Positions 1 through 64,000 of a DNA stretch of 64,000 nucleotides are shown here, in pieces. Source of the stretch: Thermomonas sp. XSG (GTDB lineage Bacteria; Pseudomonadota; Gammaproteobacteria; Xanthomonadales; Xanthomonadaceae); NCBI RefSeq assembly GCF_014678725.1, contig NZ_CP061497.1, positions 2,372,001 to 2,436,000 of the forward strand, read 5' to 3'. Positions within the stretch are counted from its first letter, which is position 1. Each line of letters starts with the position of its first letter. The translations under genes were made by a program, and so were the position numbers. Below the pieces are notes generated by a model that did not search any database, was not told the DNA's origin, and saw only the letters and a program-made list of their open reading frames with translations.

Positions 1-246
1 GGTGAAGCCGGGCAGGCAGGTGCGGTCGGACAGGTCGATGCCGTCGGCCGCGGCCGGGCTGCGCCCCGGCACCACTTCGGCGATGCGCCCGCCGCGCACC
101 ACCACCGTGTGCGGGCCCAGCAGCGCCCCGCTTCGGCTGTCGAACAGCTGGCCGCAGGTGAGCACGGCATCGCCGGTGGTGGCCGCGGACGCAATGGGGG
201 CAATGGCAGCCAGCAGGCTGGCGGCAAGGGCGAGGCTGGTGCGCAT
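1..246 (-). CDS. Amidohydrolase family protein, N-terminal part (runs off the window)
   Basis: The reverse strand reads 82 codons from an ATG at 244-246 to the window edge, with a GGAG ribosome site just upstream. The protein begins with a signal peptide (MRTSLALAAS, hydrophobic core, Ala-x-Ala cleavage near residue 22). A stretch typical of secreted amidohydrolases of the imidazolonepropionase/dipeptidase type follows: a 'G.lfD..sG.llgp..vvv.ggrI..v' strand set and then 'DLSDRTCLPGFT', the usual lead into the metal-binding HxH. The metal ligands lie outside the window, so substrate and activity cannot be judged. It is probably periplasmic. Confidence 0.75.
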   Translation of the reverse strand, partial: MRTSLALAASLLAAIAPIASAATTGDAVLTCGQLFDSRSGALLGPHTVVVRGGRIAEVVPGRSPAAADGIDLSDRTCLPGFT

Positions 247-374
247 GGCGGATCTCCGCGAGAAACGCGGAGTGTGCCATGCGCTGGTCGCAGGTACGGG
301 GCGGTTCTTGGGTCGATGTTGCCGGGGACGGCCCGGTCGTGCCGCCTGCGCCGACGAGCATTCTCAGGTTACTT

Positions 375-400
375 GAAAGCCCCGGTTGCCCAGGGCTTTC
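375..400 (-). terminator. Possible terminator hairpin after the autotransporter gene
   Basis: GAAAGCCC (375-382) and GGGCTTTC (393-400) form a perfect 8-bp stem with a 10-nt loop about 55 nt past the stop of the giant autotransporter gene. No strong T-run follows on the minus strand, so this is a weak call. It could instead be an RNA-stability hairpin. Confidence 0.35.
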
Positions 401-452
401 GGGTGCCGGACGCGCCGTGTGGACGCGTCCGCCGGTTGCGATGGGCGCTTGG

Positions 453-3400
453 TCAGAACTTCGCGTCCACGTGCAGTTCCAGGCCGTGGTCGCTGGCATC
501 GCCGCCCATCTGGGCGCGGTAGTCGAAGCGCAGGCCCCAGCCCTTGGTCCAGTCGAACTGCATGCCCGCACCCAGGATCCAGCGACTGCGCGCATAGCCG
601 TCAAGGCTGGTGCGGTAGAACGGCATCTGCAGCAAGTCGCTGTACTGCACCGTAGCCGTGCCGTCGCCGCTGAAGTCGTGCTGGTACTCCGCCTTCAACT
701 GCGGCGAGAACGAGCCCCAGTTGGTCTGCCGGCGCCAGTCGAAGCGCACGCCCGCATTCCCGGTAGAGCTGTCCACGTCCATCTTTCCGTAGGTCAACGC
801 ATTGGGCGCTTGGGTCTGTTCGGCGTAGCCGTCCAGCTCGCCGCGGGCGATGTCCAGGCGCAGGTACGGCGTCACTTGCATGGACTGGAACGTCATGTCC
901 GTGCCGGCCGACACAGAGCCGAACCACTGCGAGCCGTTGCGGGAGCCCGCGGCCATGCTGCCGTCCGTGGTCACGTGGCGACGCAGGTCGAAGTCCAGCG
1001 TCTGGTAGCCGAGCACGGCGTCGATGAAGAAGCGCTCGGCCGGGTTGATGCTCGCGTAGCCGGCCAGCGTGTAGGCCCTGGCGTCGCTGCGGCTGCCGTT
1101 GTCGCCCACGTGGGTGCGGTCGCGGCCGTAGCCCACGCCCATGCCCAGCACCATGCGGTCGTTCAGCCGGTAATCCGCGCCGGCGGACATGCCGTCCGTT
1201 TCAAACGCCAGCTCGGACGTGTTGCCGCGGCTGTCGAGCGCGCCGGAGCGGAGCATGCCCGCCGCCCACACGCCGAAGGCCGTGGCCACCGGGGTCGACG
1301 TCGCCGCCTGGTTCCTTTCGTCGTCGAGCGCGGAACCCTCGGCGTCGAACGGCGTCTGCCGACGCAGGTCGCAGCGGTTGTTGCCCGGGCCGATGTCAAG
1401 GCCCGGCACGCACGACTGGCGCATCGCCATCGACAAGCCATTGCTGAACCCGGAGCTGTCGCCATCGCCGTGCAGTTGCTGCAGGCGTCGCTGGAAGTTG
1501 TTGATCTGCGACGAGGCGAAGCGGCGCGCCGCTTCGGCCTGGGCGTTGATCAACCCACGCACTTCCGCATCCTGCGCCGGATCAGGACGGGCCTCGACGG
1601 TCAGCGTGTAGGCGCGTTCGCCGGTGAAACCCAGCGCGTCCGTTGCGGTGACGGTGAAGCCGAAGGCGCCGGTGACGCTGGGCGACCCCGACAGCTGCCC
1701 GGCCTGGCTCAGGGTGATGCCGGCCGGCAGCGCGCCGGCCGTCACCGCGTACTGGTAGGGTGCGGTGCCCCCCGCCGCCGACATCTGCTGGGTGTAGGCA
1801 ACCATGTAGGTGCCGGCCGGCAGGGTGTCGGGCGTGAGGGTGATCGTCGGCGCGGACACCTCGAGCGTGTAGGCCTGGGTGATCGTGCCGGCGGTGCCGG
1901 TGGTGCTGTCGGTCGCTGTGACGCTGAAGCTGAAGCTGCCGGCCACCGTGGGCGTGCCGGACAGCGCGCCGGTGGCTGCATCCAGCGAAATGCCCGCCGG
2001 CAGTGCGCCGGCCGACACCGCATACGCGTAGGGCGCGATGCCGCCGCTGGCGACGAAGGTCTGCGCGTAGGTGACCCCGGCAGTCCCTGCCGGCAGCGTC
2101 GACGGCGTCAGCGTCAGGGTGGGCGCGGCGATGACCAGCGTGTAGTTGTTGGTCGCGATCGCCGCGGTGCCGCCGGTGCTGTCGGTGACGGTCACGCTGA
2201 CGTTGAACGTGCCCGACTGCGTGGGCGTGCCGCTGTAGGTCAGCGTGGCCGGATCGAAGGTCAGCCCGGTCGGCAGCGTGCCGCTGGCGACGACGGTGTA
2301 CGGGGCGATGCCGCCGCTGATCGACAGGGTCTGGCTGTAGGCGTTGCCTGCCGTGCCGGCGGGCAGCGTGGCCGGCGTGACCGTGAGCGTCGGCACCGCC
2401 ACCACGACGGTGTAGGCGCGGTTGCCGGCCTGGCCGTTGGCGTCGCTGGCCGTCACGCTGAAGTTGAACGTACCCGAGGTCGTGGTGGTGCCTGCCAGGG
2501 TGCCGTCGCCAGCAAGGGTGAGGCCATTGGGCAAGCTGCCGGCGGTCACCGTGAAGGCATACGGCGCGACGCCGCCACTGGCGCTGATGGACTGGCTGTA
2601 GGCCAGGCCGGCCGTGGTGTCGGGCAGGGTGGCCGGGTCGACCACGATGGTCGGTGCCGGCACGTCGATGGTGTAGTTCTGGGCAATCGAGAACGGTGCG
2701 CCGACGCCGGTCAGCGTGGTGTCGGTGGCGGTGACCGTGATCGGGTAGCTGCCCGGCACGGTGGGCGTGCCGGAGAGCGTGTTCCCGCTGAAGCTCATGC
2801 CGGCGGGCAGGCTGCCGGTCAGGACGTAGCTGAAGTTGCCCGAGCCGCCGCTGGCGGTGAACGCCTGCGAGTAAGCGGCGCCATAGGGCGCGTTCAAGGT
2901 TCCGGGCGCGGGCGTCATGCTCAGCACCGGCGCCGCGATGGTCAGCGTATAGGCCTGGAGGCCGAGCTGGCCGTTGGCATCGGTGGCGGTGATGGTGAAG
3001 TTGAAGGTGCCCACCGTGTTGCTGGTGCCGGTGATCACCCCGGTGGTCGGATTGAGCGACAGGCCGGCCGGCAGGGCGCCGGCGGTGACCGCGAAGACAT
3101 ACGGGGCGACGCCGCCGCTGGCGTTGATGGTCTGGCTGTAGGCGGTGTTGGCCGTCGGGTTCGGCAAGGTGGCGGGGGTGACCACGATGGTCGGTGCCGG
3201 CACGTCGACGGTGTAGTTCTGCGCGATCGAGAACGGCGCACCGGGGCCGGTCAGCAGGGTATCGGTGGCGGTAACCGTGATCGGGTAGCTTCCCGGCGCG
3301 GTGGGCGTGCCGGAGAGCGTGTTCCCGCTGAAGCTCATGCCGGCGGGCAGGCTGCCGGTCAGGACGTAGCTGAAGTTGCCCGAGCCACCGCTGGCGGTGA

Positions 3401-6400
3401 ACGCCTGCGAGTAAGCGGCGCCATAGGGTGCGTTCAAGGTTCCTAGCGCGGGCGTCATGCTCAGCACCGGCGCCGCGATGGTCAGCGTATAGGCCTGGAG
3501 GCCGAGCTGGCCGTTGGCATCGGTGGCGGTGATGGTGAAGTTGAAGGTGCCCACCGTGTTGCTGGTGCCGGTGATCACCCCGGTGGTCGGATTGAGCGAC
3601 AGGCCGGCCGGCAGGGCGCCGGCGGTGACCGCGAAGACATACGGGGCGACGCCGCCGCTGGCGTTGATGGTCTGGCTGTAGGCGGTGTTGGCCGTCGGGT
3701 TCGGCAAGGTGGCGGGGGTGACCACGATGGTCGGTGCCGGCACGTCGACGGTGTAGTTCTGCGCGATCGAGAACGGCGCACCGGGGCCGGTCAGCAGGGT
3801 ATCGGTGGCGGTAACCGTGATCGGGTAGCTTCCCGGCACGGTGGGCGTGCCGGAGAGCGTGTTCCCGCTGAAGCTCATGCCGGCCGGCAGGCTGCCGGTC
3901 AGGACGTAGCTGAAGTTGCCCGAGCCGCCGCTGGCGGTGAATGCCTGCGAGTAGGCGGCGCCATAGGGCGCGTTCAAGGTTCCGGGCGCGGGCGTCATGC
4001 TCAGCACCGGCGCCGCGATGGTCAGCGTGTAAGCGCGGCTGCCGGTCTGGCCGTTGGCGTCGGTGGCCGTCACGGTGAAATTGAAGGTGCCCACCGTATT
4101 GGTGGTACCGGACAGCGTTCCATTGGAGGCCAGGGTGATGCCGTTGGGAAGCGCGCCAGCGGTGACCGCGAACGTGTAGGGCGCCACGCCGCCGCTGGCG
4201 GTCAATGCCTGGCTGTAAGTCGTGCCGGCCGTCGGGTCGGGCAGGCTTGCCGGATTCACCACGATGGTCGGCGTGCCGACATCGATGGTGTAGCTCTCCG
4301 CCACGGTGAACGGTGCACCCGTGCCGGTAGATCCGGTGTCGGTGGCGGTGATCGTGAAGCTGTAGCTCCCGGGCGTGGTCGCCGTGCCCGACAGCGTGTT
4401 GCCGCTGAAGGTGATGCCCGGCGGCAACGTGCCGGTGGCCGCGTAGGTGTACGGGCCGGTGCCGCCGCTGGCGGTGAAGGCTTGCGAATACGGCACTCCG
4501 TACGGTGCGTTGAAGCTGGCGCCGGCTGGTGCCAGCGCCAGCGCAGGCCCGGACACCACCAGCGCGAACGCCTGGCCAACGGTGTAGGGGCCATTGCCGG
4601 TGCTGCTGTCGGTGGCGGACACGTTGAGGTTGAACGTGCCGGCCTGGGTGGGCGTGCCGGAAACGGTCACGCTGTTCGCGGTAGTGCCGGTGATCGACAG
4701 CCCTGCGGGCAGGTTGGTCACCTGGAACCCGCTCCAGGGCGATGCGCCGCCATTGAAGGTGAAGGTCTGCGAATACGGCACCGCCACGCTGGCGGCTAGC
4801 GCGCCGGAAGCAGTGATGGTGATGACCGGGTCGCTCACCGTGATGGTTGCCGTGGCCGGGGCAGACGTCCCTCCGGTGTTGGTGGCCGTGTAGGTGAAGC
4901 TGTCCGGGCCGGCGTAACCGGCGGTCGGGGTGTAGGTGATCGTGGTGCCGGTGGCGGTCGCCGTGCCGTGCGCGGGCGCGGTGCCGATCGCAACCGAGGT
5001 CGGCGCGCCACCGCTGACGTTCAGCGTGATCGGATTGGCGCTGCTGTCGTAGGCAACGGTGGCACTGACAGGGTTGGCGACCGGCGCCACGTCGATGACG
5101 GTGATGGCGTAGCTCTGCGTGGCCGAATAGGGGCCGGTGCCGGTGCTGCTGTCGGTGGCAGTGATGCCGAAATTGAAGGTGCCCAGAGCCGAGGGCGTAC
5201 CGGTGATGGCGCCGGTCGAAGGATTCAGCGTGAGCCCGCCCGGCAGCCCGCCGGCAGTGACCGCATAGCTGTACGGCGCAGTGCCGCCGGATGCTGCCGT
5301 GATGGCCTCGGAATAGGCCGAGCCCAAGGTGCCGCCCGCCAGTGCGGTGGCCGGCAGCGTGATGGTGGGTGCGGCGATGGTCAACGTGTACGCCCGGCTT
5401 CCCGCGAACGGGCCCGGGAACGGGCTGCTGTCGGTGGCGGTGATCGTGAAATTGAACGTGCCTCCGGCCGTCGGCGTGCCGCTGAGGACGCCGCCAGCAG
5501 AGAGTGTCAATCCGGTCGGCACCGAGCCGGCGGTCACGGCGAAGCTGTAGGGCGCGACGCCGCCGCTGGCGGTGATGGTCTGGCTGTAGGCCGTGGCCAC
5601 GGTGCCGCTCGGGACAGTGGCGGGGCTCACCGTCACCGGTACGTCGTCGTTGGTGATGGTGCCCACGCCCTGGTTGTCGCTGATCGTCGCGTTGCTGGCG
5701 CCGCTCAGGTTCACGAAGAAGGTTTCGTTCGCTTCGGGGACGGTTTCGCCGTTCACCAGCACAGTGACCGTTTGCGTGGTCTGGCCCGGGGCGAATGTCA
5801 GGGTGCCGCTGGTGGCCGTGTAGTCGCTGCCCGCCGTGGCGGTGCCGTCGGCGGTCGCATAGTTGACCGACACCGTCTGCCCGCTGGTTGCGCCGAGGGT
5901 CACGGTGAACGTGGCGTTGGTGGTGCCGGCGTTGCCCTCGACCACAGCGACGTCGTTGATCGACATGCTCGGCAGCGGGTCGTCATTGACGATTGTGCCC
6001 ACGCCCTGACCATCGGCCACGATGGCATTGGTGACGTTCGTCACGTTGACGAAGTACGTCTCGCTCGGCTCGTTCAACGCGTCGCCATTGACCAGCACCG
6101 TGAAGGTGTAGCTGCTGCTGCCGGCAGGGATGGTCTGGCCGGTCAGGCTCTGGGCGACGTAGTCCACGCCCGCCGTGGCGGTGCCGTTGGCAGTGGCGAT
6201 GTCGAAGCTCACGCCGCCCGGCCCGGCCGGCGCGCTCAGGCTCACCGTGAAGGTGAAGTTGGTGGTGCCGGCGTTGCCTTCGCTGGCGGTGACGTCGTTG
6301 ATGGTGAGGTTGGGCAGGTCGTCGTTGAGGATGGTGCCGGTCGCGTTGTTCGGCGCGCCGACGATGTAGCCGGCGCCGGCGGCCAGCGTGAGCGTGACGG

Positions 6401-7946
6401 TTTCGTCGGATTCGATGGTCGCGTCCGCGGTCGGGTTGACCGTGATCGTGCCGACGGTGTTGCCGGCGGCGATGACCAGCGGCGAGGCGATGGCGGCGTA
6501 GTCGGTGCCGCTGGTCGCAGTGCCTCCGACCGTGTAGTTGACCGAGAGGGCGGAGGCCGACGCCTGGTTCAGGGTGACGGTGTAGACCAGGTTTGGCGCG
6601 CCGTCCTCGGCCACTGCGGCTGGGGAAACGGTGATCGTCGCGGTCGGCACGTCGTCATTGAGGATGGTGCCGGTGGCGCTGGACGGTACGCCGACGGTAT
6701 ATCCGGTACCGGCGGCGACATTCAGGATGACCGTTTCGTTCGCCTCCACGGTGCCATCGGCGGTCGGATCGATGGTGAGGGTGGCGGTAGTGACGCCGGC
6801 CGGGATGGTCACGGTGGCCGCACTGCCCGTGTAATCGGTGCCCGCGGTGGCGGTGCCCGTGGTGGTGATGTTCACCACCGTCGGCGAGCTCAGGTTGAGG
6901 CTGCGGGTGACGGTGTAAGTCAGGTTGGTTGCGCCGTCTTCGCTGACGGACGCGGGCGAGACCGCGATCGCCACGCTCGGCGGCGGGCTGACGGTCAGGG
7001 TGTAGTTCTCGACCTCGAAATAGCTGCCGGGACCGGTGCTCGCATCCGTCACCCGGATCGTGACCGGGTAGTTGCCGGGTGCGGCGGCGGTCGTGCCGCT
7101 GACCACGCCGGCCGAAGAGACGGTGATGCCGGCCGGGAAGCTGCCGGTTTCGAGCATATACGTGTACGGGGCGACGCCGCCGCTGGTGGCCAAGGTCTGC
7201 GTGAACGCCACGTTCTGGATGGCGGTGCCGCTGGCCGTGGTGAGCATCAAGGTCGGGTTTGCCACCGTGCCGGTGTAGCCCTTGTCGACGAACTGCGCCG
7301 TGGGCGATGTCGAATCGGTCGAACGCACGCTGAAGCTGTAGGCGCCGCGCTGCGTGGGCGTGCCGCTGAGGATGCCGCTGCTGCTGAGGGTCAGGCCCGG
7401 CGGCAGGGCCCCGCTTTGCACGTTGTAGGTGTAGGGCGTCACGCCTCCGCTGGAAGTCAGGGTCTGCGAGAAGGGCGTGCCTGCGGTCAGGGTCGGCAGC
7501 GAGGCCGGGGACACCGTGATGGCGGAGGCGGAGGGCGTGATGGTGATGGTGACCCGCACATCACCGGCACCTGTCAGGGAACCGTCTGCAAATTCGAAAA
7601 CATCGGTCGTGCCAGAACCGTTATTGCTGTAGTCCAAGAACCACTGGCCGCTGGCGTGCCGGAGGGTAGCGGTGCCGTGATCCTCGAAATCCAGAGGGCC
7701 GTAGCTGCCGCCATCGACAGCGCCATCGCCGCCGAAATAGTAGTCATATTCGCAATCGGAAATGTTGATCGTAACCGTTCCGCCCGCGCTGACGGTGCCG
7801 GTCTGGGGCGGACATTCCGCGGACGTGTGCTGCGCGCTTGCCAACGCGGGCCACAGCAGCGCCAGGCTGCACAGCAGCAGCCGGCAAGCGAGCAGGGACG
7901 CGCGATCGCCGAGACGGCGCATGAGAAGCCTCGAAAACATGTGCAT
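453..7946 (-). CDS. Giant autotransporter with putative-Ig (He_PIG) and Calx-beta repeats
   Basis: About 2,497 aa from the chosen ATG (7944-7946), which has GGGGAA 7 nt upstream. An in-frame GTG at 7992-7994 is less likely. A signal peptide ends near '..LLWPALASA'. After a 110-aa unique domain come He_PIG domains of about 90 aa with the pattern 'SGGvaPYtyav..GalPaGltls..G.lsGTPt..G.fnFtvtatD'. Roughly four Calx-beta repeats follow ('SEDGA..l.YTVt', 'GTATAGtDYt', 'NDD'), then more He_PIG, one cadherin-like Big_9-type domain and further He_PIG. The last 270 aa are an autotransporter beta-barrel ending in Phe (..HVDAKF). It is likely a surface-exposed adhesin. Three repeat copies are almost identical at DNA level (separate entry). 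It is divergent from the tail-collar genes. Confidence 0.85.
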   Translation of the reverse strand: MHMFSRLLMRRLGDRASLLACRLLLCSLALLWPALASAQHTSAECPPQTGTVSAGGTVTINISDCEYDYYFGGDGAVDGGSYGPLDFEDHGTATLRHASGQWFLDYSNNGSGTTDVFEFADGSLTGAGDVRVTITITPSASAITVSPASLPTLTAGTPFSQTLTSSGGVTPYTYNVQSGALPPGLTLSSSGILSGTPTQRGAYSFSVRSTDSTSPTAQFVDKGYTGTVANPTLMLTTASGTAIQNVAFTQTLATSGGVAPYTYMLETGSFPAGITVSSAGVVSGTTAAAPGNYPVTIRVTDASTGPGSYFEVENYTLTVSPPPSVAIAVSPASVSEDGATNLTYTVTRSLNLSSPTVVNITTTGTATAGTDYTGSAATVTIPAGVTTATLTIDPTADGTVEANETVILNVAAGTGYTVGVPSSATGTILNDDVPTATITVSPAAVAEDGAPNLVYTVTLNQASASALSVNYTVGGTATSGTDYAAIASPLVIAAGNTVGTITVNPTADATIESDETVTLTLAAGAGYIVGAPNNATGTILNDDLPNLTINDVTASEGNAGTTNFTFTVSLSAPAGPGGVSFDIATANGTATAGVDYVAQSLTGQTIPAGSSSYTFTVLVNGDALNEPSETYFVNVTNVTNAIVADGQGVGTIVNDDPLPSMSINDVAVVEGNAGTTNATFTVTLGATSGQTVSVNYATADGTATAGSDYTATSGTLTFAPGQTTQTVTVLVNGETVPEANETFFVNLSGASNATISDNQGVGTITNDDVPVTVSPATVPSGTVATAYSQTITASGGVAPYSFAVTAGSVPTGLTLSAGGVLSGTPTAGGTFNFTITATDSSPFPGPFAGSRAYTLTIAAPTITLPATALAGGTLGSAYSEAITAASGGTAPYSYAVTAGGLPGGLTLNPSTGAITGTPSALGTFNFGITATDSSTGTGPYSATQSYAITVIDVAPVANPVSATVAYDSSANPITLNVSGGAPTSVAIGTAPAHGTATATGTTITYTPTAGYAGPDSFTYTATNTGGTSAPATATITVSDPVITITASGALAASVAVPYSQTFTFNGGASPWSGFQVTNLPAGLSITGTTANSVTVSGTPTQAGTFNLNVSATDSSTGNGPYTVGQAFALVVSGPALALAPAGASFNAPYGVPYSQAFTASGGTGPYTYAATGTLPPGITFSGNTLSGTATTPGSYSFTITATDTGSTGTGAPFTVAESYTIDVGTPTIVVNPASLPDPTAGTTYSQALTASGGVAPYTFAVTAGALPNGITLASNGTLSGTTNTVGTFNFTVTATDANGQTGSRAYTLTIAAPVLSMTPAPGTLNAPYGAAYSQAFTASGGSGNFSYVLTGSLPAGMSFSGNTLSGTPTVPGSYPITVTATDTLLTGPGAPFSIAQNYTVDVPAPTIVVTPATLPNPTANTAYSQTINASGGVAPYVFAVTAGALPAGLSLNPTTGVITGTSNTVGTFNFTITATDANGQLGLQAYTLTIAAPVLSMTPALGTLNAPYGAAYSQAFTASGGSGNFSYVLTGSLPAGMSFSGNTLSGTPTAPGSYPITVTATDTLLTGPGAPFSIAQNYTVDVPAPTIVVTPATLPNPTANTAYSQTINASGGVAPYVFAVTAGALPAGLSLNPTTGVITGTSNTVGTFNFTITATDANGQLGLQAYTLTIAAPVLSMTPAPGTLNAPYGAAYSQAFTASGGSGNFSYVLTGSLPAGMSFSGNTLSGTPTVPGSYPITVTATDTTLTGVGAPFSIAQNYTIDVPAPTIVVDPATLPDTTAGLAYSQSISASGGVAPYAFTVTAGSLPNGLTLAGDGTLAGTTTTSGTFNFSVTASDANGQAGNRAYTVVVAVPTLTVTPATLPAGTAGNAYSQTLSISGGIAPYTVVASGTLPTGLTFDPATLTYSGTPTQSGTFNVSVTVTDSTGGTAAIATNNYTLVIAAPTLTLTPSTLPAGTAGVTYAQTFVASGGIAPYAYAVSAGALPAGISLDAATGALSGTPTVAGSFSFSVTATDSTTGTAGTITQAYTLEVSAPTITLTPDTLPAGTYMVAYTQQMSAAGGTAPYQYAVTAGALPAGITLSQAGQLSGSPSVTGAFGFTVTATDALGFTGERAYTLTVEARPDPAQDAEVRGLINAQAEAARRFASSQINNFQRRLQQLHGDGDSSGFSNGLSMAMRQSCVPGLDIGPGNNRCDLRRQTPFDAEGSALDDERNQAATSTPVATAFGVWAAGMLRSGALDSRGNTSELAFETDGMSAGADYRLNDRMVLGMGVGYGRDRTHVGDNGSRSDARAYTLAGYASINPAERFFIDAVLGYQTLDFDLRRHVTTDGSMAAGSRNGSQWFGSVSAGTDMTFQSMQVTPYLRLDIARGELDGYAEQTQAPNALTYGKMDVDSSTGNAGVRFDWRRQTNWGSFSPQLKAEYQHDFSGDGTATVQYSDLLQMPFYRTSLDGYARSRWILGAGMQFDWTKGWGLRFDYRAQMGGDASDHGLELHVDAKF
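2641..4020. repeat. 540-bp tandem direct repeat inside the autotransporter gene (about 2.5 copies)
   Basis: The blocks starting at 2641, 3181 and 3721 repeat with a period of exactly 540 bp, which is 180 codons or two He_PIG domains. Blocks 2941-3180 and 3481-3720 look identical. Elsewhere the copies differ by a few bases, for example ccgggcgcg against cctagcgcg near 2901 and 3441. Similarity stops at 4020 and weakens before 2641. The period keeps the reading frame, so unit loss or gain would only change the length of the surface stalk. The region is prone to assembly collapse. Confidence 0.95.
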
Positions 7947-8239
7947 GTATTTTTTCCCCGGAGAATCCATCCGCAAGTTGCGGAGCCGGCGCACCGATCA
8001 CTCAGCACGCGCTGCAGCTACTCACCCAACGCCGATTATGTCCCCAACCGGCCAACCAGCGCGGTACTTCTGCAAAGAGTGGCCGGTATTGGGACGGGAT
8101 CGCGTGATGAGGTAAAGCTCTGGCGACGATCCGGCATCACCATGCTGCCCTCGGGCCTTGTTGGGCCTGCGACGTGGCTTCAGAGTGCATCGGCGCCGCG
8201 CATCGCGTGCGGCGTCCACCACTGAGGGGAAGGATCACG
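7947..8239. other. Divergent intergenic region, autotransporter / tail-collar genes
   Basis: 293 bp separate the divergent autotransporter and first tail-collar gene and should hold both promoters. On the minus strand a CATAAT (8035-8040) is a plausible -10 for the autotransporter, but I see no good -35 at the right spacing. I found no convincing plus-strand promoter, RNA gene or small ORF. Confidence 0.4.
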
Positions 8240-8785
8240 ATGAGCGAGTTCTTCATCGGCCAGATCATGATGGCCGGTTTCAACTTTGCGCCGAAGTATT
8301 GGGCGCTGTGCAACGGTCAGCTGCTGCCGATCAATCAGAACCAGGCATTGTTCTCGCTGCTGGGGACGCAGTACGGGGGCAACGGCACCACCAATTTCGC
8401 ATTGCCGGACCTGCGCAGCCGCACGCCAATCGGCTACCCATCCTCGGTCGACCCCAGCTGGCAGCCGACGCCGGCGCAGATCGGCCAGTCGGGCGGCGTG
8501 GAGAACGTCTCCCTGCTGAGCACCAACCTGCCGGCGCACACGCATGCGATGAACGCATCCGCCGCGAACGGCGACAACCGCAATCCGAGCGGGCGTCTCT
8601 TCGCCGCCAGTACCAGCACGTCCGCGCCGCCCAATCTGTATGCCGCCAGCACCGGGCCGCTGGTGCCACAGAATCCGCAGACGGTCGCGCCTGCTGGCGA
8701 TAACCAGCCGCACCCGAATCTCCAGCCTTACAGCGTCATCAATTTCTGCGTCGCGCTGAGTGGCATCTTCCCCTCCCGCGACTGA
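8240..8785 (+). CDS. Tail-collar domain protein, first of three tandem paralogs
   Basis: 181 aa; ATG at 8240 with a GAGGGGAAGG ribosome site. The N-terminal 60 residues are a phage tail-collar domain, with 'FNFAPKYWALCNGQLLPI', 'ALFSLLGTQYGGNG' and 'FALPDLRSR'. The middle holds 'LPAHTHAMNAS', and the C-terminus 'NLQPYSVINFCVALSGIFPSR' is the usual end of the family often labelled microcystin-dependent protein (MdpA/B-like). The family name comes from phage tail fibre proteins, but no other phage gene is present here. The molecular role is unknown; location beside a large autotransporter suggests a surface or structural function (inference). Confidence 0.85.
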   Translation: MSEFFIGQIMMAGFNFAPKYWALCNGQLLPINQNQALFSLLGTQYGGNGTTNFALPDLRSRTPIGYPSSVDPSWQPTPAQIGQSGGVENVSLLSTNLPAHTHAMNASAANGDNRNPSGRLFAASTSTSAPPNLYAASTGPLVPQNPQTVAPAGDNQPHPNLQPYSVINFCVALSGIFPSRD

Positions 8786-8864
8786 CGCCGCGTTCTCCTG
8801 GAACAACGCACCTGCGCGCCACAGGGCCGCGCACCGTCCATCCAATTTCCGGAGCAAAACCCCA

Positions 8865-9401
8865 ATGAGTACCCCTTACGTCGGCGAGATCCGCATGTTC
8901 GGTTTCGGCAATCGAGGCGCCCCCAATGGCTGGCAAGCCTGCGACGGCAGCCTGCTGCCGATCGCCGAATACGAAGTGCTGTACACGCTGCTCGGCACCA
9001 CCTACGGCGGCGATGGCGTGAACACGTTCGCGGTGCCCGACCTGCGCGGCCGGCTGCCGATCCATCAAGGCACGGGCCCCGGTCTGAGCAACTATGTCAT
9101 CGGTCAGCGCGCCGGCACCGAGACGGTGACCGTGCTTGCCACCCAGATGCCGGCGCACACCCACACCCTGGCCGCCACGACGGGCGCGGCTGGCGCAGTG
9201 ACACCCGGTAACACACTGTTGCCCGGCACGGTCAGCGGCGATTCCTTCTATGTGTCCGATGTCGCCGGCGCGACCGCCTTGCCGATGTCCCAGCAGTCCA
9301 CAAGCCTGGCGGGCGGCAGCCAGCCGCACGAGAACTGCATGCCCACGCTGACGGTGCAGTTCTGCATCGCGTGGGCCGGCATCTTCCCGTCGCAGGGCTG
9401 A
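8865..9401 (+). CDS. Tail-collar domain protein, second of three tandem paralogs
   Basis: 178 aa; ATG at 8865, preceded by CCGGAG. It shares the collar core with its neighbours: 'YVGEIRMFGFGNRGAPNGW', 'LLGTTYGGDG', 'FAVPDLRGRLPIHQG', 'QMPAHTHTLAA' and an ending 'CIAWAGIFPSQG'. It is clearly diverged from copies one and three (roughly half identical by eye), so this is an old triplication rather than a recent one. The spacing of 79 nt to the previous stop fits co-transcription. Function unknown. Confidence 0.85.
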   Translation: MSTPYVGEIRMFGFGNRGAPNGWQACDGSLLPIAEYEVLYTLLGTTYGGDGVNTFAVPDLRGRLPIHQGTGPGLSNYVIGQRAGTETVTVLATQMPAHTHTLAATTGAAGAVTPGNTLLPGTVSGDSFYVSDVAGATALPMSQQSTSLAGGSQPHENCMPTLTVQFCIAWAGIFPSQG

Positions 9402-9487
9402 GCAGTCCTCCGCCCGCATCCGTCACCCCCGCGTCGCGCAGACGCCGCCACGACAACCACGTGGCACCTCATCGGAGGAACCAAGAC

Positions 9488-10027
9488 ATGACCGAACCCT
9501 TCATCGGTGAAATCCAGATGTTCGGCTTCAATTTCAATCCACGCTATTGGGCGTTCTGCAACGGCGCCACCCTGCCGATCTCGCAGAACACCGCGCTCTT
9601 CTCGTTGCTGGGCACCACGTATGGCGGCAACGGCCAGAGCACGTTCCAACTGCCCAACTTCGCCGGCCGGGCGGGTTGCGAGCAGGGGCAGGGCCCGGGG
9701 CTGACGCCGCGCTCATTGGGCGAAACATTCGGCGTCGATGCCGTCACCCTGATCGGCAACCAGATTCCGCAGCACAACCACGGCATCAATGCCTATCTGC
9801 CTACCGACCCAACCAAGAGGAGCGGTGCGCCCGTCGCCAACGGGGGGTTGTCGCAGCCCGGCACGACGGTCAACAAGCCGTTCAATGCGGGTGCTCCGAA
9901 TGCGACGTTCGCGCCGAACATGATCTCGCCGAGCGCGGGCGGCGGATTGCCGCACCAGAACCAGCAGCCGTATCTTGTGGTGAACTTCTGCATCGCACTG
10001 CAGGGCGTGTTCCCGTCGTTCCCGTGA
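9488..10027 (+). CDS. Tail-collar domain protein, third of three tandem paralogs
   Basis: 179 aa; ATG at 9488 after a good GGAGGA ribosome site. The collar domain reads 'FIGEIQMFGFNFNPRYWAFC', 'LFSLLGTTYGGNGQSTFQLP' and 'QIPQHNHGINAY', and the protein ends 'NFCIALQGVFPSFP'. It resembles copy one more than copy two in the first 50 residues ('FNFNPRYWAFCNG' against 'FNFAPKYWALCNG'). It is followed after 1 nt by the acetyltransferase gene, which suggests translational coupling and one transcription unit. Function unknown. Confidence 0.85.
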   Translation: MTEPFIGEIQMFGFNFNPRYWAFCNGATLPISQNTALFSLLGTTYGGNGQSTFQLPNFAGRAGCEQGQGPGLTPRSLGETFGVDAVTLIGNQIPQHNHGINAYLPTDPTKRSGAPVANGGLSQPGTTVNKPFNAGAPNATFAPNMISPSAGGGLPHQNQQPYLVVNFCIALQGVFPSFP

Positions 10028-10028
10028 C

Positions 10029-10592
10029 ATGACGGCGGAGCCTTCCGCCAGGCCGGCGCTGTTCCCTCCGGAACGGCCCGGCCGCACGACCGCACCCGCG
10101 CTCCTGGCCGAGCGCGGGTTTTCGTTGCGTTGGCTTCGCGATGCCGACCTGCCCTGGCTGCGCGACCTCTACGCCACAACCCGGGCGGAGGAAATGGCAT
10201 CGGTGCCGTGGCCGGACGCCGCCAAGCGTGCGTTCCTCGACGGGCAGTTCGATCTGCAGCACCGCCATTACATCGCCCACTACGGCGATGCCGATTTCCT
10301 GGCGGTTGAGCGGGACGGGCAGGGCCCGGTCGGCCGCTATTACCTGTGGCGCACGGCGCCGGAGCACGTGCTCGTCGACATCAGCCTGTCGCCGGCGCTG
10401 CGCGGCGCCGGGCTGGGCGGCGCGTTGATCGGCCAAAGCCAGCGCGAGGCCGCGACATTCGGGCGCGGCATGCGGCTGCACGTGCTGGAAACCAATCCCG
10501 GGGCGCGCCGGCTCTACGAGCGGCTGGGCTTCATCGCGGAGGGCGGCGATGGCGGGCATCTGTCGATGCGCTGGTCGCCCGCGCGTTCCTGA
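10029..10592 (+). CDS. GNAT-family N-acetyltransferase
   Basis: 187 aa; the ATG begins 1 nt after the stop of the third tail-collar gene. Residues 30-180 show a GNAT fold: 'FSLRWLRDADLPWLRDLY' (strand 1 and helix 1), 'LVDISLSPALRGAGLGGALIG' with the acetyl-CoA pyrophosphate loop (R/Q-x-x-G-x-G/A, here RGAGLGGA), then 'LHVLETNPGARRLYERLGF', the classic motif B. It should transfer an acetyl or acyl group from CoA to an amine. The substrate is unknown. Coupling to the tail-collar genes suggests it may modify one of those products or a surface component (inference). Confidence 0.8.
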   Translation: MTAEPSARPALFPPERPGRTTAPALLAERGFSLRWLRDADLPWLRDLYATTRAEEMASVPWPDAAKRAFLDGQFDLQHRHYIAHYGDADFLAVERDGQGPVGRYYLWRTAPEHVLVDISLSPALRGAGLGGALIGQSQREAATFGRGMRLHVLETNPGARRLYERLGFIAEGGDGGHLSMRWSPARS

Positions 10593-10628
10593 CCTGGAAA
10601 GACGCTTGGATGCAGCGACGCGCGCTGC

Positions 10629-13840
<3,212 letters not shown>

Positions 13841-13847
13841 TCGCGCT

Positions 13848-13931
13848 CGTCATCCCCGCGAAAGCGGGGATCCAGCCTTTGGTGGTTGCGTTCAAGTCAA
13901 AAGCCGGATTCCCGCTTTCGCGGGAATGACG
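13848..13931. repeat. Inverted intergenic repeat (REP-like) between leuS and lptE
   Basis: Two arms, 13848-13873 and 13906-13931, are imperfect inverted copies of CGTCATCCCCGCGAAAGCGG and its complement CCGCTTTCGCGGGAATGACG, separated by about 32 nt. Each arm is also palindromic around CCCGCGAAAGCGGG. This is the dispersed repeat type common in Xanthomonadaceae genomes. It would fold into a long hairpin in the leuS-lptE transcript and could limit read-through or stabilise the upstream RNA. Confidence 0.85.
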
Positions 13932-13968
13932 GGTAAAAGCCTTGCCGTTTTCGCCTAGACTGCCCCCC

Positions 13969-14475
13969 ATGAAATCCCGCCTCGCCATCCTTGCCCTGTC
14001 CGCCGCGCTGCTGTCCGGCTGCGGCTTCCACCTGCGCAACGCCCTCAACCTGCCGGCCGACCTGGGCCCGGTGCGGGTGCTGGCGGCCGATCGCTACAGC
14101 CCGCTGGGCGATCTGCTGGCCGAGGGCCTGCAGCGCGCAGGCGCGCAGGCGGCCCCCGCGGAGGCCAGCGAAGGGGTGGCCACCCTGCAGGTGATTTCCG
14201 AGCAGTGGGCGGACACGCCGATCAGCAACGACCAGTCAGGCCGCGCCCAGGAATATGCGCTGCGTTATGCGGTGGTGTTCAGCCTGCGCCGCGCCGACGG
14301 CAGCACCGCGGTGCCGCAGCAGGCGGTGGAGCTGTCGCGCGATTACCTGGCGCCGGCGGTGGACTCCATCGGCAAGGCCAGCGAGCGCGAGATGCTGGTG
14401 CGCGAGCTCCGGCGCGACATGGCGGCGGCGATCCTGCGCCGCGTCGACGCCGCCTCCAAGCCGGCCGCGCAATAA
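13969..14475 (+). CDS. lptE: LPS-assembly lipoprotein LptE
   Basis: 168 aa lipoprotein: 'MKSRLAILALSAALLSGCGF' with a lipobox (LSGC) at Cys18, followed by the family hallmark 'GFHLRNALNLPADL'. The body shows alternating beta strands and ends in a long helix ('SEREMLVRELRRDMAAAILRR'), as in LptE. It plugs the LptD barrel in the outer membrane for LPS insertion. Position between leuS and holA is the standard one. A TAGACT (13956-13961) lies 7 nt before the ATG, so a promoter giving a nearly leaderless mRNA is possible. Confidence 0.93.
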   Translation: MKSRLAILALSAALLSGCGFHLRNALNLPADLGPVRVLAADRYSPLGDLLAEGLQRAGAQAAPAEASEGVATLQVISEQWADTPISNDQSGRAQEYALRYAVVFSLRRADGSTAVPQQAVELSRDYLAPAVDSIGKASEREMLVRELRRDMAAAILRRVDAASKPAAQ

Positions 14476-14491
14476 CGCCGGCTGTCCGCGC

Positions 14492-15532
14492 ATGGAACTG
14501 GGTGCCGACCGCCTTGCCGGGCAACTGGCCAACGAGCCGCTGCGGCCGGTCTATCTGATTGCGGGGAGCGAACCGCTGCTGGTGCTGGAAGCGGCCGACG
14601 CGGTCCGTGCTGCTGCCCGCGCGCAGGGCATCACCGACCGGGAAGTGCACGACATGGAAGGCCGCGATGCCGACTGGGATGGACTGGATGCGTCGATCAA
14701 CGCGCCCAGCCTGTTTGCCAGTCGCCGTCTGGTGGAAGTGCGGCTGCCCACCGGCAAGCCGGGAGCGGAGGGCGCCAAGCTGATCTCCGGCTTCTGCGCC
14801 GCGCCGCCGCCGGACGTGGTGCTGCTGGTGATCGCCGGCGAATGGTCGAAGTCGCACGCCGGCAAGTGGAGCGAGGCCGTCGCCCGCACCGGCCACTTGG
14901 CCATCGCGTGGCCGGTGAAGCCGCATGAGCTGTCCGGCTGGATCGGCCAGCGCCTGCGCAGCCGCGGCATCAAGGCCGCGCCCGACGCGGTGGCGCGGCT
15001 GGCGCAGCGGGTGGAGGGCAACCTGTTGGCGGCGGCGCAGGAAGTGGACAAGCTGGCGCTGCTGCTGCAGGGGCAGCCGGAGGTACTGGATGTCGAGCGG
15101 ATGGACGCGCTGGTCGCCGATTCCGCGCGTTTCGACGTGTTCCGGCTGGTCGATGCCGCCCTCAACGGACAGGCCGCGCAGGTCTCGCGGGTGATCGCCG
15201 GGCTGAAGGCGGAGGGCGAGGCGATTCCCGCGCTGATGGGTATGGTGGTGAAGGAGCTCAATACCGTCGCCGCGCTGGCGCGCGCGCGGAATTTCGCCGC
15301 CGAGTGCAAGGCGCAGCGCATCTGGCCGGCCAAGGAGGCCGTGTACAAGCGCGCGCTGTCGCGGCATCCGCCGGAGCGCTGGCAGCGGCTGCTGGTGGAA
15401 GCCGGTGGCGTCGACCGCGTGTCCAAGGGCCGGGTGCGGCCGGGCCGCGAGTCCCACGACGCCTGGCTGCAACTCGAGCGACTGTTGCTGGCGGTCGCGG
15501 ACCCGGGCGCGCTGCGCCTGCTGGCATCGTGA
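14492..15532 (+). CDS. holA: DNA polymerase III delta subunit
   Basis: 346 aa, close to the usual 340. Starts 'MELGADRLAGQL' and carries 'PVYLIAGSEPLLVLEAADAVR', the clamp-loader N-terminal domain. 'INAPSLFASRRLVEVRLPTGKPG' follows, then the helical 'RLAQRVEGNLLAAAQEVDKLALL', which is strongly diagnostic of HolA. Delta opens the beta sliding clamp within the clamp-loader complex. Its stop overlaps the GTG start of nadD, so the two are translationally coupled; lptE lies 16 nt upstream. Confidence 0.95.
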   Translation: MELGADRLAGQLANEPLRPVYLIAGSEPLLVLEAADAVRAAARAQGITDREVHDMEGRDADWDGLDASINAPSLFASRRLVEVRLPTGKPGAEGAKLISGFCAAPPPDVVLLVIAGEWSKSHAGKWSEAVARTGHLAIAWPVKPHELSGWIGQRLRSRGIKAAPDAVARLAQRVEGNLLAAAQEVDKLALLLQGQPEVLDVERMDALVADSARFDVFRLVDAALNGQAAQVSRVIAGLKAEGEAIPALMGMVVKELNTVAALARARNFAAECKAQRIWPAKEAVYKRALSRHPPERWQRLLVEAGGVDRVSKGRVRPGRESHDAWLQLERLLLAVADPGALRLLAS

Positions 15533-16230
15533 GCAGCCCGCTGCGGGTGTTCTATGGCGGCAGCTTCGACCCGGTGCATAACGGGCACCTGGCCGTCGCC
15601 CGCGCCGCGCGCGATGCGCTGCATGCGGAGGTGGCGTTGCTGCCCGCGGGCGATCCGCCCCACAAGGACGCCACCCATGCCGATGCCGACCAGCGCGCGC
15701 AGCTGCTGGCGCTCGCGCTGCAAGGAGAGCCCGGGCTGCGGGTGGATACGCGCGAGCTGCACCGCCCCGGCCCGTCCTACACCTTCGACACCCTGGCCGA
15801 GCTGCGCGCCGAAGCGGGCGCCAGCGCGCCGCTGGCCTGGCTGGTCGGCGCGGATTCGCTGCTGCAGCTGCACACCTGGCACCGCTGGCGCGAATTGTTC
15901 GATCTGGCCCATATCGTCGCGGTGCAGCGCCCGGGCGCCCAGGTCGATGCCGCGCGCCTGCGCGAACAGGCGCCGCAGGTGCTGGCCCAGGTCAATGGCC
16001 GCTGGCTGCCACCCGATGCGTTGGCTGATGGGCCAGCTGGCGGCTTCGCCCTGCTGCCGCTGGCGGAACTGCGGCCGGAGTCCTCCACCGAACTGCGCCG
16101 CCGCATCGCCGCCGGCGAACCGTGGCGGGAGTGGGTGCCGGCGGCCGTGGCCGCGCGTATCGACAGCCTTCATCTCTACCGCAACCCGGCCGTTATACTG
16201 CCTGCGTTTCCATCGAGCGATCGCCCTTGA
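15529..16230 (+). CDS. nadD: Nicotinate-nucleotide adenylyltransferase
   Basis: 233 aa from a GTG at 15529 that overlaps the holA stop (GTGA). The nucleotidyltransferase signature 'VFYGGSFDPVHNGHL' is at the N-terminus, with 'LPAGDPPHKDATHADADQR' for nicotinate mononucleotide binding and 'SSTELRRRIAAGEP' (the ISS-T-x-IR motif) near the end. It makes nicotinate adenine dinucleotide from nicotinate mononucleotide and ATP, the step after quinolinate phosphoribosylation. NadA and NadB, which make quinolinate, are encoded 35 kb away in this window. Confidence 0.95.
   Translation: MSSPLRVFYGGSFDPVHNGHLAVARAARDALHAEVALLPAGDPPHKDATHADADQRAQLLALALQGEPGLRVDTRELHRPGPSYTFDTLAELRAEAGASAPLAWLVGADSLLQLHTWHRWRELFDLAHIVAVQRPGAQVDAARLREQAPQVLAQVNGRWLPPDALADGPAGGFALLPLAELRPESSTELRRRIAAGEPWREWVPAAVAARIDSLHLYRNPAVILPAFPSSDRP
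16194..16199 (+). promoter_or_regulatory. Possible -10 box inside the end of nadD, ahead of rsfS
   Basis: A TATACT stands out in otherwise GC-rich coding sequence, 28 nt before the TTG start of rsfS. A matching -35 is poor (TTCATC at 16169-16174 with a 19-nt spacer), so the call is tentative. It could give rsfS a promoter of its own. Confidence 0.3.
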
Positions 16231-16631
16231 CCACCGCCGCCCAAGTCATCAAGACCAGCCTGCCCAACCCGCCGCCCTCCGTGGATGCCCTGCTCAAGGC
16301 CGTGCACGACGGGCTGGAGGAGCTCAAGGCCAAGGACATCGTGGAGATCGACGTACGCGGCAAGAGCAGCGTCTGCGACTACATGGTGGTTGCCTCCGGC
16401 ACCTCCACCCGCCACGTGAAGTCGGCGGCGGACGAAGTGGTGCGCTTCGCCAAGAAGCTCGACGTGATGCCGCTGGGCGTGGAAGGCGAGCGCGAGGCCG
16501 AATGGGTGCTGGTGGACCTGGGCGACGTGATCGTCCACGTCATGCTGCCGCGGGTGCGCGAGTTCTACGCGCTGGAACGGCTGTGGTCGGTCGGCGACCA
16601 GCCGCCGGCAGCGGGTGGCGAAGACGAATAA
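16227..16631 (+). CDS. rsfS: Ribosome silencing factor RsfS
   Basis: 134 aa from a TTG at 16227 that overlaps the nadD stop (TTGA). No ATG or GTG occurs in the right place. The family core is clear: 'DIVEIDVRGKSSVCDYMVVASGTSTRHVKSAADEV' and 'EGEREAEWVLVDLGDVIVHVMLPRVREFYALERLW'. RsfS binds uL14 of the large subunit and blocks subunit joining in starvation. The order nadD-rsfS-rlmH is conserved widely; here a J-domain gene is inserted between rsfS and rlmH. Confidence 0.95.
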   Translation: MTTAAQVIKTSLPNPPPSVDALLKAVHDGLEELKAKDIVEIDVRGKSSVCDYMVVASGTSTRHVKSAADEVVRFAKKLDVMPLGVEGEREAEWVLVDLGDVIVHVMLPRVREFYALERLWSVGDQPPAAGGEDE

Positions 16632-17757
16632 GCCGCGTGCCGCCACGGCGGTTACGCCGGTGGCGGCCGACAGTGCCCTGCAGCAGTTGCAGGCTGGGGC
16701 CGGCTTGCGCGCCCCGGCAAGCCCGGCGCGCAAGCGCTTCGACAAACTGGTGTCCGCGCTGCAACGGCAGCGCGGCGAGCTGCATGCGTGGGCCGAGGCC
16801 CTGCCGCGCTGGCACCAACGCCATCAGTCGCAGCTGGCCCCGCTGCTGGCGCAGCACCGCGAACTCGAGGTGGCGCTGGTGGAACTGCTGGACCACAGCG
16901 ATGCGACCATCAAGCTGGCCAAGCGCGACCGCGCTTTCCTCTCGGAACTGATTTGCCAGCTGGCCGCGCCGCTGATCGAGGCCGGCCGCGCGGACCTCGA
17001 GCCGCTCTACCATCGCCACGGTCGGCAGGGGCTCGACGCCGACGCGGACGTGTCCGAATCGGATGCGATGTTCAAGCAGATGCTCGGCGCTGCGTTCGGC
17101 CTGTCGCCCGAAGAAGTGGAGGCGATGGAATCGCCGGACGCCGCGTTCGAACAGGCGCAGGCGCGCTGGCACCAGCAGCAGGAGCATGCGCGCCAGCGCA
17201 AGGCGCGACGGCAGCAGCGCGAAGCTGCCAAACGGCAGGTCGACGAACCGCCGCCGCTGCGCGAGCTCTACCGCAAGCTGGCGGCCAGCCTGCATCCGGA
17301 TCGCGCCCGCGACGCCGCCGACGGCCAGCGCCGCACGGTGTTGATGCAGCGGCTCAACGCCGCCTACAAGGCCGGGGACCTGATCGGCCTGATCGAACTG
17401 CAGGTCGAGATCGGCCTGCTGGACGCCGCCGGCGTGGATGCGCTCACCGACGCGCGCCTGCAGCAGTACAACCGCGAGCTGTCGCGGCAGTGCCAGGAGA
17501 TCGCACGGGAACTGGCGCAGGTGGAGCACGGCTTCTGCGCGGACTACGGGCTGGATCCCGCGGCGCGGCCGAAGCCGCTGCAGCTGGACAAGCTACTGGC
17601 GCGCTGCAAGCGCGAGGTAGAAGACGATATCGCGGTGATGCGCGGCGACCTGCGCGACCTGCAGCAGCCGCAGCTGTTCAAGCGCTGGCTCAGGCAACAG
17701 CGCCAGCTGTCGGAGATGGGGGCGGACTTCCCGTACGCCGCCGACCCGTACGAATGA
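16615..17757 (+). CDS. J-domain-like protein inserted between rsfS and rlmH
   Basis: 380 aa from a GTG at 16615, overlapping the rsfS 3' end by 17 nt; its stop overlaps the rlmH start (ATGA). The first 200 residues are helical and charged, with a coiled-coil-like QRKARRQQREAAK stretch around 200-210. Residues about 215-260 read 'LRELYRKLAASLHPDRARDA', which carries the HPD tripeptide of J domains, followed by 'LMQRLNAAYKAGDLIGLIEL'. The rest is again helical. It is probably an Hsp70 (DnaK) co-chaperone or a J-like scaffold. Tight overlap on both sides says it is expressed with rsfS and rlmH, linking it to ribosome physiology (inference). Confidence 0.75.
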   Translation: MAKTNKPRAATAVTPVAADSALQQLQAGAGLRAPASPARKRFDKLVSALQRQRGELHAWAEALPRWHQRHQSQLAPLLAQHRELEVALVELLDHSDATIKLAKRDRAFLSELICQLAAPLIEAGRADLEPLYHRHGRQGLDADADVSESDAMFKQMLGAAFGLSPEEVEAMESPDAAFEQAQARWHQQQEHARQRKARRQQREAAKRQVDEPPPLRELYRKLAASLHPDRARDAADGQRRTVLMQRLNAAYKAGDLIGLIELQVEIGLLDAAGVDALTDARLQQYNRELSRQCQEIARELAQVEHGFCADYGLDPAARPKPLQLDKLLARCKREVEDDIAVMRGDLRDLQQPQLFKRWLRQQRQLSEMGADFPYAADPYE

Positions 17758-18224
17758 AGGCGCGCCTGGTCGCCGTGGGGGAGCGCGCGCCCGGCTGGGT
17801 GGCGCAGGGCTTCGCCGAATACCAGAAACGGCTGTCGCACTGGCTGCCGCTGGAGCTGGTCGAGGTCGAGCCCGGCGTGCGCGGCAAGGGGCGCGATACC
17901 GCGAGGGCGATGAGCGACGAAGGCGCGCGGGTGCTGGCCGCGCTGCCGAAAAATGCCCACGTGGTCGCCCTCGACGGGCGCGGGAAGATGCATTCGTCCG
18001 AACAGCTCGCCCAGCGCCTCGAACACTGGCGCGGGCAGGGCCGCGACCTCGCTTTCCTTATCGGCGGCCCCGAGGGCCACGCCGCCGAGGTCATCGCCCG
18101 CGCCGACGAGCACTGGTCGCTGGGGCCGCTGACCCTGCCGCACATGCTGGTGCGGCTGGTATTGGCCGAACAGCTCTACCGCGCCGCGGCGCTGCTGGCC
18201 AACCATCCCTACCACCGCGCCTGA
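17754..18224 (+). CDS. rlmH: 23S rRNA pseudouridine-1915 N3-methyltransferase
   Basis: 156 aa, the standard length. SPOUT-type methyltransferase features are seen: 'MKARLVAVGERAPGWV', 'ALDGRGKMHSSEQLAQRL', the SAM-binding knot 'LAFLIGGPEGHAAEV' and the ending 'LPHMLVRLVLAEQLYRAAAL..HPYHR'. It methylates N3 of pseudouridine 1915 in helix 69 of 23S rRNA on the 70S ribosome. Its ATG overlaps the stop of the J-domain gene. A bidirectional terminator follows. Confidence 0.96.
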   Translation: MKARLVAVGERAPGWVAQGFAEYQKRLSHWLPLELVEVEPGVRGKGRDTARAMSDEGARVLAALPKNAHVVALDGRGKMHSSEQLAQRLEHWRGQGRDLAFLIGGPEGHAAEVIARADEHWSLGPLTLPHMLVRLVLAEQLYRAAALLANHPYHRA

Positions 18225-18246
18225 CCACAGCGCACGCGGGCAACAA

Positions 18247-18273
18247 AAAACCCGCCGTCGCCGGCGGGTTTTT
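18247..18273. terminator. Bidirectional Rho-independent terminator between rlmH and tsf
   Basis: CCCGCCG (18251-18257), loop TCGC and CGGCGGG (18262-18268) form a 7-bp GC stem. A-tracts stand on the left (AAAAAA) and TTTTT on the right, so it can stop transcription of rlmH on the plus strand and of tsf on the minus strand. Confidence 0.9.
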
Positions 18274-18296
18274 CGCGGATCAGGTGTTGCGGAAGA

Positions 18297-19175
<879 letters not shown>

Positions 19176-19199
19176 TGGGGTTGCCTCTGAATTGAATGC

Positions 19200-19331
19200 T
19201 GTGAGCCCTTCTCCGTCGGGAGAGGGGTGGGGGAGAGGGCGCGGACGGTGCCGAGCCCTCATCCGGCGCCTTGCGCCAGTTTCTCCCGGTGGGAGAAGGA
19301 AGAGCGGCGGCCGCGCAACGGGGCGCGGCCG
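19200..19331. repeat. Repeat-rich spacer between rpsB and tsf
   Basis: The 168-bp spacer carries CCCTTCTCC..GGGAGAGGGG and CCCTCATCCGGCGCCTTGCG followed by TTTCTCCC..GGGAGAAGG, a short dispersed repeat seen in many Xanthomonadaceae. Next to the rpsB stop CGGCCGCGC (19308-19316) pairs with GCGCGGCCG (19323-19331). The hairpin lacks a T-run, so it may lower but not abolish read-through from rpsB into tsf. Confidence 0.6.
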
Positions 19332-19343
19332 CGTGCGGGCCGG

Positions 19344-20123
19344 TTACTCGGCCTTCTTGCCGTTGCGGCGGGCCGGCTTGGCCTCTTCGCCTTCGACGGC
19401 GGCGGCGAAGTCTTCCTCGCGCACCGAAGCCGAGTTCGGGGCAGCGGCCTTGCCTTCCAGCACGGCGTCGGCGGCGGCGCGGGCGTACAGCTGCACGGCG
19501 CGGATGGCGTCGTCGTTGCCGGGGATCGCGTAGTCCACCAGCTCCGGGTTGTAGTTGGTATCGACCACCGCGATCACCGGGATGCCGAGCTTCTTGGCTT
19601 CCTTGATGGCGATGTCTTCATGGCCGATGTCGATCACGAAGATCGCGTCGGGCAGACGGTTCATTTCCTTGATGCCGCCCAGCGAGGCTTCCAGCTTGTC
19701 GCGCTCGCGGCGCAGGCCCATCACTTCGTGCTTGACCAGCTTCTGGAAGGTGCCGTCGGTTTCCGCGGCTTCCAGCTCCTTCAGGCGCGACACCGACTTC
19801 TTGACGGTGGCGAAGTTGGTCAGGGTGCCGCCCAGCCAGCGCTGGTTCATGAACGGCATGCCGCAACGCTCGGCTTCTTCCTTGATCGCCTCGCGCGCGC
19901 TGCGCTTGGTGCCCAGGAACAGGATGGTGCCGCGCTTCTGCGCAACGCCGCTGATGAAGTTCATCGCGTCGTTGAACAGCGGGACGGTCTTTTCCAGGTT
20001 GATGATGTGGATCTTGCCGCGGGCACCGAAGATGTACGGCGCCATCTTGGGGTTCCAGTAGCGGGTCTGGTGGCCGAAGTGGACGCCGGCTTCCAGCATC
20101 TGGCGCATGGTGATCTGGGGCAT
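19344..20123 (-). CDS. rpsB: 30S ribosomal protein S2
   Basis: 259 aa; starts '[27 protein letters not shown]' with the S2 signature ('[14 protein letters not shown]'). '[16 protein letters not shown]', '[10 protein letters not shown]' and '[21 protein letters not shown]' (here 'VVDTNYNPE') follow, and the Lys/Arg-rich C-terminal tail is normal. It is transcribed with tsf. A good sigma-70 promoter is placed about 200 bp upstream, leaving a long leader in which S2 autoregulation, known in other gammaproteobacteria, could act. Confidence 0.97.
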
Positions 20124-20323
20124 TGCTAAAACTCCGATGAGGGAACCCGCGCCGGTTGGATGAAGGCGCTGCGCCGCGGCCGCAGGGGCTGGCGCTGGAT
20201 TCCGGGGTTGGGCCTCCCTGTCGTCACCGCTTCCGAACCCGCTTGCGCGGGCACCCCGGAGCAGGGATTGCCGACAGGTGTGGATTTGCCGGTGACGCCC
20301 GGCATGGCGGATATAGCCGCGGA

Positions 20324-20352
20324 ATTATGGCGGAAAAGTGCCGGCAAGGCAA
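20324..20352 (-). promoter_or_regulatory. Putative sigma-70 promoter of rpsB-tsf
   Basis: Read on the minus strand: TTGCCT (20347-20352), 17-nt spacer, CATAAT (20324-20329). Both hexamers are close to consensus and the spacing is ideal. The start point would be near 20317, giving an rpsB leader of nearly 200 nt. Confidence 0.65.
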
Positions 20353-20436
20353 TTTGCAGGGTATTGGCGTCCCCCCGGGCACCAGCCACCGGGCGATGGC
20401 AGGAGAGGCTGCGCAGCCGGCACCGCCACAATGCGC

Positions 20437-20442
20437 GATAAT
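20437..20442 (+). promoter_or_regulatory. Putative -10 box of map, implying a leaderless mRNA
   Basis: GATAAT ends 6 nt before the map ATG at 20449. With normal spacing transcription would start at or next to the A of the ATG. There is no ribosome site ahead of map, which fits leaderless translation. The -35 is weak (CAGCCG at about 20414-20419). Confidence 0.45.
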
Positions 20443-20448
20443 CCGCAA

Positions 20449-21225
20449 ATGACTATCAATCTGAAGACCCCGGCTGAAATCGAGAAAATGCGCGAGGCCG
20501 GCCGCCTGGCCGCCGAAGTGCTGCAGGTGGTCGCCCCGTTCGTGAAGCCGGGCGTCACCACCGAGGAACTCGACCGCATCTGCCATGACCACATCGTCAA
20601 CGTGCAGGGCGCGATCCCGGCCAACATCGGCTACCGCGGCTATCCCAAGACCGTGTGCACTTCGGTCAACAACGTGATCTGCCACGGCATCCCCAGCGAG
20701 GCCAAGGTCCTGAAGGACGGCGACATCGTCAACATCGACGTGACCGTCATCAAGGACGGCTGGCATGGCGACACCAGCCGGATGTATTTCGTCGGCACGC
20801 CGTCGGTGATGGCCAGGCGGCTGGTGGACGTGACCCGCGAGGCGATGTTCCGCGGCATCCGCGCGGTCAAGCCGGGCGCGACGCTGGGCGACATCGGCCA
20901 CGCGATCCAGAGCTATGCCGAGGCGGAGCGCTTCAGCGTGGTGCGCGATTACTGCGGTCACGGCATCGGCAAGATCTACCACGACGACCCGCAGGTGATG
21001 CACTACGGGCGTCCGGGCGAAGGACTGGTGCTGCAGGAAGGCATGACCTTCACCATCGAGCCGATGATCAACGAAGGCGCACGGCACACCCGGCTGCTGC
21101 CGGACGGCTGGACCGTGGTCACCAAGGACCGCAAGCTGTCGGCGCAGTGGGAGCACACCGTGGCGGTGACCCGCGACGGCGTCGAGATCCTGACCCGGCT
21201 GCCGGGCGACGACAACGACCTGTGA
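20449..21225 (+). CDS. map: Methionine aminopeptidase type I
   Basis: 258 aa, 'MTINLKTPAEIEKMREAGRL'. The type I pattern is complete: 'GVTTEELDRICHDHI', 'VNNVICHGIPSEAKVLKDGDIVNIDVT' with His and Asp ligands, 'DTSRMYFVG', 'CGHGIGKIYHDDP', 'TFTIEPMIN' and 'QWEHTVAVT'. It removes the initiator Met from nascent proteins using a dinuclear metal centre. It is divergent from rpsB, as in many proteobacteria, and couples to glnD through a GTGA overlap. Confidence 0.96.
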   Translation: MTINLKTPAEIEKMREAGRLAAEVLQVVAPFVKPGVTTEELDRICHDHIVNVQGAIPANIGYRGYPKTVCTSVNNVICHGIPSEAKVLKDGDIVNIDVTVIKDGWHGDTSRMYFVGTPSVMARRLVDVTREAMFRGIRAVKPGATLGDIGHAIQSYAEAERFSVVRDYCGHGIGKIYHDDPQVMHYGRPGEGLVLQEGMTFTIEPMINEGARHTRLLPDGWTVVTKDRKLSAQWEHTVAVTRDGVEILTRLPGDDNDL

Positions 21226-23816
21226 GCACGCCGGCGGGCGGTGATCCTGCCTGGTCCGCCGCGGCGAAGGCCGCGCAGGCGCGCATCGACGCCCGCCTGG
21301 CGCGTCGCTTCGATACCGGCCATCCCGCCGACCGCCTGATCGCCCTGCGCGCGCGCGCCGTCGACGCGCAGGTGCGGGCAGCGTGGCGGCGCTGCATTCC
21401 GGAAGAGGCGCCCCTGGCCCTGTTCGCGGTGGGCGGCTACGGCCGCGGCGAGCTGTTCCCGCAGTCCGACATCGACCTGCTGGTGCTGGCCGAACCCGAA
21501 GCGCAGCGCGCCTGGGAAACGGCGCTGGCGCGCTTCGTCGCGCTGCTGTGGGATGCTGGCCTCGAGGCCAGTCACGCGGTGCGCTCGGCGCAGGAATGCA
21601 CCGCGGCCGCGGCCGACGACCACAGCGTGCTGACCGCGCTGATCGAGGCACGCCCGCTGTGTGCCGCCGCAGCGACGGAAGAGGCATTGCGCGATGCCAT
21701 CGCGCCGTCGCGCGTGTGGCCGCCGGAAGCGTTCTTCGAGGCCAAGTGCGAGGAGCAGCGCCGCCGCCATGCGCGCTTCGGCGACACTTCCGACAACCTC
21801 GAGCCCAATCTCAAGGACGGCCCAGGCGGGCTGCGCGACCTGCACCTGCTGGGTTGGCTGGCGCTGCGCAGTTTCGGCGTGCATGCGCTGGACCGTCTGA
21901 TCGAGCTGGGCCGGCTGGGCTGGGACGAGGCCGGCGCGCTGGAGCGCGAGCGCCGCGCGTTGTGCCGGCTGCGCTACGGCCTGCACCTGGTGGCGGGCCG
22001 GCGCGAGGAGCGCCTGCGCTTCGATTACCAGAAGCTGCTGGCAGCGCGGCTGGGCTTCGCAGACGATGCCGATTCGCTTGGCGTCGAGAAGATGATGCAG
22101 GGCTTCTACCGCAGCGCCGCGGTTGTGCGGCGGATCGGCGACCGCCTCTTGCAGCGCTTCGAGGAGCATTTCGAAGGTGTTGCCGCGCCCGAGCCCATCG
22201 ATGCGGATTTCGAGCGCCGCGGCGGCTGGCTGGCGGCGCGCACGCCTGGCTGGCTGGCCCGCGATCCCGCCAACCTGTTCGCGCTGTTCGCCGCATGGGC
22301 GGCGGATCCCGGCCTGCGCGGCCTGCATTCGCAGAGCGCGCGCGAACTGGCGCAGGAGCTGCCGCAGATCCCCGCCTACACCGATGCGACGCCGGCGTTG
22401 CGCGAAGCCTTCCTGCAGCTGTTGCGCGGGCCGCAGCCGGTCAGGACGCTGGAGCGCATGGCCCGTTCCGGCGTGCTGGGGCGCTGGATCCCGGCGTTCC
22501 AGCGCGTGTCCGGACGGATGCAGTTCGACCTGTTCCATGTGTTCACCGTCGACCAGCACACGCTGGCGGTGCTGCGCAACCTCGACCAGTTCGCCAGCGG
22601 CGAGGCCGATCCGCGTTTCTCCATCGCGCACCTCGTGTGGCCGTCGCTGCGTAAACCGGAGCTGCTGCTGCTGGCCGGGCTGTTCCACGACATCGGCAAG
22701 GGCCGCGGCGGCGACCATTCTGAAATCGGCGCGGTCGACGCGCGCACATTCTGCGAAGCGCACGGCCTGTCCGAGGCCGACACCGCGCTGGTCGAGTGGC
22801 TGGTGCGCAGGCACCTGCTGATGTCGGTGACCGCGCAGAAGCAGGACATCACCGATCCCGAGGTGATCCACCGTTTCGCCGCCGAGGTGGCCGACCGCCA
22901 GCGGCTGGATGCGCTCTACCTGCTGACCTGCGCCGACATCGCCGGCACCTCGCCAAAACTCTGGAACAGCTGGAAGGACCAGCTGCTGGCCGACCTGCAC
23001 ACCGCCACCCGGCTGGCGCTGCGGCGCGGGCTGGGGCAGCCGGTGGCGGCGGCCGAGCGGATCGCGGAGAACCGCGATGCGGCGCGCGTGTTGCTGCTGG
23101 CGGCGGGGCATGGCGAGGCCGACGTGGCGGCGATGTTCGCGCGCATGCCGGACGAGAATTTCCTGCGCAGCCGCCCCGAACAGATCGCGTGGCAGGCCAC
23201 CGCGCTGCATGGCGCCCGGCCGTTCGAGCCGGTGGTGGCGGCGCGCGCGATCCCGGGTCGCGACGGGCGCGACGGGCTGGACGTGCTGGTGCACATGCCC
23301 GATCGCGATGGCCTGTTCGCCGCCATCGTCATCACGCTTGATCGCCTGGGCATGAGCGTGCTGCAGGCGCGGGTGCTGGACGGCCCGGACGGCACCATCT
23401 TCGACACCTTCCACGTGCTGCCGGCGGAGCAGCGGCAGGCGCCGGAACCGGCGCTGCTGGCCTCGGCGCTGGCGCGCGCGCTGTCGGGAGACCTCAGCCG
23501 CATATTGCCGGCGCGGCGCAGTCAGCCGCGCCACCTGCGCCACTTCCGCGTGGCCCCGCAGCTGGACTTCACCGACATGGCCGGCGGTACCCGCATCGGC
23601 CTGGTCTGCACCGATCGGCCCGGCCTGCTGGCCGACGTGGCGCGGGTGCTGCGCGAACAACGGCTGCGCGTGCACGATGCGCGCATCGCCACCTTCGGCG
23701 CGCGCGCCGAAGACCTGCTGCTGGTCAGCGATGAACACAACCAGGCCCTGGCAGCCGCGCGCCGCGATGCGCTGCGCGACGCGCTGCTGGCGGCCCTCGA
23801 CGGAGAACAACGATGA
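21222..23816 (+). CDS. glnD: Bifunctional [protein-PII] uridylyltransferase / uridylyl-removing enzyme
   Basis: 864 aa from a GTG overlapping the map stop. The nucleotidyltransferase motif '[15 protein letters not shown]' is at residues 71-85 and '[19 protein letters not shown]' is the GlnD-specific segment. The HD hydrolase domain shows '[18 protein letters not shown]'. Two ACT domains close the protein ('[19 protein letters not shown]' and '[18 protein letters not shown]'). It senses glutamine and adds or removes UMP on PII. Its stop overlaps the dapD start (ATGA). Confidence 0.96.
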
Positions 23817-24661
23817 CCCCGGATCACGACATCGATACCCTGCGCGCCACTCTTGAAGAGGCGTGGGAGCGCCGCGCCGAGCTGGGCGGCGACGACATCG
23901 CCGGCCGCGTGCGGCCCGCGGTAGCCGCGGCCATCGCCGGGCTGGAAAGCGGTGAATTGCGCGTGGCCGAGCCCGACGGCAACGGTGGCTGGCAGGTCAA
24001 CCAGTGGTTGAAGAAGGCGGTGCTGCTGTATTTCCGCACCCAGGACATGGCCGTGGTGGATGCCGCGCCGGCGCCGTTCTGGGACAAGGTGCCGGCGCGC
24101 TTCGCCGGCTTCGACGAGGCCGCGTTCCGCCAGCTCGGCGCGCGGGTGGTGCCGGGCGCGGTGGTGCGCGCGGGCAGCCACATCGGCAAGGACGTGGTGT
24201 TGATGCCGAGCTTCGTCAACATCGGTGCGTATGTCGGCGAAGGCACGATGATCGATACCTGGGCTACGGTCGGCAGCTGCGCGCAGATCGGCAAGGGCTG
24301 CCACCTGTCCGGCGGCGTCGGCATCGGCGGCGTGCTGGAGCCGCTGCAGGCGGGGCCGACCATCATCGAGGACCACTGCTTCATCGGCGCGCGCTCGGAA
24401 GTGGTGGAAGGCTTCGTGGTCGGCCACCACAGCGTGGTCGGCATGGGCGTGTTCCTCGGCCAGAGCACGCGCGTGTACAACCGCATGACCGGCGAGGTGA
24501 GCTACGGCTCGGTGCCGCCGTACAGCGTGGTGGTGTCCGGCTCGCTGCCGGCGGCCGATGGCAGCCATTCGCTGTACTGCGCGGTGATCGTCAAGCAGGT
24601 GGACGAGAAGACGCGCGGCAAGACCAGCGTGAACGAGCTGCTGCGCGGGTTGGCGGATTGA
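23813..24661 (+). CDS. dapD: Tetrahydrodipicolinate N-succinyltransferase
   Basis: 282 aa; left-handed beta-helix transferase with '[45 protein letters not shown]' hexapeptide repeats (partly quoted), then '[16 protein letters not shown]' and '[18 protein letters not shown]'. It succinylates tetrahydrodipicolinate in lysine/diaminopimelate synthesis; dapE downstream removes the succinyl group two steps later. The ATG overlaps the glnD stop. The usual neighbour arsC-like-dapE is displaced here by a CocE-type hydrolase gene. Confidence 0.96.
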
Positions 24662-24936
24662 TTGATGGTGTTCGCGCGAGGCTGGCCGCCACGCGCTGTT
24701 CGCGACACGCCGTGAATACGTCCATGTAGGCTCATCGGCGGCATCCATGCCGCCGAAGGTCGCGGCCAGCGCACGGCGGCCAGCCTTCCGGCCCTGCAGG
24801 CGTGGCTTGCGGCGTGTCGCGGAATTCGCCTGCCGGCCAGCCTTCCGACAACTTCCGACCTGCCTGCATGACTTTCGGCAGGGGAGCGGCGCGGCGCGCC
24901 ATGGGACAGGATAGGAATCCTCACCGGAGCGATGCC

Positions 24937-26826
24937 ATGAAGAAGCGCCTGTCCGTCACCCTGCTGGTTGCCGCGCTGACGGCCGCCTCGGCCAATTCCG
25001 CGCAGGATCTTTCGCGCTACGGCGAGGATGGGCTGCGCGCCGAGCTGGCATCGATCGCCGAGTCCGACGTCGCCTTGCTGGTGCCGATGCGCGATGGCGT
25101 GGGCCTGTCCACCAACATCTGGCGGCCGAAGGGCGCGAAGGGGCCGCTGCCGACGATCCTGTGGAAGACGCCCTACAACGAACACGTGCTGCGCGGCAGC
25201 ACCGCGCGCTTCGCCGCCGAGGCGGTGCGCAACGGCTACGCCTTCATCGTGCAGAACGAGCGTGGCCGCTATTTCAGCCAGGGCAAGTACGAGATCCTCG
25301 GCTACCCGCAGACCGACGGCTACGACACGCTGAGCTGGATTGCAAAGCAGCCCTGGTCGAACGGCAAGGTCGGCACGCTGGGCTGCTCGTCGTCGGCGGA
25401 GTGGCAGTTGGCGCTGGCAGCGATGAACCACCCCGCGCACGCGGCGATGGTGCCGATGGCGGCGGGCGCGGGCATCGGCAAGGTCGGCCCGTTCTGGGAG
25501 CAGGGCAATTTCTACACCGGCGGCGTGCCGCGCACGCTGTTCGCGATCTGGATGTACGGCGTCGACAATCCCCTGCGCGCACAGCTGCCGCAGGACCTGT
25601 CCGGGCCGATGCGCGCGCGGATCGCGCAGTACAACGACCTCGACGCCAGGAAGCCCGATGTCGAGTGGAAGAAGCAGATCTGGCACCTGCCCTACGCCAG
25701 CCTGCTGTCCTCGCTGGGCGAGCCGCCGGCCACCTTCGAGTCGATGATCGCGCGTGGCCCCGGCGACGCCGAGTGGAAGAAGGGCGGCCTGTACGACGAC
25801 TCGATGGGCTGGGGCGTGCCGGCGCTGTGGTTCAACAGCTGGTACGACGTCTCCATCGGCCCGAACATGGCGCTGTACAACCACGCCCGCAACGTCAATT
25901 CGGACAAGGAGGCCAGCGCCAACCAGTACGTGGTGGTGGGGCCGAACCCGCACTGCCAGTTCGCGCGGCTGGGCAAGGACTACAAGGTCGGCGACCGCGC
26001 CATGGGCGACGCCAGTTTCCCGGTCAACCAGCAGATCTTCGGATTCTTCGACCGCTGGCTGAAGAACCAGCCCAAGGCGTTCGCGGCCGACACCGCGCAT
26101 GTGCGCTACTTCACCATGGGCGCCAACCGCTGGCAGTCCGACGCGCAGTGGCCGCCGAAGGCGGCGCAGCCGGTACGCATGTACCTCCGCTCGAACGGAA
26201 AGGCCAATTCGATGTACGGCGACGGCCTGCTGTCGTTCGAGGCGCCGCGCGCGGACGAGCCGAAGGACAGCTACCGCTATGACCCGGCCAACCCCGTGCA
26301 GACCATCGGCGGCGGTGACTGCTGCAATGGTGGCGTGGTCATCCCCGGTGCGTTCGACCAGCGCCAGATCGAGTCGCGCCATGACGTGCTGGTCTATACC
26401 AGCGAGCCGCTGGAGGCGCCGATGGAAGTGACCGGCTTCGTCGATGCGGTGCTGAAGGTGTCGTCCAGCGCCAAGGACACCGATTTCGCCGTGAAGCTGG
26501 TCGACGTGGCGCCCGACGGCACCGCCTGGATCATCGGCGACACCATCCTGCGCGCCCGCTACCGCGACAGCTACGTCAAGCCGGAGTTGATGCAGCCGGG
26601 CAATGTGTACACGCTCAAGCCCACGCCGATCACAACCTCGATCCAGTTCGGCAAGGGCCACCGCATCCGCGTCGAGATCACCAGCTCCAACTTCCCGAAG
26701 TTCGCCCGCAACCTCAATACCGGCGGGCCCAACGAAACCGAGCGCGAGGCGGTGGTGGCCGACAACGCGATCCATCATTCGGCGGATAATGCGAGCTATA
26801 TCGAACTGCCGGTGGTGAAACGCTGA
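24937..26826 (+). CDS. Secreted CocE/NonD-family hydrolase (X-Pro acyl-peptidase type)
   Basis: 629 aa; 'MKKRLSVTLLVAALTAASANSAQ' is a signal peptide, preceded by a CCGGAG ribosome site. The alpha/beta hydrolase domain starts 'DVALLVPMRDGVGLSTNIWRP', typical of CocE. The nucleophile elbow reads 'GTLGCSSSAEW' (Ser151 in the G-x-S position) instead of the common GxSYxG. 'PALWFNSWYDVSIGPN' supplies the Asp and 'VGPNPHCQF' the His. A C-terminal jelly-roll follows. It likely cleaves esters or amides, perhaps peptides, in the periplasm. It sits inside the dapD-dapE operon and looks like an insertion there; a 275-bp gap with short direct repeats precedes it. Confidence 0.85.
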   Translation: MKKRLSVTLLVAALTAASANSAQDLSRYGEDGLRAELASIAESDVALLVPMRDGVGLSTNIWRPKGAKGPLPTILWKTPYNEHVLRGSTARFAAEAVRNGYAFIVQNERGRYFSQGKYEILGYPQTDGYDTLSWIAKQPWSNGKVGTLGCSSSAEWQLALAAMNHPAHAAMVPMAAGAGIGKVGPFWEQGNFYTGGVPRTLFAIWMYGVDNPLRAQLPQDLSGPMRARIAQYNDLDARKPDVEWKKQIWHLPYASLLSSLGEPPATFESMIARGPGDAEWKKGGLYDDSMGWGVPALWFNSWYDVSIGPNMALYNHARNVNSDKEASANQYVVVGPNPHCQFARLGKDYKVGDRAMGDASFPVNQQIFGFFDRWLKNQPKAFAADTAHVRYFTMGANRWQSDAQWPPKAAQPVRMYLRSNGKANSMYGDGLLSFEAPRADEPKDSYRYDPANPVQTIGGGDCCNGGVVIPGAFDQRQIESRHDVLVYTSEPLEAPMEVTGFVDAVLKVSSSAKDTDFAVKLVDVAPDGTAWIIGDTILRARYRDSYVKPELMQPGNVYTLKPTPITTSIQFGKGHRIRVEITSSNFPKFARNLNTGGPNETEREAVVADNAIHHSADNASYIELPVVKR

Positions 26827-26827
26827 G

Positions 26828-27184
26828 ATGGCCGCGACGCTGTACGGATTGAAGAACTGCGATACCTGCAGGAAGGCGCTGAACTGGCTCAAGCGCTTCG
26901 GCGTCGAACATGCGTTCGTCGATTACCGCGACGAGCGCCAATCGCCGGAAACCTTGCTGGGATGGAAGGACGCGGCGGGCGGCTGGGATGCGCTCATCAA
27001 CAAATCGTCCACGACGTGGCGGCAGCTGCCGCCGAACCGCAAGGCGCCGGGCAGCGATGCCGAGTGGAAGCTGCTGCTGAAGGAATATCCGCAGCTGATC
27101 CGCCGCCCGGTGGTGGTGCTGGACGACGGCACGGTGTCGCAGGGCTTTTCCGACAACGGCTTCAAGAAGCTGTTCGGCGTTTGA
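26828..27184 (+). CDS. ArsC/Spx-family reductase-like protein (YffB type)
   Basis: 118 aa, starting 1 nt after the stop of the hydrolase gene. Thioredoxin fold of the ArsC/Spx group: '[17 protein letters not shown]' with CxxC at the N-terminus, '[11 protein letters not shown]', '[11 protein letters not shown]', '[16 protein letters not shown]' (cis-Pro region) and 'FKKLFGV'. The gene is regularly found just before dapE in proteobacteria (YffB). Biochemical function is not settled; it may act with glutathione. A role in arsenate reduction is possible but not indicated by neighbours. Confidence 0.85.
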
Positions 27185-27192
27185 ACTTGACT

Positions 27193-27213
27193 CCCTCTCC
27201 CGAGGGGAGAGGG
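27193..27213. repeat. Short palindrome before dapE
   Basis: CCCTCTCCC (27193-27201) mirrors GGGAGAGGG (27205-27213). It belongs to the same CCCTCTCCC/GGGAGAGGG dispersed element as the rpsB-tsf spacer. It lies 10 nt before the dapE ATG and could hide or provide the GAGGG ribosome site. Confidence 0.6.
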
Positions 27214-27222
27214 ACTGGAATC

Positions 27223-28356
27223 ATGAGCGACGTACTCCACCTCACCCGCGAACTGATCGCGCGGCCGTCGGTGACGCCGGACGATGCCGGTTGCCAAGCC
27301 TTGATCGCAGGTCGGCTGGCGCGAGCCGGGTTCGCCATCGAGCACCTGCGCTTCGGCGATGTCGACAACCTCTGGGCTACCCACGGCCACGGCGGCCCGG
27401 TGCTGGCGCTGCTCGGCCATACCGACGTGGTGCCGCCCGGCCCACGCGAGGCCTGGGCCAGCGACCCGTTCCTGCCCGAGGTCCGTGACGGCCTGCTGTA
27501 CGGGCGCGGCGCCGCCGACATGAAGGGCAGCGTCGCCGCGTTCGTCATCGCGCTGGAACGCTTCGTCGCCGCGCATCCGGACCATCCTGGCACGGCGGCC
27601 CTGCTGCTGACCTCGGACGAGGAGGGCGATGCCATCGACGGCGTGCGCAAGGTCGCCGAGGTGTTCCGCCAGCGCGGCCAGCGCATCGACTGGTGCATCA
27701 CCGGCGAGCCGTCGTCGAAGGCGGCGCTGGGCGACCTGCTGCGGGTCGGCCGCCGCGGCACGCTGTCGGCCACGCTCACCGTGCATGGCGTCCAGGGCCA
27801 CGTCGCGTATCCGGAAAAAGCGCGCAATCCCATCCACCAGGCGCTGCCGGCGCTGGCGGCGTTGGCGGCGAAGCGTTGGGACGAGGGTTACGAGAGCTTC
27901 CCGCCGACCTCCCTGCAGATCAGCAACGTCCACGCCGGCACCGGCGCCAACAACGTCATCCCCGGCGAGCTGCAGGTGCTGTTCAACCTGCGCTACAACC
28001 CGCACTGGCGCGCGGAGCGGCTGGAGTCCGAATGCGAGGCGGTGCTGCGCGCGCACGGCCTCGAATACGCGCTCCACTGGCATCGCGGCGGCGAACCGTT
28101 CCACACCCCGGAAGGCCCGCTGCGCGCTGCCGCGCGCGAAGTGCTGGCCGCGTTCACCGATGGCGCGCTGCCCGAGGAAAGCACCGGCGGCGGCACCTCC
28201 GACGCCCGCTTCATCGCCCCGCTGGGCGCGCAGTGCATCGAGATCGGCCCGGTCAACGCCAGCATCCACAAGGTCGACGAACACGTGCGGGTGGCCGACC
28301 TGGAGCGGTTGCCGGACCTGTACCTGGCGCTGATGGCGCGGCTGCTGGCGGATTGA
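27223..28356 (+). CDS. dapE: Succinyl-diaminopimelate desuccinylase
   Basis: 377 aa from ATG 27223. M20 peptidase with the dinuclear zinc set: '[11 protein letters not shown]' (His and Asp), '[15 protein letters not shown]' (Asp ligand), '[11 protein letters not shown]' (catalytic and ligand Glu), and '[17 protein letters not shown]' (C-terminal His). The dimerisation lid reads '[22 protein letters not shown]'. It hydrolyses N-succinyl-LL-diaminopimelate for lysine and peptidoglycan. asnB with its own attenuated promoter follows. Confidence 0.96.
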
Positions 28357-28365
28357 GGGGGGCGC

Positions 28366-28395
28366 TTGCGCGTTCCCGATCCGGCGTGCCATAGT
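28366..28395 (+). promoter_or_regulatory. Putative promoter of the asnB leader
   Basis: TTGCGC (28366-28371), 18-nt spacer, CATAGT (28390-28395). The predicted start falls at about 28401-28402, exactly at the ATG of the leader peptide. No ribosome site precedes that ATG, so the leader would be translated from a leaderless mRNA. Confidence 0.5.
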
Positions 28396-28401
28396 CGGCC
28401 C

Positions 28402-28488
28402 ATGCGCTTCTTCGCCGCCAACGCCAACAACCTCAACCGCAATAATCGCGGCACGAACCATCGTGCGCGGCTGCGGGCCCGCGCATAG
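28402..28488 (+). CDS. Asn-rich leader peptide of the asnB attenuator
   Basis: 28 codons: it starts MRFFAANANNLNRNNRGTNH and then ends in a basic tail RARLRARA and TAG. Seven of the 28 residues are Asn (codons 7, 9, 10, 12, 14, 15, 19), against an expected one. Codon 12 to 15 is read as AAC CGC AAT AAT. It lies 99 nt upstream of asparagine synthetase and directly ahead of a terminator hairpin. By analogy with his, thr, trp and leu leaders, a ribosome stalled for lack of Asn-tRNA would prevent termination. Too short for routine ORF calling. Start ATG at 28402 coincides with the predicted transcription start. Confidence 0.8.
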   Translation: MRFFAANANNLNRNNRGTNHRARLRARA

Positions 28489-28546
28489 GCGAAGCGACAG
28501 CAAGCCGGAATCACCCAAAGCCCGCATCGAAGGATGCGGGCTTTTT
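28472..28546 (+). promoter_or_regulatory. Transcription attenuator of asnB (antiterminator and terminator)
   Basis: Terminator: AGCCCGCATC (28519-28528), loop GAAG, GATGCGGGCT (28533-28542), then a T5 run; a perfect 10-bp stem. Antiterminator: TGCGGGC (28472-28478, codons 24-26 of the leader peptide) is exactly complementary to GCCCGCA (28520-28526), the left arm of the terminator. A ribosome stalled at the Asn codons (up to 28458) leaves 28472-28478 free to pair, which breaks the terminator. A ribosome that reaches the stop at 28486-28488 covers it and lets the terminator form. Confidence 0.8.
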
Positions 28547-28586
28547 CGTTGTGCGGTTTTCACCCATCCACCAAGGAATCCCCACC

Positions 28587-30317
28587 ATGTGCTCCATCTT
28601 CGGCATCTTCGGGCTGCAGCCCGGCGACGACCTTCAGGCCCTGCGGCGGCAGTCGCTGGAACGCTCGCAGAGGCAGCGCCATCGCGGCCCGGACTGGAGC
28701 GGGGTATACATCGACAACGGCGGCGGTGGCAGCGGCGCGATCCTCGTGCACGAGCGGCTGGCCATCGTCGATCCGGCCGGCGGTTCACAGCCGCTGTTGT
28801 CGGCCGACGGGTCGCTGGCGCTGGCGGTGAACGGCGAGATCTACAACCACGTGGCGCTGAAGCGGGAGCTGTCGCAGCCGTATGCCTTCCAGACCGAGTC
28901 GGACTGCGAGGTCATCAACGCGCTCTACCGCGAGGGTGACGCCGATGGGAGGGGGCCGGCATCGTTCCTCAACCGCCTCAACGGCATCTTCGCGTTCGCG
29001 CTGTGGGACAGCGCGAAGGGGCGCGCGATCATCGCCCGCGATCCCATCGGGGTGGTGCCGCTGTACTGGGGCCACGATGCCGAAGGCCGGCTGCGCGTGG
29101 CCTCGGAGATGAAATCGCTGGTGGACGATTGCGCCGACGCGGCGCAGTTCCCGCCCGGGCACTGGTACGACTCCGCGAGCGGGCAACTGACGAAATACTA
29201 CGAGCGCCCGTGGCGCGACTACGACGCGGTGGAAGGCGTCGAGGTGCCGCTGGCCGAGCTGCGCGAGGCGTTCGAGGCCGCCGTGCACCGCCAGTTGATG
29301 ACCGACGTGCCCTATGGCGTGCTGCTGTCGGGCGGGCTGGATTCCTCGCTGGTGGCGGCGGTGGCGGCACGCTACGCACGCCACCGGATCGAGGACGGAG
29401 ACAGGACCGAGGCGTGGTGGCCGCGCCTGCACAGCTTCGCCATCGGCCTGAAGGGCTCGCCCGACCTGGCCGCGGCGCAAGTGGCGGCGGACATGCTGGG
29501 CACGGTCCACCACGGTTTCGAATACACCTTCGAGGAAGGCCTGGACGCGCTGCCGGAGGTGATCCGCCACATCGAGACCTACGACGTGACGACCATCCGC
29601 GCGTCCACCCCGATGTTCCTGCTCGCGCGGCGGATCAAGGCGATGGGGGTGAAGATGGTGCTGTCCGGCGAAGGCAGCGACGAGGTGTTCGGCGGTTACC
29701 TGTACTTCCACAAGGCGCCCAACGCGCGCGAATTCCACGAGGAGCTGGTGCGCAAGCTCGACGCGCTCAGCAACTACGACTGCCTGCGCGCCAACAAGTC
29801 GATGATGGCCTGGGGCGTGGAGCCGCGGGTGCCGTTCCTAGATCGCGAGTTCCTGGACGTGGCGATGCGCATGGACGCGGCGCACAAGATGGTGCGCAAG
29901 GGCGATCCCGGCCCGCAGCGGATGGAAAAGGGCGTGCTGCGCGCGGCGTTCGAGGGCTACCTGCCGCCGGAGATCCTGTGGAGGCAGAAGGAGCAGTTCA
30001 GCGATGGCGTCGGCTACGGCTGGATCGACGGCCTGAAGGCACACGCGGAGGCCGAGGTGTCCGACCGCGTGCTGGCCGCGGCCGACAAGCGTTTCCCGGT
30101 CAACCCGCCGCAGACCAAGGAAGCGTACTGGTACCGGCACATCTTCGAGCAGTTCTATCCCAGCCGCGCGGCGGCGGAAACGGTGCCGGGCGGCAAGTCG
30201 ATCGCCTGTTCATCGGCGGCGGCGATCGCGTGGGACGCCAGCTTCGCAGGCATGGCCGACCCCTCCGGCCGCGCGGTGGCGGGGGTGCACAACGACGCCA
30301 TCGCGGCCGCGGGCTGA
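28587..30317 (+). CDS. asnB: Asparagine synthase (glutamine-hydrolysing) B
   Basis: 576 aa from ATG 28587. Cys2 is the glutaminase nucleophile ('MCSIFGIFG'). Ntn domain with 'HRGPDWSGVY', 'HERLAIVDP' and 'LAVNGEIYNH'; synthetase domain with the ATP pyrophosphatase loop 'YGVLLSGGLDSSLVAAV' and 'LSGEGSDEVFGGY'. The C-terminus matches long class B enzymes ('EAYWYRHIFEQFYPS'). It makes Asn from Asp, Gln and ATP. Expression appears to be controlled by the Asn-codon attenuator upstream. Its stop is 1 nt from the end of the convergent diguanylate cyclase gene. Confidence 0.96.
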   Translation: MCSIFGIFGLQPGDDLQALRRQSLERSQRQRHRGPDWSGVYIDNGGGGSGAILVHERLAIVDPAGGSQPLLSADGSLALAVNGEIYNHVALKRELSQPYAFQTESDCEVINALYREGDADGRGPASFLNRLNGIFAFALWDSAKGRAIIARDPIGVVPLYWGHDAEGRLRVASEMKSLVDDCADAAQFPPGHWYDSASGQLTKYYERPWRDYDAVEGVEVPLAELREAFEAAVHRQLMTDVPYGVLLSGGLDSSLVAAVAARYARHRIEDGDRTEAWWPRLHSFAIGLKGSPDLAAAQVAADMLGTVHHGFEYTFEEGLDALPEVIRHIETYDVTTIRASTPMFLLARRIKAMGVKMVLSGEGSDEVFGGYLYFHKAPNAREFHEELVRKLDALSNYDCLRANKSMMAWGVEPRVPFLDREFLDVAMRMDAAHKMVRKGDPGPQRMEKGVLRAAFEGYLPPEILWRQKEQFSDGVGYGWIDGLKAHAEAEVSDRVLAAADKRFPVNPPQTKEAYWYRHIFEQFYPSRAAAETVPGGKSIACSSAAAIAWDASFAGMADPSGRAVAGVHNDAIAAAG

Positions 30318-30318
30318 A

Positions 30319-31620
30319 TCAGCCTGCTTCCAGCCCGCGTACCTGGTTGCGGCCGCCGGCCTTGGCCAGGTATAGCTGGCGGTCGGCCTCGCCCAGAAGC
30401 CTGTGCAGGTTCGGGAACTGCGGCGAGCGTCGGCTGGCGCCGATGCTGATGGTCATCCGCAGAGGCCGGCCGTCGATGTCGATCTCCATCGCTTCCACCG
30501 CCTGGCGCAGGCCCTCCAGATGGCGCAGGCTGGCCTGCGCGTCGAGGCCGTCGATCAGCATGCAGAACTCCTCGCCGCCGAAGCGCCCGCAGTAGTCCTC
30601 CGGGCGGTTGTGGGCGTGCAGGGTATCGGCCATCGCCCGCAACGCGCGGTCGCCGGCCTCGTGGCCGTAGCTGTCGTTGATGTGCTTGAAGTGGTCGATA
30701 TCGATCATCGCCACGGTCACGTCGCCGCCGCTGCGGGCGATGTGTTTCTCGCTCTGCTCGAGGAAGCTGCGGCGGTTGGGCAGCCCGGTCAGGAAGTCGC
30801 GGGTGGCCAGGTCCTGCAGGGTGCCGATCAGCTCAAGCTGGTCGATGTTCTGCGAGACGCGGCAGAAGAACTCCTCGCGCGAGAAAGGCTTGCGCAGGAA
30901 GTCGTTGGCGCCGTTCTTGAGGAAGCGCGGGATCAGCGAGGCATCGGTGCTGCCGGACACGCCGATCACCGCCATGCGGTCGCGCGCGCGCAGCTGGCGC
31001 AGGCGTCGGGTCAGCTCGATCCCGTCCATGCCCGGCATTTCCTGGTCGACGATGGCCAGGCGGATGTCGGGATCGGCTTCGATCATGCGCAGCGCCGACT
31101 GGCCGTCTGCGACATGGGAAACGCGGTAGCCCTGCAGCGACAGCAGCGATGCGATGTAGGAGCGGGCCGACAGCGAATCGTCCACCACCAGCGCGCTGAT
31201 CCGGCGGTTGCGCTCCAACCGCTGCACCAGCCAGACCAAATAGTCGATGCTGTCCGGCGTGCTTTTCAGCACGTAGTCGATGATGTGCTGCTGCAGCGCG
31301 CGCTCGCGCAGCGCCTCGTCGTACACGCCGCTGACCACGATGGTGGGCATGCGCCGCTCGACGAAGAAATCGATGACCTGGTCGCGGTCGCCATCGGCCA
31401 GCACCAGCCCGGTCAGGGCGAGGAACCAGTCGGATTCCCGGTCCAGCAGTTCGCGTGCTTCCGCCAGGGTGGAGGCGACGCTGATCGGCAGCTGCACGCG
31501 CTGCTCGATCGCCTCGCGCAGCATCGACGTATAGGCACGGGAATTTTCCAGCAGGAGGATGCGCTGGGGCAGGGCGGCGATGGGTTGGCGGGCGTGGGCC
31601 AAGGCGAATCCGGCCGGCAT
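30319..31620 (-). CDS. PleD-like response regulator with two receiver domains and a GGDEF output
   Basis: 433 aa from ATG 31618-31620 (AGGAAA ribosome site); a start 16 codons upstream is possible. Residues 20-140 form a degenerate receiver ('RILLLENSRAYTSML', no Asp at the expected phosphorylation site). Residues 145-265 form a normal receiver ('ALVVDDSLSARSYIASLL', 'LAIVDQEMPGMDG' with the phospho-Asp, 'DFLRKPF'). The GGDEF domain reads 'DLATRDFLTGLPNRRSFL', 'MIDIDHFKHIND' and active-site GGEEF. An inhibitory RxxD site (RPED) sits five residues before GGEEF. It should make c-di-GMP on phosphorylation and be product-inhibited. No cognate kinase is nearby. Confidence 0.92.
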   Translation of the reverse strand: MPAGFALAHARQPIAALPQRILLLENSRAYTSMLREAIEQRVQLPISVASTLAEARELLDRESDWFLALTGLVLADGDRDQVIDFFVERRMPTIVVSGVYDEALRERALQQHIIDYVLKSTPDSIDYLVWLVQRLERNRRISALVVDDSLSARSYIASLLSLQGYRVSHVADGQSALRMIEADPDIRLAIVDQEMPGMDGIELTRRLRQLRARDRMAVIGVSGSTDASLIPRFLKNGANDFLRKPFSREEFFCRVSQNIDQLELIGTLQDLATRDFLTGLPNRRSFLEQSEKHIARSGGDVTVAMIDIDHFKHINDSYGHEAGDRALRAMADTLHAHNRPEDYCGRFGGEEFCMLIDGLDAQASLRHLEGLRQAVEAMEIDIDGRPLRMTISIGASRRSPQFPNLHRLLGEADRQLYLAKAGGRNQVRGLEAG

Positions 31621-31718
31621 CGGTGGTTTCCTGGGGCTTGCTGGCGCGGGGAGATGGCCTTGCGGCATTCCGATTATGCAGCAGCCGCGAGGCGGAATCA
31701 GCGCGGTCCTTGACCGGG

Positions 31719-32441
31719 TCAGGCCGGCAGGCTGCGGCAACCGAGCGCGGCGAGGATGCCGTGCATGGCCGGCAGCTGCATCAGCCAGGGCGCCGCGATG
31801 GTGAGCAGGCCGGCGCCGATCACCAGCACCCCGGCTGCATTGCGCAGCGCGCCGCGCTGCAGGCGTTGGCCGATGCGTGCGCCGGCCCAGGTCAGCGACA
31901 CCATCACCGGCAGCGTGCCCAGCCCGAACGCGGCCATGGTCAGCGCGCCGTGCAGCGGGCTGGCACTCAGCCACGCGGCGGCCAGCAGGGTAGTGGACAG
32001 GCCACAGGGCATCCAGCCCCAGAGCATCCCGAGCAGGAACCGCTTGCCCGCGGTGTCGGCCGGCAGCAGTCGGCGCTGCAAGGGGGCAAGCGCGCGCCAC
32101 AGGCGATTGCCGGGGCCGCCGGAGAAGCGCGGCAGCCGCCCCTTGGCATCCAGCATGCGCAGCCCGGCGATGACCAGCACGATCCCGACCAGCGCGCGCA
32201 TCGCGATGCCCAGCTGCGGGATGCGGGCCACGCCCAGCAGTCCGCCACCGAGGCCACCGACCAGGGCGCCAGCCAGCACATAGCCGCTGACCCGACCGAG
32301 GTTCGGCTGCAAGGCCGCGAACCAGCCGCGCGAATGCACCGAGAACCCGGTGGCGATGCCGCCGCACATCGCCACGCAGTGCGCGCCGCCCAGCAGGCCG
32401 GTCAGCAGCGCCGCACCCAGCACCAGCAGGTCAACCGGCAT
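31719..32441 (-). CDS. TauE/SafE-type membrane protein of the cbb3 locus
   Basis: 240 aa from ATG 32439-32441 with an AGGAG ribosome site; overlaps the 3' end of ccoS by 11 nt. About six transmembrane segments; starts 'LLVLGAALLTGLLGGAHCVAMCGGIATGF', and its 'GGAHCxxMCGG' motif and later 'LGMLWGWMPCGL' are typical of the small TauE/SafE-like proteins next to ccoS. The paired Cys in HCVAMC and MPCGL suggest copper or cytochrome maturation work rather than sulfite export. Last gene of the cco cluster. Confidence 0.85.
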   Translation of the reverse strand: MPVDLLVLGAALLTGLLGGAHCVAMCGGIATGFSVHSRGWFAALQPNLGRVSGYVLAGALVGGLGGGLLGVARIPQLGIAMRALVGIVLVIAGLRMLDAKGRLPRFSGGPGNRLWRALAPLQRRLLPADTAGKRFLLGMLWGWMPCGLSTTLLAAAWLSASPLHGALTMAAFGLGTLPVMVSLTWAGARIGQRLQRGALRNAAGVLVIGAGLLTIAAPWLMQLPAMHGILAALGCRSLPA

Positions 32442-32631
32442 CACGCTCCTCCGTCGTCCCGGCAGGCGTCGCGTCCATGCGCTCCGCCGGCGGCATTTCG
32501 TCGCGCAGGATGTCCAGGGCCGGCGTGTCCAGGTCCTCGAACTGGCCTCGCCGCACCGCCCATGCGAACAGCAGCGCAGCGACTGCGGCCATCACCAGGC
32601 TGATGGGGATCAGGAACAGCAGGATGTTCAT
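32431..32631 (-). CDS. ccoS: cbb3 oxidase assembly protein CcoS
   Basis: 66 aa, 'MNILLFLIPISLVMAAVAALLFAWAVRRGQFEDLDTPA' (partly quoted): one transmembrane segment followed by the invariant 'W.v+rGQfeDld.P', the mark of CcoS. It is needed for cofactor insertion into the cbb3 oxidase. The ATG overlaps the ccoI stop (TCAT on the plus strand). Confidence 0.93.
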   Translation of the reverse strand: MNILLFLIPISLVMAAVAALLFAWAVRRGQFEDLDTPALDILRDEMPPAERMDATPAGTTEERDAG

Positions 32632-34991
32632 CGCGGGGCAACCTTGGCAAGGCGCAGGGCGTTGGCGGTGACCGCCAGCGAGGACAGCGCCATGCCCAGC
32701 GCCGCCAGCCACGGCGTCACCATGCCGGCGGCGGCCAGCGGTAGCGCCAGCAGGTTGTAGCCGATCGCCCAGGCCAGGTTCTGGCGGACGATGCGGCGGG
32801 TGCGCCGCGCGATCCTGATGGCCGCCGGTACGTTGGCCAGCGACATGCCGGAAAGCACCAAGTCGGCAGAGCGCTGCGCCAGCGCGGCGCCATCGCCGAT
32901 CGCCAGCGATACATCGGCGCCGGCCAGCACCGGCGCGTCGTTGAGGCCGTCGCCCACCATCGCCACCACGCGGCCCTCGTCCTGCATCGCGCGGACCAGT
33001 GCCAGCTTGTCTTCCGGCGACTGGCGGGCGTGCGGATCGGCAATCCCCATTGCGCTGGCGAAGCGCGCCACCGGCGCGGCGGCGTCGCCGCTGGCCAGGT
33101 GCAACGCCAGCCCCTGTTCGCGCAGCTGCTGCAATGCCTGCGCGGCGTCCGCGCGTTCGCGTTCGGCGAAGATGAAGCGCGCGCGCGCGCCCGCGTCATT
33201 GCCCAGCCAGACTGCGCCGTCGTCGTCGCCACCGGTCGCGAACGGCGCGGTGCCGATGCGCCAGCGCACGCCCTCGACCGTGCCTTCGACGCCGCGGCCG
33301 GCGACCGCGCGCACGCCGCTGGCCACCGGTGCGTCTGGCACCAGCGCGAACGCGGCGGCCAGCGGATGGTTGCTGTCGCGCTCCAGTGCGGCGGCGATGC
33401 GCAGCGCCGCATCGGCATCGACGGCGATGCAGGCATCCACGCCCTGCAGGTGCGGCTTGCCGTCGCCCAGGGTGCCGGTCTTGTCGAACACCACGTCGGT
33501 GGCCTGCGCCAGCCGCTGCAGCGCGTCCGGCCGCACCGACAGCACGCCGATCCTGGCCAGTGCGCCGTGGGCCGCGGCCAGCGCCGCGGGCACCGCCAGC
33601 GACAATGCGCACGGGCAGCTGATCACCAGCAGCGCCAGCACCACCTCGAACGCGCGCGCCGGCTCATGCACGCGCCACCAGGCGTACACCACCGCCGCCG
33701 CCAGCAGCAGGCCGGCCACGAACCAGCCGGCGATGCGCTCGGTGCCCAGGGCCAGCGCCGGGCGGTGCGCCTGCGCGCTTTCCACCAGTCGCGCCAGCTC
33801 GGCAAGACGGGTGCCGGTGCCGACGCCGGTCACGCGGATCTTCGCCGCATGTTCGCGGCATGCGGTGCCGGCAAATACCGGGTCACCGGCATGGCGGGTG
33901 ACCGCTGCCGACTCGCCGGTCAGCAGCGATTCCTCGAAATGCGCTTCGCCTTCGAGCAGCACGCCGTCGGCCGGCACCGGCTCGCCCACCGCGATCCGCA
34001 CCACGTCGCCCACCACCAGCGCGTCGACGGGTACCGACTCGCGGCTGCCGTCGGCCAGTTCGCGGGTGGCGAAGGCCGGCCGCGCCCGCGCCAGCGCATC
34101 CACCTGCGCGCTGGCGATGGCGCGCGCGCGCTGTTCCAGCTGGCGTGCCACCAGCAGCAGGAAGACGAACATCACCGCCGCGTCGTACCAGACGTGGACG
34201 CCGCCGCGCACGGTTTCGATGGTACTCACCGCCCAGGCCAGCAGGGTGGAGCCGGCGATCAGCACGTCCATGCCCAGCCGGCGCCCGCGCAGTTCGTTCC
34301 ATGCGCCGACGATGAACGGCCAGCCGGCCCAGAACACCACCGGGGTGGACACCATGAAGGTGACCCAGCGGAAGAAGTCGCGGGTGGGCAGCGGCATCTC
34401 GCCGCGGGTATCGAGATACAGCGCTTCGGCGAACATCATCGCCTGCATCGCGCCGATGCCGGCCAGGCCGATGCGCAGCACGTCGCGGTTGCGTTCGCGC
34501 CGCCGCGCCGCCTCGCGTGCCTCGCCGGTGGCGAGGTAGGGCCGGTAGCCGAGCGAGGCCAGCCGCGCCAGTGGTTGCGACAGCGCGGTGCGCGCGGGAT
34601 CCCAGGCGATGCGGATGCGGCCGGTGATGGCGTTGGCGGTGGACTCCAGCACGCCGGGTTCACGCGCGAGCGCGCGGTCGATCAGCCAGGCGCAGGCGGC
34701 GCAGCGCATGCCGTCGGTGAGCACGGTGATCTCGCGGCCCCCCTCCACCTCGCGGGCGTGGCTGGACAGCAGCTCCTCGCGGTCCCAGACGGCCAGAGCC
34801 GGCGCGTCGGCATCGACCCGTCCGCCCGGCGCGCTGCGCAGGCGGTAGTAGTCGTCCAGATGCGCGTCCAGGATCCAGCGCGCGGCGGCAGCGCAACCTT
34901 CGCAGCAGAAATCGCGGGTGGTGCCCTCGACGTCGGCGCGCACCGGTGACTGCGGCAGCGGTTCGCCGCAGTGGTGGCAGACCCCGGCCAT
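32628..34991 (-). CDS. ccoI: Copper-exporting P-type ATPase of the cbb3 locus
   Basis: 787 aa from ATG 34989-34991. N-terminal zinc-ribbon-like 'CHHCGEPLP' and 'FCCEGCAAAA', then a heavy-metal-associated domain with 'GMRCAACAW'. P1B ATPase core: 'LLTGESAAV', the ion-path 'ISCPCALSLAVP', phosphorylation site 'DKTGTLGDG', and 'MVGDGLNDAPVLAGADV'. Eight membrane segments are expected. It delivers copper to the periplasmic side for the CuB centre of CcoN. Lies between ccoH (13 nt) and ccoS (overlap). Confidence 0.94.
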   Translation of the reverse strand: MAGVCHHCGEPLPQSPVRADVEGTTRDFCCEGCAAAARWILDAHLDDYYRLRSAPGGRVDADAPALAVWDREELLSSHAREVEGGREITVLTDGMRCAACAWLIDRALAREPGVLESTANAITGRIRIAWDPARTALSQPLARLASLGYRPYLATGEAREAARRRERNRDVLRIGLAGIGAMQAMMFAEALYLDTRGEMPLPTRDFFRWVTFMVSTPVVFWAGWPFIVGAWNELRGRRLGMDVLIAGSTLLAWAVSTIETVRGGVHVWYDAAVMFVFLLLVARQLEQRARAIASAQVDALARARPAFATRELADGSRESVPVDALVVGDVVRIAVGEPVPADGVLLEGEAHFEESLLTGESAAVTRHAGDPVFAGTACREHAAKIRVTGVGTGTRLAELARLVESAQAHRPALALGTERIAGWFVAGLLLAAAVVYAWWRVHEPARAFEVVLALLVISCPCALSLAVPAALAAAHGALARIGVLSVRPDALQRLAQATDVVFDKTGTLGDGKPHLQGVDACIAVDADAALRIAAALERDSNHPLAAAFALVPDAPVASGVRAVAGRGVEGTVEGVRWRIGTAPFATGGDDDGAVWLGNDAGARARFIFAERERADAAQALQQLREQGLALHLASGDAAAPVARFASAMGIADPHARQSPEDKLALVRAMQDEGRVVAMVGDGLNDAPVLAGADVSLAIGDGAALAQRSADLVLSGMSLANVPAAIRIARRTRRIVRQNLAWAIGYNLLALPLAAAGMVTPWLAALGMALSSLAVTANALRLAKVAPR

Positions 34992-35004
34992 GGCGTTCAC
35001 CGCG

Positions 35005-35517
35005 CTACGGCTGCCCGTCGTCCAGTGACGGGCGCAGTTGCGCCGCGAGCTGGCCCTTCGGCATCCGCCCGCGAAGTCGCCATGCCCCGTCGGTGGCTGG
35101 TTCCAGCTGGACCAGCCAGTCATGGTCGACGGCCGGCTTGGCGTCCGCCCGCCAGCCGGTCTCGGTGGCGGCCAGTGTCAGCGCCACGTCCTGCTCGGCG
35201 CGGGTAGGGTGATGCAGGTGCAGCTTCAATGCAGCGGCGCGGTCGAAGTCGCCGTTCACCGGCAGCACTTCGATGTAGCCGTGTTCGGCATCGATGCGCA
35301 CGATCGCGCCCAGCTTGCGCTGCGCCGCCACGGCATCGGGGCCGAGGTCGGCCTGCTGGCTCTGCCCGGTGCGCTGCACTTCGTCGGGCACGACGTCGAT
35401 GCTGTCGCCGTTGCCCGCGACCTTGAGCAGCCAGACGCTGCCGGCGACGGCGGTGCCGACCAGCACCACCATCAGCCAGACGATGGGCTGCCGCCACGGC
35501 GACGATTCGCGTTCCAT
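35005..35517 (-). CDS. ccoH: FixH family protein (CcoH)
   Basis: 170 aa with a CAGGAGAA ribosome site before ATG 35515-35517. One N-terminal membrane anchor ('PIVWLMVVLVGTAVAGSVWLL'), then a periplasmic domain of FixH type with 'LGAIVRIDAEHGYIEV' and the ending 'GAWRLRGRMPKGQLAAQLRP'. CcoH stabilises and stays with the cbb3 complex in other bacteria. In the ccoNOQP-G-H-I-S order. Confidence 0.88.
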   Translation of the reverse strand: MERESSPWRQPIVWLMVVLVGTAVAGSVWLLKVAGNGDSIDVVPDEVQRTGQSQQADLGPDAVAAQRKLGAIVRIDAEHGYIEVLPVNGDFDRAAALKLHLHHPTRAEQDVALTLAATETGWRADAKPAVDHDWLVQLEPATDGAWRLRGRMPKGQLAAQLRPSLDDGQP

Positions 35518-35580
35518 CCGGGTTCTCCTGGAAGCCAGTGCGCAAACCGCCGCTGGGCGGCGGCTCGCGATGAGTGAGGG

Positions 35581-37131
35581 TTACATGGGGCCGAAGAACG
35601 TACTGTCAATGCGCGCCTTGGCGCTGCCGTCGTCGGCTTCGATCACGAAGGTCAGTGCATGGCGGCCGCGCACGTCGACGGGGGCGCCAACCTCGATCTC
35701 CTGCGACACCACCGCGCCGGCGGGTACGCGCACATCCAGTGGCTCGCCCTTCAGGGTCAGGCCGGACTTGCCGGAGGATTCGATCCGGACCCGGTAGCTG
35801 CGGTCGGCATCGGTCTTGTTGACCAGCTTCAGCGTGTAACCGTTCTCGATGTCGGCGGCGGTCTCGCGGAAGAGCGCGTTGCGGTCGCGCAGTACTTCCG
35901 CGATCAGCGGGTCGCGGTGGCTGACGCCGAAGCCCCAGCCGACCATCAGCGCCAGCAGGATCGCGCCGTACACGAGGATGCGCGGGCGCAGCACGCGGGT
36001 GTTCTTGCCGTCGATGGAGTTCTGGGTGGAGTAGCGGATCAGGCCCTTGGGGTAGCCGACCTTCTCCATCACCTCATCGCAGGCGTCGATGCAGGCGCCG
36101 CAGGCGATGCATTCGTATTGCAGGCCGTTGCGGATGTCGATGCCGACGGGGCAGACCTGCACGCAGATGGTGCAGTCGATGCAATCGCCCAGCGCATCGG
36201 GCGCGAACTTGGGCAGCGGCTCGACCTCGCCGAGGTCGCCGTCCCAGGTGATCGTGCTGGACGCATGCGCGGCCTGGGTCGCCGCGGAGGGATGCTTGCT
36301 GGCGCGGAACACGTAGTCATACGCGGTGCGCGCATCGAGCAGGCCGCGCGCGCGCTCCAGGACGCTCGCAAGGCCCTTCTTGCGCGGTCCGCGCGGCTCG
36401 CCGCGCATCGGGTCGTAGGCGATGATCAGGGTGTTGCGGTCGAACATCGCGCTCTGGAAGCGCGCGTACGGGCACATGTACTTGCAGACCTGCTCGCGCA
36501 GGAAGCCGGCATTGCCCCAAGTGGCCAGCGCGTAGAAGAACACCCAGAAGGTCTCCCAGCCGCCCCACTCGTAGGGCCAGGCGCGCAGGGCGAGGTCGCG
36601 GATGGGGGTGAAGAAGCCGACGAAGGTGAACCCGGTCCACAGCGCGAACAGGAGCCACACCAGGTGCTTGCCGCCCTTGCGCAGGATCTTGTCGCGGTTC
36701 CAGGGCCCGGCATCCAGCTTGATGCGCTTGTGGCGGTCGCCTTCGATGGCGCTTTCCATCCACAGGAACACTTCGGTCCACACCGTCTGCGGACAGGCGT
36801 AGCCACACCACAGGCGACCGGCCAGCGCGGTGAAGAAGAACAGGGCAAGCGCGGCGATCATCAGCAGCATCGCCAGGAACACGAAGTCCTGCGGCCAGAA
36901 GGTCAGGCCGAAGACATGGAACTTGCGCGCCGGCAGGTCGAACAGGACGGCCTGCCGCCCGTCCCACGACAGCCACGGGAACAGGTAGAACATGCCCAGC
37001 AGCCAGAACACGGCAGCGACGCGCAGGCGGTTGAGCGGGCCCGACACGTCGCGGGGATAGATCTTGCGCTCGCTGACATAGGCGTTGCCGCCCGTATCGA
37101 GCACTTCCAGGGGGATTTGCTTGTTGCCCAT
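35581..37131 (-). CDS. ccoG: Cytochrome c oxidase accessory protein CcoG (4Fe-4S)
   Basis: 516 aa; about five membrane segments in the N-terminal half with 'CGYACPQTVW' and 'CKYMCPYARFQ'. Two 4Fe-4S motifs follow ('CIDCTICVQVCPVGID' and 'CIACGACIDACDEVM'). The C-terminal 150 residues are a periplasmic Ig-like fold ('NGYTLKLVNKTDADRSYRV'). CcoG reduces Cu(II) to Cu(I) for assembly of the cbb3 CuB site. ATG at 37129-37131; the small gene upstream ends 4 nt before. Confidence 0.95.
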   Translation of the reverse strand: MGNKQIPLEVLDTGGNAYVSERKIYPRDVSGPLNRLRVAAVFWLLGMFYLFPWLSWDGRQAVLFDLPARKFHVFGLTFWPQDFVFLAMLLMIAALALFFFTALAGRLWCGYACPQTVWTEVFLWMESAIEGDRHKRIKLDAGPWNRDKILRKGGKHLVWLLFALWTGFTFVGFFTPIRDLALRAWPYEWGGWETFWVFFYALATWGNAGFLREQVCKYMCPYARFQSAMFDRNTLIIAYDPMRGEPRGPRKKGLASVLERARGLLDARTAYDYVFRASKHPSAATQAAHASSTITWDGDLGEVEPLPKFAPDALGDCIDCTICVQVCPVGIDIRNGLQYECIACGACIDACDEVMEKVGYPKGLIRYSTQNSIDGKNTRVLRPRILVYGAILLALMVGWGFGVSHRDPLIAEVLRDRNALFRETAADIENGYTLKLVNKTDADRSYRVRIESSGKSGLTLKGEPLDVRVPAGAVVSQEIEVGAPVDVRGRHALTFVIEADDGSAKARIDSTFFGPM

Positions 37132-37135
37132 TTGC

Positions 37136-37432
37136 CTATTGCGGAGGCAGCGGCCGATTGAAGCGGCTGGCCGGCCTCAGCAGGATCCATGTGAACAGGC
37201 TGGACGATGCGGTCGCCAGCCAGAACGTGAAGAAACCGAGGGTGTAGCCCAGGCCTCGGGTGATGGAGAGCTGCGGGAAGGTCAGGTCGCGCAGTTCCAG
37301 TGGGTCGATGAAAGCGAAAAACACCATCGTGGCCACCCCGGCCGCGAAGAAGCTGGGCCACAGGATGGCCCCGATCCGCTGCGCCATTGGGCGCAGCGGA
37401 TGATCGAAACGCGGAGTGGTGTAGTCGGTCAT
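37136..37432 (-). CDS. Small membrane protein inside the cco operon (unknown)
   Basis: 98 aa, 'MTDYTTPRFDHPLRPMAQRIG' at the N-terminus, then two membrane spans ('ILWPSFFAAGVATMVFFAFI' and 'LGYTLGFFTFWLATASSSLF') and a short basic tail ending 'PLPPQ'. The start overlaps the ccoP stop (ATGA) and the stop lies 4 nt before ccoG, so it is firmly in the operon. I do not recognise a named family; it may be an assembly or stability factor for the oxidase specific to this bacterial family. Confidence 0.8.
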   Translation of the reverse strand: MTDYTTPRFDHPLRPMAQRIGAILWPSFFAAGVATMVFFAFIDPLELRDLTFPQLSITRGLGYTLGFFTFWLATASSSLFTWILLRPASRFNRPLPPQ

Positions 37433-38364
37433 TGCTGGGCTGGATTGCCTGGCTTGGGCTGGTGGGACAGCGACCAGACGTAGGCTGCGACGAGGCGGGA
37501 ACGGGTGTCGCCGAGCATTTTACCCCACGCGGGCATCACGCCATGGCGGCCGTTGCCGATGGTTTCGCGCAGCGATTCACGACCGTCGCCGTACATCCAG
37601 TAGCCATCGGTCAGATCCGGCGCGCCGACCTTCTGGTCGCCCTTGCCGTCCTTGCCATGGCAGGCCACGCACACGCCTTCGTACAGGGCCTTGCCGCGCG
37701 CCGCCGCATAGTCGTTGCGGTTGCCGCCTGCCGGTTCGCCCAGCTGGTGCAGATAGGCGATCACGTAGTCCACTGCATCCGGGCCACCCATGCCTTCCAG
37801 GACCTTGCCCCACGGCGGCATCACGCCCTCGCGGCCCTGCAGCACGGAGTGCAGGATCTGGTCGGGCGAGCCGCCCCAATGCCAGATGTCGTCGGTCAGG
37901 TTCGGGTAGCCCGTTGCACCCTTCGCCGACGAGCCGTGGCAGGTGGCGCAGGTGTTGCCGAAGATCGACTTGCCCAGCTTCAACGCCTGCGGATCACGCG
38001 CCAGTGCGTCGATCGGCTGGCCCTTGTACGGGGCGAAGGTCTTCTCCAGCTGCGCACTGGCGACCGCGGCCTGGCGGTCATGCTCGATCTGCGAGCTCCA
38101 TTTGCCGTAGCCGGCAAAGTTGCCGAAGCCCGGGTACCAGACGAGGTAACCGATGCTGAAGATGATGGTCAGGTAGAACAGGTTGATCCACCACCTCGGC
38201 AGGGGCTTGTTGTATTCGGTGAGGTCGCCGTCCCAGACATGGCTGGTTTCATCCGGCTTGGGGTCACCGGGGCGGCGCCGCGCAGTCCACCAGAGCAGCC
38301 AGGCGCAGCCGCCGATGTTCAGCGTCACCAGGGCGATCACGTACCACGACCATCCCGCTGTCAT
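37429..38364 (-). CDS. ccoP: cbb3 oxidase subunit III, di-heme cytochrome c CcoP
   Basis: 311 aa. Two N-terminal membrane segments flank 'VWDGDLTEYNKPLPRWW', a CcoP hallmark. Two c-type heme sites follow: 'NTCATCHGSSAKG' and 'GVCVACHGKDGKG', each with a distal Met ('MPPWGKVLEG' and 'MPAWGKMLGD'). It carries electrons from a donor cytochrome to CcoO/CcoN. Start overlaps the ccoQ stop. Confidence 0.96.
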   Translation of the reverse strand: MTAGWSWYVIALVTLNIGGCAWLLWWTARRRPGDPKPDETSHVWDGDLTEYNKPLPRWWINLFYLTIIFSIGYLVWYPGFGNFAGYGKWSSQIEHDRQAAVASAQLEKTFAPYKGQPIDALARDPQALKLGKSIFGNTCATCHGSSAKGATGYPNLTDDIWHWGGSPDQILHSVLQGREGVMPPWGKVLEGMGGPDAVDYVIAYLHQLGEPAGGNRNDYAAARGKALYEGVCVACHGKDGKGDQKVGAPDLTDGYWMYGDGRESLRETIGNGRHGVMPAWGKMLGDTRSRLVAAYVWSLSHQPKPGNPAQQ

Positions 38365-38501
38365 CGTGCATTCTCCTCGTCGGATTCCAGCGGCAGGTGC
38401 GCCGCTTCATCGAAATCATGCTTGCGTCGGGGGCTCCAGGCCCAGGCCCAGCCGGCCAGGAACAGCAGCATCAACACGGTGGTGACGATTCCCGAAAGCA
38501 T
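38361..38501 (-). CDS. ccoQ: cbb3 oxidase subunit CcoQ
   Basis: 46 aa, too short for routine calling: '[20 protein letters not shown]' is a single membrane span, then 'WSPRRKHDFDEAAHLPLESD'. The 'W.p.+K..FdeAA+LPl.dd' tail is the CcoQ/FixQ signature. It overlaps the ccoO stop at 38501 and the ccoP start at 38364, so all four structural genes are translationally coupled. Confidence 0.92.
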   Translation of the reverse strand: MLSGIVTTVLMLLFLAGWAWAWSPRRKHDFDEAAHLPLESDEENAR

Positions 38502-39127
38502 CACTGCCCCCTCGGCGCATGCCTGCCCAGGCCCTGCAGATAGGCCACCATGGCGTCCATTTCAGTCTTGCCCTCGACAGCCGCCGGCGCGCCCGCGATG
38601 TCGGCATCGCTGTAGGGGTCGCCGAGGCGCTTGAGCGCACGCATGTGGTTCTGCACGGCGGCGCCGTCCACCTGGTTCTTCGCCAGCCAAGGGAAGCTGG
38701 GCATGTTGGACTCGGGCACCACGTCGCGCGGATTGTTCAGGTGGACGCGGTGCCAGTCGTCGGAGTAACGACCGCCGACGCGGGCCAGGTCCGGCCCAGT
38801 GCGCTTGCTGCCCCACTGGAACGGCCGGTCGTAGACCGATTCGCCCGCAAGCGAGTAGTGGCCGTAGCGCTCGGTTTCGAAGCGCAGCGTGCGCACCATC
38901 TGCGAATGGCAGTTGTAGCAGCCTTCTCGAACATAGACGTCGCGCCCGGCGAGTTCGAGCGCCGGGTAGGGCTTGACCCCTTCCAGCGGCTTCACGGCCT
39001 CGGCCTGGAACATCAGCGGAACGATTTCGGCAAGTCCGCCGAAGGAGACAGCCACTGCGATGAACACCGCCAGCAGGCCGACGTTCTTCTCCAGCTTCTC
39101 GTGAGGGTTTTGTGCGTGTTGGCTCAT
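38501..39127 (-). CDS. ccoO: cbb3 oxidase subunit II, mono-heme cytochrome c CcoO
   Basis: 208 aa; single N-terminal membrane anchor and heme site '[23 protein letters not shown]' (partly quoted; CYNCH), followed by '[25 protein letters not shown]' elements and '[16 protein letters not shown]' that carries the axial Met. Electron-transfer subunit between CcoP and the catalytic CcoN. Lies 7 nt after ccoN. Confidence 0.96.
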
Positions 39128-39134
39128 GATGTCC

Positions 39135-40574
39135 TCAGGCGCGCGCTTCGGAGGTGTCGGGCGTCAGCAGCGGTTGATCCACCGGCCTGTCGGCGCTGCG
39201 ATAGGTCTGCCAGACGTTCCAGGCCATCAGCAGCATGCCGCCCAGCACCAGCAGGCCACCGAACAGACGGCCGAGGTAGTAGGGATAGGTGGCATTGAGC
39301 GATTCGACGAAGGTGTAGGTCAGGGTGCCGTCGTCGTTGGTGGCGCGCCACATCAGGCCCTGCATGATGCCCGCGATCCACATCGAGGCGATGTAGAACA
39401 CGACGCCCAGCGTATGCACCCAGAAGTGGGTGTCGATCAGCTTGGTCGAATACATCTGGTCGCGGCCCAGCAGCTTCGGCAGCAGCGCGTAGATCGAGCC
39501 GATCGAGATCATCGCCACCCAGCCCAGCGCGCCGGCGTGGACGTGTCCCACCGTCCAGTCGGTGTAGTGCGACAGCGAGTTGACCGTCTTGATCGACATC
39601 ATCGGGCCCTCGAAGGTCGCGATCATGTAGAAGCTCAGGGCGACGATCAGGAACTTGAGGATGGGATCGGTGCGCAGCTTGTGCCAGACGCCCGAGAGCG
39701 TGAGGATGCCGTTGATCGCGCCGCCCCAGCTGGGGGCCAGCAGGATCAGCGAGAACACCATGCCCACCGACTGCACCCAGTCGGGCAGGGCGGTGTAGTG
39801 CAGGTGGTGCGGGCCGGCCCACATGTAGACCGCGATCAGCGCCCAGAAATGCACGATGGACAGCCGGTAGGAGTAGATCGGGCGACCGGCCTGCTTCGGC
39901 ACGTAGTAGTACATCATCCCGAGGAAGCCGGCAGTCAGCAGGAAGCCGACCGCGTTGTGGCCGTACCACCACTGCACCATCGCGTCGACCGCGCCGGAGT
40001 AGGCCGAGTACGACTTCATCGCCCCCGCCGGCATCGCGATGTTGTTGACGATATGCAGCAGGGCGATGGCGATGATGTACGCGCCGTAGAACCAGTTGGC
40101 GACGTAGATGTGCTTGACCTTGCGCTTTGCGATCGTGCCGAAGAACAGCACCGCGTAGGCCACCCAGACCACCGTGATCAGCAGGTCGATGGGCCACTCC
40201 AGCTCGGCGTATTCCTTGCCCTGGGTGTAGCCCAGAGGCAGGGAGACGGCCGCGGCCACGATGACGGCCTGCCAGCCCCAGAACACGAATGCCGCCAGCT
40301 TGTCGCTGAGCAGGCGGACATGGCAGGTGCGCTGCACCACGTGCAGGCTGGTCGCGAACAGGGCGGAGCCACCGAACGCGAAGATCACGGCGTTGGTGTG
40401 CAGCGGGCGCAGGCGGCCGTAGCCGAGCCACGGAATGCCTTCGCCCAGGGTGGGCCAGTAGAGCTGGGCGGCGATGATGACGCCGACCAGCATGCCGACG
40501 ATGCCCCAGAGCACCGTGGCTACGGCGAACTGGCGCACCACCTTGTCGTTGTAGGTGCCGCTGATGGCTTGCAT
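39135..40574 (-). CDS. ccoN: cbb3 cytochrome oxidase catalytic subunit I
   Basis: 479 aa from ATG 40572-40574, chosen for the CCGGAG ribosome site and for the normal length; the open frame upstream is not CcoN-like. Twelve membrane spans. His ligands for heme b, heme b3 and CuB are visible in '[15 protein letters not shown]', '[11 protein letters not shown]', '[13 protein letters not shown]' and '[16 protein letters not shown]'. High-affinity oxygen reduction coupled to proton pumping. An FNR-type box lies 55 bp upstream, and the divergent gene encodes the FNR protein. Confidence 0.97.
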
Positions 40575-40628
40575 GCGGGTCTCCGGAGTGAACATGGAAC
40601 ATGCTAGACAAGCCTCGAGGATCGGGGC

Positions 40629-40642
40629 TTGACCTAGGTCAA
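40629..40642 (-). promoter_or_regulatory. FNR/ANR box of ccoN
   Basis: TTGACCTAGGTCAA, a perfect palindrome differing from TTGAT-N4-ATCAA by one base in each half. Its centre at 40635.5 puts a class II start at about 40594, 20 nt before the ccoN ATG. ATGCTA at 40601-40606 (TAGCAT on the minus strand) is a fair -10. It also lies 112 bp before fnr and might affect that gene. Confidence 0.8.
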
Positions 40643-40753
40643 ATTGACGGGGTCTATCGCGGTCGAGGCGGGCGGCGAAAGCCGGGCAACCGAGGGCGGG
40701 ATCAGGGATAATTGTAGCCCGAGCCTTCCCGATTTGCAGGCAATTACAGAGCC

Positions 40754-41524
40754 ATGAGCGACCCGATTCCGCTGAACCTGGCACGGCTGCGGCGCACCTG
40801 CGCAGAGTGCTCGCTGCAGATGCTGTGCCTGCCCGCCGGCGTGGACGCGGACGATCTGGGCAGGCTGGACACGGTGGTGCAGCGGCGCAAGCCGCTGGCG
40901 AAGGGTGAAAGCCTGTACCGGGCCGGCGATGCGCTGCGGGCGGTGTTCGTGGCCAGCGAGGGCAGCTTCAAGACGGTGGTGGTGAACCCGGCCGGCGAGG
41001 AGCACGTGCTCGGCTTCCACCTGCCCGGCGAGCTGTTCGGGCTGGACGGCATCGGGAGTGGCCAGCACCGCTGCGAGGCGGTGGCGTTGAGCGATGCTCG
41101 CGTTTGCGAGCTGCCGTTTTCGCAGCTGGCGACGATCGCCACCAAGCTGCCCAGCCTGCAACAGCAGTTGTTGCGCGTGATCGGTCAGAGCGCGGACCGC
41201 GACCATGACCACGTCGATGTGCTGTCGCGGCGCCAGGCCAGCGAACGCATCGCGCTGTTCGTGCACGGTCTGAGCGAGCGCTACCGGCGCATCGGCCGGC
41301 CGGCCGACGATTTCCAGCTGCCGATGAGCCGCGACGAGATCGCGCGCTATCTGGGGCTGGTGCTGGAGACCGTCAGCCGCGGCTTCAGTCGCCTGCACGA
41401 GGATGGCGTGATCGAGGTGCGCGGCCGGCGGGTGCGCATCCTCGACGAAACGGCGCTGTGCCTGGCCGCCAACGGCGGCAGCGATGGTCTGACCCCGCAG
41501 CCGCGCAAGCGCGACCGCGCCTGA
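40754..41524 (+). CDS. fnr: FNR/ANR-type oxygen-sensing transcription regulator
   Basis: 256 aa. N-terminal Cys16, Cys19 and Cys25 ('[10 protein letters not shown]') and Cys107 ('HRCEAVA') form the four-Cys set of the oxygen-labile 4Fe-4S cluster. A cyclic-nucleotide-type fold follows, then a winged helix-turn-helix with '[32 protein letters not shown]'. The recognition helix 'ETVSR' has the E-x-x-S-R residues that read TTGAT half sites. It is divergent from ccoN and surrounded by genes with matching boxes, so it likely turns on the cbb3 oxidase, nitrite reduction and anaerobic quinone genes when oxygen is low. Confidence 0.93.
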
Positions 41525-41541
41525 CCGGTTCGCGCGGCGTG

Positions 41542-41567
41542 CCCCTGCCGGGCTTGCCCGGCAGGGG
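41542..41567 (+). terminator. Strong hairpin after fnr
   Basis: CCCCTGCCGGGC (41542-41553) and GCCCGGCAGGGG (41556-41567) form a perfect 12-bp stem with a 2-nt loop, 18 nt past the fnr stop. No T-run follows, so termination may be partial. Confidence 0.5.
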
Positions 41568-41588
41568 GGCTTCCGCGAAGCTGCCCGG

Positions 41589-42824
41589 ATGATGGCGGAC
41601 CTGGACATTTTGCGTGGGCTGGCCGTGGCCTTGGGCCTCGGCCTGCTGGTGGGCGTGGAGCGCGAGCGGCGGCGCGACGACGATGGTCACGGCGTGGCCG
41701 GGGTGCGTACGTTCGCGCTGATCGGGCTGGCGGGGGCGATCGCCGAGCGCATCGGCGGCATCGGGATCGCGCTGGGGGGCGCCTTCGTGGTGCTGGCGGC
41801 GCTTGCCGGTTATCGCGCCAGCCGCGGCCGCGACCCGGGCCTGACCACCGAAACCGCAATGCTGCTGGTGTTCCTGCTGGGCGTGCTGGCGATGCGCGAG
41901 CTGGTGCTGGCGGCGGGCCTTGGCGTGGCGGTAACGCTGCTGCTGGCGATGAAGACGCGCGCCCACCACTTCGTCCACCAGGTGCTTACCGACCAGGAAC
42001 TGCACGATGCGCTGCTGCTGGCGGCGGCCGCGACCGTGGTGCTGCCGCTGCTGCCGGATCGCGCCATCGACCCGTGGGAAGTGCTCAATCCGCGCAAGCT
42101 GTGGCTGCTGGCGGTGATCGTGATGGCGATCAGCGCGCTGGGCCATGTGGCCAGGCGGGCATTCGGCGTGCGCGACGGGCTGCTGCTGGCCGGCTTTGCC
42201 GGTGGCTTCGCCTCCAGTTCCGCCACCATCGCCAGCATGGGTGCGCGGGCGCGCAATGAACCCGCGTTGGCCAGTGCCTGCGCCGGTGCCGGGATGATGT
42301 CCAACGTCAGTACCGTGGTGCAGCTGGGCGTGGTGGTGGGGCTGCTGTCGCCGCCGCTGCTGGGCCGGCTGTGGCCGGCCCTGCTGGTCTCCGGGGTGGT
42401 GGTGGCCGCATTCGCCCTTGCTGCCGTCCGCGCTGCGCGTGACGTATCGGGGGATCCTGCGCTTGCGACCGGGCGTGCGTTCGAGCCGAAACAGGCGTTG
42501 CTGTTCGTGGCGATCGTGGCGGTGGTGATGCTGGCCGCGGCCGCGCTGCAGGCATGGTTGGGCAATGCCGCGCTGGGCGCGGTGCTGGCGGTTTCCGGCT
42601 TTGCGGACACCCATTCGGCGGCGGCGTCGGCGGCGCAGCTCCATGCCACCGGTCACATCGAGCCACGGGCGGCGATGTCGGGCATCGCGCTGGCACTGAC
42701 CACCAATTCGATCACCAAGCTGGGCCTAGCCTGGGTCAGCGGCGGCCGCGGCTATGCGCTGCGGCTGCTGCCCGGCATCGTCGCCATGCTGCTGGCGTTC
42801 GTGCTGGCCCTGCGGTTGCTGTGA
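41589..42824 (+). CDS. MgtC/SapB-family membrane protein with DUF4010 domain
   Basis: 411 aa, about twelve predicted membrane spans. The N-terminal third has the MgtC/SapB core 'LRGLAVALGLGLLVGVERER', 'GVRTFALIGLAGAIAERIGG' and 'GLTTETAMLLVFLLGVLA'. The C-terminal part is DUF4010 with 'GFAGGFASSSATIASMGARAR', 'AVSGFADTHSAAASAAQL' and 'ALTTNSITKLGLAWVSGG'. The transported substrate is unknown. Not obviously part of the oxygen-response cluster; it is followed by a terminator shared with the convergent SCO1 gene. Confidence 0.85.
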   Translation: MMADLDILRGLAVALGLGLLVGVERERRRDDDGHGVAGVRTFALIGLAGAIAERIGGIGIALGGAFVVLAALAGYRASRGRDPGLTTETAMLLVFLLGVLAMRELVLAAGLGVAVTLLLAMKTRAHHFVHQVLTDQELHDALLLAAAATVVLPLLPDRAIDPWEVLNPRKLWLLAVIVMAISALGHVARRAFGVRDGLLLAGFAGGFASSSATIASMGARARNEPALASACAGAGMMSNVSTVVQLGVVVGLLSPPLLGRLWPALLVSGVVVAAFALAAVRAARDVSGDPALATGRAFEPKQALLFVAIVAVVMLAAAALQAWLGNAALGAVLAVSGFADTHSAAASAAQLHATGHIEPRAAMSGIALALTTNSITKLGLAWVSGGRGYALRLLPGIVAMLLAFVLALRLL

Positions 42825-42850
42825 AAAAAAGGCGCGGCCCAAGCCGCGCC
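42823..42850 (-). terminator. Rho-independent terminator of the nirK-nirV-SCO1 operon
   Basis: GGCGCGGC (42831-42838), loop CCAA, GCCGCGCC (42843-42850), with a run of seven A on the left (T7 on the minus strand). It stops transcription coming from the SCO1 gene on the minus strand. Confidence 0.85.
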
Positions 42851-42904
42851 CTCTGGTGCATGCACTGCAAGCCCGGCGCACTGCGCTGGACCGTGCGGGC
42901 GAAC

Positions 42905-43504
42905 TCAGCCGCCCACGGCCTTGCGCACGGCGGCGACGAACTCCGGGTCCGGCTGGCTGCCGATCTTCTCGGTGCGGGCGAGGATGCGACCGTTGGCATC
43001 CACCAGGATCAGCATGCTGCTGTGGTTGAACTCGCCGTCGGCCAGCTGGCGATAGCGGATGCCGAGCACCGCGGCCACCGAGCGCACGTCATCCGCCGGC
43101 GGTGCCGCCAGCGTCCAGCGGGCGAGATCCAGCTTGCGCTGGTCAACCACCTTCTTCAGTGCGGGCGGGGTATCGCGGGCCGGATCCATGCTGACCAGCA
43201 GCACACCCAGCCGCTTCTGCTGGTCCGGGCTGAGCTGGCGTTCGACCGCCTTGCCGGATTCGATGATCAACGGGCAGATGTACTGGCAGGAGGTGTAGAA
43301 CATCGACACCAGCCTCGGTTTGCCACGCAGGGTGCGCCAGTCGCGCGTCTGGCCCTGGCTGTCGGTGAGTGGCAGCGGCAGCTGGTAGATCGAATCCCCC
43401 GGCAGCGGTGGCGCGGGCTGGGCGGCGCCGGCCAGACCGGCGAAGCCGAGCAGGAGGGTAGCGGCAATGCCGCGCAACAGATGTTTCATCGGGAGCAGTG
43501 TCAT
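42905..43504 (-). CDS. SCO1/SenC-family thiol protein
   Basis: 199 aa from ATG 43502-43504, which has AGGAG upstream and overlaps the nirV stop; a second Met five codons later lacks a ribosome site. Signal peptide, then a thioredoxin-fold domain with 'SMFYTSCQYICPLIIESGKAV' (CxxxC copper site), 'LVSMDPARDTPPALKK' and the metal-binding His in 'DGEFNHSSMLILVD'. It may supply copper to NirK or reduce its thiols in the periplasm. Third gene of the nirK operon. Confidence 0.92.
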   Translation of the reverse strand: MTLLPMKHLLRGIAATLLLGFAGLAGAAQPAPPLPGDSIYQLPLPLTDSQGQTRDWRTLRGKPRLVSMFYTSCQYICPLIIESGKAVERQLSPDQQKRLGVLLVSMDPARDTPPALKKVVDQRKLDLARWTLAAPPADDVRSVAAVLGIRYRQLADGEFNHSSMLILVDANGRILARTEKIGSQPDPEFVAAVRKAVGG

Positions 43505-44295
43505 GGTGCGCTCCTGGCGCAACGGAATCCCATGTTGGCGGTGGCGTCGCGGCCTTCCAGCGAAGACAGCATCGCCACCCGCATCATCACCGCGTAATTC
43601 TCGCGGTCGTCCATCGACAGCGCGCCAGCGCCGCAGAACTTGCCCTTGTCGGGGTCGCCCTGGGTGCGGTTGTCGCTGTCGACCATCAATGAGGAAGCGT
43701 CCTCGGTCCATTCCCAGACCAGCCCGTGCAGGTCGTGCACGCCGTAGGCGTTTGGCGCCTGCATGCCAACCCTGGGCAGGGCTTCCCGCGACGAGCGCGA
43801 GTACCAGCCGAGGATGCGTTCGCGCCAGGCGGGATCCTGGCGGGCATCGCGGTGGGTTTCATCCGCCGCGGCGGCATATTCCCATTCGTTCCAGGTGGGC
43901 AGGCGCGCGCCCAGCCAGCTGCAATAGGCATCGGCCGCGAACCAGCTGACCCAGACCACCGGGCGATCGGGCAGGGCATTAGGGCCGAGCGTATCCGGCC
44001 CGGCCCAGTGCGAGAGGTAGCGGGCTTCGGCGAAGACGCTCGACACCCGGTCGCGCCGCCACTCCGGATGGCGCTTCAGGAAGGCCTGGAACTCGGCGTT
44101 GGTCACCGGCTTGCGCATCAGCGCGAACGGCTTGATGCGCACGCCGTTCTTGGCGTCCTCGTAGCGCAGTACAGACTTGAACTGGCCGCCCGGCAGCCCG
44201 GCGTACCGCCCTGCCACCACGCCGGCCGCGAGGCCGGCGAGGGGCAGGACGACGAGGCCCAGAACGAGAAGCGGGGCGGTCAGCCGTTTGCGCAT
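43501..44295 (-). CDS. nirV: NirV, formylglycine-generating-enzyme-like protein beside nirK
   Basis: 264 aa from ATG 44293-44295, 4 nt after nirK. N-terminal membrane anchor or signal ('LLVLGLVVLPLAGLAAGVV'), then an FGE-sulfatase (SUMF1) fold: 'FALMRKPVTNAEFQAFLKRHPEW', 'DRPVVWVSWFAADAYCSWLGARLPTWNEWEYAA' (partly quoted) and 'YGVHDLHGLVWEWTEDASS', ending 'TANMGFRCA'. This is the protein type known as NirV in denitrifiers. Its role is not established; a link with NirK maturation or copper has been discussed. The family's Cys for sulfatase activation is not obvious. Confidence 0.9.
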   Translation of the reverse strand: MRKRLTAPLLVLGLVVLPLAGLAAGVVAGRYAGLPGGQFKSVLRYEDAKNGVRIKPFALMRKPVTNAEFQAFLKRHPEWRRDRVSSVFAEARYLSHWAGPDTLGPNALPDRPVVWVSWFAADAYCSWLGARLPTWNEWEYAAAADETHRDARQDPAWRERILGWYSRSSREALPRVGMQAPNAYGVHDLHGLVWEWTEDASSLMVDSDNRTQGDPDKGKFCGAGALSMDDRENYAVMMRVAMLSSLEGRDATANMGFRCARSAP

Positions 44296-44299
44296 GGCC

Positions 44300-45826
44300 T
44301 TAGTGACCGTCCGAGGCGTTGGCCGGCTTGGCGGCGCGGGCGGCGGCGGCTTCGGCCTTGCTGACCTGGCCACCCGGGTTGCCCCAGCTGTTCAGCACGT
44401 AGGTCGCGATGTTGGCCACTTCGTCATCGGTCAGCTGGCTCATCGGCGGCATGTTGGAGTTGTAGTCCTTGCCGTTGACCTTCACCGGGCCGACCAGGCC
44501 ATGCAGGATGATCTCCGGCAGGCGCTTCGGATTGGCCTTGATGTAGTCCGAACCGGCCAGCGGCGGGAACACGCCCTCCATGCCCTTGCCGTCGGCGCCG
44601 TGGCAGGTGGAGCAGGTGCCGGCGAACACCACCTTGCCGGCCGCGATCTGCTCTTCCTTGGTCAGCGTGCCGGCCTTGGCGGAGGCAGCGGCCACCGATA
44701 CCGGTGCGCGGCTGGTGCCGGCGACCTGGTCGCCCAGGTAGACCGCGTCCACTTCCTTGCCGGAGTAGATGTCCTTGCGCTCCTTGCCTTCGGCCTGGAG
44801 GATCGCCAGCGCACCCTTGTTGAAGGCGCGGAAGATGCTGTGGTCGACCAGCACGTAGCTGCCGGGCACTTCCATGTGGAAGTCCATCATCGCCGCACCG
44901 CCGGCCGGGATCAGCGTGGTCTGCACGTTCTCCTGGTAGCGGGTGCCACCTTCGTACCAGACTTTGTCGAAGATCTCGCCGATGACGTGGAAGCTGGACA
45001 CCAGGTTGGGGCCGCCGTTGCCGACGTACAGGCGAACCTTTTCGCCGGTCTTGGCCTTGAGCGCCTTGTCGCCGGTCATCGAGCCTTCCATGCCGTTGAA
45101 CAGCACGTAGGTCGGGTTCTCGTCGATGGCCTTCTCCATGTTGAAGCCCTGGTGGCCCTTCTCGCGGTACTTGCCGGTGGTGTAGAAGTCGCCCTGCATC
45201 ACGTAGTACTCGCGATCCACCGGCGGCAGGCCTTCCGGCGGCTCGACCAGGATCAGGCCGTACATGCCGTTGGCGATGTGCATGCCCACCGGCGCGGTGG
45301 CGCAGTGGTAGACGTACAGGCCGGCGTTGAGCGCCTTGAAGCTGAAGCGGCTGACGTGGCCGGGCGCGGTGAAGCTGGCGGCAGCGCCGCCACCCGGGCC
45401 GGTCACGCCGTGCAGGTCGATGTTGTGGGGCATCTTGCTGTCGGGCATGTTGCGCAGGTGGAATTCCACCGTGTCGCCCTGGCGCACGCGGATGAAGCTG
45501 CCCGGCACCGTGCCGCCGAAGGTCCAGAAGGTGTAGGTCACGCCTTCGGAAATCTCCATGTCCTTCTCGATCACGTCGAGCGAGACGATCACCTTGGCGG
45601 GCTGGCTGCGGCCGGTTGCCGGCGGCACCAGCGGCGGCGAGGTGAGCACGGCCTGGATCGGCTCGCCCACCGGCGGGCCGAAATCGCCCTTGGCGGAGCC
45701 GCCGGTGTCTTCCTTGTGGACCGCACCGTTGGCGGCCGGGTTCGGCTGCTCGATGCGGCAGGCTGACAGGCCCAGAGTGGCCGCGACGGCCAAAGCCAGG
45801 GTGGCATACCGGACTGCGGGTTTCAT
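44300..45826 (-). CDS. nirK: Copper nitrite reductase with C-terminal cytochrome c domain
   Basis: 508 aa from ATG 45824-45826. Starts as a lipoprotein or secreted protein ('[11 protein letters not shown]'). Cupredoxin domains: '[16 protein letters not shown]' (type 2 His and Asp), '[21 protein letters not shown]' (type 1 His, Cys, His and Met), '[12 protein letters not shown]' and '[17 protein letters not shown]' (further type 2 His residues). Residues about 420-500 form a cytochrome c domain with '[14 protein letters not shown]' and axial Met in 'MPPMSQLTD'. It reduces nitrite to nitric oxide in the periplasm; the fused heme domain is an internal electron donor. FNR box upstream. Confidence 0.96.
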
Positions 45827-45898
45827 CGTGTGATTACCTTTTTGGAGTGATGTGTCGTTGTTGGCGGCAAGCATCGTTCGTCGGCGGGGTTTTGCATG

Positions 45899-45912
45899 TT
45901 GATCCAGGTCAA
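45899..45912 (-). promoter_or_regulatory. FNR-type box of nirK
   Basis: TTGATCCAGGTCAA, one mismatch to TTGAT-N4-ATCAA. Centre 45905.5 gives a class II start near 45864 and a 38-nt leader to the nirK ATG. It may be recognised by the FNR protein of this window or by a Dnr-type NO sensor. Confidence 0.75.
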
Positions 45913-45948
45913 ACCCGGCAGGCCGCCGGGCGGCGGCGACGCTGTCGC

Positions 45949-45962
45949 TTGATCTGCATCAA
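45949..45962 (+). promoter_or_regulatory. Perfect FNR-type box of the porin operon
   Basis: TTGATCTGCATCAA matches TTGAT-N4-ATCAA at all ten fixed positions. Centre 45955.5 puts the start near 45997, 24 nt before the porin ATG. It is 37 bp from the nirK box, so two divergent operons share this control region. Confidence 0.8.
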
Positions 45963-46020
45963 CATGCGGGCCCTGCGGAGCGCAGAACCTTGCGCCACGC
46001 ATCCAAAACCGGCACCCCCG

Positions 46021-47238
46021 ATGGCGAACCATACACGAGTGATTTCCATTCTTGTCATCACATTGGCCGCGGGCTTCCCGCTGCATGCAGCCGAGCCACC
46101 GAAGGCCGCACTGGAGTGGGATCTGCGCCTGCGCCACGAGCAGGTTGACGACGCCGGTTTCGGCCGCGACGCCGCTGCGACCACTGCACGCCTGCGTGCC
46201 GGCCTGCGGTTGGCGCCGGCGGCTGGCTGGACCGTCCTTCTCGAGGGCGAAGGCGTGGCCGGTGCCGGCAACTACAACAGTGGCGCCAACGGCAAGAGCG
46301 CATTCCCGACCGTGCTGGATCCGACCGGTGCCGAACTCAACCAGGCCTGGGTCGGCTGGAAGGGCGCGCAGGGCGGCGTTACCGTCGGCCGCCAGCGCGT
46401 CGCGCTGGACAACCAGCGCTGGGTGGGCGCGGTGGGCTGGCGGCAGAACGAACAGACCTTCGACGCGCTGGGCGCGCAGTGGAAGCCGCGCGTCGACCTG
46501 GGCGTGCAGTACTACTGGCTGGACCGGGTGCATCGGGTGGCTGGCGACAAGGCGATCAACCGGCTGGCGCGCGAGCGCGATCTCGACAGCCATCTGCTGA
46601 ATCTCGCGTGGAAGCACGGCGCGCAGCAGCTGGTCGGTTATGCCTACCTGCACGACGACCGCGACGTCGCCTCCGCTTCCACCGCCACCTATGGCTTGCG
46701 TTGGACCGGTGCCGCCGGGCAGGGCGGACAGGGCTTCGGCTGGACTGCGGAATACGCGCGGCAGACGGATCATGCGCGCAATCCGGCCGATTTCGGTCTC
46801 GACTACTGGCTGCTGGAACCCAGCTGGACGCAGGGCAGGACCACGCTGCGCGCCGGCTGGGAGCGTCTCGGCGGCAATGGCGCGGTCGCCGTGCAGTCCC
46901 CGTTGGCCACGCTGCATGCCTTCAACGGATGGGACGACCAGTTCGGCACCACTCCGGCGAAGGGTCTGGAAGATCGCTACCTCGGCGCCGGCGGCAAGTT
47001 CGGCCGCGGCCGTCTCGACGGCAAGCTGGCTTGGGCGCTGGCATGGCACGACTACCGGGCCGATATCGGCGGCCTGCGCTACGGCAGCGAGTGGAACGCG
47101 TCGCTGGGCTTTCCCCTGCCGGGCGGCCTGAGCGGGCTGGTGAAGCTGGCCGACTACCGCGCCGACGGCTTCTCGCGCGACAACCGCAAACTCTGGTTGC
47201 AGGTGGAGTGGCGCGGCGCGCGGACGCTGGCGCCATGA
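46021..47238 (+). CDS. Outer-membrane porin, alginate-export-like
   Basis: 405 aa; signal peptide 'ISILVITLAAGFPLHAAEPP', then alternating amphipathic strands through the whole length. The family feel comes from 'LEWDLRLRHEQVDD', 'AELNQAWVGWKGAQGGVTVGRQRVALDNQRWVGAVGWRQNEQTFDA' (pattern G.. V.. GRQ.i..dn.RfvG.v.WRqneqtfDa), typical of alginate_exp porins. C-terminal strand ends 'KLWLQVEWRGAR'. A matching porin class occurs in other denitrifier clusters. It may pass nitrite, nitrate or other anions. First gene of the operon behind the perfect FNR box. Confidence 0.82.
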   Translation: MANHTRVISILVITLAAGFPLHAAEPPKAALEWDLRLRHEQVDDAGFGRDAAATTARLRAGLRLAPAAGWTVLLEGEGVAGAGNYNSGANGKSAFPTVLDPTGAELNQAWVGWKGAQGGVTVGRQRVALDNQRWVGAVGWRQNEQTFDALGAQWKPRVDLGVQYYWLDRVHRVAGDKAINRLARERDLDSHLLNLAWKHGAQQLVGYAYLHDDRDVASASTATYGLRWTGAAGQGGQGFGWTAEYARQTDHARNPADFGLDYWLLEPSWTQGRTTLRAGWERLGGNGAVAVQSPLATLHAFNGWDDQFGTTPAKGLEDRYLGAGGKFGRGRLDGKLAWALAWHDYRADIGGLRYGSEWNASLGFPLPGGLSGLVKLADYRADGFSRDNRKLWLQVEWRGARTLAP

Positions 47239-47453
47239 AGAAGCTGGATCTGCGCGCGCTGCCGGCACCGGAGCCGCTGATGCAGGCATTGGCCGCGGCC
47301 GATGCCCTGCAGCCGGGGCAGGCACTGGAAGTGCTGACGCCGCTGCTGCCCGCGCCGCTGCTGGAAGCGTTGGAGGCGCGCGGCCTGCACTGGCGCAGCG
47401 AGCCGTGCGCGGACCACGGCACCTGGGTGGCGATCCTGCGGCCCGCCGCCTGA
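47235..47453 (+). CDS. Small DUF2249-type protein
   Basis: 72 aa, starting inside the porin stop (ATGA). Sequence 'LDLRALPAPEPLMQALAAADAL' with 'LEVLTPLLPAPLLEALEARGLHWRS' resembles DUF2249, a TusA-like small domain often present in denitrification and nitrate gene clusters. Unlike TusA it lacks the Cys of the CPxP motif (here 'LPAP'), but a later Cys ('EPCADH') is present. Function unknown; a role in sulfur relay or redox sensing is speculation. Confidence 0.75.
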   Translation: MKKLDLRALPAPEPLMQALAAADALQPGQALEVLTPLLPAPLLEALEARGLHWRSEPCADHGTWVAILRPAA

Positions 47454-47463
47454 TGCCGGTGCG

Positions 47464-48717
47464 ATGACCAGGCTGGCGATGCAGCAGGCGCCGACGCCGG
47501 CCACGCCGCGGCGGTTCCTGCTGTCGGCCTCGCTGTGGGGCGCGCTGGCCGGGCTCCTGCTGGCGTTCGATGGCGGTGCCGCGCTGGCATCGCGCTGGGG
47601 CGGTGCCACGCTGGCGCTGGTGCATGCGCTGGCGCTGGGCGTGCTGGGCAATGCCATGTTCGGCAGCCTGCTGCAGTTCCTGCCGGTGGCCGCCGGTGCA
47701 CGCGTGCGCGGCGGGCGCCCCGCGGCGTGGCTGCTGCATGCGCTTCTCAACGCAGGCGCGCTGCTGCTGGTGCTGGCGCTGCGCCAGCCGGCGCTGCTGC
47801 CGCCGCACTGGGGCGGCCTGCTGCTGGTGGCTGCGTTCCTCCTGCTGGCGGCGTTGGTGCTACCAGGGCTGGTCGGTGCTGCAGGGCAGGTGCTGCTGCG
47901 CTGGGGAATCGGCTGTGCGATTGCCGGTGGGCTGGTGGCGGCGCTGCTCGGGCTGTCGCTGGCATTGGCGGTTGCCGGCGTCTGGCGAGTGCCGCTGCTG
48001 CCGCTGACCGATGCGCACGCCGGCTGGGGTGTGCTGGGCTGGGTGCTGGCACTGCTGGTAGCGGTGGCGCGGGTGGTGATGCCGATGTTCCAGGGCGTGG
48101 CCGCGATGCCAGCGCGCTTGCAGGCGGGTTGGCAGTTGGCGCTGTACGCGCTGCTGCTGGCGGCGCTGGCGATCGCGCTGCGCGGCGCGTCGGTGCCGGC
48201 CCTGCGGATGGGCGCGGGGCTGCTGGTGTTGGCCGTCGCGCTCGGTGGCCTGCTGGTGCAGTTGCGCGCACCGAAACTGCGGCGTGCGCCGCTGACGTAT
48301 TTCTGGATGGCGGGCTTCGTCGCGCTGGCCGCGGCGGCCTGCGCGCTGCTGGCGGGCGGCGAGGACAATCTGCTGCTGGCGGGCGTGCTGGCGCTGGCGA
48401 TTGGACTGCCGCTGCTGGTGACCGGCATGCAGCTGGAAATTTCCGCCTTCCTCGGCTGGATCGACCTGCAGCGGGACTGCGGGCGCGGGGTGCGCCTGCC
48501 GGGCGTGCAGCTGCTGTTGCCGGCGCGCGACAAAGTCATCGTGCTGGCGCTGCATGGGCTGTCCGCCATGGCGCTGTTGGCCGCCACGGCGCATCCTGCG
48601 CTGGCGCGGCTGGCCGGCGTCGCGCTGCTGCTGGCGCATGCGGCGGGCTTCGCCGCGCTGTGCGGGGTCGACTGGCGCCGCATCCGTTTCATCCGCGGTC
48701 TGAAGGAGCAGGGATGA
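47464..48717 (+). CDS. Multi-pass membrane protein of the anaerobic cluster (unknown)
   Basis: 417 aa with about twelve membrane spans. A central 'LALVHALALGVLGNAMFGSLLQFLPV' (partly quoted) recalls the conserved 'H..tiG.lgn.i.g.l..l' motif of NnrS and related heme-copper-type proteins, including the His. Later spans are rich in Leu and Ala with a few conserved-looking polar sites ('PLTDAHAGWGVLGWVL', 'TGMQLEISAFLGWIDLQ'). It follows the DUF2249 gene by 10 nt and its stop overlaps the DGC gene start. Possibly an NnrS relative or an electron-transfer protein; I would not name it. Confidence 0.7.
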   Translation: MTRLAMQQAPTPATPRRFLLSASLWGALAGLLLAFDGGAALASRWGGATLALVHALALGVLGNAMFGSLLQFLPVAAGARVRGGRPAAWLLHALLNAGALLLVLALRQPALLPPHWGGLLLVAAFLLLAALVLPGLVGAAGQVLLRWGIGCAIAGGLVAALLGLSLALAVAGVWRVPLLPLTDAHAGWGVLGWVLALLVAVARVVMPMFQGVAAMPARLQAGWQLALYALLLAALAIALRGASVPALRMGAGLLVLAVALGGLLVQLRAPKLRRAPLTYFWMAGFVALAAAACALLAGGEDNLLLAGVLALAIGLPLLVTGMQLEISAFLGWIDLQRDCGRGVRLPGVQLLLPARDKVIVLALHGLSAMALLAATAHPALARLAGVALLLAHAAGFAALCGVDWRRIRFIRGLKEQG

Positions 48718-49085
48718 GCAAACCGTTGCCCTTGGTGTATTCGTGTTCGGGCTGTTCCAGCGCGGCGCAGATGGCCAACCATCTGGCGCTGCAGCTGGAT
48801 CGCGCCGGCGCGGCGGAAATGTCCTGCATCGCCGGCGTCGGTGGCGGCGTCGCCGGGCTGGTGCGCACCGCGCGCAGCCGGCGCCCGATCCTGGCGCTGG
48901 ACGGCTGCGTGCTGCGCTGCGTCTCTGCCTGCCTGGCCAACGCCGGGGTGGTGGCCGACACCCATCTGGTGCTGTCCGACTACGGGGTGAAAAAGCGCAA
49001 GCACGCCGACTTCGATGGCGAACAGGCCGAAGCGGTCTATCTGCAGCAGGTACTGCCGGCGGCGCAGGCACTGGGGGGGCAATGA
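48714..49085 (+). CDS. DGC-domain (putative zinc-binding) protein
   Basis: 123 aa; begins 'PLPLVYSCSGCSSAAQMANHLAL', which has the CSGCSxxAQ motif of DGC-domain proteins, then 'MSCIAGVGGGVAGLVRTA', 'ILALDGCVLRCVSACLANAGV' with a second Cys group (C-x3-C-x3-C) and 'DYGVKKRKHADF'. The Cys pattern suggests binding of zinc or an iron-sulfur centre. Cytoplasmic, biochemical role unknown. Overlaps its neighbours at both ends (ATGA each), so it belongs to a tight operon with the membrane protein and ubiT fusion. Confidence 0.82.
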   Translation: MSKPLPLVYSCSGCSSAAQMANHLALQLDRAGAAEMSCIAGVGGGVAGLVRTARSRRPILALDGCVLRCVSACLANAGVVADTHLVLSDYGVKKRKHADFDGEQAEAVYLQQVLPAAQALGGQ

Positions 49086-49939
49086 CGATGCGTGAACGGA
49101 CGCCGGGATTGACGCCGGTTCGGCTGGCCATCGACGGCGTGGACGACGGGCTGGTGCTGCTGCTGGCGGCGCGCGCGCGGCTGGCGCGGCTGGCCGGGCG
49201 GCTCAAGGCCGGGGCTGGCGTGCAGGGGCGCGACGATGCCCGCGAACGGCGCGTCCGCCAGCGCGCGGAAACGCTGGCCGGCGTGCTGGGGGTGGCGCCG
49301 GAAACCGCCAGCGGGGTGCTGGCGCTGGCGATTGGTGATGCCTGCCGCGCGCAGGGCCTGCAATCTGATCTGGATCAAGGAGCGGGCCCCGGCGATGGCC
49401 GCATGATCGCGACCATCATGCATACCCATCCCGATTCGGCGCCGGCCCCGGCGCATCCCCTGCTGCGGCTGGTGCCGCCGCCGCGCCGCATCGCGCCGCT
49501 GCTGCGGGTGCTGCCGCGCTCCACCCAGAAGCGCCTGCTTGAACGCGCGATGGCGAAGGTATTGGCTGCGCCGATGGCCGATGGCACGCTCGAGTTCATG
49601 GCCGGCCGTCGCTTGGGCATCGAGGTCAGCGACCTTGGCCTGCGCTGGGTGGTGGAACTGCAGGGCCAGCAGCTGGTGGTGGTGGATGCCCCCGCCGAGG
49701 CCACCGTGCGCGGCACCGCCACCGACCTGTTGCTGCTGGCCGGCCGGCTGGAGGATGCCGACACCCTGTTCTTCCAGCGCCGGCTGGTGCTGACCGGCGA
49801 CGTCGAGCTGGGCCTGACCGCGCGCAACATGCTGGACCGGCTGCCGTGGGAAACGGTGCCGCTGGGCCTGCGCATCGCCCTCAACCGCGGCGCTCGCTTC
49901 GCCCGCGCCGCACGTGGCGCCCATCGCGCGAAAGCCTGA
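49082..49939 (+). CDS. ubiT: Chorismate mutase (AroQ) fused to UbiT-type SCP2 domain
   Basis: 285 aa. Residues 8-95 are an AroQ chorismate mutase with the key residues in place: Arg in 'TPVRLAID', Arg of 'LAARARL', Lys of 'GRLKAG', and Asp, Arg and Glu of 'DDARERRV'. After a flexible stretch, residues 130-280 form an SCP2 domain of UbiT type: 'LLRVLPRSTQKRLLERAMAKVL', 'LEFMAGRRLGIEVSDLGLRW', 'VRGTATDLLLLAGRLEDADTLFFQRRLVLTGDVELGL' (partly quoted). UbiT acts in oxygen-independent ubiquinone synthesis with UbiU and UbiV, which are encoded 2.6 kb away. The mutase half consumes chorismate, the ubiquinone ring precursor. An FNR-like box lies between the halves. Confidence 0.85.
   Translation: MTMRERTPGLTPVRLAIDGVDDGLVLLLAARARLARLAGRLKAGAGVQGRDDARERRVRQRAETLAGVLGVAPETASGVLALAIGDACRAQGLQSDLDQGAGPGDGRMIATIMHTHPDSAPAPAHPLLRLVPPPRRIAPLLRVLPRSTQKRLLERAMAKVLAAPMADGTLEFMAGRRLGIEVSDLGLRWVVELQGQQLVVVDAPAEATVRGTATDLLLLAGRLEDADTLFFQRRLVLTGDVELGLTARNMLDRLPWETVPLGLRIALNRGARFARAARGAHRAKA
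49365..49378 (+). promoter_or_regulatory. FNR-like box inside the chorismate mutase-ubiT gene
   Basis: CTGATCTGGATCAA, one mismatch to TTGAT-N4-ATCAA, sits exactly between the mutase and SCP2 domains. A class II start would lie near 49413, and an in-frame ATG (49418, Met113) follows. It could drive a shorter UbiT without the mutase. Chance occurrence cannot be excluded. Confidence 0.5.
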
Positions 49940-50008
49940 GCGCCGCCTTGTTTCCACCGCCCGCGCGGTCGTCGCGCGGGTGTTGCCTGTCCACGATCCG
50001 AAGAGCCC

Positions 50009-51037
50009 ATGAACGCATCCGTCGCGCCGTCCTGGCATCCCGCACTCGAAGCGCGCCACGCGCCGCTGGTCGAGAAGCTCGAACGCCTGATCCCGTGCAT
50101 GGAGGTGCCGCTGCACCTGCCGTGGATCGACGCCATCCTGGAGCTCAAGCGCCAGCGCGGCGCAGTGATCATGGCGCACAGCTACCAGTCGCCGGAGATC
50201 TTCCACGGCGTGGCCGATGTCACCGGCGATTCGCTGGCGCTGGCGCAGGCCGCGGCCGACTGCGACAGTGACCTGATCGTGCTGTGCGGCGTCCACTTCA
50301 TGGCCGAGAGCGCCAAGATCCTCGCCCCGGACAAGACCGTGCTGATCCCGGACCTGGAAGCCGGCTGTTCGCTGGCCGCATCGATCACGGCCGCCGACGT
50401 GCGCGCGCTGCGTGCGCAGCACCCGGGCACGCCGGTGGTCAGCTACGTCAACACCAGCGCGGCGGTGAAGGCCGAGTCCGACGCCTGCTGCACTTCCGCC
50501 AACGCGGCGCAGGTGGTGGAGGCGATCGCCGCCGAGTTCGGCGTGGACAAGGTGATCTTCCTGCCGGACCGCTACCTCGGTGCGTGGGTGGCGCAGCAGA
50601 CCGGCATCGAGCTGGTGCTGTGGAACGGCGTGTGCGAGGTGCACGAGAAGTTCACCGCGATGGAGGCGCGCCACACCCGCGAGCGCTTCGACGCGAAGAT
50701 CGTGGCGCACCCGGAATGCGCGCCGGAGGTGCTGGCCGAGGCCGATTTCGTCGGCTCGACCAGCGCGATGGGGCAATGGTTGGCGAAGGAAAAGCCGTCG
50801 CGGGTGGCGATGATCACCGAGTGCTCGATGGCCGACAACCTGCGCAACCAGTTCCCGCAGGTCGAGTTCATCAAGCCCTGCAACCTGTGCCCGCACATGA
50901 AGCGGATCACCTTGCCCAACATCCATGCCTGCCTGCGCGACCTCAAGCACGAGGTGACCGTGCCCGAGGACGTGGCGATTGCCGCGCGGCTCGCGCTGGC
51001 GCGGATGCTGGCGGTGGGGCGTCGCGACCGCGTGTGA
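50009..51037 (+). CDS. nadA: Quinolinate synthase
   Basis: 342 aa. Iron-sulfur Cys at 'LIVLCGVHFMAESAKIL', 'PECAPEV' and 'KPCNLCPHMKRITL'; 'MAHSYQSPEIFHGVADVTGDSLALAQAA' and 'GCSLAASIT' also fit. It condenses iminoaspartate with dihydroxyacetone phosphate to quinolinate for NAD. The GTG of nadB overlaps its stop. Its place in an anaerobic respiration cluster is unusual and may reflect anaerobic NAD supply, since the 4Fe-4S cluster is oxygen-labile. Confidence 0.95.
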   Translation: MNASVAPSWHPALEARHAPLVEKLERLIPCMEVPLHLPWIDAILELKRQRGAVIMAHSYQSPEIFHGVADVTGDSLALAQAAADCDSDLIVLCGVHFMAESAKILAPDKTVLIPDLEAGCSLAASITAADVRALRAQHPGTPVVSYVNTSAAVKAESDACCTSANAAQVVEAIAAEFGVDKVIFLPDRYLGAWVAQQTGIELVLWNGVCEVHEKFTAMEARHTRERFDAKIVAHPECAPEVLAEADFVGSTSAMGQWLAKEKPSRVAMITECSMADNLRNQFPQVEFIKPCNLCPHMKRITLPNIHACLRDLKHEVTVPEDVAIAARLALARMLAVGRRDRV

Positions 51038-52479
51038 GCGCGCCCGCGCCCGTCATCATCGTCGGCGGTGGCATCGCCGGGCTGTCGGCGGCGCTGGCCG
51101 CCGCGCCGGCGCCGGTGCTGCTGCTGGCGCGTGCCTCAGGTGTCCGTGGTGCCGCCAGCGCGCTGGCGCAGGGCGGCATCGCCGCGGCCATCGGCCCCGG
51201 CGACATGCCGCAGGCGCATGCGCGCGATACCTGCGTGGCCGGCAGCTTCCACAACGATCCGGCCATCGTCGACCTGCTGACCGCCGCCGCCGGCGATGCG
51301 GTGCGCTGGCTGCAGGCGATCGGCGTGGCCTTCGACCGTGAACCTGACGGCAGCCTGCAGTTCTGCCGCGAAGGCGGCCACGACCGTGCGCGCATCGTCC
51401 ACGCCGGCGGCGACGCCACCGGTGCGAAGGTGATGGAGGCGCTGGTCGCCGCTGCGCGGGGCGCCGGCCATATCGAACGGCATGCTGGCGTGGATGTCGA
51501 TGGCCTGGTGCTGCGCGACGGCGAGGTCTGCGGCGTTTGCATCACCCGTGCCGACGGTACCCGTGAGGCGCTGCACGGCCGCGCAGTGGTGCTGGCCACT
51601 GGCGGCATCGGTGGATTGTTCGCCCAGACCAGCAATCCGGCGGATGCGGACGGCAACGGACTGGCGCTGGCGTTGGCCGCCGGCGCGCAGGCGCGCGACC
51701 TGGAGTTCGTCCAGTTCCATCCCACCGCGATGGCGCTGCCCGGCCTGCACAGCCTGCCGCTGGTGACCGAAGCCCTGCGCGGTGCGGGCGCGCGACTGCT
51801 GGATGCGAACGGTGCGTCGCTGATGGATGGCGTGCATCCGCTGGCCGACCTGGCGCCGCGCGACATCGTCGCGCGCCGGGTCTGGCAGGCCTGTCGTGAC
51901 GGCGGCGCGCTGCTGGATGCGCACAAGGCCGGCGCCGCGTTCCCGCAACGTTTTCCCACCGTGTTCCAGGCCTGCATGGACCATGGCATCGATCCGCGCG
52001 TGCAGCCGATCCCTGTGACCCCGGCGGCACACTTCCACATGGGCGGGATTGCCGTCGACGCCGACAGCCGCAGCTCGCTGCCGGGCCTGTATGCGGTGGG
52101 CGAGGTGGCCTGCAACGGCGTACATGGCGCGAACCGGTTGGCCAGCAATTCGCTGCTGGAAGGCGTGGTGTTCGGGCGCCGGCTGGGCGCGCTGCTGCGC
52201 GCGTTGCCTGACGGCGGGCAGCCGCGCGGCAGTTTCCGGATGGTGCGGCGCAAGCCTTCGCTGGACACCGCGCAGCTGGACTCTCTGCGCGCGCTGATGA
52301 TGCAGGCGATGGGGCCGCTGCGCAGCGGCGCGACGTTGCAGGAGGCGTTGCAGGACTGCGCGGAATTGGCCGGGTTCGGCTGGCAGGGCGAACTGGCGCA
52401 GCGGATGCTGGCCGCTGCCCTGCGGCGAACCGCCTGCCTGGGGGCGCACTACCGCAGCGATGCGCCACCGGCGGGCTGA
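51034..52479 (+). CDS. nadB: L-aspartate oxidase
   Basis: 481 aa from a GTG overlapping the nadA stop. FAD-binding 'VIIVGGGIAGLSAALAA' at the N-terminus, then 'SALAQGGIAAAIGPGD', 'VVLATGGIGGLFAQTSNP', 'EFVQFHPTA', 'LVTEALRGAGARL', and 'PAAHFHMGGIAVD' with the usual Arg/His active-site region. It oxidises aspartate to iminoaspartate; oxygen or fumarate can accept the electrons in characterised enzymes, so it can work without oxygen. It is a relative of the fumarate reductase/succinate dehydrogenase flavoproteins, but the NadB pairing with nadA settles the call. Confidence 0.94.
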   Translation: MSAPAPVIIVGGGIAGLSAALAAAPAPVLLLARASGVRGAASALAQGGIAAAIGPGDMPQAHARDTCVAGSFHNDPAIVDLLTAAAGDAVRWLQAIGVAFDREPDGSLQFCREGGHDRARIVHAGGDATGAKVMEALVAAARGAGHIERHAGVDVDGLVLRDGEVCGVCITRADGTREALHGRAVVLATGGIGGLFAQTSNPADADGNGLALALAAGAQARDLEFVQFHPTAMALPGLHSLPLVTEALRGAGARLLDANGASLMDGVHPLADLAPRDIVARRVWQACRDGGALLDAHKAGAAFPQRFPTVFQACMDHGIDPRVQPIPVTPAAHFHMGGIAVDADSRSSLPGLYAVGEVACNGVHGANRLASNSLLEGVVFGRRLGALLRALPDGGQPRGSFRMVRRKPSLDTAQLDSLRALMMQAMGPLRSGATLQEALQDCAELAGFGWQGELAQRMLAAALRRTACLGAHYRSDAPPAG

Positions 52480-52489
52480 TCACGCCGGC

Positions 52490-52513
52490 AAAAACGGGCA
52501 CGTCCCTGTGCCC
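52490..52513 (-). terminator. Terminator of ubiU-ubiV
   Basis: GGGCAC (52496-52501) and GTGCCC (52508-52513) form a 6-bp stem with a 6-nt loop; five A on the left read as T5 on the minus strand. It lies 19 nt past the ubiV stop. It may also affect nadB from the other side. Confidence 0.65.
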
Positions 52514-52531
52514 CCCGAAACTCGACGCGGC

Positions 52532-53407
52532 TCAGGCCGCGGGCATCCGCATGCCCGGTTCGCCGTGCCAGTAGCCGTTGCGCTCGCCGATGCGGGCCGG
52601 CGCCTCGCTGGCGCTACGGGCGGCGTCGAAATGGCGCACGACTGCCTCCATGCCCTCGGCCTGCGGATACAGGCGCAGGATGTCGACGCCCAGTGCGCGC
52701 AGCTCCGGCAGCTCTGGCCCAAGGTCGGTGATCTCCTCGCCCTGCACCGAGATGCCGTTGATGCGCAGGAACGGGCGGCCTTCGCGGGTGGCCAGCGGCA
52801 TGCCGTCGGGATAGTCGATGCAGCGGAAGCCGCACTGGTCCTTCGGCACGTCGAGCGCGCGCGCGGTGAAGCAGCGTGCCGAGAACGACAGCGGCAGCCG
52901 GCCCCAGGCGATCACCTCCAACTCCGGCATGACGCCGCCGTCTGCCAGCACGCCATCCTTCAATTCGCCGATCAAAATGCGGCCCTGTTCGACGCCCGGC
53001 ACCCAGCGGCGCAGGCCGTCTTCGCCCAGCATCGCCAGCGCGCGGTGGTTGTACACGTTGAGCGTCGGCCCGGCCACGAATGGACGCCCCTTTTCCTTGC
53101 ACAGCTGCACGGCGGAAAGGTCGTTGGCCTCGATCCAGAAGCCGCCGTGGGAAATCTGCCGGTCCAGCACGCTGAGTTCGGATTCGGCCTCGATCAGTGC
53201 CAGCGTCGACAGCACGATCTGCTTGCCGGAGTCGGCCAGTTCCTCCGCCAGCGCCAGCCAGTCGGCGGTGCGCAGTTCGCGGCGCTTGCTGCACACGGTT
53301 TCACCGAGGTAGACGATGTCGACCGGCCAGTGGATGGCTTCGCGGTAGAACGCCAGCGTGCGCTCGCGCGGCCAGAAGTACTGCAGCGGGCCTAGGCTCA
53401 GTTTCAT
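52532..53407 (-). CDS. ubiV: UbiV, oxygen-independent ubiquinone hydroxylation protein (U32 family)
   Basis: 291 aa from ATG 53405-53407 with AAGGA upstream. Peptidase U32-like TIM barrel; 'MKLSLGPLQYFWPRERTLAFY' and 'VDIVYLGETVCSKRREL' at the N-terminus. Four Cys expected for the 4Fe-4S cluster of UbiV are all present: Cys39, Cys179, Cys192 and Cys196. UbiU-UbiV hydroxylates the ubiquinone ring without oxygen, with prephenate as hydroxyl donor in studied systems. It follows ubiU by 10 nt on the same strand. Confidence 0.94.
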   Translation of the reverse strand: MKLSLGPLQYFWPRERTLAFYREAIHWPVDIVYLGETVCSKRRELRTADWLALAEELADSGKQIVLSTLALIEAESELSVLDRQISHGGFWIEANDLSAVQLCKEKGRPFVAGPTLNVYNHRALAMLGEDGLRRWVPGVEQGRILIGELKDGVLADGGVMPELEVIAWGRLPLSFSARCFTARALDVPKDQCGFRCIDYPDGMPLATREGRPFLRINGISVQGEEITDLGPELPELRALGVDILRLYPQAEGMEAVVRHFDAARSASEAPARIGERNGYWHGEPGMRMPAA

Positions 53408-53417
53408 CGGTATTCCT

Positions 53418-54416
53418 TCAGTGCCAGGCGCGGTGGTACGGACCCAGCGTGGTCTGGTGGCCTTCGGCGTGGCGCGACAGTTCCGCCTGCCATTCCGGCT
53501 TGAGTTGCCAGTGCGCCTCATCGGCGATGACCTGGTCGATCGCCTTGCGCCAGGTGCGGGTGACCGAGCTGACGTAGGCCACGCCGCGCTGGCGGCCCTC
53601 GATCTTCAGCGCAGCCACGCCGATCTGCTTCAGTCGCGGCAGTAGCTCCAGCGTGTTGAGACTGGTCGGTTCCTCGAGCGCGTGGAAGATCTCGTTGCCG
53701 ACCTCGAAACGGCCCTTGCACACGGTGGGATAGCCGGCCGGCTCCTCGGGCTTGAATTCGTCGATCAGCACGTCGTTCAGGCGCACGCTGCGGCTGCCGT
53801 CGCCCTGTTCGTCCCAGCGCACGAACTTCGCCGGCGAGCACACGCCGTGGCGGTTGGGCGAGGCGCCGGTGACGTAGCTGGAAAGCTGGCAGCGGCCTTC
53901 GACCATGATGCACAGGCTGCCGAAGGCGAACACTTCCAGCGCCACCGGCGACTTCTCGCACAGCCGCTCCACCTGCTGCAGCGACAGCACCCGCGGCAGT
54001 ACCGCGCGGCTGATGCCGAAGCGCTCGAACGCGTAGCGCAGCGCCGGCGCGGTGGTGGCGCTGCCCTGCACGGACAGGTGGCGAGGCAGGTTGGGATGGG
54101 TACGCGCGGCGTAGTCCAGCACCGCCATTTCTGCGGCGATGATGGCGTCGGCGCCCAGCGAGGCGGCCTTGTCCACGGCGGCATGCCAGTCGCGCAGGCG
54201 CACGCTGTCGGGGTAGGTGTTCAGCGCCAGGTAGACCTTGGCGTTCCTGGCATGTGCGTAGCGGATGCCGGCGCGCAGTTCGTCGTCGCTGAAGTTCAGC
54301 CCGGGGAAGGCGCGCGCGTTGGTCTGATCCCGGAAGCCGGCGTAGACCGCGTTGGCGCCGGCATCCACCGCCGCCTGCAGGGCCGGCAGGTTGCCGGCGG
54401 GACAGACCAGTTGCAT
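53418..54416 (-). CDS. ubiU: UbiU, oxygen-independent ubiquinone hydroxylation protein (U32 family)
   Basis: 332 aa from ATG 54414-54416 ('MQLVCPAGNLPALQAAVDAG'), chosen for the CCGGAG site. An upstream ATG (54446) would lie before the start point predicted from the FNR box. The four cluster Cys are at 169, 176, 193 and 233 ('FGSLCIMVEGRCQLSS', 'HGVCSPAK', 'TVCKGRF'). U32 signature 'EVFAFGSLCIMVEGRCQLSSY' (partly quoted). Forms the UbiU-UbiV heterodimer. An FNR-type box lies upstream, consistent with anaerobic induction. Confidence 0.94.
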   Translation of the reverse strand: MQLVCPAGNLPALQAAVDAGANAVYAGFRDQTNARAFPGLNFSDDELRAGIRYAHARNAKVYLALNTYPDSVRLRDWHAAVDKAASLGADAIIAAEMAVLDYAARTHPNLPRHLSVQGSATTAPALRYAFERFGISRAVLPRVLSLQQVERLCEKSPVALEVFAFGSLCIMVEGRCQLSSYVTGASPNRHGVCSPAKFVRWDEQGDGSRSVRLNDVLIDEFKPEEPAGYPTVCKGRFEVGNEIFHALEEPTSLNTLELLPRLKQIGVAALKIEGRQRGVAYVSSVTRTWRKAIDQVIADEAHWQLKPEWQAELSRHAEGHQTTLGPYHRAWH

Positions 54417-54472
54417 GCGGGGCTCCGGCAGCGGGGAAACCGGCATGGTCGTGGCCGCGTGCGGAAGCGTCC

Positions 54473-54486
54473 TTGACTTGGATCAA
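54473..54486 (-). promoter_or_regulatory. FNR-type box of ubiU-ubiV
   Basis: TTGACTTGGATCAA, one mismatch to TTGAT-N4-ATCAA. Centre 54479.5 gives a class II start near 54438 and a 22-nt leader to the ATG at 54416. Confidence 0.75.
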
Positions 54487-54527
54487 CGCGCCTGCGCATG
54501 GTCGGCAGGTGGCGCAGCGGGCGATGT

Positions 54528-54541
54528 TTGACGTGGGTCAT
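54528..54541 (+). promoter_or_regulatory. FNR-like box of the His-rich periplasmic protein gene
   Basis: TTGACGTGGGTCAT, three mismatches to TTGAT-N4-ATCAA (two of them the same T/C and A/G changes as in the ccoN box). Centre 54534.5 gives a start near 54576, 37 nt before the ATG at 54613. Confidence 0.55.
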
Positions 54542-54612
54542 GGTCGTCGCCGTGTGCGCGTGCGATGTTGCCCATCAACGCGGGCACCGGCCCGCGGCAT
54601 CGGAGAAGAACC

Positions 54613-55092
54613 ATGCTGTCCAGGACGATCCTTTCTTTGTCAGCGCTGGCGCTGGCCGGCGCGCTGTTCGCGGCGCCGGCCGCGGCGCAGTCCGCCGCCC
54701 ACCACGACCACGCCGCGCACGCCGGCCACGATGCCAAGCCGCAGGTGCCGGCGCAGCGCTGGGCCACGGACGCACCGCTGCGGGCCGGCATGCGCAACCT
54801 GCGCGAGGCGACCGAGACGCTCAACCATTACGAGATGGGCCATCTGGATGATGTGCAGCGCGACAACGCGGTGGAGAAGATCGATGCCGCGATCAAGGAC
54901 ATGGTCGCCAACTGCAAGCTCAAGCCGGAGGCGGACGCCGCCCTGCACGGGCTGCTGGCGAAGTTCATCGCCGGTGCCGGCGCCGCGCGTGCCGGCAAGT
55001 TCAGCAAGGCCGAACTGGTGCCGATGCAGGAAGCGCTGGCGCTGTATCCGCAGATGTTCGACGACCACGACTGGGGCAAGCCCGCGCATTGA
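54613..55092 (+). CDS. His-rich periplasmic helical protein (unknown)
   Basis: 159 aa with GGAGAAG before the ATG. Signal peptide 'SLSALALAGALFAAPAAAQS' is followed by a His cluster 'AAHHDHAAHAGHDAK'. The mature part looks all-helical ('RWATDAPLRAGMRNLREATETLNHYEMGHLDD', partly quoted, and 'AIKDMVANCKLKPEADAALHGLL'), with a lone Cys and no CxxCH heme site. The His-rich tail suggests copper or zinc binding. The divergent neighbour is ubiU and both have FNR-type boxes. No family I can name with confidence. Confidence 0.8.
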   Translation: MLSRTILSLSALALAGALFAAPAAAQSAAHHDHAAHAGHDAKPQVPAQRWATDAPLRAGMRNLREATETLNHYEMGHLDDVQRDNAVEKIDAAIKDMVANCKLKPEADAALHGLLAKFIAGAGAARAGKFSKAELVPMQEALALYPQMFDDHDWGKPAH

Positions 55093-55107
55093 GGTGCGCC
55101 AGATCCC

Positions 55108-55267
55108 GTAGGAGCGCACGGAACGGGCGCGAACGCTTTCGCAGAATCACGCAAAAAGCATCGCGCCCCTGCGGTGCGCTCCTACACGGTGCGGCCGGGT
55201 GTTCGCGCCGCGTTGCGCTCCCATCGGGGGTTCGGGTGGGGTGTTCGCGCCCCTGCGGTGCTCCTAC
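55108..55267. repeat. GTAG-type REP elements (one full inverted pair and fragments)
   Basis: GTAGGAGCGCAC (55108-55119) and its mirror GTGCGCTCCTAC (55174-55185) bound a palindromic element with GCGCGAACGC..GCATCGCGCCCCTGCG inside. Fragments follow at about 55200-55224 and 55242-55267 (TTCGCGCCCCTGCGGTG CTCCTAC). This matches the GTAG-headed REP class known from Stenotrophomonas and relatives. The last copy provides the TAG stop codon of ubiD (minus strand). Confidence 0.85.
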
Positions 55268-56757
55268 AGGGCGCGGGTCGGCTGCTCGCGTCCGGCCGCC
55301 ACCTGGCGCCACAGCGCATCGACCCGCTTCTCAACCGATGGGTCGAGCTGGATCGGCTTGCTCCAGGTGCGGCTGGTTTCCGCCGGCCACTTGTTGGTGG
55401 CATCCAGCCCGAGTTTCGAGCCGAGGTTCGGCGTCGGGCTGGAGAAATCGAGGTAGTCGATCGGGGTCTTGTCGATCAGCACGCTGTCGCGGACCGGATC
55501 GACGCGGGTGGAGATCGCCCAGATCACCTGCGACCAGTCGCGCACGTCGATGTCCTCGTCGGTGACGATCACGAACTTGGTGTAGGTGAACTGGCGCAGG
55601 TAGGACCAGATGCCCATCATGATCCGGCGCGCGTGGCCGGGGTACTGCTTGCGGATCGACACCACCGCGATGCGGTAGGAACAGGCTTCCGGCGGCAGGT
55701 AGAAGTCGACGATTTCCGGGAACACCTTCCGCAGCAGCGGCACGAACACGTCGTTCAGCGCCATCGCCATCACCGAAGGTTCGTCGAACGGCGCGCGGCC
55801 CATGTAGCTGCCCTGGTAGATCGCGTCCCTGCGCAGGTGCATGCGCTGGATGGTCATCACCGGGAAGTGGTCCTGCGCGTTGTAGTAGCCGGTGTGGTCG
55901 CCGAACGGGCCTTCCAGCGCGGTGTCGGCCGGGTCGATGAAGCCCTCCAGCAGGATCTCGCAGCCGGCCGGCGCGTCCAGCCCGGTCAGCTTGCTGGGCC
56001 AGACGCGGGTGCGATGGCCGCGCAACAGGCCGGCGAATTCGTATTCCGACAGCGTGTCGGGAATCGGCGCCACCGCCGCCAGCAGGGTGGCCGGGTCGGC
56101 GCCGATCGCCACCAGCACCGGGAAGGGTTTACCTGGGTGCGTCGCCTTCCAGTCGGCGAAGTCCAGCGCGCCGCCGCGGTGCGGCAGCCAGCGCATGATG
56201 ATGCGGTTCCTGCCGATCACCTGCTGGCGATAGATCGCCACGTTCTGGCGCGGCTTGCGGGTGCCTCGGGTGACCACCAGACCAAGGGTGATGAGCTTGG
56301 CCGCATCTTCCGGCCAGCAGCGCTGGATCGGCAGGCGCGACAGGTCGACGTCGTCGCCTTCCAGCGTTTCATGCTGGAACGCCGCTTCGCGCACCTTCTG
56401 CGGGGCCACGTGCGCCAGCTGCGCCAGTTCCGGCCAGCTGCCCAGCGCGTCGCGCAGGCTGGACGGCCAACGCGGTTCGCGGATCGCCGCCAGCAGCTCG
56501 CCGAGCTCGCGCAGCGAGGCCAGCGGGCGGCCGGCCAGCGCCGCCTCGATGCGGTCGCGGTGGCCGTACAGGTTGCCGAGATAGGCGTGTTCGCTGCCAA
56601 TGGGGTGTTCCATCAGCAGCGCGGGCCCGCCCTCGCGCAGGGCGCGCAGGCTGAGCGAGGTGGTTTCGAGATCGGGGTCGACCGGCTCGCCGACGCGCTG
56701 CAGGCGTCCCTGGCGTTCGAGTGCGGATAGGTAGGCGCGCAGGTCGTGGAAGCTCAT
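55264..56757 (-). CDS. ubiD: 4-hydroxy-3-polyprenylbenzoate decarboxylase UbiD
   Basis: 497 aa from ATG 56755-56757, normal UbiD length. Prenylated-FMN decarboxylase sequence: 'MSFHDLRAYLSALERQG', 'NVAIYRQQVIGRNRIIMRW', 'EFAGLLRGHRT', 'LEGPFGDHTGYY' (active-site Glu-Arg-Glu region), 'KFVIVTDEDIDVRDW' and 'ATNKWPAE' near the end. It decarboxylates the quinone ring in ubiquinone synthesis without using oxygen, so it suits this cluster. The partner UbiX is not in the window. Overlaps the upstream PLP-enzyme gene by 4 nt; the stop codon lies in a REP element. Confidence 0.95.
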   Translation of the reverse strand: MSFHDLRAYLSALERQGRLQRVGEPVDPDLETTSLSLRALREGGPALLMEHPIGSEHAYLGNLYGHRDRIEAALAGRPLASLRELGELLAAIREPRWPSSLRDALGSWPELAQLAHVAPQKVREAAFQHETLEGDDVDLSRLPIQRCWPEDAAKLITLGLVVTRGTRKPRQNVAIYRQQVIGRNRIIMRWLPHRGGALDFADWKATHPGKPFPVLVAIGADPATLLAAVAPIPDTLSEYEFAGLLRGHRTRVWPSKLTGLDAPAGCEILLEGFIDPADTALEGPFGDHTGYYNAQDHFPVMTIQRMHLRRDAIYQGSYMGRAPFDEPSVMAMALNDVFVPLLRKVFPEIVDFYLPPEACSYRIAVVSIRKQYPGHARRIMMGIWSYLRQFTYTKFVIVTDEDIDVRDWSQVIWAISTRVDPVRDSVLIDKTPIDYLDFSSPTPNLGSKLGLDATNKWPAETSRTWSKPIQLDPSVEKRVDALWRQVAAGREQPTRAL

Positions 56758-57860
56758 GAAGAACCGTCGGGTGGCGTGAATGTTCCGGTGGCCAGCGCCA
56801 TGGCCACCGACTGCTGCCAGGGCGCGATGTCGAGGCCGTGCGCATCGCGCCAGCCGGGATCGAACAGGGTCTGCTGGTAGCGCTTGCCGCGGTCGCAGAG
56901 CAGGCTGACGATGCTGCCGCGTTCGCCACGTGCGCGCATGTCCGAGGCCAGCTGCAGGCAGGCGGCGAAATTGGTGCCGGAAGAGCCGCCGTAGCGGGTG
57001 CCCAGTAGGTCTTCCAGCTGCAGGGCGGCCGCGATGGAGGCGGCGTCCTCGACTTCGACCACCGCGTCCACCACGTCGAAGATGAAGCCGGGTTCCACCC
57101 GCGGGCGGCCGATGCCCTCGATCAGGGTGGGCCTGCTGGCCACTGCGTTGCGGTCGCGCCGACGCCAGCCATGCACATAGCTGCTGCCGGCCGGTTCGGC
57201 CACGCACAGGCGGGTGGCCATGCGCCGGTAGCGCAGGTAGCGCCCGATGGTGGCGGAGGTGCCGCCGGTGCCCACGCCGCAGACGATCCACGACGGCTCC
57301 GGCTGCGGTTCGCGGCGCAACTGGCCGAGGATGGATTCGGCGATGTTATTGTTGCCGCGCCAGTCGGTGGCGCGTTCGGCGAGGCCGAACTGGTCGAGGT
57401 GGCAGGCACCGTTGGCGGCGTGCTCGGCGGCGCGCGCGTGCACCTGCGCGGGGTCTTCGACCAGGTCGCACTGGCCGCCCAGCGCCTGCACGTCGAGGAT
57501 CTTCTGTGGCGCGGTGCAGGCCGGCATCACCGCGATGAACGGCAGCCCCAGCAGGCGCGCGAACCACGCCTCGGAAATCGCGGTGCTGCCCGAGGAGGCG
57601 TCCACCACCGTCTGTCCCGGCTGCAGCCGGCCGTTGCACAGTGCGTACAGGTACAGCGAGCGCGCCAACCGGTGCTTGAGGCTGCCGGTGGGATGGCTGG
57701 CCTCGTCCTTGAAGTAGAAGGCGATGTCCGGGAAGCCGGGGAAATCCAGCCGCAGCAGGTGGGTGTCGGCCGAGCGCGTGGCCTCCTGTTCCAGCAGGGC
57801 CAGTGCATCGTGCACCCAGGCGCGGGCGGCGGCGTCGGTACGGATCGTGGTCGTGTTCAT
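56754..57860 (-). CDS. PLP-dependent cysteine-synthase-family protein
   Basis: 368 aa. Fold type II PLP enzyme: Lys in 'ASHPTGSLKHRLARSLY' (Schiff-base Lys), 'VVDASSGSTAISEAWFARLLG' (substrate loop, SSGST), and 'WIVCGVGTGGTSATIGRYLR' (phosphate-binding glycine loop GTGGT). Compared with CysK/CysM it has an extended C-terminal half ('LEDLLGTRYGGSSGTNFAACLQLA', 'LLCDRGKRYQQTLF'), as in the cysteine synthase-like lyases that split cysteine to sulfide. Its role beside ubiD is unclear; sulfide supply for iron-sulfur clusters or a cysteine desulfhydrase is possible. Confidence 0.85.
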   Translation of the reverse strand: MNTTTIRTDAAARAWVHDALALLEQEATRSADTHLLRLDFPGFPDIAFYFKDEASHPTGSLKHRLARSLYLYALCNGRLQPGQTVVDASSGSTAISEAWFARLLGLPFIAVMPACTAPQKILDVQALGGQCDLVEDPAQVHARAAEHAANGACHLDQFGLAERATDWRGNNNIAESILGQLRREPQPEPSWIVCGVGTGGTSATIGRYLRYRRMATRLCVAEPAGSSYVHGWRRRDRNAVASRPTLIEGIGRPRVEPGFIFDVVDAVVEVEDAASIAAALQLEDLLGTRYGGSSGTNFAACLQLASDMRARGERGSIVSLLCDRGKRYQQTLFDPGWRDAHGLDIAPWQQSVAMALATGTFTPPDGSS

Positions 57861-57891
57861 GCGCCCATGATCCCGCGTCCGCCGCCGATCC

Positions 57892-59835
57892 TCAATTTCC
57901 CGCTGCCAGCAGCGCGCGCACGCGCACGCCGAGGTAGTCGAAGTAGCGGTCGATGTAGCTGATGCCGTTCTCGTGGTCGATCAGGTACGGGTTCATCAGC
58001 GTGTGGCGCAGGATCATCAGCCGGTCGCCGCCGTCCTCGCCCAGCGTGGCCACATCCAGCCCCAACGCATCGAGGATGCGGCGGGTCTCGGTCTCGCCCA
58101 GCGCTTCCGGCCGCAGGGTGGTCACCGAGCCGAAGAACTGCTTGTCCTGCAGCGGCTTGCTCGGGTCGCTGCGCAGCTCATCGTGCAGTCGGCGGACGAA
58201 GGCGTTGGCGGCGGCTACGTGGCGGTTGCCGACGGGATTGAGGGCGAAGCAGACCAGGTTGCTGTCCGGCGCGAACGGCACCACCGCGCGGACCACGTCG
58301 TGCAGGTCGCCGGCGAAGCGCAGCGCGCGCGCGTGGAAGGCTTCGGCCGAGCGGATGGTCTGCGCCGGCAACCGGCCGAAATGCGCGTGGTCCAGCGGCA
58401 GCACCTTGTGGGTGACATACACGCCGGCCACCGCCGCCCCGGACTTGGAGCCTTCGGGGATGAACTGGCCGAGGCTGCGATAGCGGCCCATGTAGTCCTT
58501 CGGCGCCTCGCCGTGGAACACGTAATCGGCTTCCTCCGACAGCAGCGCCACCGCGCGGTGGTCGCGGCAGATGAAGGCGCCGGCGCCGTAGGGCAGGTAG
58601 CCGAGCTTGTGCGGATCCACCGTCACCGAATCGGTGTCGCCCAGCGCGGCGATGGCCAAATACACCTCGGGCGAGGGGAAGGCGGTGAAGCCGGCGGCGA
58701 TCTCCTCGCGCGGGCGCAGGCTGCCGTCCTCGTTGCGGAACAGGGTGGCGAGGTAGCCGCCCCACGCGGCATCGACGTGCACCGCGAATCCCAACCCACG
58801 CGCGGCGAAGCGCTGGCGTGCATCCACCACCGCGTCGATCGGGTCGATCGTGCCGTATTCGGTGGTGCCCATCACCGCCACCGCCACCAGCACCGGCTGG
58901 CGCTCGCGCAGGCAGCGCTCGAGGGTGGCTTCCAGCGCGTCGGCGTCGATGCGCATGCCGCGCTCGGGCAGCAGTTCCAGCTGCGCGCGGCCCAGTCCCA
59001 ATAGTTTGCAGCCCTTGCTCCACGAGTAATGGGCGGTGATCGGCGCCAGCACCTTCGGCAGCTTCAGCGTGGGATGGGCGGCGAAGAAGCCGGCCAGCCC
59101 GCGCTGCTCGATGCGTTCGCCCTGCACGCGCGCCTGCCAGCGCCGACGCTCGCCCGCGCTGGCTTGCGCGAGCCACTGGCCCCAGCGGTCCACCAGCGCA
59201 GTGGCCTGGTGCGGATGCAGGTTGAACGCGCTCCATGCGTCTTCTGGCAGCTCGAGGTCGGGCACGCCCGCCGCCAGCAGCGCCACCGGAAACGCCTTCT
59301 GCGCCAGCGCCAGCCGCAGCGCCTGGTAGTTGGCCAGCGTGCCGCCGGAGGTCAGGTGGCCGAAGGCGCAGTCCGGGCGCGCCGGGTCGTTGACGTAGCC
59401 GAGCATCCCGGCCAGCTGCAGGCCCACCTTCACCTCCAGCTCCACCGTCACCGGCGCAGCGTCTTCGGAGACGTTGTTGGGGTTGTAGGGCAGGGTCAGG
59501 ATCTGCGCGGCAAGCCCGGGCAGCAGCAGGTCGGAGGCCATGTGGCCGATGTAGCGCGGGCTGTGGAACGGCACCGACTTCTTCAGCGCCGCCGACAGCT
59601 GGTGCAGCTCGCGGCGCATGCGCGCCTCGAACGCCTGGTATTCCGGGTGCTGCGCAGCCGCGGTGGAGATCGCCGGCGGGTCTTCGGGATGGAAATTGCG
59701 CCGCCAGTAGACGTGGTCGCGCAGGAACTCGACGACGAGCTTCTCCAGCAGCGAATCGTTCTCACCGTAGGGGCCGAGGAAGCAGGCATCGGGTACGCGC
59801 GGCTGCGCGGCGGAGGAGGGCGTCGCGGATTGCAT
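57892..59835 (-). CDS. PLP-dependent group II decarboxylase (tyrosine/glutamate decarboxylase-like)
   Basis: 647 aa from ATG 59833-59835 (CCGGAGCC upstream). PLP-binding Lys410 in 'TVDPHKLGYLPYGAGAF' is typical of aromatic/glutamate-type decarboxylases. Also 'HVYWRRNFHPEDPP', 'PRYIGHMASDLLLPGLA', 'NNVSEDAAPVTVELEVKVG', 'GHLTSGGTLANYQALR' and 'FAVHVDAAWGGYL' (Asp contacting the pyridine). Length and N-terminal part resemble long TyrDC-type enzymes. The substrate (Tyr, Glu, Asp or another acid) cannot be read off. Neighbour of the cysteine-synthase-like gene (31 nt). Confidence 0.88.
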   Translation of the reverse strand: MQSATPSSAAQPRVPDACFLGPYGENDSLLEKLVVEFLRDHVYWRRNFHPEDPPAISTAAAQHPEYQAFEARMRRELHQLSAALKKSVPFHSPRYIGHMASDLLLPGLAAQILTLPYNPNNVSEDAAPVTVELEVKVGLQLAGMLGYVNDPARPDCAFGHLTSGGTLANYQALRLALAQKAFPVALLAAGVPDLELPEDAWSAFNLHPHQATALVDRWGQWLAQASAGERRRWQARVQGERIEQRGLAGFFAAHPTLKLPKVLAPITAHYSWSKGCKLLGLGRAQLELLPERGMRIDADALEATLERCLRERQPVLVAVAVMGTTEYGTIDPIDAVVDARQRFAARGLGFAVHVDAAWGGYLATLFRNEDGSLRPREEIAAGFTAFPSPEVYLAIAALGDTDSVTVDPHKLGYLPYGAGAFICRDHRAVALLSEEADYVFHGEAPKDYMGRYRSLGQFIPEGSKSGAAVAGVYVTHKVLPLDHAHFGRLPAQTIRSAEAFHARALRFAGDLHDVVRAVVPFAPDSNLVCFALNPVGNRHVAAANAFVRRLHDELRSDPSKPLQDKQFFGSVTTLRPEALGETETRRILDALGLDVATLGEDGGDRLMILRHTLMNPYLIDHENGISYIDRYFDYLGVRVRALLAAGN

Positions 59836-59852
59836 CGGAGGCTCCGGGAAAG

Positions 59853-60263
59853 TCAGCCCAGCAGGGGCAGCAGCCAGCCGGCGGGGTGATGCATGCGGGC
59901 GATGCCGTAGATGAACAGGAAGGTGGCCAGTGCAGCCACGTAGAAAAAGGCCCGTTGCGGGCGGCTGCGTTTCTCGCGCATCGCCAGAATGCCCAGCACC
60001 ACGTAGGCCACCACCAGCACCAGCTTCAGCGACAGCCAGCCGTTGGCGAACATCGCGCCGGGCAGCATCGAGAACAGCATCGCGGCCGAGGTCAGCAGGA
60101 TCGTGTCGACCGTGTAGCTGGTGTATTTCGGCAGCCAGTGGCGCGGCCAGCGTGCGCCCAGCAGGGCGGCCCCGCCGCGCAGCGCGAAGATCGCGCCGCT
60201 GCACATCACCGCGTGCACGTGCGTCCATTTGACCTGGGGATAGAACTCCATCATCGGCGACAT
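59853..60263 (-). CDS. SirB2-family membrane protein
   Basis: 136 aa, four membrane spans: 'THVHAVMCSGAIFALRGGAALL', 'DTILLTSAAMLFSMLP', 'WLSLKLVLVVAYVVLGILAM' and 'AFFYVAALATFLFIYGIARM'. The pattern 'K..H..aa..s...f.lRg' and 'YTVDTILLTSA' is SirB2. Proteins of this type recur in denitrification loci next to nnrS; the function is unknown. 10 nt downstream of nnrS; ATG at 60261-60263. Confidence 0.88.
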   Translation of the reverse strand: MSPMMEFYPQVKWTHVHAVMCSGAIFALRGGAALLGARWPRHWLPKYTSYTVDTILLTSAAMLFSMLPGAMFANGWLSLKLVLVVAYVVLGILAMREKRSRPQRAFFYVAALATFLFIYGIARMHHPAGWLLPLLG

Positions 60264-60273
60264 GCGCAGGTCC

Positions 60274-61524
60274 TCAGCCCGGCCGCCCGTCGGCGCGCGG
60301 GTGCAGGTAGATCGACAGCGAACGCAGCACCCACGGCAGGAAGGCCAGCAGCCAGCCGGCGGCGGCGACCACCTGCCAGAAGTAGGAATCCGGCGCGGCC
60401 TCGGCGGCGATCCGGGTCAGCGCGACCAGCTGCAGCGCGGCGAAGGCGAACCAGCCCACCGCCGGCATCGCCATCGGCCGGCCGGAATGGCCCTGCGTTA
60501 CCCGCGTCACCATCGCCACCAGCAGGCTGCCGAAGAAGCCGATGAACAGCGCGTGCGCCGGCCCGCGGCCGAGCACGAATTCGCCACCGGCGGCATAGAG
60601 GGCGCTCTGCACGGCATAGAGCGCGAACGCCACCGGCAGCCAGGCAAAGCCCAGGAACAGCACCCACAGGATCCCCGGCGCCTTGCCGCGCGGCCACCAG
60701 CGCACCAGCACCAGCGCGCTGCCGACGGCCAGCAGCGCATCGACCGGCCACATCCAGGCATTCGCATGCGCCAGCTCCAGCGCGAGGTGCGCCAGCAGCA
60801 GCGCCCACAGCGAGGCCAGCACCCACAGTGGTCGCCACGCGCGGTAGCCGGGGATGATATTGCCGGCGAAGAACGGGAACATCCGGTGCGCCACCGTCGC
60901 GTACACCGGCAGCAGCAGCCCGAACGTGCCGAACTTGATCGACACCGTCACCGCCCACGGCCCGGCGCCGTGCAGGTGCGCCGCCATCAGCAGCAGGCCA
61001 GCCAGGCCGAACGACAGCGCGGCAAAGCACGACCAGGCGTGCCAGGTCGGCCCCTTGCCGGCGCGGCGCTCGGCCAGCAGCACGCGCAGCAGCTGCGACA
61101 GGCCGTAGGTCCAGCCGACCAGCGACATCACCACGCCGATGTGGACCATTGCCGCCTGCCCCAGCAGCATGCCGCCGACCACCGCCAACTGGCCACCCAG
61201 CAGGCCCAGCCCCACCGGCACGTAGTGCCAGCGCGACAGGTCGGGCGTGCCGGTCCAGCGCGGGAAGGTGGTCAACAGGAAGCCGAACATGAACGGCGGC
61301 AGCAGCTGGTACTGCATGACGAAGGCGTGCATCCAGCCGCCGAACGGCGTGCCGGTGGGCAGGCCGATGGCGCCCCAGCGGGCATCGATGAGCCACAGCA
61401 ACCACCAGCTCATCGCCAGCAGCACGTTGACCGCGCCGACGAAGAACAGCAGCCGGTGCGGGGCTTCCGCCAGCAGGGCGGGTGATAGACCGCCTCCGGT
61501 CTCGTTGTGAAGGTTCCTGTCCAT
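60274..61524 (-). CDS. nnrS: NnrS-family heme-copper membrane protein
   Basis: 416 aa, about twelve membrane spans. NnrS features: 'APHRLLFFVGAVNVLLAM', 'WMHAFVMQYQLLPPFMFGFLLTTFPRW' (His and the 'FGFLLT..PRW' motif), 'MAAHLHGAG', 'VAHRMFPFFAGNIIPG' and 'AHALFIGFFGSLLVAMVTRVTQGHSGRP' (His ligands). NnrS proteins bind heme and copper and protect against nitric oxide stress. A FNR-type box whose class II start would be at the A of the ATG (61524) lies directly upstream, implying a leaderless mRNA. Confidence 0.93.
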   Translation of the reverse strand: MDRNLHNETGGGLSPALLAEAPHRLLFFVGAVNVLLAMSWWLLWLIDARWGAIGLPTGTPFGGWMHAFVMQYQLLPPFMFGFLLTTFPRWTGTPDLSRWHYVPVGLGLLGGQLAVVGGMLLGQAAMVHIGVVMSLVGWTYGLSQLLRVLLAERRAGKGPTWHAWSCFAALSFGLAGLLLMAAHLHGAGPWAVTVSIKFGTFGLLLPVYATVAHRMFPFFAGNIIPGYRAWRPLWVLASLWALLLAHLALELAHANAWMWPVDALLAVGSALVLVRWWPRGKAPGILWVLFLGFAWLPVAFALYAVQSALYAAGGEFVLGRGPAHALFIGFFGSLLVAMVTRVTQGHSGRPMAMPAVGWFAFAALQLVALTRIAAEAAPDSYFWQVVAAAGWLLAFLPWVLRSLSIYLHPRADGRPG

Positions 61525-61558
61525 GGCGGGAGTGTCGCGCGCGCGGGTGATGCCTGCC

Positions 61559-61572
61559 TTGATTCAGGTCAT
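61559..61572 (-). promoter_or_regulatory. FNR-type box of nnrS-sirB2
   Basis: TTGATTCAGGTCAT, two mismatches to TTGAT-N4-ATCAA. Centre 61565.5; a start 41.5 bp downstream falls at 61524, the first base of the nnrS ATG. Confidence 0.65.
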
Positions 61573-61624
61573 CCGGCAGCAGCCATTTGCCCCGCTGGCC
61601 GGGAGGCCCACGCCGGGCCGTGGC

Positions 61625-61662
61625 GCAAAAAAAAAAACGGGGACGGCCTTGGCCGTCCCCGT
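61625..61662 (-). terminator. Strong Rho-independent terminator of the nitric oxide reductase gene
   Basis: ACGGGGACGGCC (61637-61648), loop TT, GGCCGTCCCCGT (61651-61662): a perfect 12-bp stem with a run of A on the left (T-run on the minus strand). It lies 24 nt past the norZ stop. It also separates this gene from the nnrS promoter. Confidence 0.92.
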
Positions 61663-61686
61663 GGTGTTGACGCTTGTGGCGATGGA

Positions 61687-63936
61687 TCAGTTTGCAGCGA
61701 GCTTCGGCTTCAGCCACTTGCGGGCGATGAACAGCGCCAGCAGCAGCGCGCCCGCGGAGAACACCAGGTCGCCCGGCATGCGCATCCACACCAGCATGTC
61801 GATGATCGGGCGGTTCATGAACTCGGCGGAGCGGGCGAACCAGTAGCCGTTCTCCAGCGCCGCGTTGAGCTGCAGCACACCCATCGGCAGCAGGGTCAGC
61901 AAGCCCATCAGGCCGAGGCCGATGTTGAGGCTCCAGAACGCGCCGCGCAGCAGGCCGTTCGGCCATTCCACCTGCGGACGCAGGCCGCGCAGGCAGAACA
62001 GCATCAGGCCGATGCCCAGCATGCCGTATACGCCGAACAACGCGGTGTGGCCATGCAGTGCGGTCAGGTTCATGCCCTGCATGTAGTACAGCGCGATCGG
62101 GGTATTGACGAGGAAGCCGAACAGGCCGGCACCCACCAGGTTCCAGAAGCTGGTGGCCAGGAAGAACATGATCGGCCAGCGGTAGCGTTCCATCCACGGC
62201 GTGGCGCGGCTGTGGCTCCAGGTCTCGTAGGCTTCCAGCCCGATCAGCGCCAGCGGCACCACTTCCAGCGCCGAGAAGGTGGCGCCCAGCGCGACCGCCG
62301 CAGTGGTGGTGCCGGAGAAGTACAGGTGGTGGAACATGCCCAGTACGCCACCCGCCATGTACACGATGGTGGCGAACAGCACATTGATGGTGGCCGACTT
62401 GCCACGCAGCAGGCCCAGCTTCACGAACAGGAAGCTCAGCACCGCCACCGCGAACACTTCGAAGAAGCCTTCCACCCACAGGTGCACCACCCACCAGCGC
62501 CAGTAATCCACCACCGACATGTGGCTCTTTTCGCCCCACATCAGGCCGGCGCCGTAGAACAGGGCGATGGCGACGGTGGACAGGAACAGCAGGCCCACGA
62601 TCGAGGACATCTCGTCCTTGCGCTTGAGCGCCGGCCACAGCGAACGGCCCATCAGCAGCAGCCACAGCAGCAGGCCGATGAACAGGAACGCCTGCCAGAA
62701 GCGGCCGATATCGACGTACTCCCAGCCCTGGTGGCCGAACCAGAAGTTGTACTTCATGTCCATCTTCTGCATCACCGCGAACCACTGGCCGGCGAAGGCG
62801 CCCACCACGATGATCAACAGGCAGACGAACAGGAAGTTCACCCCCGCGCGCTGGTACTTCGGCTCATGGCCCGATACCGCCGGGGCGATGTACAGGCCGG
62901 TGGCCAGCCATGCGGTGGCGATCCACAGCACAGCCAGCTGGGTGTGCCAGCTGCGGGTCAGCGAGTAGGGCAGGATTTCGGAGATGGCGAAGCCGTAGGC
63001 TTCCTGGCCTTCCACCTGGTAGTGCGCGGTGGTTGCGCCCAGCAGGATCTGGCACAGGAACAGCGCAACGACCACCCAGAAGTACTTGGCGGTGGCCTTC
63101 ATCGACGGCGTGATGGTGATGCCCTGCAGCGGGTCTTTCGCCGGCGGCGTGGGCAGCGCTTCCTTGCCGTGGTAGGCGGCGTAGTGCCATGCCAGCAGGC
63201 CGATGCCGCCGATCAGGAACAGGATCGAGAACACCGACCAGATGAAGTTGTCCGAGGTCGGCTTGTTGCCGATCAGCGGCTCATACGGCCAGTTGTTGGT
63301 GTAGGTGCGGTTCTCGTAGCCGGGGCGGTCGGTGCCCGCGGCCCATGCAGCCCAGAAGAAGAAGCCGGTCATCGCACGGCGGCTGTCCGCATCGGGCAGC
63401 GTGCCTTCGCGCATGGCGTAGGCTTCACGCAGCTCGCGGGTGGCCGGGTCGTTGGAGAACAGGCTCTCGTAGTGCGCAGCCACGACGCTGATCGCCTGCG
63501 CGCGCTGGTTGCTGACCACGATTTCGTTCTTGGCCGCGTCGTAGGTGTTGGTCCGCATCAACGGCTTGACCGTGGCCTGGGTCTTGGCCTTGTCGGTCTC
63601 GTCCATGCTGTCGTAGGACTGGCCGGTATCGGCGCGCGCTTGCAGTTCCAGCATGGCCACGATTTCGCGGTGCAGCCAGTCGGCCGACCAGTCGGGCGCG
63701 ATCAGCGCGCCGTGGCCCCAGACGGAGCCGAGTTGCTGGCCGCCGATGCTCTGCCAGACCTGCTGGCCCTTCTGGATGTCGTCCTTGGTGTAAAGCACCT
63801 GGCCGTTGGCCGCGACGACGCGATCTGGAATGGGGGGCTTGGTCTGGATCAGATCCACGCCAAGCCAAAGCATGACGGCGAAGCTTGCGGCCAGGAGGGC
63901 CCCCAAGCCCAGCCATAGCCGTTTGGTGATGGACAT
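61687..63936 (-). CDS. norZ: Quinol-dependent nitric oxide reductase (qNOR)
   Basis: 749 aa from ATG 63934-63936 (GGGAGAG upstream); the frame extends 15 codons further but those do not look like a start. Fused type: the N-terminal part ('VAANGQVLYTKDDIQKGQQVWQSIGGQQLGSVWGHG', partly quoted) replaces the cytochrome c subunit of cNOR, as in quinol-oxidising NorB. Catalytic part with 'HLWVEGFFEVFAVAVL' (Glu and His), 'MFHHLYFSGT' and 'MNLTALHGHTALFGVYGM' for the heme and FeB ligands. About fourteen membrane spans. Reduces nitric oxide to nitrous oxide, using ubiquinol. Nothing of nosZ is visible in the window. Confidence 0.96.
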   Translation of the reverse strand: MSITKRLWLGLGALLAASFAVMLWLGVDLIQTKPPIPDRVVAANGQVLYTKDDIQKGQQVWQSIGGQQLGSVWGHGALIAPDWSADWLHREIVAMLELQARADTGQSYDSMDETDKAKTQATVKPLMRTNTYDAAKNEIVVSNQRAQAISVVAAHYESLFSNDPATRELREAYAMREGTLPDADSRRAMTGFFFWAAWAAGTDRPGYENRTYTNNWPYEPLIGNKPTSDNFIWSVFSILFLIGGIGLLAWHYAAYHGKEALPTPPAKDPLQGITITPSMKATAKYFWVVVALFLCQILLGATTAHYQVEGQEAYGFAISEILPYSLTRSWHTQLAVLWIATAWLATGLYIAPAVSGHEPKYQRAGVNFLFVCLLIIVVGAFAGQWFAVMQKMDMKYNFWFGHQGWEYVDIGRFWQAFLFIGLLLWLLLMGRSLWPALKRKDEMSSIVGLLFLSTVAIALFYGAGLMWGEKSHMSVVDYWRWWVVHLWVEGFFEVFAVAVLSFLFVKLGLLRGKSATINVLFATIVYMAGGVLGMFHHLYFSGTTTAAVALGATFSALEVVPLALIGLEAYETWSHSRATPWMERYRWPIMFFLATSFWNLVGAGLFGFLVNTPIALYYMQGMNLTALHGHTALFGVYGMLGIGLMLFCLRGLRPQVEWPNGLLRGAFWSLNIGLGLMGLLTLLPMGVLQLNAALENGYWFARSAEFMNRPIIDMLVWMRMPGDLVFSAGALLLALFIARKWLKPKLAAN

Positions 63937-64000
63937 TGCGTCTCTCCCGGAGTTGAACATGCGATTGAACGACGCCGGCATCCTCGGCCGATCCGCCGCG
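63937..64000. other. Upstream end of the window before norZ
   Basis: Only 64 bp of the region upstream of norZ are included. TTGAAC occurs twice but no FNR palindrome is complete, so the promoter of norZ is presumably beyond the edge. Confidence 0.4.

Follow-up and report, generated by a model that had tools for sequence, protein, structure and literature searches.

The dapE-asnB interval

The window, by which we mean the whole stretch of DNA analyzed here, 64 kb long, carries the gene for asparagine synthase B (asnB) downstream of dapE, and between the two genes lie an asparagine-rich reading frame, which we call the leader, and an intrinsic terminator. The parts of the locus, in order, are:

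27223-28356, plus strand: dapE, the upstream neighbor (NCBIfam TIGR01246, 1.1e-160)
28366-28371, plus strand: -35 hexamer TTGCGC of a probable promoter for the leader, from a promoter-pair search
28390-28395, plus strand: -10 hexamer CATAGT of the same probable promoter, with a gap of 6 nt to the leader ATG
28402-28488, plus strand: leader ORF of 28 codons with 7 Asn, read from the sequence and kept in relatives
28420-28458, plus strand: putative regulatory Asn codons, read from the sequence and conserved position by position in relatives
28451-28466, plus strand: GCACGA-ACCA-TCGTGC, a weak candidate for a segment-1 hairpin spanning the last Asn codon
28472-28478, plus strand: segment 2, TGCGGGC, lying within the leader and forming the predicted 5' antiterminator arm, from complementarity
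28519-28528, plus strand: segment 3, the left terminator arm, common to terminator and antiterminator
28519-28546, plus strand: intrinsic terminator, a 10-bp stem followed by T5, read from the sequence and covarying in 42 relatives
28573-28577, plus strand: AAGGA, a possible ribosome-binding site of asnB, read from the sequence
28587-30317, plus strand: asnB, glutamine-dependent asparagine synthase B (NCBIfam PRK09431, 2.8e-256)

The match of asnB is well above the family cut-off, and the Pfam families Asn_synthase and GATase_7 match as well. The start codon of dapE is our own choice inside a longer open frame, and 9 nt separate the stop codon of this gene from the -35 box. The leader, MRFFAANANNLNRNNRGTNHRARLRARA, runs from the ATG at 28402 to the TAG at 28486-28488 and its Asn codons start at 28420, 28426, 28429, 28435, 28441, 28444 and 28456. 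The initial annotation placed the first coordinate of its finding at 28366, which is the start of the -35 hexamer; a TTG-started frame of 40 codons exists there, and it was rejected as the leader since the ATG at 28402 is the likelier start. Segment 2 is situated between the last Asn codon and the leader stop, its last base being 8 nt ahead of the point where the stop codon begins, and it is complementary to GCCCGCA at 28520-28526. The terminator hairpin at 28519-28542 is AGCCCGCATC-GAAG-GATGCGGGCT, with T5 at 28542-28546, and its stem can be extended by two flanking A-T pairs to 12 bp. When recomputed, the seven Asn codons among 28, the perfect 10-bp terminator with its T5 and the complementary segment placed after the Asn codons and before the stop, all of which the initial annotation had read directly from the sequence, came out the same. 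A second match to the terminator region is present in the same genome (G000:C1:306194-306227, locus L002), 87% over query bases 218-255.

The last 25 codons of the leader hold 7 Asn, as against 0 to 3 at the 1229 other stops among the 1230 stop codons, counted on both strands of the 64-kb window, that are preceded by at least 12 open codons. The complementarity of segment 2 to the terminator arm is a different matter. Its 7-nt score was equalled in 17% of 300 synonymous recodings of the last 12 leader codons, and over the 103 loci of the comparison described below the same null was beaten at p<0.05 in 32 loci and at p<0.2 in 69. Taken alone, the match in the window is thus suggestive at most; because recodings equal it so often, we dropped it as the main evidence and shifted the weight to relatives.

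Leader, probable promoter and terminator in relatives

Among asnB loci of public genomes (80 listed of 591), 40 of the 80 show an Asn-rich ORF followed by a hairpin terminator, with 3 to 9 Asn in the last 25 leader codons. All 40 are of Lysobacterales type, being titled as genera or groups of that order, except that L003 is titled Pseudomonadota and was assigned by similarity. The layout is absent from the other 40 listed loci (L019, L020, L042, L045-L062, L064-L082). A candidate in L061, an ORF end with three Asn and a hairpin, was rejected as the C-terminus of a long upstream gene. Three of these loci, L019, L020 and L042, have an asnB 72-79% identical to that of the window, without an Asn leader, and come from a Holophagales MAG, Rhodococcus and a Deltaproteobacteria MAG, respectively; it is possible that asnB was transferred there without its control region, or that the contigs are misassigned.

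In 200 sampled genomes of the order, asnB was matched 127 times with an E-value of 1e-150 or lower. One partial match (G156) was left out, and 65 of the 126 loci examined have an Asn leader with a terminator. They are concentrated in three families: 33 of 34 loci in f1, the family of the window, 3 of 3 in f2 and 28 of 29 in f12. Outside these the layout was found in 1 of 60 loci (one of the 29 in f7, none of the 28 in f9 and none of the 3 from f4, f5 and f10 together), one of the 60, L192, having only 325 nt upstream. The asnB genes of the exceptions in f1 and f12 (G091 and G067) are 64 and 65% identical to that of the window. Family f1 should be Xanthomonadaceae, and the window should come from Thermomonas or a near neighbor of that genus, because two upstream stretches have identical counterparts, that of G013 (f1) in Stenotrophomonas sp. 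SY1 and that of G146, from the genus of the window, in Thermomonas haemolytica; the f12 loci appear to resemble those of Rhodanobacter and Dyella. In G082, of family f7, locus L163 carries an Asn-containing leader, MFAIYNTINTTNNRLLRSAGSF, and a terminator before asnB (approximately 205 to 85, minus strand), with no -10 box close to the leader start; this leader is possibly of independent origin. No convincing Asn leader with terminator was found in 26 loci of other families of the phylum. Two further candidates were rejected, L231, whose Asn-rich ORF has no terminator in place, and L236, where an ORF end with four Asn and a hairpin 25 nt further on turned out to close a long open frame, as in L061. 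The 4.4-kb locus surrounding asnS (L209) showed no Asn leader.

The window, the 40 listed loci and the loci of the order sample, with duplicates merged, make up the set of 103 distinct loci. Their leader bounds were set automatically, and in L007 the start was placed too far upstream, a nearer ATG having the usual promoter; this locus was kept in the counts. Asn accounts for 672 of the 3519 codons in these leaders. Leader length and flanking residues vary among relatives while the Asn clusters persist, so that what is found before asnB is a short leader with clustered codons for the amino acid that the downstream enzyme produces. In the 42 leaders of Rhodanobacteraceae type, codon -11 is Asn in 41 (AAC in 20, AAT in 21) and codon -15 in 39 (AAC in 16, AAT in 23). 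Free synonymous exchange of this kind points to selection for Asn as an amino acid, since it is Asn itself that is kept, and it is the conservation of Asn codons that the initial annotation had proposed to look for in related genomes. In the 40 loci compared, the share of AAT among Asn codons is 46% in leaders vs 16% in the asnB genes behind them, the leader having the higher value in 37; this over-use of AAT may keep the leader unstructured or slow its decoding. Many leaders also have an Arg-rich C-terminal sequence.

The promoter elements were scanned for by keeping, in every locus, whichever in-frame start gave the highest promoter score, with gaps of 0 to 16 nt allowed. Of the 103 best promoter-like pairs, 95 have a spacer of 17 or 18 nt. 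The gap between the -10 box and the start codon is 6 nt in 55 loci and 7 nt in 34, which makes 89 of 103; both figures are plain counts without a random background. A -10 box at this distance would place the transcription start at the ATG or within about 1-2 nt of it, and the leader mRNA is therefore predicted to be leaderless. The closest precedent for such a leader is trpL of Sinorhizobium meliloti, in which the transcript starts with the leader ATG (PMC7298713). The trpL leader can act as a leaderless mRNA, and the asnB leader would do likewise, although trpL has Trp codons, controls trpE(G) and belongs to an alphaproteobacterium, and the start of the asnB leader, in contrast to that of trpL, is deduced from promoter position.

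Predicted competing RNA structures

Counted from the first base of the leader stop, the terminator starts 22-39 nt downstream in all 41 loci formed by the window and the 40 listed relatives, and it is thereby found between the leader stop and the first structural gene. The distance from the end of the antiterminator arm, taken as the best complement of the left terminator arm, to the leader stop is 7 or 8 nt in 29 of the 41 loci and 3 to 27 nt in the other 12. To fold the antiterminator we took the sequence that begins with this arm and reaches as far as the terminator loop, and shuffled the leader side 100 times per locus. At least 5 nt of the left terminator arm are paired with the leader side in all 103 folds, and against the shuffles the mean z-score is -3.26, with 92 loci below -1 and 78 below -2. 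The value of the window itself, -0.49, is among the weakest, that of L012 is -0.3, and those of L003, L140 and L142 are above 0; because their scores are near or above 0, the antiterminators of these five loci rest mainly on a short core helix or on less. An antiterminator that uses leader sequence located after the Asn codons and before the stop, and that excludes the terminator, is therefore found in the folds of the 103 loci, and is weak at the window.

The core has five bases (GCGGG, or GTGGG or GCAGG with its partner) and was recognized in 85 of 103 loci, in 12 of them with one G-U pair; a recognizable core is missing in 18. Next to it the 85 loci have C-G in 46 cases, T-A in 15, T-G in 7 and no pair in 17. 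Besides conserved Asn codons, the initial annotation had named covarying hairpin arms as a sign to be sought in relatives, and such arms were found. In the terminator, 24 cells of the 42 loci changed on both sides, a number that none of 500 shuffles reached. A second antiterminator helix, around the leader stop, was tested with non-overlapping arms in the 42 Rhodanobacteraceae-type loci of the 103: the native mean is 14.81 vs 13.45 with swapped partners, none of 2000 partner permutations being as good, and position -2 is C-G in 22 loci, T-A in 18, T-G in one and uncovered in one. This covariation was counted per locus because the MAFFT alignment A1 shifts part of the helix by two columns. The core antiterminator helix, on the other hand, shows no significant covariation within alignment A1 or A2, the latter holding 35 of the other 61 loci in 34 distinct rows. 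The reason is that this helix is nearly invariant, with 95% of its cells paired in A1 and 97% in A2. The hairpin around the last Asn codons is plausible: in the 42 loci each arm matches its native partner better than an exchanged one (0 of 2000 swaps as good), and there is modest covariation in the 34 distinct rows of A2, but the folding energy is not unusual, with z-scores of -0.10 and -0.79. All permutation tests given here ignore phylogeny, and kinship among the loci is still contained in their values.

Asparagine supply and the proposed control of asnB

Leader, terminator and segment are conserved in these relatives, in their positions and in their potential to pair. Since the parts, their order, spacing and conservation closely fit such a system, the locus is most probably a ribosome-mediated transcription attenuator of asnB that senses the charging of tRNA-Asn (probability about 0.9), which is the reading that the initial annotation had reached from the window and that comparison with relatives now supports. 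We infer the following course from transcription start to read-through. RNA polymerase would start at or next to the leader ATG and ribosomes would translate the leader from a leaderless mRNA. With ample Asn-tRNA, the ribosome would reach the leader stop and cover segment 2 (28472-28478), upon which the terminator at 28519-28546 would form and transcription would end. When Asn-tRNA is short, the ribosome would stall at the Asn codons, segment 2 would be free to pair with the left terminator arm, no terminator would form and asnB would be read. In an untranslated leader the hairpin around the last Asn codons may, less certainly, occupy segment 2.

The genome of the window (G000), to which the asnS and asnA searches were confined, contains the asparaginyl-tRNA synthetase gene asnS and gave no match for gatB or asnA. 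Asn-tRNA should consequently depend on free asparagine in this genome, which would link the product of asnB to the tRNA that is sensed. In the 200 genomes of the order sample asnB was found in 127, at the threshold given above, and gatB in 56 (52 above the family cut-off); matches to the two never occur together, and 17 genomes have neither. The same dependence of Asn-tRNA on free asparagine, which asnB supplies, should therefore apply wherever the attenuator is present. Four f12 genomes (G012, G031, G053 and G150) have gatB and no asnB match.

The same parts could be attributed to other causes. The hairpin might do no more than terminate dapE, and the Asn-rich frame might be a random ORF, since the gap to asnB is short, co-directional and directly after dapE, and a terminator-like stretch is also present elsewhere in the genome. 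Chance of this kind is nevertheless very improbable, as the same Asn leader, spacing and terminator stand before asnB in 64 of the 66 loci that three families contribute and in all 40 loci of Lysobacterales type (among the 80 listed of 591), and as the leader Asn codons are kept with synonymous exchange. Somewhat less improbable, and still quite unlikely, is that the ribosome responds not to Asn-tRNA charging but is arrested by the nascent peptide, through its basic C-terminal part, or held up by slow decoding of AAU, set for example by a tRNA modification state. The Arg-rich ends of many leaders and the excess of AAT in leaders (46% vs 16% in asnB) would agree with such an arrest or slow decoding, but C-terminal peptides differ between genera where the Asn clusters and the RNA core stay, and it is asparagine that the downstream enzyme synthesizes.

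In Gram-positive bacteria T-boxes regulate amino acid genes, among them those for asparagine, and it could be imagined that a T-box, a riboswitch or a protein-binding leader senses Asn or tRNA-Asn directly here, the ORF being incidental. In Firmicutes the T-boxes of asparagine genes likewise sense uncharged tRNA and act by antitermination of amino acid genes, but there the RNA binds the tRNA directly and no leader is translated. We give very little credit to a direct sensor, because the conserved structure consists of the attenuator helices, the ORF shows coding conservation, and no Rfam family reached its gathering score in positions 27900-29000 of the window or in six relatives, T-box not being among the matches in either. 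In the same section of the window Trp_leader scored 17.9 of the 41 required, Leu_leader 16.6 of 50 and Thr_leader 21.6 of 55 on the leader strand (23.1 on the other strand), and His_leader was not among the matches.

Ribosome-mediated attenuation, the reading we prefer, has well known models in the trp, his, leu, thr, ilv and phe leaders of enterobacterial amino acid operons. The asnB leader shares with them codons for the amino acid that is produced, an antiterminator arm situated after these codons and ahead of the leader stop, and a terminator upstream of the first enzyme gene; it differs in that the amino acid is asparagine, with asnB as the gene directly controlled, and in that a Shine-Dalgarno region is impossible if transcription starts where the promoter suggests. 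Attenuators of the His-leader type in Gram-positive bacteria were proposed by comparison of the same kind (PMC2965389, PMC9413887) and share with the present locus repeated codons, a terminator and an alternative structure, but they have histidine codons and precede hisS or his genes; the string 'asparagin' is absent from the main texts of both papers. No Asn attenuator was found in the literature searched, which includes passages of PMC3771888, PMC1183508 and PMC1262725. The search for printed cases, which gave none, did not cover the survey of Vitreschak et al. 2004 (FEMS Microbiol Lett 234:357), and absence from print is not established. The mechanism is a known one, and asparagine is an amino acid for which no printed attenuator case was found. 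A more far-reaching proposal, modeled on rnTrpL and peTrpL of Sinorhizobium, is that this is the first Asn-specific ribosome-mediated attenuator, found across Xanthomonadaceae and Rhodanobacteraceae, and that its terminated RNA, leaderless, roughly 145 nt long and encoding a basic peptide, would also act in trans; in this complete form we consider it unlikely.

If the attenuator reading is true, ribosome-mediated attenuation would be extended to asparagine, and the results would suggest that a leaderless leader has been kept across several bacterial families. It would also explain the control of asnB in a group which includes Xanthomonas and Stenotrophomonas, and it would tie in with the order-wide split between asnB and gatB. 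The relatives would offer natural variants for how leader codons and competing hairpins set the sensitivity of such an attenuator.
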